DNA of 64,000 nt from NCBI GenBank assembly GCA_022841745.1, contig JALHQW010000033.1, positions 1-64,000 of the forward strand, written 5' to 3'. The DNA is from Saprospiraceae bacterium. Lineage in GTDB: Bacteria; Bacteroidota; Bacteroidia; Chitinophagales; Saprospiraceae. The position numbers and the translations under genes are program-made. The notes below the pieces were generated by a model. The model was not told the origin of the DNA. It did no database searches and saw only the letters and a program-made list of their open reading frames with translations. Of the stretch, positions 1 through 64,000 are shown in pieces (the stretch's first letter is position 1; each line of letters starts with the position of its first letter).

Positions 1-85
1 GGCTACTGCATCATCCGGTCTATCATTGATACAGCTATCAAGAATGGGCAATCAGTATTTAACGTACTGACAGCTATGGCAATGA

Positions 86-637
86 TGCCTAACCCAGAGA
101 AGGCGGCTGTATAGTTACAGAGAGAGTAGGTTAAAAGGTAACAATAGCTTTATAGTAGGCGGAACCCGGGGAAGTTTACCAGGCTCGCTTCCAAATAGAG
201 CGGAATTAGTAAACTATGATTTAGTTACGGGAGAAGAACTTTGGCATAAATTCATCTTCGACACCGTCCAACAAGCTGCTAGTTTGGAAGATTTCGACTT
301 AGACTCAGAAGGGGATATATATGTTTTTGGAATAGTGAATAATTATCTCACAGAATATGATTCAAACAAGATGTTTGTATCAAAAATATCATCATCGACA
401 GGAGATGTGATATGGAGTAAGGTTTTTCAAAGTGAATTTAACGCTTACAAAGGCAAAATCTTGACTGACAGGATAAGGATATATGGAGGTAAGTTTTTGG
501 GGGCATTTGATTATGTCAATTTGCTAATTGATATTAATTTTGAAGGCGATATAATTGAATCAGTTAATTTACCTAAAATTGCCTACGGCCCTGATATATA
601 TGCATCTTATTTTTTTTCGAAATCGAAGGTTATTTAA
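86..637 (+). pseudogene. Front part of a T9SS-type secreted protein, frameshifted
   Basis: The reading frame is open from about position 86 to the stop at 637 and carries a plausible secreted-protein sequence with segments such as LVNYDLVTGEELWHKF and DLDSEGDIYVFGIV, typical of beta-propeller-like surface proteins. No convincing start codon is visible. A coding-like stretch before position 70 lies in a different frame, so a second disruption near 66-86 is likely. The frame breaks at a run of eight T (610-617); shifting by one base gives FEIEGYLIGFGYQITKFG, which runs straight into the next entry. It is therefore probably the front and middle of one gene whose end is at 1461. A true pseudogene and a homopolymer sequencing or assembly error fit equally well. 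Confidence 0.6.
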
Positions 638-720
638 TAGGCTTCGGCTATCAAATAACCAAATTCGGCCTATCGGAAACCCCCGAATGGGTCTTTGATT
701 TTTCGAGGGGCCTGCCCAAC

Positions 721-1461
721 ATGATAGGCCAGGCAAAAACGGCAACCCACGATGAGGCGGGCAATATCTACGCCACGGGCTATATCAAGGACACCGTCCA
801 CCAGCAGGAATACACGCAGACCATCAAGCTGTCATCGGATGGGGAGCTATTGTGGGCCACGGTGGACAGCTTCAGCCAAGCTACGGATTTTGAGCAGGGG
901 GAGGTCATCGCCATCTCTGACCACCATGTGTTTGCCTGCTCAGAAATAGCCTACAATACGCCCAATGGCCCAGCAGCACAGAAGATTGATTACCGCCCCA
1001 TCTTGTATTCAACCGAGGATGGGGCCATCCTTTTTGACACATTGATTGACTTCAACGTGCACGACATCACCTACCATGCCCACTATGGCAAAGGGCATTT
1101 CTACCTCCTCGGCAGGAGCTACCTGCCCGGCGGCACCGCCGACGACTACCGCTACAAGCTCTTCAAGTTCGGCGTGGAGGAGCCATCGGCTGTTGGGGAT
1201 ATGCCAAACGGGGCGGGTGGCTTGGAGGTTTACCCCAACCCCTTCGACGCCTCTACCACCATCGAGTTGAAGGGCATCGAAAGCAACTCGGCACTTACCT
1301 TCAAGCTATTGGACGTAACAGGCAGGGTGGTCCAGCAGCGGGCGTTCCGCTCGCCATCGCTCACTTTGCAGCGGGAGCACCTGCCGTCTGGGCTATATTT
1401 CATCAAAGTGGAAACAGCGGATGAACGACCCGTAGCCGCAGGCAGGGTGGTCGCAAAATGA
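721..1461 (+). CDS. C-terminal part of T9SS type A sorting-domain protein
   Basis: This frame is open from about 616 and continues the protein interrupted at the T8 run; the first ATG in it is at 721. Residues 1-150 resemble a repeated propeller-type ectodomain (HDEAGNIYATGYIKD, DGELLWATVDSF). The last 80 or so residues are a T9SS type A sorting domain, seen as GGLEVYPNPFDASTTIEL, then LLDVTGRVVQQR and LPSGLYFIKVET, with a final KxxVxK-like end. The product would be exported by Sec, carried over the outer membrane by the type IX system, and released or anchored on the surface. The function of the ectodomain is unknown. It ends just before a hairpin terminator shared with the convergent gene. 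The ATG at 721 is probably not the natural start. Confidence 0.7.
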   Translation: MIGQAKTATHDEAGNIYATGYIKDTVHQQEYTQTIKLSSDGELLWATVDSFSQATDFEQGEVIAISDHHVFACSEIAYNTPNGPAAQKIDYRPILYSTEDGAILFDTLIDFNVHDITYHAHYGKGHFYLLGRSYLPGGTADDYRYKLFKFGVEEPSAVGDMPNGAGGLEVYPNPFDASTTIELKGIESNSALTFKLLDVTGRVVQQRAFRSPSLTLQREHLPSGLYFIKVETADERPVAAGRVVAK

Positions 1462-1465
1462 CCCT

Positions 1466-1508
1466 ATAAAAAAAGCCCGCTGGCAGTTCCAGAGGGCTTT
1501 TTTTTTGC
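1466..1508. terminator. Bidirectional intrinsic terminator
   Basis: An A-run and GCCC at 1468-1477 can pair with GGGC and a T-run at 1494-1503. The hairpin lies between two convergent stop codons (1461 and 1524), and its A and T tracts give a poly-U tail in either direction. Confidence 0.65.
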
Positions 1509-1523
1509 TGCGCAATGAGGCAT

Positions 1524-2474
1524 TCATTTAGGTTCCGCAACCATGAACGTACAATGGGCCAGCACCCGTTCCGTGCGCTCTGACTCCAGCGTGGCGATGT
1601 GGAAACCTTGGCCAAGCACCAAATCGCCGGGCAGCATCGTTTCGGGTTGGGCATTGGCCACCGTGGCGAGCAGCTTGCCGTTGGCGGCGTAAATTTTCAA
1701 ATTGCACGGCTCTGGCAGTTGCTTTAGGTTGGTGGCAAAACGAACCGCAACATTCCCTGACGGGTTGGGTTGTGCGGTGAGTTTCAGGGGTTCGAGGGTT
1801 ATGGGTGGCTCCGGCGCAGCGTTCACAATGCCGCAGCTTTCGGGCAATTGAGGTAGGAAACATTCTATCAGTGTTTCGTTGTGGTACTCGCTGCCATGCT
1901 GGAAGCAGAGCAGCTCCCCTCCATAGTCTGGGAACGGCTCGACGCCCCTGCCCAATGGCCCATAGGTGCTGCCGATACCCGCTATCCAACTTTCAACGGG
2001 CATCCATGCCTCCGTGGGTTGGAAATAGATGACCTTGCGGTCTTGTCCAGCAAGGTTTTCCACCTTCACACTGTCCACTTGGCGGTCCAAATAGTCGCCA
2101 AGTACGGGCGAGTAGAGGCTGATCACATTGCCCGCCTGCAAGCTGAAATCGTACAACAGGTATTCGTTTGCGCTCCAGGAAGGCAGGAAATAGACCTGTT
2201 CACCTTCATTGCGAAGCGCACCCTCAAAACCGCTGGAAGTGATGTTCAACTGGTCGTCCACCTGAAGGCTCCTCACTTGGGCGTAGGACGTGCCGTTGAG
2301 CAGGGTGTCGCCACAAAGGGCCACGTAAGAAAAGATTGGACCGGCTATCGTCGTTTGTGACACTTTCCATACGGCGTTGCTTTCGGGGAATGGCACATTT
2401 TGAGCGAGCGTGTCGCCGGTCCAAACGAAAAGGAAAACTATGGATGAAAAAATTGCGAGTTTGATTTTTTTCAT
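1524..2474 (-). CDS. Secreted hypothetical protein with T9SS-like C-terminus
   Basis: The 316-residue product starts with a clear signal peptide (MKKIKLAIFSSIVFLFVW, cleavage likely after TLAQ at about residue 25). The middle is rich in beta-strand-like segments (VDSVKVENLAGQDRKVIYF) and has paired cysteines near CGDTLLNG and CFLPQLPESCG. The last 80 residues (LKLTAQPNPSGNVAVRF, then LKIYAANGKLLATV and GFHIATLESE) look like a divergent T9SS type A sorting domain. I do not recognise the ectodomain. It converges on the frameshifted gene at 721-1461 and is divergent from tgt with about 190 bases between starts. Secretion is well supported by the two ends; any activity is unknown. Confidence 0.75.
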   Translation of the reverse strand: MKKIKLAIFSSIVFLFVWTGDTLAQNVPFPESNAVWKVSQTTIAGPIFSYVALCGDTLLNGTSYAQVRSLQVDDQLNITSSGFEGALRNEGEQVYFLPSWSANEYLLYDFSLQAGNVISLYSPVLGDYLDRQVDSVKVENLAGQDRKVIYFQPTEAWMPVESWIAGIGSTYGPLGRGVEPFPDYGGELLCFQHGSEYHNETLIECFLPQLPESCGIVNAAPEPPITLEPLKLTAQPNPSGNVAVRFATNLKQLPEPCNLKIYAANGKLLATVANAQPETMLPGDLVLGQGFHIATLESERTERVLAHCTFMVAEPK

Positions 2475-2667
2475 TGGTTGGTAACTTTAAACTTTGGTGT
2501 ATCTTATAGAAAAAACGATTCAATCGGGTTAATACCTACAAAGACGTTTTGACATGGGCAAGCGTTGGGGCGAAACGGTTAAAGAAAGGTTAAGCAAATG
2601 CTACCGTTTAGCTAAAGGCCGCAAACCCCAATTTTTCTGCATCTTCGCAGCTTCAAAAAAAATCGTC

Positions 2668-3798
2668 TTGAATTTTCAACTGCAATATACCGACACCCAC
2701 TCTGCCGCCCGTGCGGGCCGCATCGAGACAGCGCACGGGGCCATCGAGACGCCCATCTTCATGCCCGTGGGCACGGCGGGAGCGGTAAAGGCCGTCCACA
2801 TCCACGAACTGGAGCGGGAGGTGCGGGCGCAAATCATCCTTGGCAACACCTATCACCTCTACCTGCGGCCCGGCACCGACGTGCTGCGTGCGGCGGGTGG
2901 CCTGCACAAGTTCAACGGTTGGGAGCGCCCAATTCTCACCGACAGCGGCGGCTTTCAGGTGTACTCCCTTGCTGCGCAACGAAAGATAAAGGAGGAGGGC
3001 GTCACCTTCAAATCGCATATTGACGGCTCCTCGCACGTCTTCACCCCAGAGCGGGCGATGGACATCCAGCGGGAAATCGGGGCGGATATCATCATGGCCT
3101 TTGACGAATGTACGCCCTACCCTTGCGAGTACAAATACGCCAAGGACTCAATGGGCCTGACGCATCGCTGGCTCAAGCGCTGCTGCGACCGCTTCGATGA
3201 AACGGAAGGGCTGTACGGCTATGCCCAGACGCTGTTCCCCATCGTGCAGGGCAGTACCTACCCCGATTTACGGAAGGAGTCGGCGGAGGCCATCGCCAGT
3301 TTTGAAAGGGAAGGCAACGCCATCGGTGGCCTCAGCGTCGGCGAGCCGGACGAGGACATGTACGCCATGACGGAACTGGTCTGCGGCATCCTGCCAAAGG
3401 ACAAGCCCCGCTACCTGATGGGCGTCGGCACCCCGATGAACATCCTCGAATGCATCGCCCTCGGCATTGACATGTTCGACTGTGTGCTGCCGACCCGCAA
3501 CGCCCGCCACGGCCACCTCTACACCGCCAACGGCATCATCAATATCCGAAACGAGAAGTGGAAGAACGACCACTCACCCATTGACCCCGAAAGCACGAGC
3601 CACACAAGCCGGGTGCATTCGCTGGCCTACCTCCGCCACCTCTTCGTGGCTGGGGAGCAGCTCGGCGGCATGATTGCTTCGCTGCACAACCTCTGCTTCT
3701 ACCTCTGGTTGGTGGGCGAGGCAAGGAAGCATATCATTGCGGGGGATTTTGCGGGGTGGAAGGTGGGGATGGTGAGGAGCATGGGGCAACGATTGTGA
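2668..3798 (+). CDS. tgt: Queuine tRNA-guanine transglycosylase
   Basis: Tgt exchanges guanine-34 for preQ1 in GUN-anticodon tRNAs, a step of queuosine synthesis in the cytoplasm. From the TTG at 2668 the product is 376 residues, the usual family length; the frame is open further upstream to an ATG at 2554, but that extension does not look like the family. Visible motifs are the catalytic-site DSGGFQ (residues 92-97), GGLSVGEPDE, the second catalytic region FDCVLPTRNARHGH, and IASLHNLCFYLWLVGEARKHI at the end. The zinc site that in E. coli uses three cysteines (CxCxxC) reads ESTSHTSR here, so those ligands are missing; I recall this as common in Bacteroidota Tgt. queD lies in the same window at 29.5 kb. 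Confidence 0.95.
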   Translation: MNFQLQYTDTHSAARAGRIETAHGAIETPIFMPVGTAGAVKAVHIHELEREVRAQIILGNTYHLYLRPGTDVLRAAGGLHKFNGWERPILTDSGGFQVYSLAAQRKIKEEGVTFKSHIDGSSHVFTPERAMDIQREIGADIIMAFDECTPYPCEYKYAKDSMGLTHRWLKRCCDRFDETEGLYGYAQTLFPIVQGSTYPDLRKESAEAIASFEREGNAIGGLSVGEPDEDMYAMTELVCGILPKDKPRYLMGVGTPMNILECIALGIDMFDCVLPTRNARHGHLYTANGIINIRNEKWKNDHSPIDPESTSHTSRVHSLAYLRHLFVAGEQLGGMIASLHNLCFYLWLVGEARKHIIAGDFAGWKVGMVRSMGQRL

Positions 3799-3799
3799 G

Positions 3800-3832
3800 A
3801 TGGTGGATGCTGTTGATACTGGATGCTGGATG
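3800..3832. repeat. Word-like repeat (GATGCTG/GATACTG)
   Basis: Directly after the tgt stop the sequence repeats variants of GGATGCTG and GATACTGGATGCTGGAT. The reverse complement of the same word occurs at about 35240-35262. It is one of many such words at gene ends in this window. Confidence 0.5.
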
Positions 3833-3856
3833 GGGCGCAGTTAAAGTTGACTTCGC

Positions 3857-3864
3857 TACCTTTG
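3857..3864 (+). promoter_or_regulatory. Bacteroidota -7 box candidate
   Basis: TACCTTTG matches the TAnnTTTG consensus of Bacteroidota sigma-70 promoters and would give a leader of about 120 bases to the permease start at 3991. I do not see a TTG at the optimal 19-base spacing upstream, so support is moderate. Confidence 0.35.
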
Positions 3865-3990
3865 TCTCTTAAATGAGCGTTCTGTTTTGTTAAGAAAAAA
3901 CCAGTTTCGTCCTTTCTTATTGTGGATTTCGTTTTGACCAGCCCCGCAATCCGCAATCCTTTGTCATTCCCAAAGGGAACCTATTCCGCA

Positions 3991-5079
3991 ATGCTAAAAA
4001 TCCTCGACCGCTACATCATCAAAAAATTCCTCGCCACGTTCTTCTTCGTGGTGCTCATCTTTTCAATGATAGCCGTCATCATTGATTTTAGTCAGAACGT
4101 CGAGGAATTCATAGACGAGAAACTGGGGGCTTGGCAGGTTTCCAAGGAGTACTATTTCAATTTCATCGTATTCATCAATGGCCTGCTTTGGCCGCTGTTC
4201 GCCATGATTTCGGTGATATTTTTTACCAGCCGAATGGCCTACGATTCCGAAATCATCTCCATCCTGAACGCCGGGGTGAGCTTCCGACGGCTGGTGCGGC
4301 CCTACCTTATAGCGGGGGGATTGCTGGCGGTGATGCACCTCATCCTGAACCATTTCATCATTCCGGTCAGCAACAAGACCCGCCTCGATTTTTTCCATTC
4401 CTATATTCACAAGGAGAGCGACAAGGGCAATACCCGTGATGTCCACATGTTCATTGACTCCACCACGAAGGTCTATGTGCGGGACTATTTCAAACAGGAC
4501 AGCTTCGCCCGGAATTTCCGTTTGGAGCACTTGGACGGTAATCGGTTATTGAGCTATATCGAAGCAGACGAGGCCCGTTGGGACGGTAAGACCAAAAAAT
4601 GGAAACTGAGCAATTACGAGATACACAAATTCGACGGGATAAAGGAAAGCATCGTGGTGGGCGGAAAATCCAAGCTCGATACGGCTTTCCAACTCAAACC
4701 CGATGATTTTGTGCGCTACGACGATACCCGTGAGCGCATACCGTCCACCCGCTTGGCCAAGTTCATCGCCGAGGAGCAACGACGGGGCGTGGGCAATACC
4801 AAGGGCTATGAAATCGAGCTGTACCGCCGCACCGCCGACCCCGTTACCATTATCATCGTCACGCTGATAGGTGTTGCGGTAGCGAGCCGGAAAATCAGGG
4901 GCGGCATGGGCCTACACTTGGCACTCGGCATTGTGCTGGGGGCGGTTTTTGTGTTCGTGGCCAAGTTCAGCATCACCTTTGCAACCAACGAGGCACTCTC
5001 CGCATGGCTTGGTGTTTGGATTCCGAACATGTTCTTTGGCTGCGTGGCGCTTTGGCTGATGCGGCGAGCGCAAATGTGA
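3991..5079 (+). CDS. LptF/LptG-family LPS export permease
   Basis: The product belongs to the YjgP/YjgQ family, whose members form the inner-membrane part of the LptB2FG transporter that extracts lipopolysaccharide. The ATG at 3991 begins MLKILDRYIIKKFLATFFF, the characteristic family start, and gives 362 residues; an ATG at 3922 would only add a non-conserved leader. There are three membrane segments in the first 120 residues, a periplasmic beta-jellyroll of about 140 residues, then membrane segments in the last 90 (VTIIIVTLIGVAVASRKIRGG and LGIVLGAVFVFVAKFS). No second lpt gene is adjacent. The sequence does not let me choose between LptF and LptG. Confidence 0.9.
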   Translation: MLKILDRYIIKKFLATFFFVVLIFSMIAVIIDFSQNVEEFIDEKLGAWQVSKEYYFNFIVFINGLLWPLFAMISVIFFTSRMAYDSEIISILNAGVSFRRLVRPYLIAGGLLAVMHLILNHFIIPVSNKTRLDFFHSYIHKESDKGNTRDVHMFIDSTTKVYVRDYFKQDSFARNFRLEHLDGNRLLSYIEADEARWDGKTKKWKLSNYEIHKFDGIKESIVVGGKSKLDTAFQLKPDDFVRYDDTRERIPSTRLAKFIAEEQRRGVGNTKGYEIELYRRTADPVTIIIVTLIGVAVASRKIRGGMGLHLALGIVLGAVFVFVAKFSITFATNEALSAWLGVWIPNMFFGCVALWLMRRAQM

Positions 5080-5084
5080 GCAGG

Positions 5085-5876
5085 TTATTTCTTCACTGCT
5101 CCCTCGACAATATACTCATACTTATACCCTGCCCCGAAGTCCTTATCCACAGCCAGCACACCTTCCAGGGTAATGGTCTCCCCTACTTTCGCCAGTTCGG
5201 TGGTGGTCAGTGTGAGGTCGAGGTTATTGCCGGAGCCGTCTTGCAGGTGAACCCAGTTGCGGCCCATAATCATGTTGTTAACCTTCATCACCTTGCCCGT
5301 CACTTTTACCGTCTTGCCATTGTATTTGCTGAGGTTGGCCACGAGGTCAGCGATTTTGATGGCACCTGCGGCAGCGGCCACATTGGTCGGAGGAGCTACG
5401 GTCGAGCCACTTTTAACATTAGCATGTGCCTGCTCGGCGGTCATGCTACTGGCCGCATCCGCCGCCCTGAAATCGGAGACGAGGTAAAGCGTTTCGAAGT
5501 TGCGGTTGAACTCCTTGCTCTCGAAGTTGTGCTTCAACAACCCGCCTTTGAATACGTAGGCATTGCCCAGTTTAATTTCCTGTTTTGAGGTGGCGACCCA
5601 TATTTCCTGTCCATTTTCCTTGGCCCGCACATAGGTGTATTTGTCGGTGTTCATTACCTCCTCAGCCACGATTTTATGCTCCGCAACATCGAGGTTGGGC
5701 TGGCCGGGGGCGGTGTTCACGCCGCCTTGCAGGTTGCCAGCACCGGGGTCTTGGAACAGGGGTGCGCCCTCGACCGAAGCTGCTGCGTCGGCTTCGACGA
5801 CTTCGGGGCTGGAGTTGCAGGAGAGTAGGATTACTCCAATTATTGCGAATAGTAGGAATGGCTTAGTTGTCAACAT
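5085..5876 (-). CDS. Lipoprotein with two OB-fold domains (NrfJ-like)
   Basis: A lipobox (ILLSC, Cys20) follows a short hydrophobic segment, so the 263-residue product is probably a periplasm-facing or outer-membrane lipoprotein. Residues about 65-140 (MNTDKYTYVRAKENGQEIWV, then GGLLKHNFESKEFNRNFETL) resemble the small periplasmic OB-fold proteins found near multihaem cytochromes, such as NrfJ. Residues about 165-260 form a second OB fold (VKVTGKVMKVNNMIMGRNWV followed by HLQDGSGNNLDLTLTT). These domains are often called nucleic-acid binding, but the periplasmic location argues against that; help in cytochrome or copper handling is inferred from gene context. It is the last gene on the minus-strand side of the cytochrome block and converges on the permease gene. 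Confidence 0.8.
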   Translation of the reverse strand: MLTTKPFLLFAIIGVILLSCNSSPEVVEADAAASVEGAPLFQDPGAGNLQGGVNTAPGQPNLDVAEHKIVAEEVMNTDKYTYVRAKENGQEIWVATSKQEIKLGNAYVFKGGLLKHNFESKEFNRNFETLYLVSDFRAADAASSMTAEQAHANVKSGSTVAPPTNVAAAAGAIKIADLVANLSKYNGKTVKVTGKVMKVNNMIMGRNWVHLQDGSGNNLDLTLTTTELAKVGETITLEGVLAVDKDFGAGYKYEYIVEGAVKK

Positions 5877-5914
5877 AGTCCTTTGATTTTATTAAAAAGT
5901 TGGATTCAAGTCAA

Positions 5915-6325
5915 TTATGGATACTGGCCTAGTGCTATCAATTGTTTTCGGAAGATGACCCGTTCGACATCATTAAACTTGAAAATCCTTACAATTGCAA
6001 TTCCAATCTCAGTTTTACCATAAATGGCACCTTCTAAAAGTTCAAAGTGCTCTTCCCAAACATCTGTTCTTGGGTTAAAAAACCTGACAAATTCCTCTTC
6101 ATTGACACTATAAGAAGCTATGTCCGAACCCTTGAAAAAATTGCAATCTGGACATACATAAGCCAAGTTTTTCAGCACCGTCAATCCGTCATGCTTTAGG
6201 CTTCTGATATGGTCAACATGGAAAGTGTAAAAAGAGGATGTTTCCCTCAACAAGCAGTATTCGCAACGGTATCCTGAACGATTGGCAGCCTGCTTTTTCA
6301 AAGCGTTTGTTATACGAGAACTCAT
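5915..6325 (-). CDS. HNH endonuclease family protein
   Basis: The 136-residue product has the zinc-finger HNH arrangement: CEYC (residues 21-24), HVDH (36-39) with the metal-binding histidines, and CPDCN followed by FFKG (58-66). HNH nucleases cut DNA using one metal ion. Its start overlaps the stop of the upstream 83-residue gene by four bases (ATGA at 6322-6325), so the two are translationally coupled. The pair sits between the outer-membrane barrel gene and the OB-fold lipoprotein gene, looking like an inserted accessory unit. Its target is unknown; it could be a stand-alone selfish or defence nuclease. Confidence 0.85.
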   Translation of the reverse strand: MSSRITNALKKQAANRSGYRCEYCLLRETSSFYTFHVDHIRSLKHDGLTVLKNLAYVCPDCNFFKGSDIASYSVNEEEFVRFFNPRTDVWEEHFELLEGAIYGKTEIGIAIVRIFKFNDVERVIFRKQLIALGQYP

Positions 6326-6573
6326 GCGGCTGTTATCATGGTGTATGCCCGTGCTTTGGCAAGCCCAATGATTCGATTGATGATGAGGTAATGTTCTATT
6401 TCGCTTTTTTCTTCAGGTGTCAGTCCGCCCATCTTTTGTTTGTCCAGCAGCAGGTCAAGCCGCTGCTGGTTGGCCTTAGACGGCTTAAATGCTATCACTT
6501 TTTCTGGGTTCATGCCCGCCGCCATGAATTCGGCAATTTCGTCGTAGATACTGAAGTTATCTGCCATTGTCAA
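6322..6573 (-). CDS. Small partner protein of the HNH gene
   Basis: This 83-residue soluble protein (alternative start MADNFSIYDEIAEF at 6567) is mostly helical, with FMAAGMNPEKVIAFKPSKAN and GGLTPEEKSEIEHYLIINRI as its most distinctive segments. It overlaps the HNH gene by four bases. I recall similar small proteins encoded before HNH genes in cyanobacteria and Bacteroidota, but know no proven activity. An antidote or regulatory subunit for the nuclease is a reasonable inference from the coupling and nothing more. Confidence 0.7.
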   Translation of the reverse strand: MTMADNFSIYDEIAEFMAAGMNPEKVIAFKPSKANQQRLDLLLDKQKMGGLTPEEKSEIEHYLIINRIIGLAKARAYTMITAA

Positions 6574-6603
6574 CTATTTTACCCCAAAGTTAAACCATCC
6601 CCT

Positions 6604-8235
6604 TCAAAACCGCTGCACAATCTTCGTATTCACCCGGTGCAGGGTTTCCGCTTTTTTATCGAAGGTGCCTTCATAATAAAGGTACAGCGCCAGCTTGCGG
6701 GTCAGGTTGATGGAGAGGTCGAGGCCAATGAGTTGTTGCATCACCTCGTTTTCATAGATTTTGTAGCGGTAGTCCACCAAACGGTAATAGGCATCGGCAC
6801 TGAGCTTGCCGGGGATGATGTCCCTCGTTAGGCGAAGTCCGTACATGCGGCTGTCAAGGTAATTGGTCTGGAGGAAATTGGCGGTGAGGGATGCCTGCGC
6901 ACCAATCCATGGCAGGCGGGTGAAGTTCAGGTAGCTATTCAGGTTCTTCGACTCATTGAGGCCGCTCTTCTGGAAGCGCCAGTTGGCGTTTGCTCCCCAA
7001 GTCACCCATTTGAATGGGCGGTAGTTGACGTTGAAGCGCAGGCCCTGCCTCGTCTCGTTGTCAATCAATTGTTCGAGTTGGTTCTTGTAGCTCTCGTAGT
7101 AGATGGTGTTCTTGCGGTTGTCGTAGCCGAGCGAGACGCTTGTTTTCTGCGAGACCTTATAGCGCAACGTGAGCAGCATATTGGTCAGGCTGGGTTTGGT
7201 GCTGGCCTCCCCGTTCAGTTTTTCGTAGAGGTCCACCTCCATTGAGCCAAAAAAGCCCAGGTTCTTCGCCAAGTTGTTCGAGTGCTGGAAATAAACGAAG
7301 CGGCGGTCGGTCGCCCCACCGTTGCGCTGCTCCACGAAGGCAAGGGTACTCTGCTGCTGCCTGCCTTCCTTCTGCGTGGCGTGGCCGATATAGATGCCCG
7401 CTTGCAGTAGTTTTAATTCAACCCCATAATCCAGGAAATTGGGCCTCGAACCCGCAATGCCACCCACCATGAAATTGCCGAAACCCTTCTCCGCCTGCAA
7501 GCCATCCACCGCCCCCATACTCGAAATGCGCTGGTTGATTTTTCGCCCAAAACTGATGCTGGAGGTCTTGTCGAGGTCGTATTTCACCGAAAGCGCAAAG
7601 ATTTTGAGGGCCTCGAAAACATTGTCCTGCACCGCTTGCCACTCGCCCACCGTGTGCCGGAAGGTGATGTAATTGTCCGTCGAAAAACGGCTGTTGCCAA
7701 GGTTGTTGCCTTGCAAGGTGAAGGCATAGCGCATCCGGTGGGTCGTCTCCTCGCCAAAAATATTGGTATAGCTGGCCGCCGACAGCCGCCCTTTTATTTT
7801 TTGCTTAAACTCAATGGCCACTGGTTTCTCTTCCGTTTCCGGCGTCTGGATGGTGGTCGGTTCAATGGGCCGCAGGCTGTCCTGCTCTGACTTTGGCGCT
7901 TCATTGTTGACCTCCGGCTTGGGCTTCGGCAAGTTTTCCCGAAGCGGCACCCTCGCCAAAAACTCAGCGCCAACCTGCACTTTTTCTGTGAGCAACGAAG
8001 TGCATACACATGAGGTCGAGGACTTGTCCTTCACCACGAGACAGGGCGTCAACAGCTCGTTTTTTTGGGAAAAAAGCGTGTCGCCCTTGGCAATGTCCTC
8101 CGTGCTGGCAAACTTGACATAGACGTTTTGCGAGGACACATAGGAGGCCGTGCCCTTTAGGAGCGTGGTTTGTTGCTGCGCAAAAACCGTCATGCAGCAA
8201 GCAACGAAAAAGGATATGACAACTGTTTTTTTCAC
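6604..8235 (-). CDS. Outer-membrane beta-barrel protein linked to cytochromes
   Basis: The 543-residue product has a signal peptide (MKKTVVISFFVACCMTVFAQ). An N-terminal module (about residues 25-95, KGTASYVSSQNVYVKFASTE and DIAKGDTLFSQK) looks SH3- or barrel-like. A proline- and glutamate-rich linker follows (about 95-145, LPKPKPEVNNEAPKSEQ). From about 150 to the end, alternating strands such as KGRLSAASYTNIFGEETTHR and LSLGYDNRKNTIYYE alternate with turns, and the chain ends in Phe (KIVQRF), as in outer-membrane barrels. It is the next gene downstream of the giant cytochrome on the same strand, which suggests an outer-membrane partner. I see no similarity I could name to MtrB, so the porin-cytochrome role is inference. 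Confidence 0.7.
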   Translation of the reverse strand: MKKTVVISFFVACCMTVFAQQQTTLLKGTASYVSSQNVYVKFASTEDIAKGDTLFSQKNELLTPCLVVKDKSSTSCVCTSLLTEKVQVGAEFLARVPLRENLPKPKPEVNNEAPKSEQDSLRPIEPTTIQTPETEEKPVAIEFKQKIKGRLSAASYTNIFGEETTHRMRYAFTLQGNNLGNSRFSTDNYITFRHTVGEWQAVQDNVFEALKIFALSVKYDLDKTSSISFGRKINQRISSMGAVDGLQAEKGFGNFMVGGIAGSRPNFLDYGVELKLLQAGIYIGHATQKEGRQQQSTLAFVEQRNGGATDRRFVYFQHSNNLAKNLGFFGSMEVDLYEKLNGEASTKPSLTNMLLTLRYKVSQKTSVSLGYDNRKNTIYYESYKNQLEQLIDNETRQGLRFNVNYRPFKWVTWGANANWRFQKSGLNESKNLNSYLNFTRLPWIGAQASLTANFLQTNYLDSRMYGLRLTRDIIPGKLSADAYYRLVDYRYKIYENEVMQQLIGLDLSINLTRKLALYLYYEGTFDKKAETLHRVNTKIVQRF

Positions 8236-8656
8236 GTATTACTTTCTAATCCTAAGCGGCGTGTCAAGTCTATTCTGACAACTTGGTTGACCTATACTTG
8301 GTGACTATCAACTTGGAAGATACTTCATAAATAATTGATAATCAAGCTTTATTGAAAGAATAGCAGGAGAAGCGGATATAGCAGCCTCCTTGCGAGAGGG
8401 CGGGTTATCAAACCCGCCTGTTCCGGAACAGGCGGGTTTGATAACCCGCCCTCTCGGTTCAAGTGTCTGCTTGAATTATCATTCCATGTTCTTCCTTCAA
8501 AACATCGAGTTTAATCCAAACCTCACATTACTCACTATTTTGAAACCAGTTCAAAACCTGCCTAATTTGACTTGACAGCCCTCAAACAAGGTTCGGCCTT
8601 TCCAATCCATCCTGCCCCCCCAATCCCAAATCCGAAATCCCCCAATCCGCAATCTC
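8236..8656. other. Intergenic region between giant cytochrome and barrel genes
   Basis: The 421 bases hold the 62-nt palindrome and, at 8601-8656, degenerate repeats of CAATCC and AATCCGCAATC words. I see no gene in it. The distance and the hairpin make read-through from the cytochrome gene to the barrel gene uncertain. Confidence 0.5.
8394..8455. repeat. 62-nt perfect palindrome
   Basis: Two 31-base arms meet at the centre between 8424 and 8425 (TTCC/GGAA) with no loop. Each arm contains a smaller near-palindrome based on GGCGGGTT and AACCCGCC, so both a long cruciform and two short hairpins are possible. It lies between the barrel gene and the giant cytochrome gene. Confidence 0.85.
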
Positions 8657-11600
8657 TTAATCTTCCCCCGTCGGGTGGCAACTATAACAAGCCGCACTAT
8701 TGTACTGATACCCGCCAACCCCTTGGTGCCTATCCGCCAAGTCCACCGGGTCATCGTGCTCATGGCAGTCAATGCAACTGAACTGCGAGTAGTTGCCCCC
8801 GATATGGCATTCCACGCAAGTGTTCCATTCCCCTTCGTGCCGCCCGCTGAAAATCGGGAAATATTGATTGTCGTGGTCCCAAGTGGAGGGCGTCCAAGCG
8901 CTTTCGGTATGGCAATTCTGGCAGGTAGTCGGGAAGCCCGCCTGCTGGTGGTTGGGATTGTTGGCCCCATTGTATTCGGCTTGGTGGCAGCCCACGCAAG
9001 CGGTCGGCGTGTTGTTGTAGTTGCCGTTGTGGCACTCGGCGCATTGGTTGGCAATCGCTGCGTGGGCGCCGTTCAGCGGCCAGTATTGGTTGTGGATGGG
9101 GAAGGTCGCAGGGTTCCAATCGGGGTCGGTCGTGTGGCACATGGCGCAGTCGGTCGGGATGGCGAGGGCCGTGTGGTTGGGGTTCGTGCTGCTGTTGTAA
9201 TCCGGTTGGTGGCAGCCCACGCAGGTGTTCGGCGTGTTGTTGTAATTGCCGCCCACATGGCACTCAGCGCATTGGTTCGCAATCGGTACGTGTGCCCCGG
9301 TCATTGGCCAGATGGCATTGTGGTCGAAAGTGGATGGCGACCAAGCCGTCTGTGAATGGCAGTCCTGGCAGGTCGTCGGGAACTGGTTCGAGACGTGGTT
9401 CGGGTTCGCCGCACCATTGTAATCCGGTAGGTGACAGCCCACGCAGGTATTCGGCGTATTGTTGTAGTTGCCGTTGTGACACTCGGCGCATTGGTTGGCT
9501 ATTGCAACGTGAGCGCCAGCCAACACATAATATTGGTCGTGAATGGGGAAGGTCGCTGGCTGCCAATCGGGGGCCGTCGTATGGCAAAGCTCACAGTTCG
9601 TCGGGATGGCCAGCGCCCCGTGGTTCGGGTTCGTGCTCGTGTTGTAGTCCGGTTGGTGGCAGCCTTGGCAAGTGGTCGGCGTGTTGCTGTAGTTGCCGCC
9701 CACATGGCATTCGGCGCATTGGTTGGCAATCGGGATATGCGCCCCCGTCAGTGGCCAAACCGTGTTGTGGTTAAACGTGGAAGGTGCCCAAGCCGATTGC
9801 GAGTGGCAGTCCTGGCAGGTCGTCGGGAACTGGTTCGAGACGTGGTTCGGGTTCGTAGCCCCGTTGTAATCCGGCAGGTGGCAGCCCACGCAGGTATTCG
9901 GCGTGTTGTTGTAATTGCCGTTGTGGCACTCGGCACATTGGTTCGCTATTGAAGCGTGAGCGCCAGCCAGAATATAATATTGGTCGTGAATGGGGAAGGT
10001 CGCTGGCTGCCAATCGGGGGCGGTCGTATGGCAAAGCTCGCAATTCGTCGGTATCCCCAACACCTCGTGGTCGGGGTTCACGCTGGCGTTGTAATCGGGC
10101 GTATGGCAGCCAGCGCAGGTGTTCGGCGTGTTGTTGTAATTGCCGTTGTGACATGCTGCGCAATCGTTCGCAATTGGCGTATGTGCCCCCGTCAGCGGGT
10201 AAAATTGGTTGTGTATCGCAAAGGTCGCAGGTGCCCAGCCCGGTGCGGTCGTATGGCAGCTTGCGCAATCCGTGGGGAAGTTCAGCACCTCGTGGTCGGG
10301 GTTGGCCGAGCCTTGGAAGTCGGGCATGTGGCAGGCATCACAATTGGTCGGCGTGTTCTGGTAACCCGCAGCATGGCAGTCCACACAGTCGGCGGTCAGG
10401 TGACCTCCGGTCAATGGCCAGACCGAGTTGTGGTTGAAGCCGTCTCCCTCTCCGTTCGGGTGGCAGGCCAAGCAAGCCGGGCTGTTGTACTGGTAGCCGT
10501 TCACGCCAACGTGGTCGTTGTTCGTCTCCGGGTTCGCATGGCAGGTCGTGCAGGTGAACACCGCAAAATTGTTCGGGTTCGTATGGCAATCCACGCAGGC
10601 ATCCCATTCGCCCTCGTGCGCCCCGGAGTAAATCGGGAAGTACTGTGCATCGTGGTCGAAGGTCGAAGGCACCCAGGCCGTCTCCGAGTGACAGGTTGTA
10701 CAGTCCGTCGAGAAGCCCGCCAGCTGGTGGTTCGGGTTCGTAGTGCCGTTAAAGTCCGCTATGTGGCAGGCGTAGCAGGTGTTCGGCGTGTTGTTGTAGT
10801 TCCCGTTGTGGCAGGTGGCGCACTGGTTCGCAATCGTTGCGTGAGCACCGTTCAATGGGTAAAACTGGTTGTGTATCGGGAAGGTCGCTGGCTGCCAATC
10901 CGGGGCGGTTGTGTGGCACATCGCACAGTCGTTGGGCAGGGCCAAGGCCACGTGGTTCGGGTTTTGGCTTTGGTTGAAATTGGGCGTGTGGCAGCCCGCA
11001 CAGGTGTTGGGCGTGGTCGAGTAATTGCCGCCTAGGTGACATTCCACGCAATCATTCGCTATCGGAACGTGCGCCCCGGTTATCGGCCAGACCGAGTTGT
11101 GGTTGAAGGTCGAAGGCACCCAAGTGGTTTCACCATGACACACCGTGCAGTCGTTGGGGAACTGGTTGGCCACGTGGTTCGGGTCGGCTGCCCCATTGAA
11201 GTCCGGTGCGTGACAACCGATGCAAGTGTTCGGTGTCGAGTTGTAGTTGCCGTTGTGGCACTCGGCGCATTGGTTCGCAATTGCTGCGTGGGCACCGTTC
11301 AGCGGGTGAAACTGGTTATGAATCGCAAAGCTCGCAGGTGCCCATCCCGGCGCCGTCGTGTGGCAGCTTGCGCAATCATTTGACAGGCCAAGCACCCCGT
11401 GGTTCGGGTTCGTCGAGCCATTGTAGTCGGCTTGGTGGCAAGCTGCGCAATCCGACGACGTTCCTTGGAAATTGCCCCCTATATGGCATTCAAAACACTC
11501 CGCAGTCACGTGCGCCCCCGTCAGCGGCCAAACGGTACTGTGGTCAAACACGTTCGTCGCATCACCCGTCGGGTGGCAAGCGAGGCAAGCCTGGTTGTTG

Positions 11601-14600
11601 TAGGTATAGCCCGGCACGCCATTGTGGTCGTTGTTCGTCTCCGGGTTTTGGTGGCAGGTCGTGCAGACCACCTCGGCATAGTTCCCCGGGTTCGAGTGGC
11701 AGTCAATGCACTGGTTCCATTCGCCGTTGTGCGCCCCTGAGTAAATCGGGAAATACTGCGCATCGTGGTTGAAATTGGCGGGCACCCAAACGCTCTCGCC
11801 GTGGCAAGTCGCACAGTCCGTCGGGAACTGCGCCGCCTGGTGCGGTGGGTTCGCCGTGGCGTTGTAGTCCGCTGTATGACAAGCGAAGCAGGTGTTCGGC
11901 GTGTTCACGTAGTTCCCGTTGTGGCAAGTGGCGCACTGGTTCGCAATCGTTGCGTGAGCACCATTCAACGGATAAAAATCATTGTGAATCGGGAAGGCCG
12001 CAGGTTCCCAATCGGGGGCAGTAGTATGACACATCGCACAGTCCGTCGGCAGGCCGAGCGCCATGTGGTTGGGGTTTGCGCTCTGCGCAAAATCGGCTTG
12101 GTGGCAGCCCGCACAGTCCGTGGGCGTGGTCGTGTAGTTCCCGCCGATATGGCATTGCACACATTCGTTTGCTACCGCAATATGCGCCCCGGTAAATGGC
12201 CACACATTATTATGATTGAACGTGGATGGAATCCAAGCGCTCTCGCTATGGCAGGTCGTGCAGTCGTTGGGGAACTGGTTCACCACGTGATTCGGGTCAG
12301 CCGCCCCGTTGAAATCGGGCGTATGACAGCCCATGCAGGTGTTTGGCGTATTGTTGTAGTTGCCGTTGTGGCAAGTGGCGCAGTCGTTCGCCACCGTTGC
12401 GTGAGCGCCGTTCAATGGATAAAACTGGTTGTGGATGCCGAAACTCGCAGGTGACCAATCCGGCTGCGTGGTGTGGCACTGGGCGCAGTCCATCGGCAGG
12501 TTGAGCATCACGTGGCTGGGGTTCATCGAGCCATTGAAAGCGGTGGCATGGCAGCTTGCGCAATCCGTTGACGTGCCTTGGAAAACGCCCCCAACATGGC
12601 AGTCGAGGCACTCCGTCGTCGTGTGCGCCCCGGTCAGCGGCCAGACGGTATTATGGTCGAAAATATTGTCCGCATCGCCCGTTGGGTGGCAGGCGAGGCA
12701 AGCGTTGCTTTCATAGACGTAGCCGCCGACGCCAGCATGCTCATCGTTCGTTTCCGGGTTGGCGTGGCAGGTCGTGCAGGTGAACTGCCCGTAGTCGCCG
12801 GGCACGTTGTGGCAGTCCGTGCAGGCGTTCCACTCGCCCTGGTGCGCCCCACTGTAAATCGGGAAATGCTGTGCATCGTGGTCGAAAGTGGCGGGCGACC
12901 AAGCGCTTTCCGAGTGGCATTCCGTGCAGTCCTGCGAGAACTGGAGTTGCTGGTGGTTTGGGTTGGTTGTGGCGTTGTAGTCCGCTTGGTGGCAAGCGAA
13001 ACAGGTGTTCGGCGTGTTGTTGTAGTCCCCGTTGTGGCAAGTGGCGCACTGGTTGGCAATCGTTGCGTGAGCACCATTTAATGGATAAAAATCATTGTGC
13101 AACGGGAAGGCCGCAGGCTCCCAATCAGGGGCGGTCGTGTGGCATATTGCACAATCATTGGGCAAGTTCAGCGCCGTGTGGTTGGGGTTTGCGCTTTGCG
13201 CAAAATCGGATTGATGGCAGCCCGCACAGTCCGTGGGCGTGGTCGAGTAGTTGCCGCCGATATGGCATTGCGCACATTCGTTTGCTACCGCAATATGGCT
13301 CCCGGTAAATGGCCAAACCGAGTTGTGGTCAAAGGTCGAGGGCACCCAGGCCGTCTCTGAGTGGCAGGTCGTGCAGTCGTCGGGGAACTGGTTCGCCACG
13401 TGGTTAGGGTCTGCCACGGCGTTGAAGTCTGAGGTATGGCAGCCGATGCAGGTATTCGGGGTATTCACGTAGTTCCCGTTGTGACAGGAGGCGCAGTCGT
13501 TCGCAATCGTTGCGTGAGCGCCGTTCAGTACATAAAAATCATTGTGGTTGTCAAACCTCGCAGGTGCCCAGCCGGGGTCGGTAGTATGGCAGCTTGCGCA
13601 ATCGTTCGAAAGGCCAAGCGCCCCGTGGTTTGGGTTGGCCGTTTGGTTAAAATCGGTGGTGTGGCAGCTTGCGCAATCGGTGGGTGTGCCGGTGTAGTTC
13701 CCTCCGGGATGACAAAAAGTGCAGTCCGTCGTAAGGTGCGCCCCGGTCAGCGGGAAGTCCGTCGAATTATGGTCAAAAGCCCCGTCCGCCTCGCCCGTCG
13801 GGTGGCAAGCAAGACATGCCGAATTTTCATAGACATAGCCCACCACGCCCCCGTGCTCATCGTCCGTTTCGGGGTTGATATGGCAAATGGTGCAACTGTT
13901 CACGGCGTAGTTGTTCGGGTCGGTATGGCACTCCGTGCAACTGTTCCAGACGCCTTGGTGCTTGCCGCTGTAAATCGGGAAATGTTGCGCATCGTGCGCC
14001 AGGTACTGCGCTGGCTGCCAATCGGGGTCGGTGGTGTGGCACTGGGCGCAGTCGTTGGTGAAGCCAGCCTGCACGTGGTTCGGGTTTTGCGCAGCATCGA
14101 AATCGGGCTGGTGGCAGGCGGCGCATTGGTTCGGTGTATTGGCGAAATCGCCCCCCGCATGGCAGGCGGCACAGTCATTGATTTGGTGACCTTTGGTCAA
14201 TGGGAAGAAGGAGTGGTCAACTTTGTCCGTGTTCCAACCAGCGGTGTTAGGGTCGTGGCATTCGAGGCAGTTGGTTGAGAAGCCCGCTTGGGAATGGTTG
14301 GGGTTGGTGGTCTGGTTGAACTCGTCCGTGTGGCAGTTCCTGCACTCGTTGCCGATGCGGTCGAAGCGCAGGGCCGACTCGTTGGGCACCATGCCATTGG
14401 TGATCGTGTGGCATTCCTCGCAGCTCACCGCCGAGTGCGCCCCGATGAGCGGGAAGCCATTGTCGAAGTGGAGTTGGGAGACGTTGTCCACGAGCCAGTG
14501 GTTCGTCGAGTGGCAGCGGGCACAGTCGTTGCCGACGGTTTGTTGGTGGATGTCCTGGTGGCAGGCGTTGCAGTCGGCCTTGGTGTTTTCGAACACCAGT

Positions 14601-14887
14601 TTATCGTGGCAGTCCCGGCAGTCCACGTTTGCGTGGCGGCCCGTGAGCGGGAAATCCGTCTTGTTGTGGTGGAATTTGCTGGTATCAACGGGCAGGAGCA
14701 TCCCGGTCGTCTTGGACTTGGTCGGCTTATGGAGTTCGATGCCCGACCAGTAATCCTTTGCAATCGCCCAGCCCGCCGGTGAGTGGCAGGAGGCACAGTC
14801 CAATTTGAGGGCTGCGCCGTGCGGGTTTTGCGCAAGCAAACAATGCGCAAGGCCCATGAGCAAGATGATGGTCCAAAACCTGTACAC
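8657..14887 (-). CDS. Giant multihaem cytochrome c (82 CxxCH motifs)
   Basis: The 2076-residue product begins with a signal peptide (MYRFWTIILLMGLAHCLLAQ) and otherwise consists almost wholly of cytochrome-c3-like repeats. I count 82 CxxCH haem-binding motifs by hand. Two repeat types alternate. One is of the form GAHATIANQCATCHNGNY followed by NTPNTCxxCH and PNHxxxQFPxDCTTCH. The other starts HDAQYFPIYSGAH and carries CTTCH, NPETN and CLACHPTG, ending in FDHxxVWPLTGAH. Many extra histidines (GAH, PNH, FDH) can be distal ligands, giving bis-His haems. It has no T9SS tail, membrane anchor or enzyme domain, so it most likely acts as a long electron wire in the periplasm or on the surface. The frame is intact over 6.2 kb. 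It is flanked by a barrel gene and a 23-haem gene. Confidence 0.95.
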   Translation of the reverse strand: MYRFWTIILLMGLAHCLLAQNPHGAALKLDCASCHSPAGWAIAKDYWSGIELHKPTKSKTTGMLLPVDTSKFHHNKTDFPLTGRHANVDCRDCHDKLVFENTKADCNACHQDIHQQTVGNDCARCHSTNHWLVDNVSQLHFDNGFPLIGAHSAVSCEECHTITNGMVPNESALRFDRIGNECRNCHTDEFNQTTNPNHSQAGFSTNCLECHDPNTAGWNTDKVDHSFFPLTKGHQINDCAACHAGGDFANTPNQCAACHQPDFDAAQNPNHVQAGFTNDCAQCHTTDPDWQPAQYLAHDAQHFPIYSGKHQGVWNSCTECHTDPNNYAVNSCTICHINPETDDEHGGVVGYVYENSACLACHPTGEADGAFDHNSTDFPLTGAHLTTDCTFCHPGGNYTGTPTDCASCHTTDFNQTANPNHGALGLSNDCASCHTTDPGWAPARFDNHNDFYVLNGAHATIANDCASCHNGNYVNTPNTCIGCHTSDFNAVADPNHVANQFPDDCTTCHSETAWVPSTFDHNSVWPFTGSHIAVANECAQCHIGGNYSTTPTDCAGCHQSDFAQSANPNHTALNLPNDCAICHTTAPDWEPAAFPLHNDFYPLNGAHATIANQCATCHNGDYNNTPNTCFACHQADYNATTNPNHQQLQFSQDCTECHSESAWSPATFDHDAQHFPIYSGAHQGEWNACTDCHNVPGDYGQFTCTTCHANPETNDEHAGVGGYVYESNACLACHPTGDADNIFDHNTVWPLTGAHTTTECLDCHVGGVFQGTSTDCASCHATAFNGSMNPSHVMLNLPMDCAQCHTTQPDWSPASFGIHNQFYPLNGAHATVANDCATCHNGNYNNTPNTCMGCHTPDFNGAADPNHVVNQFPNDCTTCHSESAWIPSTFNHNNVWPFTGAHIAVANECVQCHIGGNYTTTPTDCAGCHQADFAQSANPNHMALGLPTDCAMCHTTAPDWEPAAFPIHNDFYPLNGAHATIANQCATCHNGNYVNTPNTCFACHTADYNATANPPHQAAQFPTDCATCHGESVWVPANFNHDAQYFPIYSGAHNGEWNQCIDCHSNPGNYAEVVCTTCHQNPETNNDHNGVPGYTYNNQACLACHPTGDATNVFDHSTVWPLTGAHVTAECFECHIGGNFQGTSSDCAACHQADYNGSTNPNHGVLGLSNDCASCHTTAPGWAPASFAIHNQFHPLNGAHAAIANQCAECHNGNYNSTPNTCIGCHAPDFNGAADPNHVANQFPNDCTVCHGETTWVPSTFNHNSVWPITGAHVPIANDCVECHLGGNYSTTPNTCAGCHTPNFNQSQNPNHVALALPNDCAMCHTTAPDWQPATFPIHNQFYPLNGAHATIANQCATCHNGNYNNTPNTCYACHIADFNGTTNPNHQLAGFSTDCTTCHSETAWVPSTFDHDAQYFPIYSGAHEGEWDACVDCHTNPNNFAVFTCTTCHANPETNNDHVGVNGYQYNSPACLACHPNGEGDGFNHNSVWPLTGGHLTADCVDCHAAGYQNTPTNCDACHMPDFQGSANPDHEVLNFPTDCASCHTTAPGWAPATFAIHNQFYPLTGAHTPIANDCAACHNGNYNNTPNTCAGCHTPDYNASVNPDHEVLGIPTNCELCHTTAPDWQPATFPIHDQYYILAGAHASIANQCAECHNGNYNNTPNTCVGCHLPDYNGATNPNHVSNQFPTTCQDCHSQSAWAPSTFNHNTVWPLTGAHIPIANQCAECHVGGNYSNTPTTCQGCHQPDYNTSTNPNHGALAIPTNCELCHTTAPDWQPATFPIHDQYYVLAGAHVAIANQCAECHNGNYNNTPNTCVGCHLPDYNGAANPNHVSNQFPTTCQDCHSQTAWSPSTFDHNAIWPMTGAHVPIANQCAECHVGGNYNNTPNTCVGCHQPDYNSSTNPNHTALAIPTDCAMCHTTDPDWNPATFPIHNQYWPLNGAHAAIANQCAECHNGNYNNTPTACVGCHQAEYNGANNPNHQQAGFPTTCQNCHTESAWTPSTWDHDNQYFPIFSGRHEGEWNTCVECHIGGNYSQFSCIDCHEHDDPVDLADRHQGVGGYQYNSAACYSCHPTGED

Positions 14888-15026
14888 TTGAAGGGTGTTT
14901 CTGACAGAATTCTGACAAATCTATAACCAAAAACGGGGCGGGCAAGTGACTTGCGTCAGGGGGAGGGGGGAAAGTTGCTGAACGGGAAGAAGGGGAGGGT
15001 GAAACGGTTTTTCAATTACTAGTACT

Positions 15027-15063
15027 GATTGAAAATTCGGAATTAAAATCCGAATTTTCAATC
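15027..15063. promoter_or_regulatory. Inverted repeat at promoter of DUF4143 ATPase gene
   Basis: GATTGAAAATTCGG (15027-15040) is exactly complementary to 15050-15063, separated by a 9-base AT-rich centre. It ends 32 bases before the ATG and just before a -7 box (TAATTTTG, 15072-15079), so it could be an operator or a terminal repeat of an inserted unit. Confidence 0.6.
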
Positions 15064-15095
15064 ATTTTTATTAATTTTGCACGAAAATTAAGGCC

Positions 15096-16250
15096 ATGCA
15101 ATCTAACCTTATTAACCGCCAAAAAGATATTGAAACCATCAGAGACCTGTTGGAGGTATTCCCTGTGACCGCCATATTGGGGCCAAGGCAAGTTGGTAAA
15201 ACCACCCTATCCAAAGCGTTTGAACCCAATTTTGTTTTTGACCTTGAGAACCCAAGAGACTTGGCAATGATGGAAAACCCTCAGCTTACATTGGAAAAGT
15301 TAGAAGGGCTTATCGTCATTGACGAAGTACAACGAAAACCAGAACTTTTCCCATTACTTCGCTATCTGGTTGACACACACCAAAGCCAGCGCTATTTGAT
15401 TCTTGGGAGCGCATCTTCCAGTCTTAAGCAACAGAGCGGCGAATCGCTTGCTGGTCGTATTGGCTACCATTATCTCACCGGCATCAACCTGGGCGAATTA
15501 GGCAAGCAAAGTATGGACACCCTTTGGCTAAGGGGTGGTTTTCCCCGTTCTTTGCTCGCCCAAGATGACAATAAGAGTATGTTGTGGCGAAGTAATTTTG
15601 TCTCCACCTTCCTCGAACGAGACCTTGCCATTTTGGGCAGTAATGTGCCATCCACTGTCATGTACCGTTTTTGGTTGATGCTGAGCCATTATCACGGTCA
15701 AACCCTTAACTATAGTGAACTGGCTCGTTCATTCGGCGTTAGCGACAAGACTGTAAAAACCTATATTTCTATTCTTGAGGACACATTTATGTTGCGCCAA
15801 CTCATGCCTTGGCATGCCAACCTTGGTAAACGATTGGTAAAAAGCCCGAAATTATACATAAGAGACAGTGGCATTTACCACGCCCTCCAACATATTGAGA
15901 CCATGCAACAGTTGCGAACAAGTCCTCTTGTTGGAGCATCATGGGAAGGTTTTGCGCTGGAAGAAGTAGTGTCTTTTCTGTCAAAAAGGGAAAATGAAGT
16001 GTTCTTTTATGGCTCTCATGCAGGTACTGAGTTGGACTTGCTCTGGCATGAAATGGGGAAGGTATTTGGGGTAGAGTTCAAGTACATGGATGCTCCAAAA
16101 TTGACCAGGTCTATGCACGAAGCCATTTCCGATTTACAGTTACATCACCTTTGGGTCATTTACCCTGGTGACAAAGCTTATCCACTTTCCGAACAAGTGA
16201 CCGTTTTACCACTTTGGGAACTCCAAAAAATGCAGGAACAGTTTAGCTAA
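15096..16250 (+). CDS. AAA ATPase with DUF4143 domain
   Basis: The 384-residue protein has Walker A GPRQVGKT (residues 29-36), Walker B LIVIDEVQ (about 73-80), a sensor-like YLILGSAS, a winged-helix-like segment (ELARSFGVSDKTVKTYISIL, about 210-230) and a C-terminal DUF4143 region with a nuclease-like ending (AGTELDLLWHEMGKVFGVEF and K). Such ATPases are common, scattered and mobile among bacteria and archaea, with no settled function. It sits alone on the plus strand between the two cytochrome genes, preceded by an inverted repeat. Its stop lies two bases from the stop of the 23-haem gene, which suggests insertion into the cytochrome block. Confidence 0.9.
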   Translation: MQSNLINRQKDIETIRDLLEVFPVTAILGPRQVGKTTLSKAFEPNFVFDLENPRDLAMMENPQLTLEKLEGLIVIDEVQRKPELFPLLRYLVDTHQSQRYLILGSASSSLKQQSGESLAGRIGYHYLTGINLGELGKQSMDTLWLRGGFPRSLLAQDDNKSMLWRSNFVSTFLERDLAILGSNVPSTVMYRFWLMLSHYHGQTLNYSELARSFGVSDKTVKTYISILEDTFMLRQLMPWHANLGKRLVKSPKLYIRDSGIYHALQHIETMQQLRTSPLVGASWEGFALEEVVSFLSKRENEVFFYGSHAGTELDLLWHEMGKVFGVEFKYMDAPKLTRSMHEAISDLQLHHLWVIYPGDKAYPLSEQVTVLPLWELQKMQEQFS

Positions 16251-16252
16251 AT

Positions 16253-18211
16253 TCATTTGTGGCAGTCCACGCACTCAAAACGCTCCATACGGTACATCAC
16301 TACCATTTCCCCAGCCTTTTCCTTCGGCAAATGGCATTTCTCGCAAGCCGTCGCCGCATGTTTTCCCTCCAATTTAAACCTCGTCTTATCATGGTCAAAC
16401 CCGGTCACCGTCCAACCTTCGAAACCATGGCAGCGGGCACAGTCTGTCACACCATCCCCTTTAGGGGGCAGGGGGTTGGCGAACTGGCTGCCGTGGCTAT
16501 GGTCGTGACAGTCGGCGCAGGTATTGGGTAGGCCAGCGAAACTGCGTTTGGGCGGCTCGTCGTCGCTCAAGTGGCAGGCCCGGCAGTCCACTGCCTGGTG
16601 CTTGCCTTGTAGCTGGAACTTCGTCTTCGAATGGTCGAAGCGCCCGCTGATGACCGACCAAGACTCGGTGAGGTGGCAGGTCTGGCAGTCTTGGTTGGGA
16701 TACCAAGTGGCGGCAATTTCATTTCCCTTCCTGTGTATATCCTCATGGCAGTCCACGCAGCGCTCGCCGATGTTGCGGAAGCGCCATGTTGATGACTCAC
16801 CACCAACGCTGGCAGGGTTCTGAACCCTGCTAGCGCTTTCGACATGGCAGGCAAAACAAGGTGTCGCCACGTGTGCCCCATCCAACGGGAAGCGGGTCAG
16901 CGCATGTTGTTCGAGGCTGAAAGTGCTGCCCGCAAAGCCATCAGTGGTGTGACAAGTGGCGCAGTCAGGCGGCGCTCCCCCTTTAGGCGGCTGCGGGCCA
17001 TCCCCTTTAGGGGGTAGGGGGGTAAACTGCCCTTCGTGGAAATCTGAGTGGCAGGCAGCGCAGGTATTGTGCGGCAGCGGGTCGGTAAAGCTGCTGCTGG
17101 TATGGCATTTCTTGCAGTCCACGGCGGCGTGCTTGCCCTCCAACTCGAAGCCCGTTTGGGCATGGTTGAAGTCGTCGAGGTTGCCGACGGCCACTTTCGT
17201 GAACGAACTCTCGGAGTGGCAGCCAGCGCAATCCGTGCCGAACTTGCCCTCGTGCGGGTCTTTGTGGCAGGTGGCGCATTCGTAGGTTTTCACCCCCAGC
17301 CTGTCCTGAAAAACATTGGTCGGCGTGGCGCTGGCCATGCTGTGGCATTGGGCGCAGTCCACCGATTTGTGTTTGCCTTTTAGCGGGAAATTGGTCTTGC
17401 CGTGGTTGAACTTGCCGAGGCTGCTGGTATTGGCAAACGACTGCTCGTTGTGGCATTGCTTGCAGTCATTGCCAAGGTGGCTGCGGTGCGGGTCGTCGTG
17501 GCAGGCGTTGCAGTTTTTGAAGGCGATGCCTGTGAATTGCTGGAATTCCTTGCCGTTTTTCACCGCTACCTTGTGGCAATCCTTGCACTCAACGCTTTTG
17601 TGCTTGCCCAAGAGTACGAAGTTGGCCTTGTCGTGGTTGAACTTGGTGGCAGGCTTGAAATCGTCCATACCGTGGCACTTGGCGCATTCGTTCGGGAGGG
17701 TCTTTTGGTGGTAGTCGGTGTGGCAGTCGAGGCATTGCTGACCGAGGCCGAGGTAGGTTTCTTTGCGTTTTTTAAGGTTCACATCTGCCACGTAATCGGG
17801 CTTATGGCATTTCCGACAGTCAACTTTTGCGTGGGCGCCTTCCAGCTTGTAGCCAGCGAGGTTGTGGTCGAATTTTTTCTCATCAAAACGCACCATTTCG
17901 AACTTGCGCCCGTGGTGGTCGCTGTGGCAGGTGGCACAGTCCTTTCCCCGCCCGTCCTTGGAGGCGTGGTAGCCCCGTTTTTTGTCAATGAGGCTTTTGA
18001 TTTCCTTGTGGCAGGCGAGGCATTTATCGTTCGAGACCTTGTCGCCGAGCACGTGGCACTGGGTGCAGTTGGTCATGCCCTCCAACTTGGCGTGTGGGGT
18101 GGCGAGGTCGCCGGGGGAGAGTTGGGCGGAGAGCCTGCTGGCGAGCAGTACAAATAGAGCGATTTGAAAAAGTCGTTTTAAGTCAATTTTAGGGTATTGC
18201 CTTGTTGACAT
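16253..18211 (-). CDS. 23-haem cytochrome c3-family protein
   Basis: From the ATG at 18211 (MSTRQYPKIDLKRLFQIALF) the product is 652 residues with a signal peptide ending near SAQ; longer upstream starts are not supported. I count 23 CxxCH motifs by hand. Repeats have the form FNHxKxNFxLxGKHKSVDCxxCH, typical of cytochrome c3/c7-like periplasmic wires, and histidines such as GKH and FNH can be distal ligands. Three short peptides look inserted: PLPPKGDG (twice, one followed by PQPPKGG) and SRVQNPASVGGE. These are translations of palindromic repeats listed separately. The gene is transcribed toward the giant cytochrome gene, with the DUF4143 ATPase gene lying between them on the other strand. 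Confidence 0.93.
   Translation of the reverse strand: MSTRQYPKIDLKRLFQIALFVLLASRLSAQLSPGDLATPHAKLEGMTNCTQCHVLGDKVSNDKCLACHKEIKSLIDKKRGYHASKDGRGKDCATCHSDHHGRKFEMVRFDEKKFDHNLAGYKLEGAHAKVDCRKCHKPDYVADVNLKKRKETYLGLGQQCLDCHTDYHQKTLPNECAKCHGMDDFKPATKFNHDKANFVLLGKHKSVECKDCHKVAVKNGKEFQQFTGIAFKNCNACHDDPHRSHLGNDCKQCHNEQSFANTSSLGKFNHGKTNFPLKGKHKSVDCAQCHSMASATPTNVFQDRLGVKTYECATCHKDPHEGKFGTDCAGCHSESSFTKVAVGNLDDFNHAQTGFELEGKHAAVDCKKCHTSSSFTDPLPHNTCAACHSDFHEGQFTPLPPKGDGPQPPKGGAPPDCATCHTTDGFAGSTFSLEQHALTRFPLDGAHVATPCFACHVESASRVQNPASVGGESSTWRFRNIGERCVDCHEDIHRKGNEIAATWYPNQDCQTCHLTESWSVISGRFDHSKTKFQLQGKHQAVDCRACHLSDDEPPKRSFAGLPNTCADCHDHSHGSQFANPLPPKGDGVTDCARCHGFEGWTVTGFDHDKTRFKLEGKHAATACEKCHLPKEKAGEMVVMYRMERFECVDCHK
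16455..16475. repeat. CCCCTTTAGGGG element inside the 23-haem gene
   Basis: A short palindrome CCCCTTTAGGGG followed by a G-run is read in frame as PLPPKGDG between two haem motifs. Related copies are at 16975-17022 and, inside dnaE, at 53835-53857. Confidence 0.75.
16807..16834. repeat. CAGGGTT palindrome inside the 23-haem gene
   Basis: GGCAGGGTT and AACCCTGC flank a CTG loop. It is read in frame as RVQNPASVG. A more perfect copy with longer arms stands at 35808-35840 in intergenic DNA. Confidence 0.7.
16975..17022. repeat. Two tandem CCCCTTTAGGGG-type elements inside the 23-haem gene
   Basis: Two copies in a row (16975-16995, degenerate, and 17000-17022) encode PLPPKGDGPQPPKGG between a DFHEGQF and a CATCH segment. 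The frame is kept open, so the cytochrome tolerates the inserted linker. Confidence 0.75.
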
Positions 18212-18266
18212 ATCAAGAAGGATTGGTTGGAAAAAATGATTTAAATTTGTTTTCAAAATTAGAATC

Positions 18267-18542
18267 ATGGCGGCTACTGCTGAAAATAAATTGCTTTCTT
18301 GGGATGAAATCAAAAAACGCCATCCTGACGAGTGGGTCGTTTTGGGCGAACCTACTTGGGATGGTATTACGCTTCTAAGCGGTATTGTGATTTCGCACCA
18401 TCCTGACAAGCGAGTCGCTAGCATCGAAGGTGGGGAACACCGGAAAGAATATAAAATGGTTACGCTCCGATTCACAGGTAAAGCTAAGCCTGTCCGCACA
18501 ATTGGTTACATGCGCACCATTAACCCTATTAAACCCTCATGA
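18267..18542 (+). CDS. Small conserved partner of retropepsin-like gene
   Basis: This 91-residue soluble protein (MAATAENKLLSWDEIKKRHP, then DEWVVLGEPTWDG and a basic end) has no signal peptide. It overlaps the next gene by four bases (ATGA at 18539-18542), so the two are coupled. I recall such a small protein preceding retropepsin-like genes in cyanobacteria and Bacteroidota, with no known function. It is divergent from the 23-haem gene with about 55 bases between starts, and the pair is oriented against the surrounding cytochrome block. Confidence 0.75.
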   Translation: MAATAENKLLSWDEIKKRHPDEWVVLGEPTWDGITLLSGIVISHHPDKRVASIEGGEHRKEYKMVTLRFTGKAKPVRTIGYMRTINPIKPS

Positions 18543-18922
18543 AAAATAAATATCCCTTCGAATTTCTCGATGAGGGTGGATTGATGGTTGTTAATGTTGA
18601 AATCAACAATGAAACCAGCTTTCGTTTTCTGCTCGACACAGGTGCCACTGATACATACATTGACAAAAACCTGCTTTACATTGAGCAAATCCAACTGAAA
18701 GACTCACTCGGTCAGGTGCAAGTCGAAACAGCCAACGGCTTGATATCAGTAGATGTATTTGAAATCCCCTCTCTCAACGTTTTGGGGTTGTCACTTTCAA
18801 ATTACCCAATCCAAGTGATTGATTTCATTGAACATGGAATGCTTAGCGACCACGCTGGAATTCTTGGAATGGACATTTTGGGTGTTAAAACCTCTGCATT
18901 CATTACAAAGAAGGCTATTTGA
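18539..18922 (+). CDS. Retropepsin-like aspartic protease
   Basis: The 127-residue protein has the single-lobe retropepsin pattern: a catalytic FLLDTGATDTYID (Asp33) and a later hydrophobic-hydrophobic-Gly element (AGILGMDILG) that supports the active site. Such enzymes act as homodimers. No signal peptide is seen, so it should be cytoplasmic. It is coupled to the 91-residue gene before it. Its substrate is unknown. The gene converges with the FAD/Fe-S oxidoreductase gene 22 bases downstream. Confidence 0.85.
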   Translation: MKNKYPFEFLDEGGLMVVNVEINNETSFRFLLDTGATDTYIDKNLLYIEQIQLKDSLGQVQVETANGLISVDVFEIPSLNVLGLSLSNYPIQVIDFIEHGMLSDHAGILGMDILGVKTSAFITKKAI

Positions 18923-18944
18923 CTTTCGAATGAGGCAGCTATAC

Positions 18945-20351
18945 CTAACGATGCTTCTTCATCGTAAACCCAAACCGCTTCGTAATTTGTATGCCCACTT
19001 TCTCCAAGAACTGCGTGGGCAGCTCACCGCCGGCAAATATGTAAACAAGGTCGTTCTCCACCGCCTGCCTGCCGCCGTTTTCCTCCAGCGCCAGTTCAAC
19101 GAGTTCGTTGTCAATATTGACCAAGTTCGATTTCAGCTTCAGGTCCACTTTGCCGTCTTGCATGGCTGACTCCAGCCGCTCCCGGTTCTTGGGCTTCACC
19201 CTTGCGAAGGCATCGCCACGGTAGCTGAGTATGACGGAGTTCTGCTGGGCCAACGAAACAGCCGCTTCGATGGCCGAGTCGCCGCCGCCCACCACGACCA
19301 CTTTCTTGCCGCTGATGTTCTCCGGTTCGAGCAAGCGGTAGGCCACTTTTTCGAGGCTCTCGCCCGGTACGCCGAGCTTGCGGGGGCTGCCCCGTCGGCC
19401 AATGGCCAATAGCACGGTCTTGGTCACAAACTCCTCGCCCCGGTTGGTGTGTACATAGAAAACATCGCCATCAATCTGGATGCCCTGCACCCTTGTATTT
19501 TGCTGGATGGATGGTGCGTCCCGCATCTGCTGGCTGCTCTTTATGCCCTCCACCTTCGTGTGCTCACGGATGCTGATACCGTTTTTCGACAGGGCATCGT
19601 TCCAGATGGCGAGCAGTTCCGCCTTGCTGGTATCGAACAGTTTTATCTTGCCATAAAGCGGCAAATCCACGGGCGAGGTCATCACAATCTTGGAGCGGGG
19701 GAAATTGGCGACCGTGCCGCCGAGCGAGTCCTGCTCCAAGGTCAGGAAGTTCAGTCCGTGCTTCTTGGCTGTTAGCGAAGCAGAAATGCCTGCAGGGCCA
19801 GCGCCGATGATGATGATATCGTAGGTGCTTGCCCCTGTGGGGCTGCCACCCCGTTTGTTGAGCGCCTTGGCAATGGCGTTCACGGCGGCCTCGCCCTGTT
19901 CTATGCTGTTTTTGATGAGGCCCATGCCGCCCAGTTCGCCAGCGATATAAACCCCTTGGATGTTCGATTCATATTCCGTGGAAACATGCGGCAGGTCAAC
20001 GCCCCGCTTCTCGGTGCCGATGACCAACGATATGGCCTCCACCGGACAGGCATGGAAGCAAGCACCGTGGCCCACGCATTCGGCGGCATTGACGAGGGTG
20101 GCCCGACCGTTTACGATGCCGATGATGTCTTTTTCTGGGCAAGCTTCCAGGCAGGCCCCGCTCTTGATGCAGGTGCCAAGGTCAATGACCGGGTGCAGCG
20201 ACACCGGCTCGAACACTCCTTCCTCTTTCGCCTTTTCAATTTTGGCGACCGTGGCCTGCGTGGTCTTCTTCTGTTTCCTCAAATAAAACCAGATGACCAC
20301 AAAGCACAGCAGGAAGATGCTCCCGTAAATGATGATTTGTTCTATCAACAT
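18945..20351 (-). CDS. Membrane-anchored FAD/NAD(P) oxidoreductase with Fe-S motifs
   Basis: The 468-residue protein has an N-terminal membrane segment (about 5-25), two ferredoxin-like motifs (CIKSGACLEACP and CVGHGACFHACP, about 60-115), a first nucleotide-binding fold (YDIIIIGAGPAGISASLTAK, about 175) and a second one (KVVVVGGGDSAIEAAVSL, about 340), as in thioredoxin-reductase-like flavoproteins. The usual second cysteine of each ferredoxin motif is replaced, by Ser in one and His in the other, so clusters may be of a different type or use other ligands. It likely moves electrons between NAD(P)H and a partner at the membrane. Its neighbour upstream is the cytochrome-b-like gene (75 bases) and downstream are the multihaem genes, which points to one electron-transfer chain. 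Confidence 0.88.
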   Translation of the reverse strand: MLIEQIIIYGSIFLLCFVVIWFYLRKQKKTTQATVAKIEKAKEEGVFEPVSLHPVIDLGTCIKSGACLEACPEKDIIGIVNGRATLVNAAECVGHGACFHACPVEAISLVIGTEKRGVDLPHVSTEYESNIQGVYIAGELGGMGLIKNSIEQGEAAVNAIAKALNKRGGSPTGASTYDIIIIGAGPAGISASLTAKKHGLNFLTLEQDSLGGTVANFPRSKIVMTSPVDLPLYGKIKLFDTSKAELLAIWNDALSKNGISIREHTKVEGIKSSQQMRDAPSIQQNTRVQGIQIDGDVFYVHTNRGEEFVTKTVLLAIGRRGSPRKLGVPGESLEKVAYRLLEPENISGKKVVVVGGGDSAIEAAVSLAQQNSVILSYRGDAFARVKPKNRERLESAMQDGKVDLKLKSNLVNIDNELVELALEENGGRQAVENDLVYIFAGGELPTQFLEKVGIQITKRFGFTMKKHR

Positions 20352-20363
20352 GGCTTGGTCGGT

Positions 20364-20432
20364 TTCGAATTGCGAGTTGCGAGAGGCCCCCTAGCTACTC
20401 GAAACTCGTAGCTCGGAACTCGTAGCTCAGAA
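20364..20432. repeat. Word-like repeat (AACTCGTAGCTC)
   Basis: Between the oxidoreductase and cytochrome b genes, and entering the 3' end of the latter, the sequence repeats forms of CGAAACTCGTAGCTC and GAATTGCGAGTTGCGAG. Confidence 0.5.
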
Positions 20433-21299
20433 CACCCACCTCGCCCCCATCATCAGGGTGACGACGACGTGGATGACCATGATTATCAACATGATAAGGG
20501 CAAACGGCAAATGCGCCACATGCCAGTACCTGAACAGTTTGCGCATCAGTTGCAGGCGCTCGATGCGGCGGTTGAGGGTGATTTCGTTCGAGACCAACCT
20601 GGCCACCTGCCGCACATCGGCTTTGGGCACTTCATTGGCAAACAATGCTTGCCGCACGTTGCGCAGCGTCTTTTTATCCTCAAAATATTGGTTCCACATC
20701 CTACCCAGCAACCCGCCACTCGTTGTGGATGCTTGTGCCTGTACACTTGCAGAGATTACCTGCACACTTTCCTCATTCAAGCGGTGGACGCTGTTGAGCA
20801 CCTCGCTCAAGTTGGCCTTCATGCTTTGTAGCTCCTGAAGGCTCAGTTCCCTTCCCTCAATCGTGCGGGGTATTTGCACATAGATGAAACGGCCAATGAT
20901 ACCGCTCGCCACCACTGCCACCATGCTCCAGAAGCTGACCGACACGATTCCGCCGAACTTGAACGCCGTGTGGAACAGTATCATCACCGGGCCAAGGCTG
21001 CAAAGGAAAATGTGGAACTCCAACCAGTATTTCAACCTGCCAAAACGAGTGGTCAACCAACGGAACCGCTTTTTGGCCTGGTACCCAAACACCCCTATCA
21101 GTATCAGTAAGGTGCCTACAATCCCCAGCCCATGCCCAAATACCCCGCTGGGCTTGAACCACGCATGGTCGGGGTGGTAGAACCGCTCTTCAATGGAGGT
21201 CATGTAATAAGGTATGCCCTTGACCAGCAAGAACAAAAAGGTGAGCAATACAATGCTCGCCAATGTACCGACGTAAATGCGATGAGCCAGTTGGGACAT
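20427..21299 (-). CDS. Cytochrome-b-like membrane protein
   Basis: The 290-residue protein has about five membrane segments. Histidines sit where haem b ligands would be expected: FGHGLGIVGT, LEFHIFLCSL, ILFHTAFKFGG, YWHVAHLPFA and MVIHVVV. Between the fourth and fifth segments lies a long soluble helical insert (about 155-250). The pattern fits the cytochrome b subunits that take electrons from quinol or pass them to periplasmic c-type cytochromes. It is the first gene of the minus-strand electron-transfer block and is directly followed by the FAD/Fe-S gene. The exact haem ligands cannot be fixed from sequence alone. Confidence 0.75.
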   Translation of the reverse strand: MSQLAHRIYVGTLASIVLLTFLFLLVKGIPYYMTSIEERFYHPDHAWFKPSGVFGHGLGIVGTLLILIGVFGYQAKKRFRWLTTRFGRLKYWLEFHIFLCSLGPVMILFHTAFKFGGIVSVSFWSMVAVVASGIIGRFIYVQIPRTIEGRELSLQELQSMKANLSEVLNSVHRLNEESVQVISASVQAQASTTSGGLLGRMWNQYFEDKKTLRNVRQALFANEVPKADVRQVARLVSNEITLNRRIERLQLMRKLFRYWHVAHLPFALIMLIIMVIHVVVTLMMGARWVF

Positions 21300-21445
21300 T
21301 AAGTGTTGCTGTTTTAGCCGTTGGCCAAAATTATGGAGCGTTCAGTTTATCTGGCCTAAATATATCCTTGTTTTGAATAGAAATAAAAATGATAACAGGC
21401 TGAACGGGGAGAAAGCATTTCTGAATTGGAATGGTCGCCTTTAAA

Positions 21446-21486
21446 ACAAAAAATCCCCAGCTCGACGATGCGAACCGGGGATTATC
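21446..21486 (-). terminator. Intrinsic terminator of rpsA
   Basis: AATCCCC (21452-21458) pairs with GGGGATT (21477-21483). On the minus strand it is followed by a T-rich run, 20-60 bases after the rpsA stop. Confidence 0.75.
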
Positions 21487-21507
21487 ATTTATGGAAATGG
21501 CGAAAGC

Positions 21508-23433
21508 TTATTCGGCTTTATCTTCGCCAATTTGCTCCTTCAGTTGGCTGAAAACATCCAGGTCGCCGAGCGTTGAGCGCTCAACGGTGGCCTGCTGCTT
21601 CTTCACGGTCTGGCGGACTTCCTCTACTTCCTTGTCCTTCTCCTTTTTCACCGTTTCGTCGGCCTCACGGCGTACGTCATCAAGGTAGCGGGTGTGGGAA
21701 ACGAGGAGTCGCTTGTCGTCACGGTTGAATTCGATGACCTTGAAAATCAGTACTTCTTCCAAACCAGCTGTGGAGTTGTCCTCTTTTTTCAGGTGCTTGA
21801 TGGGAGCGAATGCCTCCAAGCCGTGCGGCAATTGGACGATGGCGCCACGGTCGTCCCTGCGGACGATGGTACCTTCGTGGTAGGAACCAACTGGGAACAC
21901 GTTCTCGAAAGTGTCCCATGGGTTCTCTTCCGTTTGCTTGTGGCCGAGGGACAGCTTGCGGTTGTCCCTGTCCACTTCGAGTACGATGGCGTCAATCTCA
22001 GCGCCCACCTTCGTAAACTCGGACGGGTGCGAGTAGCGCTTCGTCCAAGAGAGGTCGGAGATGTGGATCATGCCGCCGATGCCGTCTTCCAGTTCCACGA
22101 ACACGCCGTACTGCGTGAGGTTCTTCACCTTCACCTTGTGGCGGCTGCCAACTGGGAAACGCTCGCTGAGGGCCTCCCATGGGTCGTTGGTCAGTTGCTT
22201 GATAGAAAGGGACATCTTGCGCTCGTCGCGGTCAATGGTGACGACCTTGGCCTCCAGTTCAGCGCCCATTTTGAAGTAATCCTTGGCGTTGATTTGTTGA
22301 TTGCCCCAAGATACCTCCGATACGTGGATGAGTCCTTCCACGCCTGGCATCACTTCGAGGAATGCACCGTAGTCTTCCACGTTCACAACCTTGCCTGTGA
22401 TGGTATCGCCTTCCTTGATATTGGCAGAAAGAACTTCCCATGGGTGCGGCTGCAATTGCTTGAGGCCGAGGGAAATGCGCTTCTTGTTCTCGTCGAAGTC
22501 GAGCACCACCACGTTGATTTTCTGGTTGAGGTGTAGCACCTCGCCCGGATGGTTGATGCGGCCCCAAGAGATGTCGGTGATGTAGAGCAGGCCGTCCACG
22601 CCGCCGAGGTCGAGGAACGCACCGAAGTCGGTGATGTTCTTGACGAGGCCTTCGAGTACCTGGCCTTTTTCGAGGCGGCCAATGATGGCGTCACGCTGCT
22701 CGGCGAGGTCGCTTTCGATAAGTGCCTTGTGCGAAACAACGGCGTTCTTGATGGTCTCGTTGATTTTGACAACTTTGAACTCCATCTGCTTGCCCACGAA
22801 TTGGTCGTAGTCAACGATAGGCTTGATGTCGATTTGCGAGCCAGGAAGGAAGGTCTCCAAACCGTTGCAGTCAACGATAAGGCCACCCTTGGTCTTGCTG
22901 ATGACCGTACCACGGATGATGGTTCCGTTCTCGAAAGAATCCTTCAAGGACTCCCATGCTTTCAGCAATTTGGCTTTGCGGCGGGAGAGCACAAGCTGGC
23001 CTTTTTCGTCTTCTTGGCGCTCCACATAGACCGCCACTTTGTCGCCCGGCTTGAGGTCGGGCATGTCCTTGAAATCACCGACGGACACGAGGCCGTCAGA
23101 TTTGAAGTTGAGGTCGAGTACCACATCACCGCTGGTGATAGAGGTAACGGTAGCCTCCACGATTTCATTTTCAAGGAGCGAACTGAGGGTTTCGTCGTAC
23201 CTTTCAGTGAAGCGCTGGCGCTCTTCTTTGGTGTAGGCAACGCCATGCTTGTTGGCAGCTTCCCAGTTGAAGTCGTCGAATGCTCCTGTATTGGCGAGCA
23301 GTTCCTCCATAGGCACTACTTCCGGTTCGAGTTCTTCTTCAATTGCTTTGTGGGCCGTATCAATGGCCACGTCATCGCCGAGCAGGTTGTCTGTCTCTTC
23401 GATTTCATCATTCGTCTTTTTTGCGTCTGGCAT
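21508..23433 (-). CDS. rpsA: 30S ribosomal protein S1
   Basis: S1 binds mRNA on the small ribosomal subunit and helps start translation. The 641-residue product has an acidic N-terminal leader (about 1-75) and then six S1 OB-fold repeats. The typical repeat cores are visible as GLVKNITDFGAFLDLGGVDG, GKVVNVEDYGAFLEVMPGVE and VKNLTQYGVFVELEDGIGGM, each with a following LIHVSEVSW- or MIHISDLSW-type strand. An acidic and lysine-rich tail follows (about 600-641). Length and order are normal for Bacteroidota. It has a long untranslated region upstream and its own terminator downstream. Confidence 0.97.
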   Translation of the reverse strand: MPDAKKTNDEIEETDNLLGDDVAIDTAHKAIEEELEPEVVPMEELLANTGAFDDFNWEAANKHGVAYTKEERQRFTERYDETLSSLLENEIVEATVTSITSGDVVLDLNFKSDGLVSVGDFKDMPDLKPGDKVAVYVERQEDEKGQLVLSRRKAKLLKAWESLKDSFENGTIIRGTVISKTKGGLIVDCNGLETFLPGSQIDIKPIVDYDQFVGKQMEFKVVKINETIKNAVVSHKALIESDLAEQRDAIIGRLEKGQVLEGLVKNITDFGAFLDLGGVDGLLYITDISWGRINHPGEVLHLNQKINVVVLDFDENKKRISLGLKQLQPHPWEVLSANIKEGDTITGKVVNVEDYGAFLEVMPGVEGLIHVSEVSWGNQQINAKDYFKMGAELEAKVVTIDRDERKMSLSIKQLTNDPWEALSERFPVGSRHKVKVKNLTQYGVFVELEDGIGGMIHISDLSWTKRYSHPSEFTKVGAEIDAIVLEVDRDNRKLSLGHKQTEENPWDTFENVFPVGSYHEGTIVRRDDRGAIVQLPHGLEAFAPIKHLKKEDNSTAGLEEVLIFKVIEFNRDDKRLLVSHTRYLDDVRREADETVKKEKDKEVEEVRQTVKKQQATVERSTLGDLDVFSQLKEQIGEDKAE

Positions 23434-23857
23434 TTTGACAAATGTTATTTAAATAGTTAACAGATAAGCGGAGTGCGTTTGAAAGACAGGATTCGGCCCA
23501 AGGCCGGGTTTACTGCATCGTTGGCGCAAGCCACCAGTGAACACTCGTTTTGATGAAGTCTTGTTTATAATGGAGAACCGAAAGCCGTGAAGGAGAGAAA
23601 TAAATTGACAATCAATGAGTTGCAACTAAATTTCCTTATTTCAACCAATTTTCTAATTTCACAAAAAACACCCTTCGTCAAAAGCGGCGCAAAGGTAAGC
23701 CATGAGCACCGGGAAACCAAGCAGAACGCAGGTTTTCTTTTGATTTCAACAATTTTGATGGAAGGTCAGCGGTAGTTCCTATTTTTACGAAGTGAACAAA
23801 AGCCAAACTTGTCCTTTGGGGAAGGATAAGGCGCTCTATTTGAAAACAAGTTTTAGC
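23434..23857. other. Intergenic region between rpsA and DUF4112 genes
   Basis: Over 420 bases between divergent starts hold no convincing gene; short open frames have poor start contexts. The rpsA-proximal part is probably its leader and promoter, but I could not fix a promoter with confidence. Confidence 0.4.
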
Positions 23858-24340
23858 ATGATAAATACACCCGTTGAAACAGCACCTAAGGAGTTCAAGT
23901 TCCTCAATGCTATGTCCGACCTGCTGGACAGCCGTTTCCGCATTCCTGGAACCAATATCCGTTTCGGCTTGGACTTCCTCGTGGGCCTTGTGCCCTATGC
24001 AGGCGACCTCGTCACCTTCGCTTTTTCGGGTGTGCTCGTGCTGGCGATGGTGCGCAATGGTGCCAGTGGGATGCTGGCATTGAAGATGCTGGGCAATGTG
24101 CTGCTCGACACCCTCGTGGGTAGCATCCCCATCCTCGGCGACCTATTCGACTTGGGCTTCAAAGCTAACCGCCGCAACTACAAACTGCTCCAGGAACATT
24201 ATCAGGAGGGCAAGCACGGCGGCAGTGCATGGCCTGTAGTAGTGGGCGTACTTTTTGTGTTACTTTTATTGAGTTTTCTCGTTATTTTCATCGTTGTAAA
24301 GAGTTTTAGCTGGATGATTCATTTTATCGAGCAATATTAA
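23858..24340 (+). CDS. DUF4112 domain membrane protein
   Basis: From the ATG at 23858 (MINTPVETAPKEFKFLNAMS) the product is 160 residues; an in-frame GTG at 23792 is less likely. The DUF4112 signature is clear: LLDSRFRIPGTNIRFGLDFL, then a membrane pair around GLVPYAGDLVTFAFSGVLVL and NVLLDTLVGSIPILGDLFDL, and the FKANRRNYKLL motif. A last membrane segment (about 130-150) lies near the end. The family is widespread, small and of unknown function. It stands alone in front of the OmpA-family gene. Confidence 0.88.
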   Translation: MINTPVETAPKEFKFLNAMSDLLDSRFRIPGTNIRFGLDFLVGLVPYAGDLVTFAFSGVLVLAMVRNGASGMLALKMLGNVLLDTLVGSIPILGDLFDLGFKANRRNYKLLQEHYQEGKHGGSAWPVVVGVLFVLLLLSFLVIFIVVKSFSWMIHFIEQY

Positions 24341-24423
24341 AAAACGGCCATCGAAAACTGCATGAAAGCGAACGGGCGTTAACCTAGCCATCCAACGCAC
24401 CGCTGCGAGATTTTAGGACCAAC

Positions 24424-25533
24424 ATGAAACTTAGCTACATCCTGCCGGTACTCCTTTTAGGTTGTCAATGGCTCACCGCCCAAACGGCGGCCAACGAGCA
24501 GGAGAACATCATTCCCAACCCCAGCTTCGAACTGTACTCTTCGCCGCCCATTGGCTGGTTCTACAAGGGCGAGCATTTCACCAATGTGATGAAATACTGG
24601 TCGTCGGCCAGCAATGCCAGCCCCGATGTGTTCGGCCCAAAAGTGCGGGTACCCTCGCATTGGGAAGAAAAGGGCTTTGGCAAACAGGTGCCCCGCACGG
24701 GCCTTTCAATGGTTGGCATCACCACCTATGGTTGTGCCCAAGGAAAGCCACATTGCAGAGAGTATATACAAATACAACTGAGCGAGCCACTCGTGCTTGG
24801 CCAAAGCTACACTGCGGAAATGTGGGTCACCCACCTCCCGAAAACGCTGCGCACCAACAACCTCGGCTTTTATTTTTCAAAGGAAAAAGTGGAAGAAATC
24901 ACTGACGGCGTGCTGAACCGCACACCCCAGGTCTTTGGTGAAGACATTGTGGACGGTAACAACCGCTGGCATAAGGTCGCTGGCAAGTTCATCGCCGAAA
25001 CAGAAGCAGAGTACCTCGTTATCGGCAATTTCTTCCCCGATAGCCTGACGCTCACCAAACCCGGCGATAGCGGTAGCCTACCTTTTGGCTACTACTATGT
25101 AGAGGATGTATTGGTGAAAAAAATACCGCCCATCCTGCCCATCCCCGTGCCTGACGACGACCTTTCCAATATCCCGCTCGTACCCGGCAAGGCCGTGCCG
25201 CTGCGCGACATCTACTTCGAGCACGACCGCTCGGAATTGATGCCCCGCTCCTTTGTGGAATTGAAAAAACTGTTGAAAATTATGCGGGAAAACCCGCAAC
25301 TGGCCATCGAAGTCTGTGGCCATACCGATAGCGTCGGTGACGACGAGCACAACCAAACACTTTCCGAGAAAAGGGCGAAAGCCGTCGCTGAATACCTTAC
25401 AAGCAACGGCATCCCCACCACCCGCACCCGCTTCAAAGGCTGCGGCAGCGCCCAACCCGTCGCCGACAATACCACCGCTCATGGGAGGCAGATGAATAGG
25501 CGGGTGGAGTTTCTTGTGCTGCAAACGGAGTGA
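24424..25533 (+). CDS. OmpA-family cell-envelope protein
   Basis: A signal peptide (MKLSYILPVLLLGCQWLTAQ) precedes a 220-residue domain of a carbohydrate-binding-like type common in Bacteroidota OmpA proteins (ENIIPNPSFELYSSPPIGWF). Residues about 255-369 are an OmpA C-terminal domain that binds peptidoglycan, seen as DIYFEHDRSELMPRSFVEL, VCGHTDSVGDDEHNQTLSEK and MNRRVEFLVL. The protein therefore probably links an outer-membrane or periplasmic ligand to the cell wall. The cysteine in LLLGC is not in a good lipobox. Repetitive DNA follows the stop. Confidence 0.88.
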   Translation: MKLSYILPVLLLGCQWLTAQTAANEQENIIPNPSFELYSSPPIGWFYKGEHFTNVMKYWSSASNASPDVFGPKVRVPSHWEEKGFGKQVPRTGLSMVGITTYGCAQGKPHCREYIQIQLSEPLVLGQSYTAEMWVTHLPKTLRTNNLGFYFSKEKVEEITDGVLNRTPQVFGEDIVDGNNRWHKVAGKFIAETEAEYLVIGNFFPDSLTLTKPGDSGSLPFGYYYVEDVLVKKIPPILPIPVPDDDLSNIPLVPGKAVPLRDIYFEHDRSELMPRSFVELKKLLKIMRENPQLAIEVCGHTDSVGDDEHNQTLSEKRAKAVAEYLTSNGIPTTRTRFKGCGSAQPVADNTTAHGRQMNRRVEFLVLQTE

Positions 25534-25544
25534 TTAAAGAAGTT

Positions 25545-25710
25545 CGGCAGTTCGACAGTTGGCAGTCAGTACCGAAGTTCGGCAGTTCGACAGTGGGCAG
25601 TTTGCAGTCAGTGTGCAGTGGATTAGTTATTTAGTCAATGAGCGGCTTCGGACTAAACGACTTGGAGACTGACTGCCCCCTGCCACCTGTTGAACTGCCA
25701 ACTTAGAATC
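25545..25710. repeat. CAGTTCGACAGT-rich repeat element, copy A
   Basis: After the OmpA gene the DNA repeats forms of AGTTCGGCAGTTCGACAGT, then a GATTAGT..TTTAGTCAATGAGCGGC stretch, then reverse-complement forms (GACTGCC, GTTGAACTGCC). The core 25584-25618 matches 29362-29396 at about 32 of 35 positions by eye, and the GATTAGT part also matches there. Confidence 0.65.
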
Positions 25711-25719
25711 CTACCTTTG
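25690..25719 (+). promoter_or_regulatory. Bacteroidota-type promoter of thioredoxin-fold gene
   Basis: TTG at 25690-25692, exactly 19 bases, then TACCTTTG at 25712-25719 fits the TTG-N19-TAnnTTTG pattern and lies about 40 bases upstream of the ATG at 25760. The -33 part falls in the repeat element. Confidence 0.6.
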
Positions 25720-25759
25720 CCCAACTTTTTACTTTAACCTTTTTACTTTTTCCTTTAAA

Positions 25760-26314
25760 ATGGCCTTCACCGAATCCAATATGTTGCCCCTCGGCACGGC
25801 AGCTCCTGACTTCAAGCTGCCCGATACCGTTTCTGGTAAAACGCTCTCCCTGCACGACATCGCTGGCGCAAATGCCACTGTCATCATCTTCAGTTGCAAC
25901 CATTGCCCCTATGTCATACACGTGAACCCTGAAATGGTACGGGTGGCAAAAGACTACCTGCCAAAGGGCGTGGGATTCGTGGCCATCAGCTCAAACGATG
26001 TGGAGCACTACCCTGCCGATGCCCCCGACAAGATGAAGGAACTGGCCGCCGAGGTCGGCTACCCATTCCCGTACCTGTACGATGAAACACAGGAAGTAGC
26101 CAAGGCTTATGATGCTGCTTGTACGCCCGATTTCTATGTTTTTGATGAAAAACTGCGGCTCGCTTACCGGGGTCGCCTCGACGACTCCCGACCTAAGAAT
26201 GACCTGCCGCTATCGGGCCGTGACCTTCGTGCCGCACTCGATGCAGTGTTGGCGGGTGAGGCACCCGTTGCGAAGCAATACCCAAGTGGGGGGTGCAATA
26301 TCAAGTGGAAGTGA
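25760..26314 (+). CDS. Thioredoxin-fold peroxiredoxin-like protein
   Basis: The 184-residue protein belongs to the AhpC/TSA and redoxin group. Visible features are the N-terminal LGTAAPDFKLPDTVSGKTLS, the active-site SCNHCPYV (Cys46 and Cys49), the cis-Pro region ACTPDFYVFD and the end GGCNIKWK. No signal peptide is seen, so it should act in the cytoplasm. The C-x-x-C arrangement suggests a thiol-disulfide or peroxide-reducing role; the substrate is not known. It is a single gene with its own promoter and is followed by AAATTAGG-type repeats. Confidence 0.88.
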   Translation: MAFTESNMLPLGTAAPDFKLPDTVSGKTLSLHDIAGANATVIIFSCNHCPYVIHVNPEMVRVAKDYLPKGVGFVAISSNDVEHYPADAPDKMKELAAEVGYPFPYLYDETQEVAKAYDAACTPDFYVFDEKLRLAYRGRLDDSRPKNDLPLSGRDLRAALDAVLAGEAPVAKQYPSGGCNIKWK

Positions 26315-26322
26315 TTGGATGT

Positions 26323-26389
26323 TTAGAAATTAGGAAATTAGGAAATTGTTGACGCTGTCATTTCAATTTCCCAATTTCAAATTTCCAAG
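26323..26389. repeat. Word-like repeat (AAATTAGG / CAATTTCC)
   Basis: GAAATTAGGAAATTAGGAAATT on one side and CAATTTCCCAATTTC on the other flank a short unique core. The right side forms the 3' end of the DUF5723 gene. Confidence 0.5.
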
Positions 26390-27715
26390 CCCCACCGATG
26401 CCCCTACCCTCGCCGAGTAGTTCTTGGCATCGCCGGGGTTTACTAAGGAGAAAAGATTGTCAGTGACGCCAAAAACCTGCACGGGGCCGAGCGTGACCGC
26501 AAGGTTAAGGCCGACGTTGTTGTAGCTGTCCGGCTGCTTGAAAGCATAGGTAAGTCCAATGTTCAATTTATCGAAAGGCTGGAAATTAGCGCCCACCGCA
26601 AAAGATGATAACGGTTCCTCACGGTAGTTTTCGTTGTAAAAAAGCCCGCTCAGGGTCAGCTGCTCCGTGAGTTGGTAGCTGGCACTGGCGTAGATGCGAC
26701 GGGTCAGCTTGGTCTCATAGCTGCCGCTGGTTTCCTGCACCTGAAATATGGACTTCAGCGTGTCCAGCGCATCGCCGAACTCAACATCGTCGCCCGTAAG
26801 GGCACCGGAGAAGTCGAGGCCCTCGTAGGTGTAAGTTTGGGTGGCGGAATAGGTCGTCACGTCTTCGTCCCAAGATATTTTGCCGAGGTCGAGCACGCTG
26901 GCGGCAAGGTCGAACTTGCCGAGTTCTGCCCGGATGCCAAGGTCGAATGCCATGCCGTTATTTTGCCCAAAGAGCTTCTTCGCCGTGAGCTTGGCGTAGT
27001 CGAAATCCACTTGAATATCTTCGAATTGCGTATAGTCAACGGTACCTGCCGAGTGCAGGATATAGTCGCCATTCAAGGTGATTTGGTAAATATCTGGGTC
27101 GGTATAGAGGCTGGCCGAATGGTGGTCTTGGTCGGTGGCGACCCCGGCGATGCCGCTCAGGTATTTGGCGTTGGCACCAAGCGTCACTTTGCCCAGCTTA
27201 TAGGCCAAGCCCGCCGTAAGTTCATGGTAGCCGGCAAAATCCACCTCGTTGCCGAGGTCAACGGTTTGGCCAATAAACTGTGCATTGCCCTGCCAGGCGA
27301 CTTGCGGCAGCGTTTTCGGGTACTTCAAAAATGCACTGTATCGCACTGCATGGCCAATGGTCAGGTACAGGTTGTTCAATTTAAAATTCAGGCTGAGGGA
27401 TGGTATGCCCAAATCGTTACGGAGGGCGTTTTCCGTTTGGAGGTGTCCAATCAGTTGGTCAATGTCAACGACTTGCTTGCCGTCCCTTTCCGTTACGATT
27501 TGGTTGTACGATGGCCCATCAATGGCAATGGCGCTATAGACGCCGGGCAGCCCGATGGTCAGCTTGTTGTCCTGCACGAAGGCTGGGTTCGTGCTGTTCG
27601 ACTGCCATACGTGGCGCATGAAATAGAGACCAAGCTCCTGCTGTGCCTGCATTTGAGAAGCGAAAAAAAACAGGAAAAAAGTGGTTATAAAGGCAGTTTC
27701 AACGGTTGAACGCAT
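26363..27715 (-). CDS. DUF5723 family outer-membrane protein
   Basis: From the ATG at 27715 (MRSTVETAFITTFFLFFFAS) the product is 450 residues with a signal peptide ending QAQ; an upstream non-ATG start at 27745 is less likely. DUF5723 members are Bacteroidota barrels related to the PorV/FadL-like type, and here QELGLYFMRHVWQSNSTNPA with the NPAF motif is the usual mature N-terminus. Many alternating strands follow (FDLGIRAELGKFDLAASVLD, SASYQLTEQLTLSGLFYNEN). The end (SARVGASVGLGNLKLGN) is slightly truncated compared with an aromatic-ending barrel and lies inside repeat-like DNA, so the last codons may be altered. Confidence 0.8.
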   Translation of the reverse strand: MRSTVETAFITTFFLFFFASQMQAQQELGLYFMRHVWQSNSTNPAFVQDNKLTIGLPGVYSAIAIDGPSYNQIVTERDGKQVVDIDQLIGHLQTENALRNDLGIPSLSLNFKLNNLYLTIGHAVRYSAFLKYPKTLPQVAWQGNAQFIGQTVDLGNEVDFAGYHELTAGLAYKLGKVTLGANAKYLSGIAGVATDQDHHSASLYTDPDIYQITLNGDYILHSAGTVDYTQFEDIQVDFDYAKLTAKKLFGQNNGMAFDLGIRAELGKFDLAASVLDLGKISWDEDVTTYSATQTYTYEGLDFSGALTGDDVEFGDALDTLKSIFQVQETSGSYETKLTRRIYASASYQLTEQLTLSGLFYNENYREEPLSSFAVGANFQPFDKLNIGLTYAFKQPDSYNNVGLNLAVTLGPVQVFGVTDNLFSLVNPGDAKNYSARVGASVGLGNLKLGN

Positions 27716-27744
27716 TATTTCAAGGTGATTTTGTACGCAAAACA

Positions 27745-27778
27745 AAAGGGCTTCGGTCAGTTAACCCCGAAGCCCTTT
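27745..27778 (-). terminator. Intrinsic terminator after reductase gene
   Basis: AAAGGGCTTCGG (27745-27756) pairs with CCGAAGCCCTTT (27767-27778). On the minus strand a TTTTGTTTT run follows, placing it after the 27844 stop and before the DUF5723 start. Confidence 0.8.
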
Positions 27779-27843
27779 CATGGAGTATATAGAGCGCAAA
27801 GTTTCACATTTGCGACAAAACTTCGGAGAGAATATGCAAGGCA

Positions 27844-29205
27844 TCAGCCATGCGCCTCCAAGCCCAACAGTTTTTCCAGGCGAACGGGCCGATTGGCATC
27901 TGCCCATGCCCGGTAGTCGCCGTGATAACCAACGGCATCTTGGAGTGATTTAACACGCTGCCCAATAAGGCTGCGCTGCTCATCCGAGGGCGGCTTCATG
28001 TGGCCGATGCGCTCGGCCAAGGCCGTTACACCGGCAGAGACTTCATCTTCCCGCTGCCGGAACTGCTCACTTACGACGCCATCTGGATTGGTCAGGTAGC
28101 CTTCGGCAATGGACTGGGACACACTCTTGCCATGCTCCACACTCTCTTTGATATTGCCCCGCCCGGTCACGGCGTTGCCTACGGCAAAAACATTCTCAAA
28201 GCCTTTGAGTCGGCAGCACTGGCCGCCTTCCACCTCGTAGATGCCATTTTTCATCGGCACGCCGGGCAGTGGCTCCGGCACGCTGCCGATGGATGAAACC
28301 ACGAGTGGTGAGTGGCAGGGCTTATCGGAACCGGCCACTTCTGTCACTTTACCGTACTCCATTATCGTTTCCCGCAGCACCAATCCGGCCAAGCGCCCAT
28401 TTTCCACAATTTTATCCACGGGCACGTGGCAGGGCAGCACGTTGAAGAGGAACTTGGATTGTGCATTCAACAACACTTTCTCACGGACGGCCTCTGCCTT
28501 GGCTAATTTTTCGGGCGTGTCCGTTTCGCCGGGGAAAAGGGGCATATCCTTCACCCGTCGGCGATAGACGAGGGTGCAGCCTCGCAGCCCAAGGTCGGCG
28601 AGGGTAAGTCCGTGCGTTTCAAGCACCTTGCCGATGCCCCGCTCCAAGTCGAACATATTGGTCTGGATGCCCCGAAGGACAAGGGCTGCCTGCACGGTCT
28701 CCATCATGAGCGCCTTGCAGATGTCAATGCTGGCGAGGCCGCCGCCTATGACGAGCGCCCCATCGGCGAGTTCCAACTGCTGGCCTTCATAGTTTGGCTC
28801 GTGGTAGTGGTTGTACCAGTGCATGAAGGGGTTCTGGTAGTAGAGGCCCTTGCCCACATAGTCGTCAACGCCGGCAATGCCCAATGGCCGATCCCGCCAA
28901 GCACCCGTGGCGAGGAACAACGCAGAGAAGCCCCAATTTTGTGCAACATCTTGAAAATCAATGGCTTTCCCCAGTTTTGCCAACGGCACAAAGGTCACGT
29001 GCGGGTCGGACAGCTTTTCATCAATATTGGCCTCCTCCTTGTCACGGAGCTTGGCGTGCCACTTGGGCAGACCGTCCTCTATTTTGCCGTAAGGCAGTTT
29101 ACTTTGGTCAAAAACCACAGAGCGGATGCCCCGCTGAGAAAGCTGGTGGGAGGCCTCTGCGCCGGAAACGGCTCCCCCGAAGATGGCGACGATGTGAGGG
29201 TTCAT
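27844..29205 (-). CDS. FAD-dependent ferredoxin-NADP reductase-like enzyme
   Basis: The 453-residue enzyme resembles the adrenodoxin reductase/GltD group that moves electrons between NADPH and ferredoxin. The FAD fold is at the start (HIVAIFGGAVSGAEASHQLS), with an unusual V in the Rossmann glycine motif. The NADP fold is near LELADGALVIGGGLASIDIC (about 145-165), and the C-terminal FAD contact is FENVFAVGNAVTGRGNIKESV. RRRVKDMPLFPGE and LPGVPMKNGIYEV are further family segments. No Fe-S motif is visible, and no glutamate synthase large-subunit gene is near. A terminator lies after it and repetitive DNA before it. The electron partner is unknown. Confidence 0.85.
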   Translation of the reverse strand: MNPHIVAIFGGAVSGAEASHQLSQRGIRSVVFDQSKLPYGKIEDGLPKWHAKLRDKEEANIDEKLSDPHVTFVPLAKLGKAIDFQDVAQNWGFSALFLATGAWRDRPLGIAGVDDYVGKGLYYQNPFMHWYNHYHEPNYEGQQLELADGALVIGGGLASIDICKALMMETVQAALVLRGIQTNMFDLERGIGKVLETHGLTLADLGLRGCTLVYRRRVKDMPLFPGETDTPEKLAKAEAVREKVLLNAQSKFLFNVLPCHVPVDKIVENGRLAGLVLRETIMEYGKVTEVAGSDKPCHSPLVVSSIGSVPEPLPGVPMKNGIYEVEGGQCCRLKGFENVFAVGNAVTGRGNIKESVEHGKSVSQSIAEGYLTNPDGVVSEQFRQREDEVSAGVTALAERIGHMKPPSDEQRSLIGQRVKSLQDAVGYHGDYRAWADANRPVRLEKLLGLEAHG

Positions 29206-29214
29206 TTTAGTTGG

Positions 29215-29520
29215 CAGTTTAACAGTGGACAGTCAGCAGTCAGTGCCAGGTAGATTGGTCAGGGCTGCATACTGCAAAAAGGCAGGCACAAGGTATAAAA
29301 GCAGGGGAAACCGTGAAATGATTTTTGAAAAATTTGGGCTAAATGCTGTTTTGAGTTCGACAGTTCGACAGTGGGCAGTTGGCAGTCGGTGGGCAGGTCT
29401 TGTCCCGATACTTCGGGATGATTAGTCAAGTGGTCAGTGAACGGCATTAGACCAAAAGACTAACTGACTTGCAAACTTACTGCAAACTGCTATCCCGAAG
29501 AATCGGGACAAGACCTGTCT
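29215..29520. repeat. CAGTTCGACAGT-rich repeat element, copy B
   Basis: The 325 bases between the reductase and queD genes hold no gene. They carry CAGTTGGCAGT-type words, a 29362-29396 core shared with copy A, and a GATTAGTCA stretch. An inverted pair (about 29394-29414 and 29501-29518) built on CTTGTCCCGATACTTCGGGA can fold the whole segment. Confidence 0.65.
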
Positions 29521-29530
29521 AACTGAAGAC

Positions 29531-29941
29531 TTACAAAGCCGGATATTCTACGAAATTGCGGGGCGTTTCGTAGAGCCGCACCATGAGGTCGAGGTGGGGG
29601 TCGAGGCGGTTGCGGAGCCGTTGCCAGATGATATAGCAGATGTGCTCGGCAGTAGGGTTGAAGTGCTGAAACTCAGGCACGTCGAGGTTGAGGTTCTTGT
29701 GGTCGAAAGGGAGTTCTACTTCTTCGTAAATCAGGTCTTTGAGCACTTTCATGTCCATAAGATAACCCGTTTCGGGATCCACTTCGCCTGCCACTTTTAC
29801 TTCCAGTTCGTAGTTGTGGCCATGGTAGTTGGCGTTGTTGCAAAGGCCAAAAACGGCTTGGTTCTTTTCATCCGACCAAGCGGGGTTGTGTAGGCGGTGG
29901 GCGGCGTTGAAATGGGCTTTACGGAAGACGGCGATTCGCAT
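29531..29941 (-). CDS. queD: 6-carboxytetrahydropterin synthase (QueD)
   Basis: QueD turns dihydroneopterin triphosphate into 6-carboxytetrahydropterin, the second step toward preQ0 and queuosine. The 136-residue protein shows the zinc ligands His15 (FNAAHRL), His40 and His42 (NYHGHNYEL), the active-site Cys34 (FGLCNN), MDMKVLKDL, the LPFDHKNLN histidine segment and the conserved NPTAEHICYIIW with the catalytic-relay residues. Length is normal. It is a single gene in repeat-rich surroundings; tgt of the same pathway is 26 kb away. Related 6-pyruvoyltetrahydropterin synthases are the alternative, but the Cys-based site and length favour QueD. Confidence 0.92.
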   Translation of the reverse strand: MRIAVFRKAHFNAAHRLHNPAWSDEKNQAVFGLCNNANYHGHNYELEVKVAGEVDPETGYLMDMKVLKDLIYEEVELPFDHKNLNLDVPEFQHFNPTAEHICYIIWQRLRNRLDPHLDLMVRLYETPRNFVEYPAL

Positions 29942-30251
29942 TGATAATGTTTTAGTGGGTTAAACCCAAAGCGAAACAAGCAATTGTTCGGAAAGTTGAG
30001 AATACACGGACGAACCGTAAAGATGGGTAATTCATGCAAAGTCTAAATTATGACGTAGAAAGGTCGCCATAAAGACAAAATGATTATCGTATGTAGGGGC
30101 ATCCATTAGCATAGTATTTTATTACCTTTGCCACCTTCAATGGGAAATCTTGTCCATAGTGCTTCATCTCTCTATTTCCCAAATCCTCCCACGCCCATTT
30201 CAAATCAAAATTGAAAATCACTATTTTACTTTCACCTAAATAAATTTCTTT
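29942..30251. other. Intergenic region before Omp28-like gene
   Basis: About 310 bases without a gene. TACCTTTG at 30123-30130 is a -7 box candidate for the plus-strand gene, giving a leader of about 115 bases; no TTG is at ideal spacing. Confidence 0.4.
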
Positions 30252-32435
30252 ATGAAGAAACTTCTATCACTGATTGTTGCTGCCTTCGCAGTCATCACGG
30301 CGAATGCTCAGATGGTATTCGTGTCAACGGATTTTGAAAGCGGTATACCCGCTGGGTGGACGCAATCCACCGATGCGACGGATGGCGGCTTTAATGTAGG
30401 CACAGGCCCATCTTTATCAAGCGATTTCTTTCCAATTCCTGACAATGGCTCCCAAATTGCAGCCACCAACGATGACGGTTGTAATTGCAACAAGGAAAAC
30501 GAGCTGCTCATCTTGCCTGCCCAAGACTTTTCAACAGTCACAACGGTTTTGCTTCAATTTGACATGTACTATGCCAAGGGCGCTTACCAAGGCATCATTG
30601 AACATGCATACGTTGCCGTCTCAACTGACAATGGTGCTACTTGGGCGGACGTTGAAGAGCTTCCGGGCGAAGGAACCGCTTGGCAGAACGGCTACAAGGT
30701 GGACTTGAGCGCCTATGCTGGCCAATCAAACGTTATGGTGGCCTTCCGTTATACCGATTCTGGCGACTGGCTCTATGGCATCGCCATAGACAACGTGTCG
30801 TTGTTCGCTCCACTTGCCCTCGATGCAAGGCTGTCAAGCTTGTCGGCCTCTTCCAGGTATAACCTTGTCGGCGAAAACATCAGCATTTCAGGCACCGTCG
30901 CCAACGATGGCTTGGCACCGTTGACCTCTTTCGACATCAAATGGAGCGATGGCACAAATACCTACACGGACAATATTACAGGTGTAAATATTGCGCCATT
31001 GTTTGGAACCTATGATTTCACGCACACTGCTCCATTGAACTTGTCTGTGGCTAAAGCCTACAATCTGCAAGTTTGGGTAGAAAACACCAACGGTACCGTT
31101 GACGGCAACGCCACCAACAATCAAGCCTCTACCACTACTTTTGCCCTTGCTTATGCTCCTGCCCGCAAGATGGTTGCAGAAGAAGCTACTGGTACTTGGT
31201 GCGTATGGTGCCCCAGGGGTACTGAGTGGATGGACTTCATGGCTGAAACCTATCCTGACGATTTCATTGGTATTGCTGTCCACAACAACGACCCGATGGC
31301 AGTCGCAGCATACGATGCTGGCTTAGGCGACTTCCCTGGCTTCTCTGGTTACCCATCAGTCATTGTTGACCGCGTGTTGGTGGATGACCCTGCAGAACTT
31401 GAAAACCTGATGGGCAGTTCCCTGGAGCGTTTGGTTCCAGCCGATATCCCAACTGCAACTGCGACGTTGGACGTTGCAACAAGGAAAATTAATATTGAGG
31501 CGAGCACGAAGTTTGCTACTGCCATTGCTGACCACGATTTCCGCTTCAACGTAGTGCTTGTTGAAGATGGGGTAACAGGTACTGGTGCTGGCTACAACCA
31601 AGCCAACGCCTACGCTGGCGCTGGCGCTCCTACGGATCCTATTCCAGGCTTCGGTTACGATTGGGATGCACAGCCGAACCCTGCACCCGCTGCACAAATG
31701 GTTTACAACCACGTTGGACGTGCCATCCTCGGTGGCTGGGCAGGCACCGCTGGAAGCATTCCTGCCACTGCGGCACTCGGCGAGAACGTATCAAGAAGCT
31801 ATACCAATGTGGACTTTAACGCCGGCTGGAATCCTAAAAAGACGCATGCTGTTGTGATGATATTGGACAATGCAAGTGGAGAGGTAGTCAATGCTGGCAA
31901 GGCCGAAGATATCGAAATCGTTTGTCCCCCATCTTTGGGCGCAACTGCCACTATTACTCAGCCTACCAACTTTGTAAATGGCGAGATTGACCTTACTCCT
32001 CCTGCCAATAGCTTCGGTTTTGGTGGCTATACCTTCATGTGGAGCAATGGCGAAACCACTGCCGACCTTGCTGACCTGTCCCCTGGCATTTACACCGTGA
32101 CAATCTCTGACAAGTTCGAGGCTTGTTCACAAGTGCTCGAAGTTGAAGTCACCAGTGCATCCAGCGTCGAAGACATCGCTTCCTTGACTTCTTTCTCCTT
32201 GACGCCAAACCCAGCTGCAACGGTTTCCGTACTGAACGCTACCTTCAGCCAGCCAGTTGAACTCAACGTCAACGTAATTTCTATGGATGGCAAGGTCGTG
32301 AAGTCCTTCAACTTCGAAAACGCTACGGTTGTCAACCACAGCATGGACCTCAGCAACTTTGCCGACGGCATGTACATGGTTAAAATGAGCGTTGGCACAC
32401 AAGTACGCACGGAGCGGCTTGTCGTAACGAAGTAA
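30252..32435 (+). CDS. Omp28-like T9SS protein with thioredoxin-type CxxC
   Basis: The 727-residue protein has a signal peptide (MKKLLSLIVAAFAVITANAQ), a choice-of-anchor/MAM-like adhesive domain (about 25-190, STDFESGIPAGWTQST and GIAIDNVSLF), an Ig-like CARDB-type domain (about 195-300), then an Omp28-type thioredoxin fold with EEATGTWCVWCPRGTEWMDF. A short SprB-like strand set (about 590-635, FMWSNGETTADLADLSPGIY) and a T9SS type A tail (SLTPNPAATVSV, DGMYMVKMS) end the chain. It would be surface-exposed or secreted. The CVWC pair could make or break disulfides, or be structural. A strong hairpin terminator follows. Confidence 0.88.
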   Translation: MKKLLSLIVAAFAVITANAQMVFVSTDFESGIPAGWTQSTDATDGGFNVGTGPSLSSDFFPIPDNGSQIAATNDDGCNCNKENELLILPAQDFSTVTTVLLQFDMYYAKGAYQGIIEHAYVAVSTDNGATWADVEELPGEGTAWQNGYKVDLSAYAGQSNVMVAFRYTDSGDWLYGIAIDNVSLFAPLALDARLSSLSASSRYNLVGENISISGTVANDGLAPLTSFDIKWSDGTNTYTDNITGVNIAPLFGTYDFTHTAPLNLSVAKAYNLQVWVENTNGTVDGNATNNQASTTTFALAYAPARKMVAEEATGTWCVWCPRGTEWMDFMAETYPDDFIGIAVHNNDPMAVAAYDAGLGDFPGFSGYPSVIVDRVLVDDPAELENLMGSSLERLVPADIPTATATLDVATRKINIEASTKFATAIADHDFRFNVVLVEDGVTGTGAGYNQANAYAGAGAPTDPIPGFGYDWDAQPNPAPAAQMVYNHVGRAILGGWAGTAGSIPATAALGENVSRSYTNVDFNAGWNPKKTHAVVMILDNASGEVVNAGKAEDIEIVCPPSLGATATITQPTNFVNGEIDLTPPANSFGFGGYTFMWSNGETTADLADLSPGIYTVTISDKFEACSQVLEVEVTSASSVEDIASLTSFSLTPNPAATVSVLNATFSQPVELNVNVISMDGKVVKSFNFENATVVNHSMDLSNFADGMYMVKMSVGTQVRTERLVVTK

Positions 32436-32479
32436 GTAAGAGCGCAACATCATAGGCCATATCAAGGCCCTTATTGCCT

Positions 32480-32530
32480 AAAAGCAACATGCCCCTCCGA
32501 AATTTCGGCAGGGGCATGTTGCTTTTAACA
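32480..32530 (+). terminator. Long hairpin terminator
   Basis: A 17-base arm (32480-32496) is exactly complementary to 32510-32526 with an inner CCGAAATTTCGG that also pairs. The 3' arm ends in TTTT. It follows the Omp28-like gene. Confidence 0.8.
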
Positions 32531-32718
32531 CCATATTGCAGGATTGCCACAGGATTTGTCATAGCGCCAGCACAAATACTATTGGTTTTAGGCTTTGTAT
32601 TGAGGATTTTCCAATAATTTTGGCTTTGGGAAAGGCTCCTCGGCGTCAACCTCGCAAAATGGCAGGTTTTATGCCCTTGCTATTCCTTATTTTCCAACAT
32701 ATCAAACCTCTATTTCAC

Positions 32719-33462
32719 ATGAAAAAATTGTTACTCGCTGTTTTCAATCTTTGTTTCATTTTGGGTGTCGCCAAGTCGCAAGTATCCATCGAGATACATT
32801 CGTCCGATGCACCCTATAACCTACAAGGCGACTTAACGGATACCTATACTGACGTAGTTGCCCACTCGCTCATCATAAACAAATCCTCACAGGCCATCAA
32901 GGTCAGGTGGCAGGTGGAAGTTCCCACAACCGATTGTGTTGGCGACTGGACTTATGCTGTATGCGACAAGAACCAATGCTATAGCTTTGGCACGGTTTCC
33001 AACATCAATCCGGGGAGCAATCCGAACGTGTCAGTGGATCTTGCGCCGGGAGATACTTCCATCATTGACTTGCACATCCGGCCAAACACGGTGGCAGGTT
33101 GCTGTATCCCTGTAATAAGGTTCTCCGAAGTCACTTCCCTTAACAACCCAGTTGATTTGGGCAGCGCTACTTACGAGGTTTGCGTTTCACAACTTTCCTC
33201 TACCAACGAACCTGGCAGCGGGCTTAATATTGAGGTGTACCCGAATCCAACGGCAGGTCAGTTCAACATCACTGACAACCCCTTGGTGAAAGAAATCTCC
33301 GTGTACAACATGATGGGCCAGAAGATGTGCCAGTACCCGCATATGAACGGGAAATCCCACGATTTGGGCCATATAGCCAATGGCCTTTATTTCGTCAACC
33401 TGCTCGACGAAAACGGCCAGCTGCTGAAGACCGTCCGCATGGCGAAAGAAGGGAATCGCTAA
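32719..33462 (+). CDS. T9SS-sorted secreted protein, paralogue 1 of 3
   Basis: From the ATG at 32719 (MKKLLLAVFNLCFILGVAKS) the product is 247 residues with a signal peptide; upstream in-frame codons lie in the untranslated leader. The domain (about 20-165) is an Ig-like fold with WTYAVCDKNQCYSFG, a GDTSIIDLHIRPN segment and GCCIPVIRFSE. The C-terminus is a T9SS type A sorting domain (NIEVYPNPTAGQFNI, NGLYFVNLLDENG). It shares the core layout W-x4-CDxNxCY, PGDT and RPN/FPV with the next two genes, so the three are tandem paralogues. I do not know the function; surface adhesion or matrix is a guess. Confidence 0.85.
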   Translation: MKKLLLAVFNLCFILGVAKSQVSIEIHSSDAPYNLQGDLTDTYTDVVAHSLIINKSSQAIKVRWQVEVPTTDCVGDWTYAVCDKNQCYSFGTVSNINPGSNPNVSVDLAPGDTSIIDLHIRPNTVAGCCIPVIRFSEVTSLNNPVDLGSATYEVCVSQLSSTNEPGSGLNIEVYPNPTAGQFNITDNPLVKEISVYNMMGQKMCQYPHMNGKSHDLGHIANGLYFVNLLDENGQLLKTVRMAKEGNR

Positions 33463-33487
33463 TAAATGCCTTTTGTCTCAACATAAG

Positions 33488-33522
33488 AAAAGCCGTGCAG
33501 CCAAGTTGTTGCACGGCTTTTT
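33488..33522 (+). terminator. Intrinsic terminator
   Basis: AAAAGCCGTGCA-type arm (33488-33499) pairs with TGCACGGCTTTT (33510-33521), between paralogues 1 and 2. They are thus likely separate transcription units. Confidence 0.8.
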
Positions 33523-33541
33523 CACTAATACCCATCTTGAA

Positions 33542-34291
33542 ATGAAAAAAATATGCTTCTCCTTATCCGCCTGCCTGGCAACAGCCCTTGCCGTGGCTCA
33601 ACCCGTTTTGAACATCGTTCCAGATAGCATAAAAGTGAGTTTTGAATCGAGCCTTACTGATGAATATGATAATTTTCCAATATCAACCTATTTTTCCAAT
33701 GCCACAGAAGATACAGTGGCCATCCGCTGGCTGCTGTTGTTCCCTGATGAAAACTGTCCCAAGGCTTGGAATTTTTATACCGGCGACAATAATCAACATT
33801 ACCCCACTGATGTTGTAAGCAATGTGAATTTTGGAAGCAATCCCTTCGTCCCTGTAACCCTAAATCCCCATGATACGGGGGTTCTGATACTTTATGTTAG
33901 GCCAAGGTTCACAGAAGGGTGTTGCAAAGTTAAGATCCGGTATAGCCTAATAAATGAGCTATACGAAGAATCTGCCATTTTAGACTCTACCTCCATTTAC
34001 GTTTGTCTTTCTGACAGTACTATTTCTTCAACGCATATAGAAAAAAAGAAAGCGCCAATAGCAGCTCCCAATCCTGCCAACTCCACCTTCAAGCTGCTCG
34101 GCGATCTTATAGCGAAGGAAATTTGGGTGTTCAACATATTGGGTGCGCCCGTACTGAAATCCGCTTACCAGCCTGATCAGCTTTTTGACCTGAGCATGTT
34201 ACCAAATGGGCTTTACACTGTTTGTGCTTTGAGCGAGCAGGGCGGCTTGAACCCTATTACAAGGGTGGTTAAACAGTCAGTGATGCCCTGA
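33542..34291 (+). CDS. T9SS-sorted secreted protein, paralogue 2 of 3
   Basis: From the ATG at 33542 (MKKICFSLSACLATALAVAQ) the product is 249 residues with a signal peptide. The Ig-like core aligns by eye to its neighbours (WNFYTGDNNQHYPTDVVSNV, then PHDTGVLILYVRPR and GCCKVKIRY), but the two cysteines of the CDxNxCY motif have become Gly and His. A T9SS-like tail (IAAPNPANSTFKLL, NGLYTVCALS) is present, with a less typical ending. Base composition is slightly more AT-rich than the neighbouring paralogues, which fits older divergence. Function is unknown. Confidence 0.82.
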   Translation: MKKICFSLSACLATALAVAQPVLNIVPDSIKVSFESSLTDEYDNFPISTYFSNATEDTVAIRWLLLFPDENCPKAWNFYTGDNNQHYPTDVVSNVNFGSNPFVPVTLNPHDTGVLILYVRPRFTEGCCKVKIRYSLINELYEESAILDSTSIYVCLSDSTISSTHIEKKKAPIAAPNPANSTFKLLGDLIAKEIWVFNILGAPVLKSAYQPDQLFDLSMLPNGLYTVCALSEQGGLNPITRVVKQSVMP

Positions 34292-34454
34292 ACTATCCAT
34301 ACCGTTGCCAAGGTTTACGTTAACAAAAAGATAAACCATTGAACTATGGTGAAAAAACGGGCAATTTGCAAGTCTATTCAATGGTCGTGCTTCCCAAAAA
34401 TTTCAACGACCTTTGCGATTCATCCCTTTGGGGAGCGAAAAAAACGAGACAACC

Positions 34455-35189
34455 ATGAAGCAGGCTTTACTCGCATTGTTTACCGTTTTAATGATCAGTT
34501 TTCATACGCAGGCCCAAACAGGCCTTGACGTAGCCCCTGCCCCTTGGGAGAACACCATTGAATTTGACCTCGGCAACACTTACGACTACGCCACCTGCCA
34601 TGTCCGCCTCAAGAACAACGACCGCAAGGCCCTTAACCTGCGCTGGGAAATCATTGTGGACGACGCCCCGCAGGGCTGGCGCTTCTCGGTCTGCGACCAG
34701 AACACCTGCTACTTCACTACCAATACCACCAACGTGGACTACTACGACCGCATCCCTTATGCCCCCGTCATCATGGTACCGGGCGACACGGCCAAGCTGC
34801 AGCTCAACGTCTTCCCCGTCGGGCAGGCTGGCTCCGCCAATGTGCGCATCAACCTCTTCGATCTTGCCAACCCCAAGCAGTTGCTCAACACAGCCTATTA
34901 TTTCGTTACGATAGAAGGGCTGACGCCCGTCACCGAAACAGACAAGTCCAAGCTGCGGGTCTTTCCCAACCCCGTTTCCGACTACCTGACCATCACCCGC
35001 AATACCTTCATCAAGCAACTTTGGGTCTCCAACGTGCTCGGCAAGCGCGTGCGCACCTTCGATACCAGTTTTGGCAACAAATACGACATCGCCGACCTGC
35101 CCGACGGCATCTACCTCGTCAGCATGGTGGACGCCAACCTGAAAGTGGTGAAGACCGTCCGCATCAGCAAGCGGGGCATTAGGCCGTAA
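34455..35189 (+). CDS. T9SS-sorted secreted protein, paralogue 3 of 3
   Basis: From the ATG at 34455 (MKQALLALFTVLMISFHTQA) the product is 244 residues with a signal peptide. The core contains LNLRWEIIVDDAPQGWRFSV, CDQNTCYF and PGDTAKLQLNVFPV, and the T9SS tail LRVFPNPVSDYLTITR ends in DGIYLVSMVDANLKVVKTV. It keeps both cysteines of the shared motif. It is the most GC-rich of the three. The gene is followed by word-like repeats at 35190-35266. Function is unknown; the family looks lineage-specific. Confidence 0.85.
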   Translation: MKQALLALFTVLMISFHTQAQTGLDVAPAPWENTIEFDLGNTYDYATCHVRLKNNDRKALNLRWEIIVDDAPQGWRFSVCDQNTCYFTTNTTNVDYYDRIPYAPVIMVPGDTAKLQLNVFPVGQAGSANVRINLFDLANPKQLLNTAYYFVTIEGLTPVTETDKSKLRVFPNPVSDYLTITRNTFIKQLWVSNVLGKRVRTFDTSFGNKYDIADLPDGIYLVSMVDANLKVVKTVRISKRGIRP

Positions 35190-35266
35190 AACGGTGGACG
35201 GAATACGGTGGACGGTTGACGGACGTTATCAACCCAGCATCAAGTATCCAGTATCCAGCATCGAGT
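35190..35266. repeat. Word-like repeats (CGGTGGACGG; ATCCAGTATCCAGCATC)
   Basis: Two word families follow one another: ACGGTGGACGGAATACGGTGG-like forms, then CAGCATCAAGTATCCAGTATCC-like forms. The latter is the reverse complement of the words at 3800-3832. They reach the ATG of the HEAT protein gene. Confidence 0.55.
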
Positions 35267-35267
35267 T

Positions 35268-35795
35268 ATGACTTCCCTCCGAGACGACATCCTGCAAGAG
35301 CATTCCAAGGCGCAGACCATGCGCATCGTCCGGCGCATCGGCGACGACCGGGAGGCATTCGATGAACTGATGCAGCTTTTTTTCCATGATGAATACCGGG
35401 TGGTGCAACGCGCAGCCTGGGCCGTCAGCTATTGCCTGGAGGCGCACCCCGAATGGACAGCGCACTACCTGCCCCAACTGCTCAAGAACCTGCACGGGCC
35501 AGTGCCCCACGATGCGGTGAAAAGGAACACGGTGCGGGCCTTGCAGGACATAGACATCCCAACCGAACTGGCTGGCGAGGCTGCCGACATCCTTTTCCGC
35601 TTTGCCACTGATCCAAAGGAGCCGGTGGCTGTGCGCTGTTTTTCCATCCACACCTTGTTCAACCTTTGCAAAAAAGAACCCGACCTGCTCGAAGAACTCC
35701 GCCTGACCGTTGAGGACATCCTCGAAAACGATACCACGCCGGGCCTGCGCTCCCGCTGCAACCGGACCTTGAAGGATATTGCGAAGCTGAAGTAG
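35268..35795 (+). CDS. HEAT-repeat protein
   Basis: The 175-residue soluble protein is all-helical with HEAT/ARM-like repeats (RVVQRAAWAVSYCLEAHPEW, DAVKRNTVRALQDIDIPTEL, PVAVRCFSIHTLFNLCKKEP, GLRSRCNRTLKDIAKLK), so a scaffold or protein-binding role is likely. There is no signal peptide. Its last codons are duplicated: the 18-base stretch at 35773-35790 recurs at 35853-35870, on the far side of a 33-base palindrome. It faces pnuC. I cannot name a partner. Confidence 0.8.
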   Translation: MTSLRDDILQEHSKAQTMRIVRRIGDDREAFDELMQLFFHDEYRVVQRAAWAVSYCLEAHPEWTAHYLPQLLKNLHGPVPHDAVKRNTVRALQDIDIPTELAGEAADILFRFATDPKEPVAVRCFSIHTLFNLCKKEPDLLEELRLTVEDILENDTTPGLRSRCNRTLKDIAKLK

Positions 35796-35807
35796 CTGGG
35801 GAAGCCA

Positions 35808-35840
35808 ACGTCGGCAGGGTTTTGAACCCTGCCGACGTTT
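35808..35840. repeat. 33-nt CAGGGTT palindrome with flanking duplication
   Basis: Arms of 15 bases (35808-35822 and 35826-35840) surround a TTG loop. The 18-base end of the HEAT gene lies on both sides (35773-35790 and 35853-35870), as if a short element had been inserted with a duplication. Confidence 0.75.
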
Positions 35841-35871
35841 CAATAAAATTGGAAGGATATTGCGAAGCTAA

Positions 35872-36429
35872 CTAATCACTGATTGCCTTGCTCCACTGCC
35901 GCCAACCATACACGGCCATCACGGTGTATACCACCATGACGAGGGCCACCAGCACGGCATCCTTCGCCCAAAACAACCCTATCGCCAAGGCATCGAACAC
36001 GATCCAATACAGCCAGCTTTCCAGTACTTTTTTGATGGTGAGGAAGGTCGCAATGACCGAAAAGGCCGTGATGAACGCATCGGCATAAGGGAAGGAGGTA
36101 GGCGTGTATTTTTTAAACAAAAACCCAAGCACCAGGGCGAGCGCCAGGCCCAGCAAGATGAGGTAAGCGTGCTGCCGCAATGGCATCCGTTGTACGGCCA
36201 GTTTTTTCCCTGTTTTTTGCGCAGCAAACAACCAAGCATATAGCCCGCCGAAGCCCATGAACACGTAGAAAACTTGTAGCAGGCCGTCCACCCAAAGGTT
36301 GTAGCGGTAGAAGTCGGCCCAGGCCCATAGCCCGCTGCTCACGATGCCGAAGAGCCAGCAGGAGGGCCGCTCCTTTGCCGCCAAAAACACGTAGGCAAGG
36401 GCGGTGATGGTGATGGCCCAATCGAGCAA
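35872..36429 (-). CDS. pnuC: Nicotinamide riboside transporter PnuC
   Basis: PnuC imports nicotinamide riboside for NAD synthesis by facilitated diffusion. The 185-residue product has about seven membrane segments and the family motifs WLFGIVSSGLWAWADFYRYN (with the substrate-contacting Trp and Asn region), DGLLQVFYVFMGFGGLYAWL and the late WIVFDALAIGLFWAKD. The TTG at 36429 is the first start-like codon, but the coding-like frame continues upstream (LVQSLLQQFQAQT) to a stop near 36480, so a CTG or other start slightly upstream is possible. It converges with the HEAT gene. Confidence 0.9.
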   Translation of the reverse strand: MLDWAITITALAYVFLAAKERPSCWLFGIVSSGLWAWADFYRYNLWVDGLLQVFYVFMGFGGLYAWLFAAQKTGKKLAVQRMPLRQHAYLILLGLALALVLGFLFKKYTPTSFPYADAFITAFSVIATFLTIKKVLESWLYWIVFDALAIGLFWAKDAVLVALVMVVYTVMAVYGWRQWSKAISD

Positions 36430-36764
36430 GGTTTGGGCTTGGAACTGTTGGAGAAGTGACTGTACCAGGATTTGAAATTTTAGCTATGAGAAATTAGATT
36501 TTAGATTTCGGGACGCTACCCACATACAGGTAGATTTTCCCCACTTCATTGCAAAGCTGCACCTTTCGTATTTATTTTGTGCGCAGATTCGGCCAAGGCT
36601 GAATTCCCCTACTGTTATCTTTCCAAAGACCGGTTTCCAAGGACATCGCAAACTGCACACATATTACTGGATTTCCCCTGAAACAAAATGCCCGCAACAG
36701 GGTATAACTATTAGCATTTGCTGTATTTCTCAAACCCATTTTTATACTCAGAAATCGAATTAAC
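36430..36764. other. Intergenic region before cohesin/dockerin gene
   Basis: The first 50 bases may belong to the pnuC start. The remainder holds short TTAGATTTTAGATTTC words and no recognisable gene. AT content rises toward the ATG at 36765, as in a leader. Confidence 0.4.
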
Positions 36765-39383
36765 ATGAGGGTATTCCTACTCACCACCTTTTTTTTGGGG
36801 GCTTTCATCGGCTTTGCCAACGCACAGTGCAACCTCGCCCCCTTTCAGCCGCTCAACTCACCAGGCCAGGTCATCCACGCCAATGATGAATGCACAGATG
36901 CTGCTGGCTGGACGCATTATTACAATACAACCACGAACCACATCCTGCTTTCCATCAAAAAAAATGGGCAGAACATCGGCTCGCTCAACCAAAACCTCGA
37001 CGTAAAAGTGGGCACCTTGCCCACTTACGGCACAGAGGGCTTCAACCTTTCTGGTGCCGATTATATTTTCACCGAGATATGGGTAGTGGCCAACCGCTAC
37101 TGGCAAATAACAGGCGCAAACGATATTGTGGACTCGTTGCAGGTACGGTTCTACCTGACCCCGACCGATTTGAGCGACATCAATACCCTGGTGGACGATT
37201 TTGGCTTCACGGCCACCCTTTCCAATTCCTATATATTCACGCTATGGGGAGCGAATGGTCTTTATCCGTTAGCCACCTCTACCCAGCCGTCCAATGCTGT
37301 CTATGATTTATATGATACACCAGTTGGAGGCCAGCCTGATTGGACAGCGGGCAACCTGAACGGTATCCCTTATGGCGAATTCTATGTTCACTCGCTTGAT
37401 ATCGGTGGTGGCTTGGGTTTCCTTATCTTCCTGCCCAGCGACCCCTTGATCATTTCTGGCAATATAGCTCGACCCAACGGCAACCCAGTACCCGACGTCG
37501 AAGTGCAAGCCGCCTTCAACAGCACTGACTTAACGGATGCGGCTGGCAATTATACTTGCCCCGACCTGCTCTCCGGCTCCACCTACGAGGTAGTCCCACA
37601 CAAAGACATCAACCACTCGGAGGGTATCACGGTGGCCGACCTGGTGGCCATCGCCCAGCACGTAAACGGGAGCCAGCCGCTGACCAACCCCTTCCAGCTC
37701 ATCGCCGCCAACGCCAATGCCGACACAGTCATCACCTTCCCCGATGTGACAGTCATCAGGAACCTGCTGCTTGGCAACACGCTAAATTTCCCGAACAGCA
37801 CCTCTTGGCGCTTTGTGCCTGAGACCTATGCCTTTCCCGTGCCCACGCACCCGTTCACGCCACCGTTCCCCGAGCACATCACGGCCCCCAACTTGCAGGA
37901 TTCGCTGTTCAACCAAGATTTTGTCGGCATAAAAATCGGCGACGTAGTTGGCCCGTCCACAGCTACCCCACCCGCCCTGAACACCGCCTTCCAACTGCCT
38001 GCCCTGAACGCTTGCAACGCCGGCGACACGGTGGTCTTCGATCTCTCGGTGCAGGACTTCCAAGCCATAAGGGCCTTCCAGTTCACGCTGGAGTGGAACC
38101 CGGCAGTGATGCAATACCTCTCGGCCTCCAATTTCAACCTGACCAATTTCAACGCAAACAATATCGGCACAGCCTATGCCGCCAACGGCAAACTGGCTTT
38201 TGCCTGGACGAACAACCAGCTTGCTCCCGGCAATACCAGCACCTTGGCAAACGGCGCCTCATTCGTGAAGCTCAGATTCATTGCCACCGGCAATCTCGGC
38301 TCCAGCACCCCGCTCAGTTTCACCAACAGCATTGCCACAAGATTGGTCATCCATCAGAACTACGCAGAGACCGTGCCCGGCAGCACGGCTGGCAGTTTCG
38401 TGATTGACAACAACACGACCATCAGCGCTTCGGCCATTGTGCAGACCACCAGCTGCGTAGGCCCCGGCACGGGTGCCATTGACCTGACAACTACGGGTGG
38501 CACGGGCACATTGAGCTACAATTGGAGCAACGGCGCCACCACGCAGGACATCTTCGGCCTGGCGGTAGGCAACTATACCGTCACCATCAACGACGCCTCC
38601 GGCAGTTGCCCATTGGTGAAGGTTTATGAAATAACACCGCCAACAATGATGGACCTGACCGCCAACGTGACGGATATGGCCTGCCCCTACTCCGCCAATG
38701 GCGTCATCGAACTGCTGGTCAGCGGCGGCGAGGCTCCGTTCAGTTACCAATGGAGCAACGGCAAGACCCAGCGCATCCTGCAAAACCTGAATCAGGGCAA
38801 CTATACCGTCACCGTCACCGATGGGGCTGGCTGCACCAGCACGGCCAGTTTCGAGGTGGAGAACAACAACTTCATCGAACCCATCGTGATGGTCACCAAC
38901 GCCTCCAACGCCAACAAGAACGACGGCTCCCTGGTGATAACGGACATCATCGGCGGCACGGGGCCGTTCAGCTATCAATGGAGCAATGGCACCACCACCA
39001 TGAACCAGATGAACCTACTCCCCGGCGACTACATCGTCACCATCACCGATGGCATCGGCTGCCAGCACGTGTTCGGCTATGAGGTTTTTGGCTTGTTCAC
39101 AGGCACGGTAGAGGCTGGCAGCAGCTTGGAAGCAGTAGAGGCCTACCCCAACCCGACGAGGGCTGGCGAGGCGTTCAACCTTGTTTTTTCGTTGAAAAAA
39201 GCGGGAAAAATCAGGGCGACGGTCTTCACGGCAGCAGGGAAAATGGTCGCCCACCAACAGTTCAGCTTGACCGCCGGGCAATCCATGCAACCAATGGATG
39301 CGCCTTCGGTAAACGGCTTTTATATCGTCCACTTTGAAATGGACGGACAATTGGTCGGGCATATGAAGATGATGGTGCAATGA
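36765..39383 (+). CDS. T9SS surface protein with dockerin, cohesin and SprB repeats
   Basis: The 872-residue protein has a signal peptide (MRVFLLTTFFLGAFIGFANA), an N-terminal domain (about 20-220), a dockerin-like Ca-binding pair (about 280-335, KDINHSEGITVADLVAIAQH and ITFPDVTVIRNLLLG), a cohesin-like domain (about 400-545, GDTVVFDLSVQDFQAIRAFQ), and three SprB repeats (about 560-760, each with a YxWSNG core and NYTVTI/V). A T9SS type A tail (VEAYPNPTRAGEAFNLVFSL) ends it. Dockerin and cohesin together in one chain suggest self-assembly or folding back. SprB repeats occur in gliding adhesins. It would be an extracellular adhesive or scaffold. A perfect hairpin terminator follows. Confidence 0.9.
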   Translation: MRVFLLTTFFLGAFIGFANAQCNLAPFQPLNSPGQVIHANDECTDAAGWTHYYNTTTNHILLSIKKNGQNIGSLNQNLDVKVGTLPTYGTEGFNLSGADYIFTEIWVVANRYWQITGANDIVDSLQVRFYLTPTDLSDINTLVDDFGFTATLSNSYIFTLWGANGLYPLATSTQPSNAVYDLYDTPVGGQPDWTAGNLNGIPYGEFYVHSLDIGGGLGFLIFLPSDPLIISGNIARPNGNPVPDVEVQAAFNSTDLTDAAGNYTCPDLLSGSTYEVVPHKDINHSEGITVADLVAIAQHVNGSQPLTNPFQLIAANANADTVITFPDVTVIRNLLLGNTLNFPNSTSWRFVPETYAFPVPTHPFTPPFPEHITAPNLQDSLFNQDFVGIKIGDVVGPSTATPPALNTAFQLPALNACNAGDTVVFDLSVQDFQAIRAFQFTLEWNPAVMQYLSASNFNLTNFNANNIGTAYAANGKLAFAWTNNQLAPGNTSTLANGASFVKLRFIATGNLGSSTPLSFTNSIATRLVIHQNYAETVPGSTAGSFVIDNNTTISASAIVQTTSCVGPGTGAIDLTTTGGTGTLSYNWSNGATTQDIFGLAVGNYTVTINDASGSCPLVKVYEITPPTMMDLTANVTDMACPYSANGVIELLVSGGEAPFSYQWSNGKTQRILQNLNQGNYTVTVTDGAGCTSTASFEVENNNFIEPIVMVTNASNANKNDGSLVITDIIGGTGPFSYQWSNGTTTMNQMNLLPGDYIVTITDGIGCQHVFGYEVFGLFTGTVEAGSSLEAVEAYPNPTRAGEAFNLVFSLKKAGKIRATVFTAAGKMVAHQQFSLTAGQSMQPMDAPSVNGFYIVHFEMDGQLVGHMKMMVQ

Positions 39384-39426
39384 GTTGATGCCAACCGCCC
39401 CCTTCCAATACTGGGTACTTTTTTAT

Positions 39427-39462
39427 AAAAATGCCATCCTGAACGTTCAGGATGGCATTTTT
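39427..39462 (+). terminator. 36-nt perfect palindromic terminator
   Basis: An 18-base arm (39427-39444) is exactly complementary to 39445-39462, centred on GAAC/GTTC and ending in TTTTT. It follows the cohesin/dockerin gene, and its core CTGAACGTTCAG seeds the repeat array that comes next. Confidence 0.75.
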
Positions 39463-39828
39463 AATTTCAGAAATAGCGCACTGAATGTTCAGGGTAGCAA
39501 CTCCAAAATCGGAGTGGCGTGTCTGAACGTTCAGGGTGACAACTCCAAAATCGGAGTGGCATGTCTGAACGTCCAGGGTGACAACTCCAAAATCGGAGTG
39601 GCATGTCTGAACGTCCAGGGTGGCAACTCCGAAACCGGAATGGCGTGTCTGAACGTTCAGGGTGGCAACTCCGAAACCGGAGTGGCGTGTCTGAACGTTC
39701 AGGGTGGCAACTCCAAAATCGGAGTGGCGTGTCTGAACGTTCAGGGTGGCACTTGTAACTTTACAAAGGCATGTCTGAACGTTCAGGATGGTACTTGTAA
39801 CTTTACAAAAGCACGTCTGAACGTTCAG
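39439..39828. repeat. Ten-unit 42-nt palindromic tandem array
   Basis: CTGAACGTTCAG or a close variant occurs at 39439, 39481, 39523, 39565, 39607, 39649, 39691, 39733, 39775 and 39817, always 42 bases apart. Between most units lies a second small hairpin, either ACTCCAAAATCGGAGT-like or CTTGTAACTTTACAAG-like. Because 42 is a multiple of three, a frame of 158 codons stays open (39385-39861, repeats of CLNVQGxNSKIGVA), but I doubt it is a gene: it starts right after the preceding stop and has no signal or start context. The region of about 570 bases to the next gene has nothing else. Confidence 0.9.
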
Positions 39829-39952
39829 GATGGCACTTGTAAAATTTTTGGCTGTTTTTGAAGCAGTCCCGGATAGTCAGTTTTTTTTTCATAAAGCTGT
39901 TTGAAGCAAGATGTTGTTGGCAGGAGGTTAAGGTTCTGTCTATTTTTACCGC

Positions 39953-42253
39953 ATGAGCATTTCACTCCTCGGCATCCGACACCACGGCCCCGGCTCCGCA
40001 AAGGCCGTCCTCTCGGCCCTCGAAGCCAACCCGCCCGACTGCCTGCTTATCGAGGCTCCCGCCGACAGTGAGCCAATGGCCTCCCATATTCAATCCTTCA
40101 ATCCTTCAATCCTTCAATCCTTGGCTCCTCCGGTCGCCATGCTCATCTACGACCCCAAAGACCTCGCACGGGCCAGCTACCTGCCCTTTGCCGAGTTCTC
40201 GCCGGAGTGGCAGGCCATTGCGTTTGCAAAGCAGCACAACATCCCCGTCCGCTTCATGGACCTGCCGATGGAACTGCACTTCGCCCTCGACGAGGCCGAG
40301 CGGCAGAACCCGCAAGCGGCACTGGAGTTGTTGGAAAAAATGACGCCCGAAGAGCGCCAGTTCCGGGCCGACCCGATGGGGCACCTCGCTAGATTGGCGG
40401 GCTACACGGACAGCGAGCGCTGGTGGGAGGCTATGTTCGAGAGCGCTGGGAACGGGGCGGAGATTTTCGCAGCCATTGCGAAGATGATGGCCGCCCTGCG
40501 GGAGGGCACCGAGGAAAGCGCCCGCACCCTGCAACGAGAGGCGTACATGCGCCAGACCATCCGGCAAGCGCAAAAGGACGGCTTCCAAAACCTCGCCGTG
40601 GTGTGCGGGGCATGGCACGTACCCGCCCTCGAAAACATCGAAAAACAAAAGGCCAGCGCCGACGCCGCATTGCTGAAAGGCATCAAAAAGATAAAGACCA
40701 CAGCTACTTGGATTCCGTGGAGCTACGACCGGCTAACGTTCAGCAGCGGCTATGGGGCCGGCATCATCAGCCCGGCATGGTACGAACTCATTTTTACCGA
40801 AGGAAAACACGCCGCCACGCATTGGATGGTACGGGTGGCCATGTTGCTCCGCAATGAGGATTTGGATGCCTCGTCCGCCCATGTCATCGAGGCGATAAGG
40901 CTGGCCGAGGCGCTTTCCACCATGCGGGGGCTGGCGCTGCCGGGCATTGACGAACTGCGGGAGGCAGCCGTCACCACCATTTGCGAAGGTGATGCGGAGA
41001 AATTGCAACTCATTGAAAATAAGTTGGTTATGGGGCAAAAAGTGGGCAGTGTGCCCGACAATATCCCCGTCGTGCCGCTCCAGCGTGACATCGAGCAGTG
41101 GGTGAAAACGACCCGCCTCACCAAGTATTGGGAAAGCCCCGACGAGGAGTGGCTCGGCGCCACCGCCACTGCGCCACAGGGCGGCATTGACCTTCGGGAA
41201 GAGTCCGGCCGGATGAAGAGCTACCTGCTGCACCGCCTCCACCTGCTCGACATCCCGTGGGGCCGCCTCATGGAACTGAACCGCCACCAATCGGCGGGCG
41301 GCTTCAAGGAGTTTTGGAAAATGAAATGGTCGCCAGACTTCGCCATCCGCATCATCGAGAAGGGCGCCTGGGGCAATACCGTGGAGGAGGCCTGCACACG
41401 GTTTTTGAAGCAAAAAACCGAGGAGACCACCACCCTGCCCGCCCTGACCACGCTCGTGAAACAGACGTTGAACGCCGATTTGCCGGCGGCTTTTGACCTG
41501 TTGCTCCGCAAATTGGAGAACCTCGCCGCCCTCGCCACCGATGTTTATCACTTGATGGAGGCACTGCCGCCGCTGGCGCAAATCGTGCGCTACGGCAATA
41601 CCCGTGGCACCGACGTGCGGGCCGTGGAGCAGGTGGTGCAGCACCTCGTGCCCCGCATCTGCATCGGCCTGCCCGCCGCCGTGCCCAACCTTGACGAGGA
41701 CGCCAGCCGGGAGGCCCACGAACGCCTGATGGGCGTACACCGTGCGCTCGGCCTGCTCAACGACCCTGCTTTTTTCGGCCCGTGGTACGACTGCCTCGCC
41801 GCCATCGCCGACAACGGGCGGGTAAACGGCATCCTGACCGGGGCCTGCACCCGCATCCTTTTCGACAAGAAAATCCGCTCGGAAACCGACACCGCCACTC
41901 GGATGAGCTATGCCCTCAGCCCCGCCACCCCGCCGCTCGAAGCCGCCCAGTGGCTCGAAGGCTTCCTGCAAGGCAGCGGCCTGCTGCTGCTGCACAACAA
42001 TGTCTTATGGAACCTCCTCGACGCCTGGGTGGACGGACTCACCTACGAGACTACCTTCCGGGGAACGTTGCCGATGCTGCGGCGCACCTTCTCCCGCTTC
42101 CCTGCGCCGGAGCGGGAAAGGATGCTGGGGTTGGCGAAGCAGGGGCAGGTGGTGGAAAGGGTGATGGAAGTGGTTGATTATGAGGAGGGAAGAGCGGGGA
42201 GGGTGGTGCCGGTAGTGCGGAGGTTGTTGATAGGGGAAGGGGTAAAAAATTAG
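39953..42253 (+). CDS. DUF5682 family protein
   Basis: The 766-residue soluble protein opens with the family motif SLLGIRHHGPGSAKAVLSAL and later shows PVRFMDLPMELHFALDEAER, AVVCGAWHVPALEN, WIPWSYDRLTFSSGYGAGI and HRLHLLDIPWG. DUF5682 proteins are usually encoded with a MoxR-type AAA ATPase and von Willebrand A proteins in predicted conflict or stress systems. None of these partners is adjacent here, so it looks orphaned. Residues about 46-54 (SFNPSILQS) are the translation of four TTCAATCC repeats (40089-40120) that appear to be inserted near the start. The frame remains intact. The biochemical role is unknown. Confidence 0.88.
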   Translation: MSISLLGIRHHGPGSAKAVLSALEANPPDCLLIEAPADSEPMASHIQSFNPSILQSLAPPVAMLIYDPKDLARASYLPFAEFSPEWQAIAFAKQHNIPVRFMDLPMELHFALDEAERQNPQAALELLEKMTPEERQFRADPMGHLARLAGYTDSERWWEAMFESAGNGAEIFAAIAKMMAALREGTEESARTLQREAYMRQTIRQAQKDGFQNLAVVCGAWHVPALENIEKQKASADAALLKGIKKIKTTATWIPWSYDRLTFSSGYGAGIISPAWYELIFTEGKHAATHWMVRVAMLLRNEDLDASSAHVIEAIRLAEALSTMRGLALPGIDELREAAVTTICEGDAEKLQLIENKLVMGQKVGSVPDNIPVVPLQRDIEQWVKTTRLTKYWESPDEEWLGATATAPQGGIDLREESGRMKSYLLHRLHLLDIPWGRLMELNRHQSAGGFKEFWKMKWSPDFAIRIIEKGAWGNTVEEACTRFLKQKTEETTTLPALTTLVKQTLNADLPAAFDLLLRKLENLAALATDVYHLMEALPPLAQIVRYGNTRGTDVRAVEQVVQHLVPRICIGLPAAVPNLDEDASREAHERLMGVHRALGLLNDPAFFGPWYDCLAAIADNGRVNGILTGACTRILFDKKIRSETDTATRMSYALSPATPPLEAAQWLEGFLQGSGLLLLHNNVLWNLLDAWVDGLTYETTFRGTLPMLRRTFSRFPAPERERMLGLAKQGQVVERVMEVVDYEEGRAGRVVPVVRRLLIGEGVKN
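40089..40120. repeat. Four 8-nt TTCAATCC repeats inside the DUF5682 gene
   Basis: TTCAATCC is repeated four times in tandem within the coding sequence, reading as part of IQSFNPSILQS. Similar GGATTGAA words occur in dnaE at 53146-53190. Confidence 0.8.
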
Positions 42254-42289
42254 CGGTGACAGCTTTTTGGAAAGGTGTTACCACTTGGC

Positions 42290-42625
42290 TCAAGTCAATA
42301 CCAATTCATCCTCCTGCATGGCTATTTTCAATTTGACATCTGCATTCAATGCTTTGAATATTTTCAAAATGATGGCAAGCGAAAAATTGTTGGTATTGCT
42401 TTCGATTTTGGAAATCTGCGCTTTTTGGACGCCTATCAATTGACCCAATTCTTCTTGGGTGAGGTTGCGTTTTTTCCTCGTCTCCCGGATGAGTTCGCCC
42501 ACTAAATCAAGTTTCAACTCAATTTCATAAGCGTCCCTGCGTGGGGAGCCGACCTTGCCGATTAGCTCATCCTTGACTTGGTCAAGCGTATATTTTTTCA
42601 ATTTTTGATTGGATTGCTTTGTCAT
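42290..42625 (-). CDS. HigA-type helix-turn-helix antitoxin
   Basis: The 111-residue protein has a lysine-rich N-terminal stretch and an XRE-type helix-turn-helix (about 45-95: LIRETRKKRNLTQEELGQLI, GVQKAQISKIESNTNNFSLA). Proteins like this neutralise a HigB/RelE-type toxin and repress their own operon. Its start overlaps the upstream toxin gene stop by four bases (42622-42625). The toxin-first gene order is the HigBA order. It converges with the DUF5682 gene. Confidence 0.88.
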   Translation of the reverse strand: MTKQSNQKLKKYTLDQVKDELIGKVGSPRRDAYEIELKLDLVGELIRETRKKRNLTQEELGQLIGVQKAQISKIESNTNNFSLAIILKIFKALNADVKLKIAMQEDELVLT

Positions 42626-42954
42626 TTTTCATCGAAATATTGTTGCCGAAGTTGCTCGGCTTTGTCCATTTCTTTTTCAGGCATTTTTTGGGTCTTCTTC
42701 ACGATGCCATGAGTGGCAACGACCAAGGTTTCTTGCTTGTCCTCCTTGTCCCAGAAAGCGAGGAGGCGGTATTGTTTTTTGTTGAAATTGGTTCGGAACT
42801 CCCAGATTTCGCCCTTCAGTTTTTTGAACAGTTTGGGGTCGTTTACAACGCTTGCTTTGTCAATGTTGTAGATGATTTTTTCTCGTGTTTTATCGTCAAG
42901 TGACTGCAAAAAGGTGAATGCTTCTTCGAGAAAAAGGACGTCGAATTTTTTCAT
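42622..42954 (-). CDS. HigB/Gp49-type toxin
   Basis: From the ATG at 42954 (MKKFDVLFLEEAFTFLQSLD) the product is 110 residues. The RelE-superfamily fold is visible as DDKTREKIIYNIDKA, LKKLKGEIWEFRTNFNKKQY, RLLAFWDKEDKQETLVVATH and GIVKKTQKMPEKEMDKAEQL, typical of phage Gp49-like/HigB toxins that cut mRNA on ribosomes. Arg and Lys in the WEFR and KKTQK parts are expected at the active site. It is coupled to the HTH gene by a four-base overlap. Longer upstream starts exist but are not conserved-looking. Confidence 0.88.
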   Translation of the reverse strand: MKKFDVLFLEEAFTFLQSLDDKTREKIIYNIDKASVVNDPKLFKKLKGEIWEFRTNFNKKQYRLLAFWDKEDKQETLVVATHGIVKKTQKMPEKEMDKAEQLRQQYFDEK

Positions 42955-43159
42955 GGTCAATGAAAACGAATTTTTTGTTTTGTCAATTTTAATCCTTCCT
43001 CTTCTTACGACCTCTTGCATCCAAGTTGGACAAAGATAGGATTTATTTCCAAATTTGGAAACAATATGCAATTATTTTTCTGCCTTTTACCCGGCAGCCT
43101 TCTTCAACCTTCTTGTTACAAGTTTGATTTTAGCATCCATCGCCACAAGCTTACACCCT

Positions 43160-43363
43160 TCACCCCGGCACCCTCACCTCCACCCCAAACCCCTTCAGCA
43201 GCTCAGCCAACTGCCGGAGGAAATCCCGTTTCATGTACTCGAAATTCTCAATGGCATTCGCATCCGGCTCGTCAAACCCTTTGTGATAGGCAATCATTTT
43301 GATTACCTTTTCGATTTGCTGGAGGGTCATCGTAATTTCCTTGATTTTGCTATTGGTTCGCAT
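43160..43363 (-). CDS. Small hypothetical protein
   Basis: A 67-residue product (or 56 from the internal MTLQQIEKVIKMIAYHKGFD at 43330) is helical and charged, ending KGFGVEVRVPG. No motif is recognised. It is on the same strand as the toxin-antitoxin pair and about 200 bases upstream of it; whether it belongs to that unit is unclear. Coding character is moderate, so a spurious frame cannot be excluded. Confidence 0.45.
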   Translation of the reverse strand: MRTNSKIKEITMTLQQIEKVIKMIAYHKGFDEPDANAIENFEYMKRDFLRQLAELLKGFGVEVRVPG

Positions 43364-43590
43364 GGCTCATGATTCTTGGTTTCGAGCACTAAAGATAGCG
43401 ATTGAAACAAATATTCTCCAAACCAAAACAAATAAGTGCAAGGCTGGCAAAAAACTCCGCCCAACTACAAAAACACAGCCCCCCCCCTTGCTTTTTCGCA
43501 AAATTGGTCTGATATTTTCCCCTAATATCACAGCGGCGCTGGTTGCCGTAACCCTGCTCCGCCATTGACCCAACAACTCCCAGGCACAGT

Positions 43591-44898
43591 TTGAAAAACC
43601 TGCACCTACCGACATTGCCGTTAGCCCACTTGGCAGGCCAACACGAAGCCCGGCAGCTATTGGCGGCCCTGCTCCGCATTGTCGGGCCGCACCGCCTCGA
43701 CCTGGCCGCCGAACTGCTGAACAAGACCCTCGACGAGGCCGCAGCCCATCCTTGGTTCCGCATCCCTTCCAACCCCATGAGCTACCTGCTGGCCATTGCG
43801 CAGCAAAAAGCGCTGGAGACCGTGCGTCAACAGAACCTGCTGGGAAAGCTATCAGGAGAAGTGAACCTCGCCGTGGCGTCGGGCAAGCCCTTGGAGGACA
43901 TTTTCCAAGCCATTTTCGAGGAAAAAACGCTGGAAGACAACCGCTTGGCACTGCTATTTACTTGTTGCCACCCATCGTTGCCGCTGTTGCTGCGCAAGGC
44001 GCTGGTGCTGAAAACCAATTTCACTTTTTCGGAAAAGGACATCCAGCACTTCCGCCATTCCGACGACCTCGCCGTGCTACGGGAACTCGAACATGCGCCA
44101 GAACTGCTCCAGCAGGAAGGCGTACAATGTGAGGTGCCAACCTCGGATGCGTTCGAGCAGCGGCTGGCCACCGTGCTGGAAACGGTGCATGCGTTGTTCA
44201 TGGACGGCTACGAGCACTCGGAACTGACCATCTTCGCCCGCCGCTCTTTCTGCGACACGGCCTTCCAAGCGGGTAGCCTCTTGCTCTCGAACCCTGCCAC
44301 GCAGTGGCCCATCGTGCTGGCTTCCATGTCGGTGCTGTGCCTGTTGGCCGCCCGCTTTGAGCCACGGCGGGGCAGGCCGCCCTCGTTCCTGTTTTTGGAT
44401 GAAAAAAACAGGGCAAAGTGGAACCCTGCGCTGATTGACCAAGGCGTGGCCCTCTACGAGCAGGCGGGCGAACCCGACCACCCCGACGAGTACCACCTGC
44501 TGGCCCGTGTGCTGATGGAGCACACGCTGGCGCCCCACCCTCGCTTCACGAACTGGGAGCGCATCGTGGAGCAATTGGATTTGCTGCTAAGCACCAGTCC
44601 CAGCTACTACTACCATCTTTGCTATGCCTACGCCCTGGCCAAGTACCAGCAGCCGGAAATGGCCATACAGCACCTGTACGCTGCCCCCGGCTTCGGCGAC
44701 CACCTGCCGGAGGACTGGCTGACGAATGCGCTCATGGGCGATTTTTTCCGGCAGGCCAAAAACCTGCGGGAATGCGCCCGGCACTACCAAGTTGCACAGC
44801 AAAAAGCACCCACGATGGCGCTGAAGAAGTTGATACACCGGAAGATGTTGGGGTTGGCCTCTAATAAAAAAGGGGGCAAGAAAAAATTGAAATGGTGA
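43591..44898 (+). CDS. Degenerate ECF42-like sigma factor protein (DUF6596)
   Basis: The 435-residue product matches the layout of ECF42 sigma factors with a C-terminal DUF6596/TPR extension: region 2-like ELLNKTLDEAAAHPWFRIPS and NPMSYLLAIAQQKALETVRQ, the LALLFTCCHPSLPLLLRKAL hallmark, and C-terminal LFMDGYEHSE, FLFLDEKNRAKWNPALIDQG and ASNKKGGKKKLKW. The region-4 helix-turn-helix, usually AFLVPEATMAQRLVRAK, reads IQHFRHSDDLAVLRELEHAP, so -35 recognition is probably lost or changed. It starts at a TTG; the true start is uncertain. No YCII-type partner gene, usual for this group, is adjacent. Confidence 0.75.
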   Translation: MKNLHLPTLPLAHLAGQHEARQLLAALLRIVGPHRLDLAAELLNKTLDEAAAHPWFRIPSNPMSYLLAIAQQKALETVRQQNLLGKLSGEVNLAVASGKPLEDIFQAIFEEKTLEDNRLALLFTCCHPSLPLLLRKALVLKTNFTFSEKDIQHFRHSDDLAVLRELEHAPELLQQEGVQCEVPTSDAFEQRLATVLETVHALFMDGYEHSELTIFARRSFCDTAFQAGSLLLSNPATQWPIVLASMSVLCLLAARFEPRRGRPPSFLFLDEKNRAKWNPALIDQGVALYEQAGEPDHPDEYHLLARVLMEHTLAPHPRFTNWERIVEQLDLLLSTSPSYYYHLCYAYALAKYQQPEMAIQHLYAAPGFGDHLPEDWLTNALMGDFFRQAKNLRECARHYQVAQQKAPTMALKKLIHRKMLGLASNKKGGKKKLKW

Positions 44899-44899
44899 C

Positions 44900-45646
44900 T
44901 TACCCCATCCGCTGCCGCACTGTCTCGTACAGCATGACCCCCGCCGCAACCGACACGTTCAGCGAATCCGTCGTGCCTTTTTGCGGGATGAGGAAACGGT
45001 CGTCCACCCGGTCGAGGAGGGAGGGGTGAATGCCTTCGTCCTCGGAGCCGAGGATGAGGGCGACGGGTACTTTGAGGTCGGCGTCAAAGATTTGCTTTTG
45101 GGCCTTGAGGTCGCTGGCCAGCACATAGACGCCGGAGTGTTGGAGGTATTCAACGGAGGTGACGAGGCTGTTTTCCCGACAAACGGGCAGCCGGGTGAGT
45201 GCCCCTGCGGAGGTCTTGATGGCGTCGGAATTGATGAGGGCGCTGCCCGATTTGGGCACTACGATGGCATGGGCGCCGAACACCTCGGCAGAACGGGCAA
45301 TGGCACCGAGGTTTCGCACGTCGGTGATGCGGTCGAGGAGGAGGAGCAACGGCGTCTCGCCTGCTTCAAAAATGCCGGGCACGACGTTGTCCAGGCGGGC
45401 ATAGTCCAACAAGGCCAGAAAGCCAACGACGCCTTGGTGGTTGCCCTTCACCATGTGGTTCATGCGTTCCTTGGGCACGTATTGCAGCGGCACGTCGTTT
45501 TCCTTGCATCGCTTGCGCAATTCCCGCTCGAAATCCCCCGTCACGCCCTGTTGGAGGAAGATTTTATCGAACTGCGCCCCCGACTCCAGTCCGTCCATGA
45601 CCGGGTGCCGGCCAAATACCAAGGTGTTTTTTTCTTGAAATGCCAT
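44900..45646 (-). CDS. rlmB: SpoU-family 2'-O rRNA methyltransferase (RlmB)
   Basis: RlmB methylates the ribose of G2251 in the 23S rRNA peptidyl-transferase loop, using S-adenosylmethionine. The 248-residue protein has the substrate-binding N-terminal domain (LVFGRHPVMDGLESGAQFDK) and the SPOUT knot motifs: motif 1 DRITDVRNLGAIARSAEVFG, motif 2 LILGSEDEGIHPSLL and motif 3 DSLNVSVAAGVMLYETVRQR. Length and motifs are normal. It converges with the sigma-like gene, one base between stops. A TrmH-like enzyme with another rRNA target is the alternative. Confidence 0.9.
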   Translation of the reverse strand: MAFQEKNTLVFGRHPVMDGLESGAQFDKIFLQQGVTGDFERELRKRCKENDVPLQYVPKERMNHMVKGNHQGVVGFLALLDYARLDNVVPGIFEAGETPLLLLLDRITDVRNLGAIARSAEVFGAHAIVVPKSGSALINSDAIKTSAGALTRLPVCRENSLVTSVEYLQHSGVYVLASDLKAQKQIFDADLKVPVALILGSEDEGIHPSLLDRVDDRFLIPQKGTTDSLNVSVAAGVMLYETVRQRMG

Positions 45647-45680
45647 TGTTCTCCGTTAAAATTGGACGCAAGGTAGGGAA

Positions 45681-45712
45681 TTATCGGATTGCGGATTTCA
45701 GATTGCGGATTG
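45681..45712. repeat. Word-like repeat (GGATTGCGGATT)
   Basis: ATCGGATTGCGGATTTCAG and GATTGCGGATTGG follow one another in the rlmB-ABC gap. The same word occurs at 3942-3960, 8601-8656 and inside dnaE. Its TTG at 45703 is also the -33 of a promoter. Confidence 0.55.
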
Positions 45713-45732
45713 GGGCAGACGGACTATGTTTG
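45703..45732 (+). promoter_or_regulatory. Bacteroidota-type promoter of the ABC ATPase gene
   Basis: TTG at 45703-45705, 19 bases, then TATGTTTG at 45725-45732 fits TTG-N19-TAnnTTTG. A second TATGTTTG at 45762-45769 lacks a matching TTG. Repeats of ATGAAACCATG words (about 45786-45832) lie between promoter and start codon. Confidence 0.6.
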
Positions 45733-45827
45733 CAAGCAAGTGGGATTCAACCTAAAAGCCTTATGTTTGTAACCAGTCGCCCCAACAATGAAGCCATGAA
45801 ACCATGCATCAATGAAACCGTGAATCA

Positions 45828-46565
45828 ATGAACCACATCTCCATCAAAGGCTTATCCGTTTCGTACGACAAGAAAATCGTGCTGACGAACATTTTTCTGG
45901 AGCTTGAGCCGAGCAATGTCTATGGCGTCATCGGGCCGAACGGGGCGGGCAAATCCACGCTGTTCAAGGCCATTTTGGGCTTGGTTGACCTCAACGCTGG
46001 GCATATCACGGTGGACGGCCAACCCATTGCAGAGCAGCGAAAGAACATCGTCTATGTGCCGCAACGGGACGACGTGGACTGGGACTTCCCCGCCACGGTG
46101 ATGGACATCGTATTGATGGGCCGCTACCCGCACAAGAAACTGCTCCAGCGCCTCGACAAACATGACAAGGAAGCGGCGCTCGCTGCCCTTCGGGAAGTGG
46201 GCATCGAACATTTGAAAGATAGGCAAATCGGGGAGCTATCGGGCGGGCAGCAGCAGCGGGTTTTCATCGCCAGGGCACTGTGCCAGGGCGCTGGCGTGCT
46301 CATGCTCGACGAGCCGTTCGTGGGGGTGGACATCACCACGGAGGAGAAAATCATCGGCATCTTGCGCAGGTTGGCCAACGAGGGCAAGCTGCTCATGGTC
46401 GTCCACCACGACCTGTCCACGGTGCGCTCCTATTTCGACAAGGTCATTCTCGTCAACCAGCGCCTGATTGCCAGCGGCGATACGGATTCCACTTTTACGA
46501 ATGAAAATATCGGCAAGGCGTATGGCGGGCAGTTGCCGATTTTGCAGAAGACGGGGATGGTATAG
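45828..46565 (+). CDS. Metal-type ABC transporter ATP-binding protein
   Basis: The 245-residue protein has all ABC ATPase motifs: Walker A GPNGAGKST (36-44), Q-loop VPQRDDVDWDFPATV, signature LSGGQQQRVFIAR, Walker B VLMLDEPFVGVD and the switch His in LMVVHHDL. The VDWDFPATVMDIVLMGRYP stretch is typical of the zinc/manganese (ZnuC/MntB/TroB) group. It would drive uptake of a divalent metal at the inner membrane. No permease or binding-protein gene is next to it, so partners must be elsewhere. It converges with the galactanase gene. Confidence 0.9.
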   Translation: MNHISIKGLSVSYDKKIVLTNIFLELEPSNVYGVIGPNGAGKSTLFKAILGLVDLNAGHITVDGQPIAEQRKNIVYVPQRDDVDWDFPATVMDIVLMGRYPHKKLLQRLDKHDKEAALAALREVGIEHLKDRQIGELSGGQQQRVFIARALCQGAGVLMLDEPFVGVDITTEEKIIGILRRLANEGKLLMVVHHDLSTVRSYFDKVILVNQRLIASGDTDSTFTNENIGKAYGGQLPILQKTGMV

Positions 46566-46582
46566 GGCCATTACTACCGAGG

Positions 46583-47989
46583 CTATTTTATCCAAACCTT
46601 TTTGGTGCCCAGCATCCTTCCTTCGGAAAAAACGGCCACGTAATACACCCCTGCCGCCAGTTCTGGCAAAGCAAAATTCCCCTCGTTCATTCCACCCATT
46701 TTTTGCGAAGCAACCAAGCGGCCTTGTGCATCCAGCAGGTTGATGGTCAATGGCTTGGCATTTTCCAACCCTGAAAAGCGCAGCCGCAGCGAGCGGTGGC
46801 TGCTGTCCGGTATGACCTCGAAGTTGAAAGCGGGCAGTGCTTCCGTCACTGCATTTATCCCCGTATAATTATGCTCCATCCAGCCCATGCCGCCCGTGGG
46901 CAGCAGGTTGTTGTCGAAATCGAAAAACGTGGCGTGTTCTTGGTGCGAGCCTTGCCCCCATTGCGTGGAGCAAGAGGAACTGACCCATGCGGGTTCCCAA
47001 TAAAACACGGCGGAGGCACCTCGGTTGATGACCTCCTGCGTCATGTCCACGAGCCAGCGGCGCTGGTTTTCGGGGCTGGCGGGGGCGTAGTCGGGATGGG
47101 TTTCGGAGATGATGTTGTTGGCGGCGTCGTTGCTGGCAGTCGTCCAGATATAGCCTGTTTCAAAAATCATGACCTCCTTGCCAGGGTAGGTTAGCCGAAG
47201 CTGCGCAACGGCGTTGCCTGCATCGGCGATGTCGGTGGGCTTGTGCCAGGCCCAGTAGTACGACATGCCGAGCACGTCGAAGTCGGTGACGCCGTTGCTC
47301 CAGAAGCCTTGCGTGAGCCATTCGGCCTTGGCGGGGTCGGCCGCATGGAGGGCGACCTTGATGGGCTGCCCGGCTTGGTTTTCCACCTCCCGCACGGCTT
47401 CGATGGCTCGCTTGAAGAGGGCGGCATTGCGGGGCCAGTCGAGCGACCAGCCAGCGGCATCCACCTGGGGGGAGAGGAGGATACCCTTGTTGGTTTCGTT
47501 GCCAATTTGCACCATTTCGGGCAGCAGGCCATCGGCATGGAGGGAGAGCAGGGTGTTTTTCACATAGTTATACAAGGAGTCCTTGAGCAGGGGCAGGTTG
47601 TTCACGACACCTTCCCATGCGGCGGGCACCCGCTGTTTCTGGGGGTCGGCCCAGTTGTCGGAGAGGTGGAAGTCGAGGAGCACCTGCATGTTGGCGGCCT
47701 TGGCCCGCAGAATGCTTCGGCGCACATCGGCGAGGTCGGAGTAGCGGTGACCGCTGTTGAGGTTGTCGTACCAAGCCGGGGTGTGCCAGAGGCGCAGGCG
47801 CACGATGCCGCAGTTGTGGTCGGCGAACAACTGGTAGGGGTCGGCAGGCTGGCCATTCTCCTTGTAAACGACGCCGCAGTCTTCCATTTCGTTGACGTAG
47901 GAAAGGTCATTGCCGAAAAGAAAGGTTTGGGCGGTGGTTTCATGGAGGAAAAGGAATGCGGCGAGGATGGCCAGTATTTTGATTTTCAT
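46583..47989 (-). CDS. GH53 endo-beta-1,4-galactanase, T9SS-sorted
   Basis: GH53 enzymes hydrolyse beta-1,4-galactan side chains of pectin. From the ATG at 47989 (MKIKILAILAAFLFLHETTA) the product is 468 residues with a signal peptide; a TTG at 48007 is in frame but less likely. Family features are FLFGNDLSYVNEMEDCGVVY, VRLRLWHTPAWYDN, VLLDFHLSDNWADPQKQRVP, the acid/base Glu in VQIGNETNKGILL and the nucleophile Glu in VMIFETGYIW. The last 80 residues (LTINLLDAQGRLVASQ, LAAGVYYVAVFSEG) form a T9SS tail, so the enzyme is exported to the surface. No SusC/SusD pair is adjacent. Confidence 0.93.
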   Translation of the reverse strand: MKIKILAILAAFLFLHETTAQTFLFGNDLSYVNEMEDCGVVYKENGQPADPYQLFADHNCGIVRLRLWHTPAWYDNLNSGHRYSDLADVRRSILRAKAANMQVLLDFHLSDNWADPQKQRVPAAWEGVVNNLPLLKDSLYNYVKNTLLSLHADGLLPEMVQIGNETNKGILLSPQVDAAGWSLDWPRNAALFKRAIEAVREVENQAGQPIKVALHAADPAKAEWLTQGFWSNGVTDFDVLGMSYYWAWHKPTDIADAGNAVAQLRLTYPGKEVMIFETGYIWTTASNDAANNIISETHPDYAPASPENQRRWLVDMTQEVINRGASAVFYWEPAWVSSSCSTQWGQGSHQEHATFFDFDNNLLPTGGMGWMEHNYTGINAVTEALPAFNFEVIPDSSHRSLRLRFSGLENAKPLTINLLDAQGRLVASQKMGGMNEGNFALPELAAGVYYVAVFSEGRMLGTKKVWIK

Positions 47990-48583
47990 CGAAAAGGATT
48001 TTGGCAACTACTTAGCAGTGTGTGTTTTGGGGTAAAAATTGAAAATATTTATCCCAAAACACCCCAAAATCTGGTAGGAGGGAAAAAATGAAATTTCTTC
48101 TCTCCTACCACCCCTTCCAAAGTAGCTACAGATTTTGGTGGAAAAATAGGAAAATCGCAGTTGATGGGGCGGCATTGCGGAGCAAAAAAACGAAGGTGAA
48201 GCGGGGCAGCATGATTTGTTGGAGTATCCCTCCACTCCAATACTGGACAGGAAATCCAGCGATGAACGTTATTTCCAAACCCCTTTCCGAAAGTTGGCAA
48301 CTTTCGGAAAGGGGTTTGGAAATAACGTTTATTGGGAGCGATTCGGCAGTTTTCTCCCTCAAAAGCCTTGGAGGGCACAATCCAAATAATTATTCCGATT
48401 CAAAAACAAAGGGACACACCCATCAGAATTTTAGTCAAAATTATTGCTTTACCCACAAAATCTTAATGCGTGAATAGTTCTTTTTTTTTCTATTGATTAT
48501 TGTCACCCTACCCTCTGATTTTACTCATCCAGCGGCCATTGTACCCACAGCCATCTTTGCACTGTAACTAAAGTCACTCAGAG
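47990..48583. other. Intergenic region between galactanase and YceI genes
   Basis: Almost 600 bases between divergent starts. It holds an inverted pair GGTAGGAG/CTCCTACC near 48072-48109, the 65-nt palindrome, and AT-rich DNA before the YceI gene. The open frames crossing the palindrome look random. CATCTTTG near 48553 resembles a -7 box with one mismatch. Confidence 0.5.
48265..48329. repeat. 65-nt near-perfect palindrome
   Basis: Two 32-base arms (48265-48296 and 48298-48329) are exactly complementary around a single G. It shares no sequence with the palindromes at 8394 and 63353, but is nearly the same size. Confidence 0.9.
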
Positions 48584-49162
48584 ATGAAAAAGCTAAGCAT
48601 CCTTTTCGCATTGTTGATTGCCGGTTTCGGCCTCGTAGCTCAGACGGAATACAAACTTTCCAAAAGCGCTATCAAGATGTCCGGCACTTCGACCTTACAT
48701 GACTGGACCGCCGACGTGACGAAAGTCAGCGGCAGCGGACAAATGACCTTCACGAACAACGCCCTCAGCGGCATCAAGTCCCTCAATATCACCATGACCA
48801 CCAACTCCATCAAAAGCTCCAAAGGCGAGACGATGGACAAGAACATGATGAAGGGACTGAAGGCCAAAGACAACCCGACGATGACCTACAACCTGACCAA
48901 GGTGACCTCCATTGCCGCCAAAGGCAGTGGCTACACCCTTGAGACAGAAGGCAAACTGACGATTGCTGGCACAACCAAGACCATCAACATGACCGTGACG
49001 GCAACCGTTAGCGGCGGCCAAATCACCTTCAAGGGCACTAAAAGCCTGAAGATGACCGACTACAACGTGGAACCTCCGGTACTTTTCCTCGGCACATTGA
49101 AGACAGACAACAACGTGAGCATCAGCTTCGACGCAACCTTCGCAAGCACCAGTGTAAAATAA
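48584..49162 (+). CDS. YceI-family protein (secreted)
   Basis: The 192-residue protein has a signal peptide (MKKLSILFALLIAGFGLVAQ) and the YceI lipocalin-like fold: YKLSKSAIKMSGTSTLHDWT, NALSGIKSLNITMTTNSIKS, GLKAKDNPTMTYNLTKVTSI, EGKLTIAGTTKTINMTVTAT and the end TDNNVSISFDATF. YceI proteins bind isoprenoid-type lipids in the periplasm. It is the first gene of a group with a porin-like gene and a second YceI gene, so it may carry a hydrophobic molecule with the barrel; that is inference. Confidence 0.92.
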   Translation: MKKLSILFALLIAGFGLVAQTEYKLSKSAIKMSGTSTLHDWTADVTKVSGSGQMTFTNNALSGIKSLNITMTTNSIKSSKGETMDKNMMKGLKAKDNPTMTYNLTKVTSIAAKGSGYTLETEGKLTIAGTTKTINMTVTATVSGGQITFKGTKSLKMTDYNVEPPVLFLGTLKTDNNVSISFDATFASTSVK

Positions 49163-49236
49163 ACAACGATTGCATACCAGCCCCGCTGGCCAATACAATC
49201 CTTAATAATATCCTTTCACTTTTAATACAACTCATC

Positions 49237-50622
49237 ATGAAAAACTCACTTTCCATCATGAAACTATCGGGGCTCCTTATCGCCCTGTTCGTCCTGCCTA
49301 TGTTTGCATGGAGCCAGAACGACGTGCAGTACTACCGCCCTTACGACAAGCGTGGCGCCAACATGTTTGAAACCCCTAAATCGGACATGGGGGTTAGCGG
49401 CGACTTCAAGGTACGGGTAGGTGCCAATTTTGCGCAGCAGTTCCAAGCATTGGACCACGAGAACAAGGCCGACTCTGTGGCTACCAGCGCTACCGACCCA
49501 ACCAACAAGAACAAGTTGATTGACCTGTCGAACGGCTTCAACCTTGCTACTGCCAACTTGAACATTGACGCACAATTGGGCGCTGGCATCCGGGTGAACA
49601 TGATTACTTACCTATCTGCCCGCCACCACCAAGAGGCTTGGGTAAAAGGTGGCTATATCCAGTTCGACGAGCTTTCGTTCTTCAACAGCGATGCAGTTGA
49701 CAGGATTATGGACAACCTGACCATCAAGGTTGGTCACTACGAAGTGAACTACGGCGACGCACACTACCGCCGCAGCGACAACGGTGCAGCGCTTTACAAT
49801 CCGTTCGTTGAGAATTTAATCCTTGACGCCTTCAACACGGAAATTGGCAGCGAGCTTATCTTCCAAAAAAATGGCCTTATCGCAGTCGGTGCCATCACCA
49901 GCGGTGAAATCAAGGGCGACGTAGTAGCACTCCCAGACCTGAAGCCAGAGGACGTTGACGACTTGTCCAAGAAAAGCCCTGCTTTAGTTGGCAAATTGGG
50001 CTACGATAAGCAAATCAATGACGACCTCCGCTTCCGCTTGACGGGTTCTACCTACTACACTGCCAGCTCCCGCTCCAACAACATCTATGGTGGCGACCGT
50101 GCCGGCTCACGTTATTACCTCATCATGGAAAACACTGCCGCCAAAACGGACGCCAACTTCTACTCCGGTAGGCTCCGCCCAGGCTACAGCGACAAGGTGT
50201 TCTCCTTTATGATCAACCCTTTCATCAAGTACAAAGGCATCGAGTTCTTCGGTACTTATGAAAACGCCAACGGTAGGACTTCCGCTGAGAAAGATATGAG
50301 GAACGCAACCCAAATTGCCGCCGACCTTATCTTCCGCTTCGGCAAAGAAGAGAACTTCTACCTCGCAGGCCGCTATAACACCGTGAAGGCTGAATTGGCC
50401 GTCCAGAAAGTAACAACCCCTACGGGAATTGTTGAATACTTCGGCGATAAGAACCCAGTAACAATCAATCGCATCGAAATCAGCGCAGGTTGGTTCTTGA
50501 ACAAAAACATCATGGCCAAAGTGGCCTACATTGACCAAAAGTACGAAAAGTACCCATCTATCAATATTAATAGAGAGGGCAAGTTCAACGGCTTTATGAT
50601 TGAAGCAGTCGTGGGCTTCTAA
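49237..50622 (+). CDS. Porin-like outer-membrane protein
   Basis: The 461-residue product has a signal peptide (ending FAWSQ; initiation at residue 1 or Met8) and a barrel-like chain of alternating strands: VSGDFKVRVGANFAQQFQAL, GIRVNMITYLSARHHQEAWV, DNLTIKVGHYEVNYGDAHYR, NRIEISAGWFLNKNIMAKVA. It ends MIEAVVGF with the terminal Phe of outer-membrane barrels. The YEVNYGDAHYRRSDNG segment resembles phosphate- or OprO/P-like porin homologues of Bacteroidota, but I would not assign a substrate. It lies between two YceI-type genes and 75 bases after the first, possibly in one operon. Confidence 0.82.
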   Translation: MKNSLSIMKLSGLLIALFVLPMFAWSQNDVQYYRPYDKRGANMFETPKSDMGVSGDFKVRVGANFAQQFQALDHENKADSVATSATDPTNKNKLIDLSNGFNLATANLNIDAQLGAGIRVNMITYLSARHHQEAWVKGGYIQFDELSFFNSDAVDRIMDNLTIKVGHYEVNYGDAHYRRSDNGAALYNPFVENLILDAFNTEIGSELIFQKNGLIAVGAITSGEIKGDVVALPDLKPEDVDDLSKKSPALVGKLGYDKQINDDLRFRLTGSTYYTASSRSNNIYGGDRAGSRYYLIMENTAAKTDANFYSGRLRPGYSDKVFSFMINPFIKYKGIEFFGTYENANGRTSAEKDMRNATQIAADLIFRFGKEENFYLAGRYNTVKAELAVQKVTTPTGIVEYFGDKNPVTINRIEISAGWFLNKNIMAKVAYIDQKYEKYPSININREGKFNGFMIEAVVGF

Positions 50623-50704
50623 GGCAACTGAGAATTAGGGGTTGATGAAAGTTTTATACAAAGTTTATTTTCCCGAACCCCTTTTTGAAGAAAAGTATTT
50701 GACG

Positions 50705-50742
50705 AAAAGCTCCAGTTGCCTTAGGGTAGCTGGAGCTTTTGC
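50705..50742 (+). terminator. Intrinsic terminator
   Basis: AAAAGCTCCAG (50705-50715) pairs with CTGGAGCTTTT (50730-50740) after the porin-like gene. The following YceI gene therefore probably has its own promoter or depends on partial read-through. Confidence 0.8.
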
Positions 50743-50807
50743 TTCGAGAACCCATTTCAAATGCTTATATTCACAACCCCAAACAGCCATCATCCAAAGC
50801 AAGCGTC

Positions 50808-51458
50808 ATGAAAAAGCTGACAAAATCGGCCATCATCCTTAGCTTATCCCTCATCGGCCATGCCATGATGGCCCCTGCTCAACCACTTGCCATGAACACG
50901 AAGAAATTGAGCGTGGAAAAGACCTTCCGCATCAACCCCAAGAGTGTGCTCAAGCTCGACGGCAAGACCAACGTCAACAGCTTTACTTGCGGCTGCAAAG
51001 AGACTTTCCAGCCTCAGCAACTGTTGGTCGAACCTCCCGCCGACGGCAGCCCCAGCACGGTTTTCCGTTCCGCAACTTTGAAGCTAAACATCAAATCGCT
51101 CGACTGCGGCAACCCCATCATGAACAAAGACCTGCAAAAAGCCCTCAACGCCAAAGAGCACCCCAATATCAGCATTGAACTGTTGAAGGTAGAGCAGGAT
51201 AAGTGCAACCGCCTCACCGAACTGAAGGACTGGGTAAAAATGAAGGCCCTCACCAAAATCAGCCTGAACGGCCACAGCCGGGAGTACTGGATAAACATCA
51301 CCGCCAAAAAAGCTGGCCCCAACCAATACCGCTTCATTGGCACGAAGACCATCAACATGACCGACTTCTGCGTGACGCCGCCCGTGGCTCTCATGGGTGC
51401 CATCAAGGTAAAGGACGAGATTGCGATTAACCTTGATTTGGATGTGAGCGTGGAGTAA
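50808..51458 (+). CDS. Cysteine-rich YceI-like protein
   Basis: From the ATG at 50808 (MKKLTKSAIILSLSLIGHAM) the product is 216 residues with a signal peptide. It follows the YceI pattern (FRSATLKLNIKSLDCGNPIM, KALNAKEHPNISIELLKVEQ, ISLNGHSREYWINITAKKAG, TKTINMTDFCVTPPVALMGA), but has extra cysteines (FTCGCKETFQ, SLDCGN, DKCNRL, DFCVTP) that the first YceI protein lacks; disulfides are likely in the periplasm. Its stop codon directly abuts the dnaE stop on the other strand, with no base between. Ligand unknown. Confidence 0.85.
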   Translation: MKKLTKSAIILSLSLIGHAMMAPAQPLAMNTKKLSVEKTFRINPKSVLKLDGKTNVNSFTCGCKETFQPQQLLVEPPADGSPSTVFRSATLKLNIKSLDCGNPIMNKDLQKALNAKEHPNISIELLKVEQDKCNRLTELKDWVKMKALTKISLNGHSREYWINITAKKAGPNQYRFIGTKTINMTDFCVTPPVALMGAIKVKDEIAINLDLDVSVE

Positions 51459-54400
51459 TTACCCCTCATACCGCTCATCCTTCCGCCACGCCAGCTTTTC
51501 CATTTTCACTACCTCGATGGAGGGGAACCCGTACTCCTCCGCCACCTTGCCTTCGATGCGGTAGATGCCCTTGCCCCGAAACGGCGACAGCTTGACGAAG
51601 GCCGGGAAATGGGTGGTATCGAAAAAATGCCCCTCCCGGTCGAGCCAGGTGCCGAAGTACATCAGCTCGCCCTTCACCGTGCGCACGTCCTTGCGGCAGA
51701 CATAGTAGCCTTCGATGACGATCATGCGCCCAACCAGCCCCTTCAATTGCGCAGCAAAAGCATTGGTGTAAGGCCCATTTTTTTCCAATAAATCGAAAGG
51801 GGGGCGCAGGGGGAATCCCAGCAGCTCTATTTCATCGAAAGCCTGGTCGTACTCGCCTTCTGCCAGTTCCGGCAAGTCGAAGGTTTCGTGGCCGTCATCG
51901 AACAGCAGTTCCATGCCCATGGCCATGCCCTTGGGCATCTTGGGATTGAACACGGCGTTCTTCTCCCATAGGAGCTGGCACTTGGTCATGCCCGTGAAGC
52001 GGAAGGCCCCGATGCGGATGAGGAGGTCGAGTTGGCTGGAACCGATGTCCACCCGGTCGGTGAAGTCGCCGAGGCTGCGGAAGGTGCCGCCCCGGCTGCG
52101 CTCGGCTACGATTTTAGAGGCAGTCGCCCGCTCCAATTGGCTCAGGTGGATGAAGCCGATATGGATGTCCTTGCCTTCGATATTGGTCAGGTACTGGCTG
52201 CGGTTCACGCAGGGGGCGTGGATGCTGGCCCCGGCCATGCGGGCCTCGTGGAAATAGTATTCCGTGTGGTAAAAGCCCCCGAAATTGTTGATGACCCCGA
52301 CCATGAACTCCAGCGGGTAGTGCGCCTTCAGGTAGAGGCTCTGTAAGCTCTCCGCCGCAAAACTGGCCGAGTGCGCCTTGCAGAACGAGTAGCCAGCGAA
52401 ACTCTCTATCTGCCGCCACACCTCGTTGGTCAGCGTATCGGGGTAGCCCCGCTCCTTGCAATTGCGGAAGTATTTCTCCTTCAGCAGCCTGAACTTTTCG
52501 CTGTCCCGCTTCTTGCCCGTCATCATGCGGCGCAGCACGTCGCTCTCGTCGAGGCCCAGCCCGGCGAAGTGGTGCACGATTTTCATTACATCCTCCTGAT
52601 AGACCATCACGCCGAAGGTCTCGCCGAGGTGCTCCTTAAAAACGGGGTGCAAGTGCTCAAACCCGTGCGGCGAGTGGAAGCGCTTGATGTATTCCCGCAT
52701 CATGCCCGACTTGGCCACACCGGGCCGGATGATGCTGCTGGCGGCCACGAGGTGTACATAATCCTGGCAGCGCAGCTTGTGCAGCAGCCCTCGCATGGCA
52801 GGGCTTTCGATGTAAAAGCAGCCCATGCAGTTGCCGCTCCGCAATTGTGCCCGCACCCGCTCGTCCTGCTTGATGGCGGCGAGGTCGTGTACGTCCACAG
52901 CCCGACCCTGGTTCCGCTTCACGAGGGCCACGGCGTCCTTGATGTGGCCGAGGCCCCGTTGCGACAGCACATCGAACTTGTGGAAGCCGAACTCCTCGGC
53001 ATGGTACATGTCGAAATGGGCGATGGGGAAGCCCTTGGGCATCATTTGCAGCGCAGTATGGTAAAAAATGGGCCGCTCCGAGATGACCACGCCCCCCGCA
53101 TGAATGGAGAGGTGGTTGGGGAAGCCGTGGAGGAGGCGGGCAAAGTGAAGGATTGAAGAATTGAAGGATTGAGGGATTGAAGGATTTACGATTGCGGATT
53201 GTGGATTGCGGATTGCGGATTGGGTATCGGAGTTGGGTGGGAGGTTTTTGTGGGTTGGGGTAACAGGGTCTGGCTGGCCATTTACCAAAGGTTTTTGGGT
53301 TGTGCTTCGCCTCCAATCCGCAATCCGCAACCCGTAATCCGCAATCCCCATCCCTGCTTCCGGCGTCCTCACATCCTCCGTATCCGTCGCCTTTAGGATG
53401 TCGTCGGCAAAGCGGTCAATCTCCTCTTTGGGCAGGCCTAAGACCTTGCCCAGCTCTCGCACGGCAGCATTGAACTGGAAGGTGCTGTAGGTGGCCAGCA
53501 GGGCCGTGTGCTCCCGCCCGTAGCGCTTGAAGATATAGTCGGTCACGTCGTCCCGCTCGTCCCAGGAGAAGTCAATGTCAAAGTCGGGCGGCGAACTGCG
53601 CTGTGGGTTGATGAAGCGCTCGAAATAGAGGTCGAGTTCCAGCGGCTCCACGTCGGTGATGCCGAGGCAATAGGCCACAATACTATTGGCCCCGCTACCC
53701 CGCCCGATATGGTGGTAGCCTGCGCTTTGCGCATAGCGCACAATGTCCCAAGTGATGAGGAAATAGGCGCAGAAGTCCATTTCACGGATGACCTTGAGTT
53801 CTTTCTGCACCCGGTCGAGCGCCTTGCGGTTTAGCTCCCCTTTAGGGGCAGGGGGGTACCGCCGTTGGCAGCCATTTAAAGTCAGTTTTTCGAGCAGTTT
53901 GAAATCCCCTTCCTTGCCTGCCCCCGTGGGGCTGCCCGTGAAAGCTATCCGGTTGATTTGCAGCCCTTCTTCAAAGCTGATTTCGCAGGCATCCACCAGC
54001 CGCTTGGTGTTTTCGATGATTTTGGGATAGGCGGCGTAATAGGACTCCAGCGTTTCGGGGTAAAGCAGCATCTCCGTCTTCTTGGCGGTGTCCTTCGGTT
54101 CCAGTTTGGTGATGAGGGTGTTCTGGTCAATGGCCCGCAACATGCGGTGAAGCTCGTAGCCTTCGTCATCTAGGAAGGTGGCTGGGGCGAGGATGAGGAG
54201 CTTGTGCGGGTGGTTTTTTACCTCGGAGGAATAGAGCAGATGCACGTGTTCTGGTCGTATGCCAAGGTATTCATGCTCCTTGAACTGGGCGATGGGTTTG
54301 ATGAGTTTGGGGTAAATAATGGTGATTGGTGATTGGTGACTGGTGATTGGAGCGTCGAAATTGTCGGGCAGTGCTCTGTTGTCAATGGAATGGTCGCTGA

Positions 54401-54665
54401 GGTACTTGCAGAGGTCGTGGAAGCCCTCGGCGTTGCGGGCGATGCCTGTGTAGAGCCGCTGGCCGTCCCGCCGGAAGTCAATGCCGAGCAGGGGCTTGAT
54501 GCCCTCCCGTTGGCACAGCCGCACGAACTCGCCGGCACAAGAGGTGTTGTTGATGTCCGTCAACGCCAATGCCCCGATGCCCCGCCGCTTGGCGGCCAGC
54601 ACCAGCTGCTCCGGCGACAGGGTGCCGTAGCGCAGGCTGAAGTAGGTATGGCAGTTCAGGTACAT
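51459..54665 (-). CDS. dnaE: DNA polymerase III alpha subunit, error-prone type
   Basis: The 1068-residue protein is a C-family polymerase of the second (DnaE2-like) type. The N-terminal PHP domain starts YLNCHTYFSLRYGTLSPEQL; the palm has the catalytic PPDFDIDFSWDERDDV; then LSIHAGGVVIS, a helix-hairpin-helix with GYSFCKAHSASFAAESLQSL and a C-terminal OB fold. Such enzymes do translesion synthesis with Y-family partners, and dinB lies 6 kb away. The protein carries inserted low-complexity peptides: ITSHQSPITI, YPPAPKGELN and, across about 80 residues before the LSIHAGG motif, SAIRNPQSAIVNPSIPQ and FNSSIL. All are translations of DNA repeats, yet the frame is open. The upstream region holds a candidate damage-response operator. 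Confidence 0.93.
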   Translation of the reverse strand: MYLNCHTYFSLRYGTLSPEQLVLAAKRRGIGALALTDINNTSCAGEFVRLCQREGIKPLLGIDFRRDGQRLYTGIARNAEGFHDLCKYLSDHSIDNRALPDNFDAPITSHQSPITIIYPKLIKPIAQFKEHEYLGIRPEHVHLLYSSEVKNHPHKLLILAPATFLDDEGYELHRMLRAIDQNTLITKLEPKDTAKKTEMLLYPETLESYYAAYPKIIENTKRLVDACEISFEEGLQINRIAFTGSPTGAGKEGDFKLLEKLTLNGCQRRYPPAPKGELNRKALDRVQKELKVIREMDFCAYFLITWDIVRYAQSAGYHHIGRGSGANSIVAYCLGITDVEPLELDLYFERFINPQRSSPPDFDIDFSWDERDDVTDYIFKRYGREHTALLATYSTFQFNAAVRELGKVLGLPKEEIDRFADDILKATDTEDVRTPEAGMGIADYGLRIADWRRSTTQKPLVNGQPDPVTPTHKNLPPNSDTQSAIRNPQSAIVNPSIPQSFNSSILHFARLLHGFPNHLSIHAGGVVISERPIFYHTALQMMPKGFPIAHFDMYHAEEFGFHKFDVLSQRGLGHIKDAVALVKRNQGRAVDVHDLAAIKQDERVRAQLRSGNCMGCFYIESPAMRGLLHKLRCQDYVHLVAASSIIRPGVAKSGMMREYIKRFHSPHGFEHLHPVFKEHLGETFGVMVYQEDVMKIVHHFAGLGLDESDVLRRMMTGKKRDSEKFRLLKEKYFRNCKERGYPDTLTNEVWRQIESFAGYSFCKAHSASFAAESLQSLYLKAHYPLEFMVGVINNFGGFYHTEYYFHEARMAGASIHAPCVNRSQYLTNIEGKDIHIGFIHLSQLERATASKIVAERSRGGTFRSLGDFTDRVDIGSSQLDLLIRIGAFRFTGMTKCQLLWEKNAVFNPKMPKGMAMGMELLFDDGHETFDLPELAEGEYDQAFDEIELLGFPLRPPFDLLEKNGPYTNAFAAQLKGLVGRMIVIEGYYVCRKDVRTVKGELMYFGTWLDREGHFFDTTHFPAFVKLSPFRGKGIYRIEGKVAEEYGFPSIEVVKMEKLAWRKDERYEG
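53146..53350. repeat. Word repeats inserted in dnaE
   Basis: Within the dnaE coding sequence, GGATTGAAGAATTGAAGG-type words (53146-53190) pass into GATTGCGGATT words (about 53190-53224), then unique DNA, then the reverse-complement form CAATCCGCAATCCGCAA (53311-53350). The pair could fold as a long stem. Frame is kept. Confidence 0.8.
53835..53857. repeat. CCCCTTTAGGGG element inside dnaE
   Basis: CTCCCCTTTAGGGGCAGGGG in the dnaE coding sequence reads in frame as PPAPKGEL on the minus strand. It is the same element type as in the 23-haem gene at 16455 and 16975-17022. Confidence 0.75.
54322..54350. repeat. GTGATTGGTGATTGG repeat inside dnaE
   Basis: Four tandem forms of GTGATTG or GTGACTG lie within the PHP-domain coding region and read as ITSHQSPITI. 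The frame is kept. Confidence 0.7.
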
Positions 54666-54688
54666 GGGCTTTTGCTTCGCAATGGCTT

Positions 54689-54776
54689 GGTTGATAAGGG
54701 TTGATAAAAGCTGATAGGGGTTGATAAGTGCTGGTTATCAATCTTTTATAAACCATCATTAACCCTATCAATCTTC
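54689..54776. repeat. GTTGATAAG word repeat with inverted end
   Basis: GGTTGATAAGGGTTGATAA and further forms on the left, then AACCCTATCAATC on the right, upstream of dnaE. The ends can pair; the repeat probably lies in the dnaE leader. Confidence 0.6.
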
Positions 54777-54837
54777 AAGGGAATCCGTTTTCTCGTATGC
54801 TCAGGTGCGAAGCAGTGGGTGGGTGAGTGGGCGCAAA

Positions 54838-54878
54838 ATTGAAACAATTTATTTTATTTTGCAAATATTTGTTTCAAT
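54838..54878. promoter_or_regulatory. Inverted ATTGAAACAA operator candidate
   Basis: ATTGAAACAA (54838-54847) and its exact reverse complement (54869-54878) flank 21 AT-rich bases. Each half stands upstream of a -7-like sequence reading toward one of the divergent genes (dnaE on minus, the ATPase on plus). Positions 54838-54857 match the minus strand of 62077-62096 before dinB at 17 of 20 bases. Confidence 0.6.
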
Positions 54879-54951
54879 ACAGATTGCGTTTTACACGTTT
54901 ACTGAAAACTTGCCTTTATTGCCGTATTTTTGCCAAAGACATCCTGCACGA

Positions 54952-56085
54952 ATGATTCAATCCATCGAAATAGAGAACTTCAAGAGCATCCGCAACCAGC
55001 GGGTGGAGTTGGGAAATTTGAACATCCTCATCGGGCCTAACGGGGCGGGGAAGAGCAATTTTATTAGTTTGTTTCGGTTTTTGAAGCATTTGAGTGAGCA
55101 AGAATTGGAAGAGTATATTTATCAATCGGGGGGAATCAATCTTTTTCTATTCAAGGGTTTTGAAGAAAGCAATTTTATTAAAGGTGAATTGCTTTTTATG
55201 GGAAAGCCTGATTCTGAAAAACGCCCATTGTTTGGATTCAAGATAATTTCCGATGGAGAATCATTTCAATTCGATACTGAAACAGCCAGTTACTCGAAGT
55301 ATTATGCCAATGACGTACGTGTAGCATGGGCCCTTCAGGTTGATGGACGAAAAGAGTCTGCTTTGAAAGAAAAAGCGAATAGTAGCACTGATGGAAAAGA
55401 GAAAGCGGATACTCGAATAGTTTACGACAATTTAAAAGACATCCGCATCTACCACTTCCACGACACCAGCGACAATGCCCAAATCAAACTCCCCCAAGAC
55501 ATCGAGGACGTTTACCACTTCAAGGCCGAAGGCGAAAACCTTGCGCCTTTCCTGCTTTTGCTGAAGGAACAATATTTTGATGCTTACCTGAAAATAGTAG
55601 AAACGGTGCGCTTGGTCTATCCATTCTTTCACGATTTTGTTTTGGAAGAAAGCCCACGGGCAAAGGGCAAGGTCGTGCTGCGCTGGAAGGAGAAAGGGAA
55701 CGGCATCACCTACACTGCCCGGCAGGTTTCTGACGGCACGCTCCGCTTTATCTGCCTTGCCACACTGCTCATACAACCTGCGGGCACGGCCTACGTGCCC
55801 CGGACGGTCATCCTCGACGAGCCTGAACTGGGCTTGCACCCTTTTGCCATGCATGTGCTGGCGGAGCTTATCCAAAAAGCGGCGCGAGAGAAGCAAATCA
55901 TCATCGCTACGCAAAGCGTCAGCCTTATCAACTACTTCACCCCAAAGGATTTGCTCATCACCGAGCGGACGCCCGAAGGCGCCACCGAGTTCCGACGCCT
56001 GAAGGATGAGGACTTTGCTGCTTGGCTTGACGACTATTCCTTGGGGCAGCTTTGGGAGAGCAACGTCTTTGGCGGGCGGCCCTGA
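54952..56085 (+). CDS. AAA (OLD-like/AAA_21) ATPase of two-gene unit
   Basis: From the ATG at 54952 (MIQSIEIENFKSIRNQRVEL) the product is 377 residues. It has Walker A GPNGAGKS (28-35) and the ABC-type signature VSDGTLRFICLATLL. The Walker B is VILDEPELGLHPFAMHVLAE, and a late IIIATQSVSLINYF follows, like the OLD/SMC-type DUF4435-, RecF- and defence-associated ATPases. No nuclease domain is in this chain. The next gene, 19 bases on, encodes a TOPRIM-like DUF4276 protein, giving a split OLD-type arrangement. Start codons upstream exist but the FKSIRN start is family-typical. It is divergent from dnaE and shares its upstream region. Confidence 0.9.
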   Translation: MIQSIEIENFKSIRNQRVELGNLNILIGPNGAGKSNFISLFRFLKHLSEQELEEYIYQSGGINLFLFKGFEESNFIKGELLFMGKPDSEKRPLFGFKIISDGESFQFDTETASYSKYYANDVRVAWALQVDGRKESALKEKANSSTDGKEKADTRIVYDNLKDIRIYHFHDTSDNAQIKLPQDIEDVYHFKAEGENLAPFLLLLKEQYFDAYLKIVETVRLVYPFFHDFVLEESPRAKGKVVLRWKEKGNGITYTARQVSDGTLRFICLATLLIQPAGTAYVPRTVILDEPELGLHPFAMHVLAELIQKAAREKQIIIATQSVSLINYFTPKDLLITERTPEGATEFRRLKDEDFAAWLDDYSLGQLWESNVFGGRP

Positions 56086-56104
56086 AAAAACACACCTACC
56101 TGAT

Positions 56105-56782
56105 ATGGCGAACATCTTCATCATCGTCGAAGGCCAAACAGAAGAGCAGTTTTACAAACGCTTGGTTCAGAACGAGTTCCGAAACGAGGACGGCAGCTAT
56201 CGGCATTATTTCCAAGTCGTTGTGATGCCTTCAAAAAAGAACGTTTACGGGCGAGGCCAAAAAGGTGGGCGAATCAACTTTGATGTCTGCACGGACAATA
56301 TCCGGCGTTTTTTGCGGGAGGCTTCCCACTGCGACTTAATACTCCTGGTGTTTGATTATTACGGGCTGCACGATTCTTTCAGAACACACCTTACGGGAGC
56401 ACATGGAACTTTAACGCAAAAAATCATTGCTATACAGGACAGGCTGGAAGCCGAGATAAATATGCCGCAGTTCAAGTTCCGCTTGCAGGTGCATGAGTTT
56501 GAGGCTTACCTATTTTCAACCCCAGAGGTGGTAGCAAAGCATTTTGGGCAAGCCGACAAAACAGCTGCGTTGAACCAAATACTGAGCGCCTTTGACAACA
56601 ACCCCGAACTCATCAACAATGACCCCGACACGGCACCTGCCAAGCGGCTGATGGGGCTTTTCCCAAATTTTGGAAAGACCACTGACGGCGTACTTATCGC
56701 CCAGAAAATAGGGCTTCCCACCATTCGCTCCTGTTGCCATTGGTTCAATCAAATGTGCAGCCTTTTCGACGGGTTGGATTGA
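56105..56782 (+). CDS. DUF4276 (TOPRIM-like) effector candidate
   Basis: From the ATG at 56105 (MANIFIIVEGQTEEQFYKRL) the product is 225 residues. EGQTE (9-13) is the conserved acidic motif of TOPRIM-like folds, followed by LILLVFDYYGLHDSF (a metal-binding Asp) and LQVHEFEAYLFSTPEVVAKH, all marks of DUF4276. TOPRIM enzymes cut or rejoin nucleic acids with Mg2+. It is encoded 19 bases after an AAA_21 ATPase, as in OLD-type nucleases split over two genes and resembling the logic of the PARIS system, though the family differs. An anti-phage role is inference. Confidence 0.85.
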   Translation: MANIFIIVEGQTEEQFYKRLVQNEFRNEDGSYRHYFQVVVMPSKKNVYGRGQKGGRINFDVCTDNIRRFLREASHCDLILLVFDYYGLHDSFRTHLTGAHGTLTQKIIAIQDRLEAEINMPQFKFRLQVHEFEAYLFSTPEVVAKHFGQADKTAALNQILSAFDNNPELINNDPDTAPAKRLMGLFPNFGKTTDGVLIAQKIGLPTIRSCCHWFNQMCSLFDGLD

Positions 56783-56786
56783 CTTG

Positions 56787-58034
56787 TTACCTAAACGTCC
56801 TCGCCTCTTTCCCCACAAAATAATTCGCCACCAAACTGTACAGCAACACGCCCAGTGCGAACAGCCCCATCGCCATTCCCGACTCGGTGAACACCCAAGT
56901 CAGTGCAAGGGCGGCCAGCGCAGCAGCGTAGAGCAGCAGGTTGCGGCGGGAACTTGTGTCCTCCGGGATGTTGAACGCCCCGCCCGCCGGAATCATCAGG
57001 ATGCCCAGTGCCAGCCCAAGGCGGAAGGCCAGTTCGTTGTCCGTGAGGAAATAGGCTGCGAAGGAAAGCAGGCTCGCCAGACCCAGCCCGCCCACCAGGT
57101 TGGAGCCGAGCCGCTCGTCGGGGCTGAGGGCGTGCTTGCCCAAGGGGTGCAGGCGCAGGAACAGGTTGGAGAGCGGCTTCGCTATCCAGCTCGAAAAGGC
57201 GAACACCACGTAAAACGCTGCCAAGGGATAGACCAAGGGCTTCAGCGCCGGGTAGTTCTCGCCCAGGCTCAGCAGCAGCCGGTAGAGGACGTAGGCCCCG
57301 ATGACCACCGCCCATTGTCCTTGTTGCTGCAATTTGTTCATCCAGAGAAAGTATTTCAGGATGCCCCGGTACAGCAGGTTCTTCCCTTTGATGGCTTCTT
57401 TCAGGCCGTTGCGGGCATAGTCGTTGTCCGGCTCCAGGCGCAGGGCTTCGAGGAAGTGGCGCACGGCCTCGTCGTAGTGGTCCTGCTCGATGGCCACCCA
57501 GCCCTTGTTGGCGTGGGAGTCGCTGCTTTCGGGGGCCTTGTACAGGGCATAGTCGAGGGTGGCGGCGGCATCGGCCTTGCGGTTCAGCTTCACGAGGGCC
57601 TGTGCCCGCAGGTTAATGAGGTCCACGTCCTCGGGGTCGAGTTCGAGGCCGTGCTCGGTCTCTTCTAGGGCCAGCGCCCAGTTTTCCTGGAAAAAGGCAA
57701 TCTCGGCCCGCAGTTGGAAGAAGGCGGGCACGTAGGGCGCCAACCGCTGCCCCTCCTCGATGGCCGCTTTTGCTTTCGCAAAATGCTTATTGTAAAAACA
57801 GCCCCTGCCCAGCACCAGGTAGGCCATCGGGTCGTCGGGCGAAAGGGACACGGCCCGCTCGGCCAGTTCCAGGCCCTCCGCAAAATTCCTTTCGTTCAGC
57901 TTGCAGATGGCCAGCAGGAGGTAAGCCTCCCCGTCTTCGGGGTCGTTGGCGATTGCCTTGCGGGTTTCGGCCTCTGCTTCTGTGTAGCGGTTGAGTTCCA
58001 ATAGGTGGCGGGCACGGTCGAGGTATGGGTTCAT
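56787..58034 (-). CDS. TPR protein with C-terminal membrane domain
   Basis: The 415-residue protein has six or so TPR units (about 1-225: RARHLLELNRYTEAEAETRK, ELAERAVSLSPDDPMAYLVL, EHGLELDPEDVDLINLRAQA, HFLEALRLEPDNDYARNGLK), then a membrane domain of about six segments (about 250-410). There is no signal peptide, so the TPR part faces the cytoplasm. It would act as a scaffold at the inner membrane. It is the last of a same-strand series with the DUF4241 and AAA+ genes. It converges with the DUF4276 gene four bases away. The partner is unknown. Confidence 0.82.
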   Translation of the reverse strand: MNPYLDRARHLLELNRYTEAEAETRKAIANDPEDGEAYLLLAICKLNERNFAEGLELAERAVSLSPDDPMAYLVLGRGCFYNKHFAKAKAAIEEGQRLAPYVPAFFQLRAEIAFFQENWALALEETEHGLELDPEDVDLINLRAQALVKLNRKADAAATLDYALYKAPESSDSHANKGWVAIEQDHYDEAVRHFLEALRLEPDNDYARNGLKEAIKGKNLLYRGILKYFLWMNKLQQQGQWAVVIGAYVLYRLLLSLGENYPALKPLVYPLAAFYVVFAFSSWIAKPLSNLFLRLHPLGKHALSPDERLGSNLVGGLGLASLLSFAAYFLTDNELAFRLGLALGILMIPAGGAFNIPEDTSSRRNLLLYAAALAALALTWVFTESGMAMGLFALGVLLYSLVANYFVGKEARTFR

Positions 58035-58107
58035 AATGGGCTTGCTGTTGTTGGTTTAGATTTCTATGTTTTCAAGCAATTGGTAATCAAGAGTTTGAAC
58101 AATTTTT

Positions 58108-58887
58108 TCAAGAGTCGTCCTCACTGTCCGCTAATTGTATGAAGTCCGTTATGAACTTCACGACGTTCCCGTTCTTATCGCAACCAACATACCGTGGGTA
58201 TAGCCCGTCGCCATAGCCTGAGCCAAACATGATGATATTTCCATTGGCTTTTTCTAGTTTATAATTAACCCAATCTTCTCCTCTCGAACTTTGGGGCACA
58301 TCTTTGTTGGCCTTGAAATATGGTCCTAAGACGTCTAAATAGAAATTGGCGTTATTGTCCTTTTTATAAAAATCCTGTATTTCTTCTTCATAGATTTTGA
58401 ATGTCTCAAAATCCGCAAAGCAGCCAAGTCCATTTTCGACCGGGTATAGGCCATTCAGCCTTTTTTCAACATCGTCGGCCAACAAATCTTCAGGTATCAA
58501 GGACATTTCCCAATATGCAGGGATTTCATCCTTGACGCTCAACTCTGCGTATGCCACGCGGCCTGCAAAATCGTCTTCAAGCCCGATATACAGGTAAACT
58601 GGGTAATCACCCTTGGCTATTGCCCAATTTTGCGGCAACCCCAACTCCCTGTACAGAGGGTCGGCACATACCACCTTACCTGTGGGCAAATGAAGTTGCC
58701 CCGCCAAAAACCTGTCATAGTATCCATTGCTTTTTAGGTCGTGAAAGTCAGCATAACTGAATGTTGTTTCATGCCCGAACACGGATTGGGAAACGGTTTT
58801 CTTAACAAAATCCTGTTTTGACTTTGGCTTGAAGGTTTGTTGCCCCCCCTTTCCCTTGCTTGAAAAAAATGACCAAAAAGAAGCCAT
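58108..58887 (-). CDS. DUF4241 family protein
   Basis: From the ATG at 58887 (MASFWSFFSSKGKGGQQTFK) the product is 259 residues. DUF4241 features are PTGKVVCADPLYRELG, AIAKGDYPVYLYIGLEDDFA, GRVAYAELSVKDEIPAYWEM and the late NGNIIMFGSGYGDGLYPRYV with GCDKNGNVVKFITDF. The family is soluble and of unknown role, frequent among proteins encoded near polymorphic-toxin immunity loci; whether that holds here is inference. It lies between the TPR-membrane gene and the AAA+ gene on the same strand. Longer upstream starts overlap the AAA+ gene and are unlikely. Confidence 0.85.
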   Translation of the reverse strand: MASFWSFFSSKGKGGQQTFKPKSKQDFVKKTVSQSVFGHETTFSYADFHDLKSNGYYDRFLAGQLHLPTGKVVCADPLYRELGLPQNWAIAKGDYPVYLYIGLEDDFAGRVAYAELSVKDEIPAYWEMSLIPEDLLADDVEKRLNGLYPVENGLGCFADFETFKIYEEEIQDFYKKDNNANFYLDVLGPYFKANKDVPQSSRGEDWVNYKLEKANGNIIMFGSGYGDGLYPRYVGCDKNGNVVKFITDFIQLADSEDDS

Positions 58888-58948
58888 AATTGTTGTCGTT
58901 GCTCGGTTTTGATGTTTGCCCGCAAGGCATACATCATGGCCTTGGGTT

Positions 58949-60298
58949 CTATTTTTTAATGCCCAAATACGCCAGAATATCATCATAAAGCCCCGCCTCG
59001 TTCGCAAACAGCGCATAGTTCTTCGCCGTCTGGAACCACTCCTTGGTGGTGGCCTTGTGGCGCTTGGCGGCGTCCAGCAGGTCGTCCGTCTCGATGGGCA
59101 GGGGCTGGCCCCGGCGCATGGATTCCTCCAACTTCGACTCGATGGCGATGTCCACCACGGCCCCCAGATCGGCACCGGAGAACTCCTTGGTTTGCTGCGC
59201 AATGCGGGCGAGGTTGAGGTTGCCGACGGGCTTGCCCTTCATCTTTATTTGCAGGATGGACTCCCGTGCAGGCTCGTCGGGCGGCGGCACGAAGATGATG
59301 CGGTCGAAGCGGCCCGGCCTGCGGAAGGCAGGGTCGAGGTGCCAGGGGGCGTTGGTGGCGGCAAGGATGAGGATGCCCTCATTGTCGTGGCCCACGCCGT
59401 CCATTTCATCCAAAAACTGGTTGATGAGGTGCCGCCCGGCGCTGTGGCGCATGTCGGTGCGGTTGGCGCCGAGGGCGTCGGCCTCATCGAAGAAGAGGAC
59501 ACAGGGCTTGAGGCTGCGGGCCTTCTGGAAAATGGCGGCGAGGTTGCGCTCGCTCTGGCCGAGGTACATGTCCAATATGTCGCTGATGCCGACGATGATG
59601 AAATTGGCATTGACCTCCCCGGCGGTGGCACGGGCGAGGTGCGTCTTGCCGCAGCCCGGCGGGCCGTAGAGCAGGATGCCGCCCCCGATTTTTTTGCCAT
59701 AAGCCTTGTAGAGGTCGGGGTGGGAAAGGGGGAAGATGATTTTCATGCGGATTTGCTCCTTCACCTTCTCCATGCCGCCCACATCGGCGAAGCCGATTTT
59801 CGGGCGCTCGATGTCCACGATGCGCTCGGGGTCGTCCTCGTCGCCAGGGCCGGCGCTCAACTTGATTTTCTCCGGCTCGCTGGGCTGCTGCCGTTGCGAG
59901 GCGAGGTTGATTTCCGACTCCAGGAAATTGTCCCGCAGGCTGGGGTCGAGTATGACGGCCTTCTCGTAGGCGTCCTTGGCAGCCACGGCGGCACCCGTTT
60001 TTTGCAGTACCTTGGCGTAGAGCAGCCAGACCGATGCGGACGGCTGGCCGGACTCCGTCAGTTCCTCCATGAGGATGAGCGCCACGCTGGTCTTGTTGTT
60101 CTTGAAAAATGCCTCTGCCAGCCCGACCTTCAGGCTGTTGTCGTTTGGCCATGCCTTGAGGGCCTCCTTCAACTCGGCTTCCGCCTCGTCGAAGCGGTTG
60201 TGCCTGAGCAGTGCGCTGGCGTAGAGCTTGCGGAGCGGCAGGTTGTCGGGCGATGCCTTGATGGCTTCTCGGAGCGTTTGAAGTTCTGTTGTTTCCAT
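58949..60298 (-). CDS. AAA+ ATPase with N-terminal TPR
   Basis: The 449-residue protein has TPR-like repeats (about 1-125, LYASALLRHNRFDEAEAELK), a linker, then a CDC48/spastin-type AAA+ domain. Walker A is LLYGPPGCGKTHLARATAGE, the pore-loop region is DMYLGQSERNLAAIF, Walker B is PCVLFFDEADALG, and the second region of homology is LAATNAPWHLDPAFRRPGRF with two arginine fingers. A lid domain follows. It should remodel or unfold proteins, with the TPR part picking the target. Two small genes lie just upstream on the same strand (60350-60520 and 60544-60729) and DUF4241 and TPR genes downstream, suggesting one operon. Confidence 0.88.
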   Translation of the reverse strand: METTELQTLREAIKASPDNLPLRKLYASALLRHNRFDEAEAELKEALKAWPNDNSLKVGLAEAFFKNNKTSVALILMEELTESGQPSASVWLLYAKVLQKTGAAVAAKDAYEKAVILDPSLRDNFLESEINLASQRQQPSEPEKIKLSAGPGDEDDPERIVDIERPKIGFADVGGMEKVKEQIRMKIIFPLSHPDLYKAYGKKIGGGILLYGPPGCGKTHLARATAGEVNANFIIVGISDILDMYLGQSERNLAAIFQKARSLKPCVLFFDEADALGANRTDMRHSAGRHLINQFLDEMDGVGHDNEGILILAATNAPWHLDPAFRRPGRFDRIIFVPPPDEPARESILQIKMKGKPVGNLNLARIAQQTKEFSGADLGAVVDIAIESKLEESMRRGQPLPIETDDLLDAAKRHKATTKEWFQTAKNYALFANEAGLYDDILAYLGIKK

Positions 60299-60349
60299 GC
60301 TTGCCTCAATATGCTTTTGTCATGCCGTTGGCACGGGTGATTCTTCTTT

Positions 60350-60520
60350 TTACAATAGGACTGCCCTGAGTTCCAGTACCATTTCTTTCATTTTTTCCAC
60401 CTCTTGCAAAAGCAGCTTTCTGTCATCTGCTGTTAGGTCGGTGGATTGTATGTCCGATTTGATTTGCCTTAACTCTGTAAGGAAAGTTTGTGGTGACATC
60501 TTTTTTTTACTTGAATTCAT
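60350..60520 (-). CDS. 56-residue coiled-coil protein
   Basis: A very short frame (MNSSKKKMSPQTFLTELRQI, ending VLELRAVLL) reads on the minus strand with ATG at 60520 and TAA at 60350. The LKSDIQSTD-like and KLLLQEVEKMKEMVLELRAV heptad pattern predicts a single coiled coil. It sits 23 bases after the 61-residue gene and 51 bases before the AAA+ gene, so it is probably part of that operon. I know no family for it. Its regular amphipathic pattern and spacing support it as a real gene. Confidence 0.6.
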   Translation of the reverse strand: MNSSKKKMSPQTFLTELRQIKSDIQSTDLTADDRKLLLQEVEKMKEMVLELRAVLL

Positions 60521-60543
60521 TTTATCAGTTTTGATTATGAAAA

Positions 60544-60729
60544 CTATTCCCCCAGCTTTTTCAGTTCCCTGTTGATGTAATTCATTTCGTCCAAGACGCT
60601 ATCGAGCCATTGTTGTGTCCCCAGCCTGCCGAGTACTTTCTCGAATTCTTCTGGGTAGCGCCTATAAACTTCCAATTGTTTGGTTAAGAGGTTTAGCCTC
60701 ATGTATAGTTGTTTGCCCTTTTCGCTCAT
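60544..60729 (-). CDS. 61-residue helical hypothetical protein
   Basis: From the ATG at 60729 (MSEKGKQLYMRLNLLTKQLE) the product is 61 residues and helical, with VYRRYPEEFEKVLGRLGTQQ and a C-terminal YINRELKKLGE. A start 33 bases upstream is possible but looks less natural. It heads the group of same-strand genes that includes the 56-residue protein and the AAA+ ATPase. Function unknown; a small partner of the ATPase is a fair guess. Confidence 0.6.
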   Translation of the reverse strand: MSEKGKQLYMRLNLLTKQLEVYRRYPEEFEKVLGRLGTQQWLDSVLDEMNYINRELKKLGE

Positions 60730-60895
60730 AGTTGTTCGTTTTGTGAAGTGTTCCCCATGCAAATATAACCTAATTCTCTTGTTTAAATTTTATGTGTTCT
60801 TAGTCGCCCTTACTCCCCCTTTACATGGTTGTCTATGCCCCAACAACCTAGAATTGTACTTCGCCTATCTTAAATCTTATAAAATGCTTGCCTCC

Positions 60896-62044
60896 TCACC
60901 GCCCCAGCGCCGTCCCTCGCAGCACCGCCTTCTCCCCGAACCGCCGCCGGATTTTGTCCATGGCCTGTAGCAGCTTGGATGCCTCTTGGGTGTCCTCGAA
61001 CAGGTTCATTTGGCTATGCCCATGCACGAGGTTCGAGAACTTCACCCCGATGAGGCGCACCAATTGGCGGCGCTGGTAGAGCTTGGCGAAAAGCTCCTTC
61101 GCCTGCGCCAGCAGCGGGCCGTCGTGGGCGGTGTAGGGGATGCTTTTTTGCAGCGAATAGGTGTTGAAATCGGTGTAACGTATTTTGACGCTGATGCACG
61201 AGGTCAGTTTTTGCTGGCTCCGCAAATCGAAGGCAAGGTGGCCGACCATCTTGGTGAGCTGGCCGTTCAGGAAGTCCACGTCAATGGTGTCCGTCTGGAA
61301 AGTGCGCTCCGTGCTGATGCTCTGGCGGTCGTGGTATGGCACGATGGGCGAGTTGTCAATGCCGTTCGCCTTTTTCCAGAGCGATACGCCGTGCTTGCCG
61401 AACTCCCGCTCCAGCAGCCGGGGCGGTATTTGCGCCAGCGTGCCCACCTGCCGTACGCCCATCGTGCTCAGTTTCTGGTAGGTCTCCCGCCCCACGGAGG
61501 GCAGCTTGCCCACCGACAGCGGCGAGAGGAAGGCCCGCTCCGCTCCGCACTCCACCAGCCGGGCGCCGTTGGGCTTGGCCTCGCCCGTTCCCACTTTCGA
61601 CACCAGCTTGTTCACCGACAGGCCGAGCGACACGGGCAGCCCCGTCTCCCGCATGATTTTCTGGCGCAGTTCCTGCGACCACCTCCAGCAGCCCACGTAC
61701 TTGTCCATACCCGCCAGGTCGAGGTAGAACTCGTCAATGGAGGCTTTTTCAAACATTGGCGCTTCCGAATCAATGATGTCGGTGACGAGCTTGGACTGCT
61801 TGGCGTACTCGTCGTGGTCGCCCCGCAGCACGAGGGCATCGGGGCAGAGCCGCAGCGCCATCCTGACGGGCATTGCGGAGCGCACCCCGAAGCGCCTCGC
61901 CTCGTAACTGCAAGAGGCCACCACTCCCCTATCGCCCACGCCGCCCACGATGAGCGGCCTCCCCTTTAAGGCACTGTTTTTCAGCACTTCCACTGATGCG
62001 AAAAAAGCATCGAGGTCGAGGTGCGCCACGGCATTTTGAAACAT
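60896..62044 (-). CDS. dinB: DNA polymerase IV (Y family)
   Basis: Pol IV performs translesion synthesis past damaged bases. The 382-residue protein has the palm motifs VAHLDLDAFFASVE (Asp10 and Asp12) and KASIDEFYLDLAGMD with the second catalytic pair, the YEARRFGVRSAMPVRMALRL finger region, a helix-hairpin-helix (VGKLPSVGRETYQKLSTMGV), and the little-finger domain. Near the end, QMNLFED fits the beta-clamp-binding QxxLF motif. Together with the error-prone dnaE 6 kb away this could form a mutasome, but no ImuA-type gene is here. A TATATTTG -7 box (minus strand, 62072-62079) lies between the start and an ATTGAAACA motif. Confidence 0.95.
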   Translation of the reverse strand: MFQNAVAHLDLDAFFASVEVLKNSALKGRPLIVGGVGDRGVVASCSYEARRFGVRSAMPVRMALRLCPDALVLRGDHDEYAKQSKLVTDIIDSEAPMFEKASIDEFYLDLAGMDKYVGCWRWSQELRQKIMRETGLPVSLGLSVNKLVSKVGTGEAKPNGARLVECGAERAFLSPLSVGKLPSVGRETYQKLSTMGVRQVGTLAQIPPRLLEREFGKHGVSLWKKANGIDNSPIVPYHDRQSISTERTFQTDTIDVDFLNGQLTKMVGHLAFDLRSQQKLTSCISVKIRYTDFNTYSLQKSIPYTAHDGPLLAQAKELFAKLYQRRQLVRLIGVKFSNLVHGHSQMNLFEDTQEASKLLQAMDKIRRRFGEKAVLRGTALGR

Positions 62045-62076
62045 AATCGTTTTATTTTTTCAAGTTAACGACAAAT

Positions 62077-62096
62077 ATAAAACAATATGTTTCAAT
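62077..62096 (-). promoter_or_regulatory. ATTGAAACA operator candidate before dinB
   Basis: Read on the minus strand, the 20 bases ATTGAAACATATTGTTTTAT precede the TATATTTG -7 box of dinB. They match 17 of 20 positions of the motif in the dnaE/ATPase intergenic region (54838-54857). Confidence 0.6.
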
Positions 62097-62211
62097 TGCA
62101 GTTGATTTTTATCTTTTAGCCGGATTTTTTGGCGGCGGGCCAAAAGGACGACAACAAATAGTCGCTTGTCAACAGTTTTCCGCAACTTTGCCCATAAACC
62201 ATCCTGTCTAA

Positions 62212-63237
62212 ATGGAGCAAATCGTCCAGCATTTCTTTGATTATCAACAACTTATCAGCCTGACGCCCTTCGGTTCGGGCCATATCAACGACACCTATCG
62301 CCTAGAAATCGTGTCGGGTGGCCAGCCGCAGACCTGGCTGCTACAGCGCCTCAACCACCACGTCTTCCGGCAACCGGAGGCCGTCATGCAGAACATCCAA
62401 CTCGTTGCGGAGCACCTCGAAAAACAGCCTTATGAACTGAAAATATTAAAGCCACAGCCCACGCTCGACGGCCATTGGCTCTACTACGACCCATCAGGCA
62501 ACTACTGGCGGGTTTTTTCTTTTTTCGATAAAACGGCATCCTACGAACAGGTGGAAACGCCCGGCCAAGCCCACGCAGCAGCGAAGGCTTTCGGTGCTTT
62601 CGCAAGGGCTTTGAATGGCTTGGATGCTTCGCAATTGCAGGCGACCATCCCTAATTTCCACAACGGTCTTTGGCGTTTGGAGCAGTTCCACGAAGCCATC
62701 CAGCACGCCCTCCCGGAGCGCCTCACCGAGGCCCGTGCCGAGGTGGATGTCATACTCGCACACCAATCGCTCTTCCAGCAAGTGGCCGACCTGCACCTGC
62801 CACTGCGGGCCATCCACCATGACACGAAGGTGAACAACCTGCTCTTCGACGCCGCCTCCGACACGGCCCACCCGACCGCCGTGGCCGTCATTGACCTCGA
62901 CACGGTGATGCCCGGCATCGTCCTCTCCGACTTCGGCGACCTCGTGCGAACGGCTACCAGCCTCGCCAATGAAGACGAAGCCGATTTATCCAAAATCCAT
63001 TTCCGGCAGCCGATTTATGGGGCATTGTTGGAAGGGTTCCTCTCCGAAATGGGCGACATACTCACCCCCGCCGAGCGCAGCGCACTGCCACTGGCTGGCC
63101 CCTGGCTCACGCTGATGCAGGCCGTGCGGTTTATTGGCGATTATATCGTGGGGGATGTTTATTATAAGGTGAAATATGCGGGGCATAATTTGGTGCGGGG
63201 AAGGGGGCAGGTGGCGTTGTTTGAGCAGATGGGATAA
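62212..63237 (+). CDS. APH-family sugar kinase-like protein
   Basis: The 341-residue protein belongs to the aminoglycoside phosphotransferase fold. Visible are the N-lobe start ISLTPFGSGHINDTYRLEIV, the Brenner catalytic loop IHHDTKVNNLLFD, the metal-binding VIDLDTVMPGIVLSDFGDLV and late segments GPWLTLMQAVRFIGDYIVG. In this group N-acetylhexosamine kinases (NahK-like) and mucin-type enzymes share the GSGHINDTY start, so a sugar kinase is the best guess over drug resistance. It stands alone, divergent from dinB. CAACTTTG near 62184 resembles a -7 box with one mismatch. Confidence 0.85.
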   Translation: MEQIVQHFFDYQQLISLTPFGSGHINDTYRLEIVSGGQPQTWLLQRLNHHVFRQPEAVMQNIQLVAEHLEKQPYELKILKPQPTLDGHWLYYDPSGNYWRVFSFFDKTASYEQVETPGQAHAAAKAFGAFARALNGLDASQLQATIPNFHNGLWRLEQFHEAIQHALPERLTEARAEVDVILAHQSLFQQVADLHLPLRAIHHDTKVNNLLFDAASDTAHPTAVAVIDLDTVMPGIVLSDFGDLVRTATSLANEDEADLSKIHFRQPIYGALLEGFLSEMGDILTPAERSALPLAGPWLTLMQAVRFIGDYIVGDVYYKVKYAGHNLVRGRGQVALFEQMG

Positions 63238-63352
63238 CTGCCCGCTTAAACAGCTTTAAGCATATAAATCCAGCAGGTTCTTTTACGATTCACATAATTC
63301 TACTTTGTTACTTTAGAAAATATTCCGAAGGAACGCTTCAAAGTTTAGGAAC

Positions 63353-63417
63353 ACGTCTCGGAACACGTCGCTTTTGTTCCCGCAGTGCGGGAACAAAAGC
63401 GACGTGTTCCGAGACGT
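63353..63417. repeat. 65-nt near-perfect palindrome
   Basis: Two 32-base arms (63353-63384 and 63386-63417) are exactly complementary around a single G. Within each arm GGAACACGTC is nearly repeated. Size matches the palindrome at 48265 but the sequence does not. Confidence 0.9.
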
Positions 63418-63471
63418 TGACGGCCTTCTTTCAGGTCTTTAATTTGGAGTTCGCCAAAATAAAAAAGTAGA

Positions 63472-63512
63472 AATAAAAAAGGCCCGTACCGCTTCATGCG
63501 GTACAGGCTTAA
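63472..63512 (-). terminator. Intrinsic terminator of the partial gene
   Basis: GCCCGTACCGC (63482-63492) pairs with GCGGTACAGGC (63498-63508) with one mismatch, loop TTCAT. On the minus strand six T follow. Confidence 0.7.
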
Positions 63513-63550
63513 AATCCACTTGGTTTCTTGTATAGGGGGTCAATCAGAAC

Positions 63551-64000
63551 TTATCCCTTGCAGAACGACATCCAGTCATAAATGCCTCCGTGCTGGGATT
63601 CCCCGTTCGTCAGTTTCAATTCGACAGAGAGCCAAATTGTATAGGCACATTTTTTCAAATTGCCAACAGGTTCAATTGTTGGGGGCGAAGTTTGGGTTTC
63701 TAAATTGATTGCTGTGCCAAAGGTCTCGCTGACCGAGCTAACCGGGGCATTGTTGACGAGGTTGTAAGGGCCGCTTGGGCCGTACATCACCAGGCTAACT
63801 GCTCCCATGTTCGGGTTGGCGGCCGTGTAGTTAACGTGGATGGCATTCGTGATGGGCGTGCAACCTGTACCGCCACCGCCGCCTATCATCTCTTGGATGT
63901 CTATGCAGGCAACACCCAACTCGTCGGAGGTTTGCGGCGTCCATGAGCCGAATTGAGGCACGTTGGCATACACGGTGTTGAACATGGCGATGGGGTTGGA
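63551..64000 (-). CDS. C-terminal part of hypothetical secreted protein
   Basis: The frame runs off the window end, so the start is missing; 149 codons are visible, with an internal Met at 63985. The sequence (NAIHVNYTAANPNMGAVSLV, MYGPSGPYNLVNNAPVSSVS, YTIWLSVELKLTNGESQHGG) looks like an extracellular beta-sandwich, and has cysteines near GCTPITNA, KKCAYTIW and MSFCKG that could pair. Ending in CKG, it lacks a T9SS tail. No function is recognised. A terminator lies about 40 bases after its stop. Confidence 0.65.
   Translation of the reverse strand, partial: SNPIAMFNTVYANVPQFGSWTPQTSDELGVACIDIQEMIGGGGGTGCTPITNAIHVNYTAANPNMGAVSLVMYGPSGPYNLVNNAPVSSVSETFGTAINLETQTSPPTIEPVGNLKKCAYTIWLSVELKLTNGESQHGGIYDWMSFCKG

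What the first reader, a model, noticed from the sequence alone, without database searches (positions are those of the whole stretch)
8657..14887. A single protein with 82 CxxCH haem motifs
By hand count the 2076-residue product carries 82 CxxCH motifs in two alternating repeat types, with a signal peptide and no other domain. This is an extreme haem load for one chain and would form a very long electron wire. The repeats are still diverse, so the array is old enough to be under selection rather than a recent assembly collapse.
Basis: partly seen in the sequence, partly recalled or inferred. Interest (0 to 1): 0.93.

Follow-up and report, generated by a model that had tools for sequence, protein, structure and literature searches.

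The report
Expandable giant haem-wire protein module
A bacterium of the Saprospiraceae encodes one protein with sites for 82 haems, sitting in a conserved gene set that probably carries electrons through the cell envelope; the type is known from other bacteria, but its three-haem growth rule and near-absence of positive charge look new.

Summary
It is not isolated. It belongs to a conserved module: di-haem-b-type inner-membrane protein, FAD/Fe-S oxidoreductase, 20/23-haem cytochrome, haem array, outer-membrane barrel, lipoprotein, often the CcsBA haem lyase. The architecture matches the published "PCC3" porin-cytochrome type (He 2017, from Proteobacteria, up to 85 haems), including the inner-membrane HX13H/SGXXG motifs; common descent was not tested. 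Relatives here reach 94 haems, and Saprospiraceae haem-rich proteins were flagged in print in 2024. Not seen in the passages I read: (i) the array is an N-cap plus n three-haem modules plus a C-cap, so 98 of 101 complete arrays have 3n+1 haems (10-94); published Gallionellaceae PCC3 counts do not follow this; (ii) in about half of the arrays tested the body is almost free of Lys/Arg (window: 1571 consecutive residues), hence nearly trypsin-proof and anionic, though some relatives are not depleted; (iii) the module is one contiguous operon on a plasmid of cultured Emticicia oligotrophica DSM 17448, so it is testable. Extracellular location, haem loading and direction of flow are inferred.

The parts
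8657..14887 (-). Haem array protein, 2076 aa, 82 CxxCH
14831..14887 (-). Probable signal peptide (residues 1-19)
   Evidence: hydrophobic stretch 1-19; same distance from start to first CxxCH (residue 31) in many homologues; no cleavage prediction was run
14051..14830 (-). N-cap with haems 1-9 (residues 20-279)
   Evidence: spacing pattern: 63 of 84 complete arrays share it apart from the length class of the first gap, the window's own copy differs in one step
8924..14050 (-). Repeat body: 23 three-haem modules, haems 10-78 (residues 280-1988)
8657..8923 (-). C-cap: haems 79-82; chain ends 5 residues after the last motif, too short for a C-terminal sorting domain
8843..13555 (-). Residues 445-2015: 1571 aa without any Lys or Arg
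16253..18499 (-). 23-CxxCH cytochrome (P0002), Lys-rich; likely start at internal Met97 (nt 18211), giving 652 aa
   Evidence: 77 of 82 complete ORFs of this class (window included) have 20 or 23 motifs
6604..8235 (-). Outer-membrane beta-barrel (22 long strands by my count on the model) with small N-terminal beta domain
   Evidence: AlphaFold2 pLDDT 83.6, pTM 0.63; matches OM barrels; present in 48 of 57 loci compared
18945..20351 (-). FAD/NAD(P)H-type oxidoreductase with ferredoxin-like Fe-S domain and one hydrophobic segment (468 aa)
20427..21299 (-). Inner-membrane di-haem-b-type protein (290 aa): W92-x3-H96-x13-H110, SGIIG, W259-x3-H263-x13-H277
5085..5876 (-). Lipoprotein-like protein (263 aa; lipobox-like start read by eye), Pfam GW above cut-off
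   Evidence: relatives in 38 of 57 loci
15096..16250 (+). DUF4143/AAA_14 ATPase on the opposite strand, where several relatives carry a 13-haem cap-only paralogue; not part of the module
5915..6325 (-). HNH protein between barrel and lipoprotein; not part of the conserved module

Best explanation
The 82-haem protein is the outer, length-variable haem wire of a PCC3-type porin-cytochrome conduit. Proposed route: NAD(P)H (or quinol) -> FAD/Fe-S subunit -> two b haems of the inner-membrane protein -> 23-haem cytochrome across the periplasm -> haem array at and beyond the outer-membrane barrel -> extracellular acceptor (mineral, humic matter or partner cell). Every haem is probably bis-His ligated (2+0+1 distal His per three-haem module). 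The array lengthens or shortens in evolution by whole in-frame three-haem modules between fixed caps, so its reach is tuned in steps. In many members of this lineage Lys and Arg have been purged from the body, giving a polyanionic chain that trypsin can hardly cut. Shown: motifs, spacing, module number variation, gene linkage, purifying selection, partner motifs, barrel model. Inferred: haem loading and ligation, extracellular location, complex formation, conduction, outward direction (about 60:40 over inward).
For: 82 CxxCH with 90 further His, 2+0+1 per module; in an alignment of 66 segments, 11 of the 15 distal His of the query are at least 90% conserved. Partner families within the stretch fetched, of 57 loci (not all different genomes, some cut): barrel 48, FAD/Fe-S 41, b-type protein 39, lipoprotein 38, CcsBA 27 (one CcsBA member identified by Pfam). 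Barrel model. Both HX13H pairs in 26 of the 27 inner-membrane proteins aligned (27 of 40 ORFs of that family), the published PCC3 signature. GGGDSA invariant and GAGPxG invariant in 26 aligned oxidoreductases, YpdA/thioredoxin-reductase-like. Own genome has a near-full-length CcsBA on another contig. 98 of 101 complete arrays have 3n+1 haems. Contiguous operon in an isolate.
Against: No experiment. The array has no lipobox and no room for a type IX sorting tail, although 150 places in this genome match that tail, so its route out of the cell is unexplained. The array model (pLDDT 77.3, pTM 0.50) had no PDB fold match, and haem geometry could not be checked. The barrel matches generic OM barrels. 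The 3n+1 rule is not a property of PCC3 at large: Gallionellaceae extracellular PCC3 cytochromes have 10-18, 26, 28, 29, 33 and 35 motifs (PMC10734462) and Amphritea has 63, so common descent with PCC3 is open. Lys/Arg purging is not universal (7 of 65 arrays above 5%; Emticicia 82 K+R in 1001 aa), so it cannot be needed for the basic function. The array has a match in only 20 of 60 genomes of the near-relative set, own genome included, so the system is dispensable.
Confidence: 0.68

Rival explanations
1. Periplasmic electron reservoir (capacitor): the array stays inside, storing up to 82 electrons per chain to buffer respiration when acceptors run out, as proposed for Geobacter GSU1996.
For: No outer-membrane targeting signal is visible; monomeric three-haem-repeat proteins of Geobacter are periplasmic and proposed as capacitors (PMC10138318, passages); the 2024 sludge paper names storage as an option.
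Against: An outer-membrane barrel is the next gene after the array in most loci, and in L070 (Acidobacteria MAG, 11-kb contig) barrel and array-type cytochrome occur without a 20/23-haem gene on the contig. About 1 nm per haem (12-haem GSU1996 is titled a 12 nm protein in a reference list) would give roughly 80 nm, long for a periplasm unless it lies flat (inference).
Confidence: 0.15
2. Same conduit but inward: electrons from Fe(II), Mn(II), a cathode or a partner cell are taken up through the array to reduce the quinone or NAD(P) pool.
For: He 2017 drew PCC3 in this direction, from an extracellular donor to the quinone pool; Gallionellaceae PCC3 is discussed as an iron-oxidation route.
Against: About half of the 42 named relatives are Saprospiraceae-type or Flavobacteriia-type organisms, heterotrophs by general knowledge; an NAD(P)H-type flavoprotein fits export more simply. 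Sequence cannot decide.
Confidence: 0.13
3. Not an electron carrier: haem/iron store, metal sponge or structural surface polymer that happens to use c-type haems.
For: Strongly negative chain (net -163 by the K/R/D/E count of the presumed mature form) could bind cations.
Against: Distal His are conserved at about one per haem and the linked genes are redox proteins, which a store would not need.
Confidence: 0.03
4. Assembly or frame artefact of a shorter gene.
For: Contigs often end inside such arrays: the cytochrome gene next to the barrel was cut by the contig edge in 19 of 54 fetched pieces, so arrays are hard to assemble.
Against: Longest exact repeat 52 nt; same haem count in another MAG; single-contig genomes with arrays; plasmid record described as complete with a 40-haem array.
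Confidence: 0.01

Closest known systems
PCC3 porin-cytochrome gene cluster (He et al. 2017, PMC5566968; Gallionellaceae, PMC10734462)
   Same: Barrel + very large MHC (median 34, up to 85) + about 21-haem periplasmic MHC + ~300-aa inner-membrane protein with five TM helices, two HX13H and SGXXG; low residue:haem ratio (22-39; here 2076/82 = 25).
   Different: Described from Alpha-, Beta- and Gammaproteobacteria; here barrels and arrays together in Bacteroidota, Melioribacteraceae, Calditrichaeota and one Acidobacteria MAG, with a FAD/Fe-S subunit, a lipoprotein and often CcsBA, a 13-haem cap-only paralogue in some, and Lys/Arg-poor arrays in many. Arrays here are 3n+1; Gallionellaceae counts are not. 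The second cytochrome has 20/23 (3n+2) here, 21/24/27 there. PCC3 porins are predicted with up to 42 strands. Homology of barrel and array to proteobacterial PCC3 was not tested.
Saprospiraceae 'undescribed cytochromes' of activated sludge (PMC11495043, 2024)
   Same: Probably the same proteins (inference): many haem motifs per chain in Saprospiraceae; extracellular transfer or capacitor role suggested.
   Different: The abstract passages and section 10 that I read give counts only; no module, caps, ligand pattern, 3n+1 rule or charge feature there.
GSU1996 / c7-type 'nanowire' cytochromes of Geobacter (3OV0, 3OUE)
   Same: Tandem three-haem c7-like domains in one chain; TIGR04257 nanowire_3heme scored 45.7 for the whole protein against cut-off 40.
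   Different: 12 haems, one His-Met haem per domain, periplasmic (PMC10138318, passages); here 82 and no Met ligand pattern. A 130-residue GSU1996 stretch has 21 K+R.
MtrCAB / OmbB-OmaB-OmcB porin-cytochrome complexes
   Same: Barrel plus periplasmic and outer cytochromes in one cluster.
   Different: About 8-12 haems per chain and different porins. The array profile finds MtrF at E 4e-6 and chain 6r2q_A at 1e-5 (that this chain is MtrA is recalled, the table names it otherwise).
Burkholderiales 24- and 49-haem pair before an OmbB-like porin (PMC7399161, section 18)
   Same: Two large MHCs then a porin; the larger varies between three genomes by apparent gain/loss of CxxCH domains. For Chloroflexi MHCs the same authors suggest gains in pairs or multiples.
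   Different: No fixed caps or three-haem quantum stated in the section read.

Membership tests
PCC3 porin-cytochrome cluster | Outer-membrane beta-barrel encoded beside the MHCs | tested here: met
   AlphaFold2 barrel, pLDDT 83.6, OM-barrel matches; next gene in most loci
PCC3 porin-cytochrome cluster | Very large MHC with low residue:haem ratio (22-39) | tested here: met
   82 haems in 2076 aa, 25.3 residues per haem
PCC3 porin-cytochrome cluster | Second MHC of about 21 haems | tested here: met
   23 motifs in window; 77 of 82 complete ORFs of the class have 20 or 23
PCC3 porin-cytochrome cluster | ~300-aa inner-membrane protein, five TM, two (WX3)HX13H and SGXXG | tested here: met
   five hydrophobic segments; W92/H96/H110, SGIIG, W259/H263/H277; both HX13H in 26 of 27, both full WX3HX13H in 16 of 27
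PCC3 porin-cytochrome cluster | Sequence homology to proteobacterial PCC3 porin and MHCs | not tested
   No proteobacterial PCC3 cluster was obtained; plasmid tblastn found the barrel only in Emticicia
PCC3 porin-cytochrome cluster | Large MHC extracellular, smaller one periplasmic | not testable with these tools
   No targeting signal beyond a presumed signal peptide
GSU1996-type c7 nanowire | Tandem three-haem c7-like domains | tested here: met
   Pfam Cytochrome_C7 E 3.2e-85; TIGR04257 above cut-off
GSU1996-type c7 nanowire | One His-Met ligated haem per domain | tested here: not met
   13 Met in 2076 aa, three distal His per module
MtrB-type porin complex | MtrB-like 26-strand porin | tested here: inconclusive
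   22 strands in the model by my count; the listed fold matches name other barrels; strand number of MtrB is recalled
OmcS/OmcE/OmcZ filaments | Polymerises into filaments | not testable with these tools
   -

The most novel reading that the evidence does not exclude
The array is one covalently continuous, length-programmable wire that starts at or inside the outer-membrane barrel (a 13-haem cap-only form would just cross it) and is pushed outward in exact three-haem steps by module insertion, reaching about 80 nm or more, with a Lys/Arg-free, polyanionic, protease-resistant body. Evolution would then set the electrical reach of a cell by copy number of one module, and tryptic proteomics would have overlooked it.
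Probability: 0.3. Interest if true: 0.8.

Novelty: new variant of a known kind. Interest (0 to 1): 0.57.

Why it matters
The 2017 authors called the 85 haems of a PCC3 cytochrome the most reported in one protein, and in the passages I read no PCC3 system had a direct functional test. The finding brings the same architecture to Bacteroidota and neighbouring phyla (barrel found in 78 of 348 genomes searched in the family and 37 of 395 in the phylum, own genome included in both), gives a simple building rule (N-cap + 3n + C-cap), suggests why tryptic proteomics and fragmented assemblies could miss the protein, and names a cultured strain with the complete operon on a plasmid, so that wire length versus electron reach becomes testable.

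Tried and rejected
Fold comparison of a 15-haem array segment gave no PDB match; the model is too uncertain for haem geometry and no coordinates were at hand. phmmer of the whole array against PDB sequences found nothing at E 1e-3; the profile found the 16-haem cytochrome 1z1n at E 7e-12, MtrF at 4e-6 and 6r2q_A at 1e-5, without the three-haem register being checked. Matches of P0002 to a bacterial antigen (E 0.014 or worse) were set aside as chance in Lys-rich sequence. Lys/Arg purging as a universal rule was rejected: 33 of 65 arrays are below 0.5% in the body, 39 below 1%, but 7 are above 5%, among them L045, L132, L133 and L147 of the own or a Saprospiraceae-named group, and Emticicia is not depleted. 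The 3n+1 rule as a property of all PCC3 was rejected by the Gallionellaceae counts in print. The lead that plasmid copies of the inner-membrane protein in Proteobacteria would show PCC3 was rejected for the three records opened of eleven non-Emticicia hits: they sit with 2Fe-2S/FAD proteins and small cytochromes, no porin in PLSDB's incomplete table. Paper searches for a prior account in Saprospiraceae or Arenibacter gave one, two and no papers, of which I took only PMC11495043 as relevant.

Rows dropped: 8 of 74 candidate segments (out of register or atypical) before alignment A3; 12 of 48 barrels before alignment A2 (nine from genome-fetch loci, three atypical or cut); 13 of 40 b-type and 17 of 43 FAD/Fe-S ORFs before A4 and A5; five loci as duplicates before the neighbourhood count; of 82 barrel places, 11 were already fetched, five partial or contig-start ones were left out, and 12 more with under 3 kb upstream were not fetched, leaving 54; of the 38 other barrel places, 20 were fetched. 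In one search, 28 ORFs cut by an edge were left out of the 3n+1 count and five complete ones stayed unclassified; classes were assigned by spacing pattern. The three exceptions are L055 (29), L058 (24) and L070 (18).
Full report
WHAT IS THERE. On the minus strand, 14887 to 8657 encodes 2076 residues with 82 CxxCH and none of the longer variants searched. Of 165 cysteines 164 are in motifs; shuffling gives about one motif. There are 90 further histidines, in the pattern two, none, one per three motifs, i.e. about one distal ligand per haem; 11 of the 15 distal His of a 15-haem query segment are at least 90% conserved over 66 aligned segments. Met is rare (13), so bis-His ligation throughout is the natural reading (inference from general c-type haem chemistry).

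THE ORGANISM. Not named. Genomes placed in the same genus by the tool include one whose contig has the length and array coordinates of the MAG 'Saprospiraceae bacterium UBA6168' and one matching 'Saprospiraceae bacterium Tobar13m-G26', so the window is almost certainly from a Saprospiraceae bacterium.

BUILDING RULE. Cys-to-Cys spacings show a module of 74-75 residues with three haems, and in this gene a 15-haem super-repeat. In 63 of 84 complete arrays the first nine steps follow one pattern apart from the length class of the first gap, and in 81 of 84 the last steps follow one of three related patterns; I call these N-cap and C-cap. The 13-haem paralogues next to some giants read as caps with nothing between. 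Complete arrays therefore mostly have 13 + 3k haems (one has 10): 98 of 101 complete ORFs are 3n+1, from 10 to 94; the exceptions are 29, 24 and 18. This follows if whole modules are gained and lost in frame. Super-repeats differ between lineages (9, 12, 15 or 18 haems between markers). Against a relative of equal haem count (L036, 75% aa identity) dN is 0.18 and dS 1.05; for 14 of 26 window modules the best match in that relative exceeds the best match elsewhere in the same gene, while the other 12 are as close or closer to a paralogous module (those at haems 64 and 70 are 95% identical); with three other relatives the number is 16, 15 and 13 of 26. So: old, selected modules with some local duplication or homogenisation.

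CHARGE. Residues 445-2015 hold no Lys or Arg. In the 65 arrays long enough to test, the median Lys+Arg content of the body is 0.5%, with 33 below 0.5% and 7 above 5%; the 20/23-haem class has a median of 12%. One relative has 2043 consecutive residues without either. Counting two propionates per haem, the presumed mature window protein would carry about -327. The trait is common but not universal, also within the family, and absent in Emticicia. I cannot say why; candidates are protease resistance, binding to positively charged mineral surfaces, or avoiding Lys as a wrong ligand (which does not explain the loss of Arg).

THE MODULE. In 57 loci compared, the fetched stretch holds a barrel in 48, a FAD/Fe-S oxidoreductase in 41, a four-His membrane protein in 39, a lipoprotein-like protein in 38 and CcsBA in 27, besides the cytochromes (CcsBA named from one member). 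Two Gemmatimonadota loci (L069, L076) show no barrel. The window has the same order with two interruptions: a DUF4143 ATPase on the other strand and an HNH gene. CcsBA is on another contig of this genome. The barrel model is confident and resembles OM barrels in general. The inner-membrane protein has five hydrophobic segments and carries the two HX13H pairs and SGXXG. The oxidoreductase has invariant nucleotide-binding motifs.

DISTRIBUTION. The 42 named loci are Saprospiraceae and other Bacteroidota, Melioribacteraceae, Calditrichaeota, Gemmatimonadota, one Acidobacteria MAG and one unnamed bacterium. Array matches: 20 of 60 genomes of the near-relative set, own included. Barrel: 78 of 348 genomes of the family and 37 of 395 across the phylum, own included in both. 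Of 54 barrel-flanking pieces fetched, the nearest cytochrome gene was complete in 33, cut by the contig edge in 19 and missing in 2, which suggests that draft assemblies under-report these genes. The operon CcsA, inner-membrane protein, NAD(P)-binding protein, 23-haem, 40-haem, barrel, GW protein is contiguous on plasmid pEMTOL02 of Emticicia oligotrophica DSM 17448.

COMPARISON WITH PRINT. He et al. 2017 (PMC5566968; passages and section 15) define PCC3 by porin, large extracellular MHC (median 34, maximum 85), periplasmic MHC (median 21) and an inner-membrane protein with two WX3HX13H and SGXXG; the features testable here are met, homology was not tested. Against a simple merger, Gallionellaceae extracellular PCC3 MHCs have 10-18, 26, 28, 29, 33 and 35 motifs, not a 3n+1 series (PMC10734462, passages); these MHCs are modelled there as long and mostly linear. 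[quoted passage not shown] PMC7399161 (passages and section 18) saw apparent indels of CxxCH domains. [quoted passage not shown] PMC11475568 (passages and section 6): neighbourhoods with over a hundred motifs. PMC10138318 (passages): GSU1996 as four three-haem domains, capacitor role. PMC9473688, PMC4245776 and PMC6295460 were seen as passages. I did not see the 3n+1 rule, the cap-only paralogue, the Lys/Arg depletion or the Bacteroidota operon in what I read; my searches were made, in an open-access library only, and supplements were not open to me.

VERDICT. A real, selected, very haem-rich array that is most likely the extensible component of a Bacteroidota PCC3-type electron conduit. New variant of a known kind; function inferred.

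Noticed in passing
window 15096-16250 (+): A DUF4143/AAA_14 ATPase sits between the 23-haem gene and the array, where relatives L037, L038, L039, L045 and L079 carry a 13-haem cap-only paralogue; no 13-haem ORF was found in the window.
   Followed up: partly
window 5915-6325 (-): An HNH protein lies between barrel and lipoprotein genes that are neighbours in many relatives; a possible insertion.
   Followed up: no
window 18945-20351 (-): Both ferredoxin-like motifs lack their usual second Cys: C61-x5-C67-x3-C71 and C92-x5-C98-x3-C102 with invariant His95 at that place, which hints at an unusual Fe-S ligand (26 sequences; the standard motif is recalled).
   Followed up: no
L174 (Emticicia oligotrophica plasmid pEMTOL02): Complete seven-gene module next to parA and replication genes on a plasmid, with 23- and 40-haem cytochromes; suggests transfer between species.
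   Followed up: partly
L175, L176, L178 (Qipengyuania, Methylophaga, Alteromonas plasmids): Distant relatives of the inner-membrane protein lie between a 2Fe-2S protein and a small c-type cytochrome; L175 and L176 have metal-responsive or metal-transport genes nearby, L178 a hydrogenase set.
   Followed up: partly
L070 (Acidobacteria MAG): Array-type 18-haem gene plus barrel without 20/23-haem, FAD or b-type genes on an 11-kb contig: perhaps a minimal form. It is one of the three exceptions to 3n+1 and has a 180-residue tail.
   Followed up: no
L153, L168: The 20-haem gene looks shortened or split (16 haems; 5 and 14 haems) next to intact arrays.
   Followed up: no
own genome (G000): 150 places match the type IX sorting tail (150 of 507 candidates were scored), yet the complete arrays listed end 3-17 residues after the last motif (L070 excepted), too short for such a tail.
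   Followed up: partly
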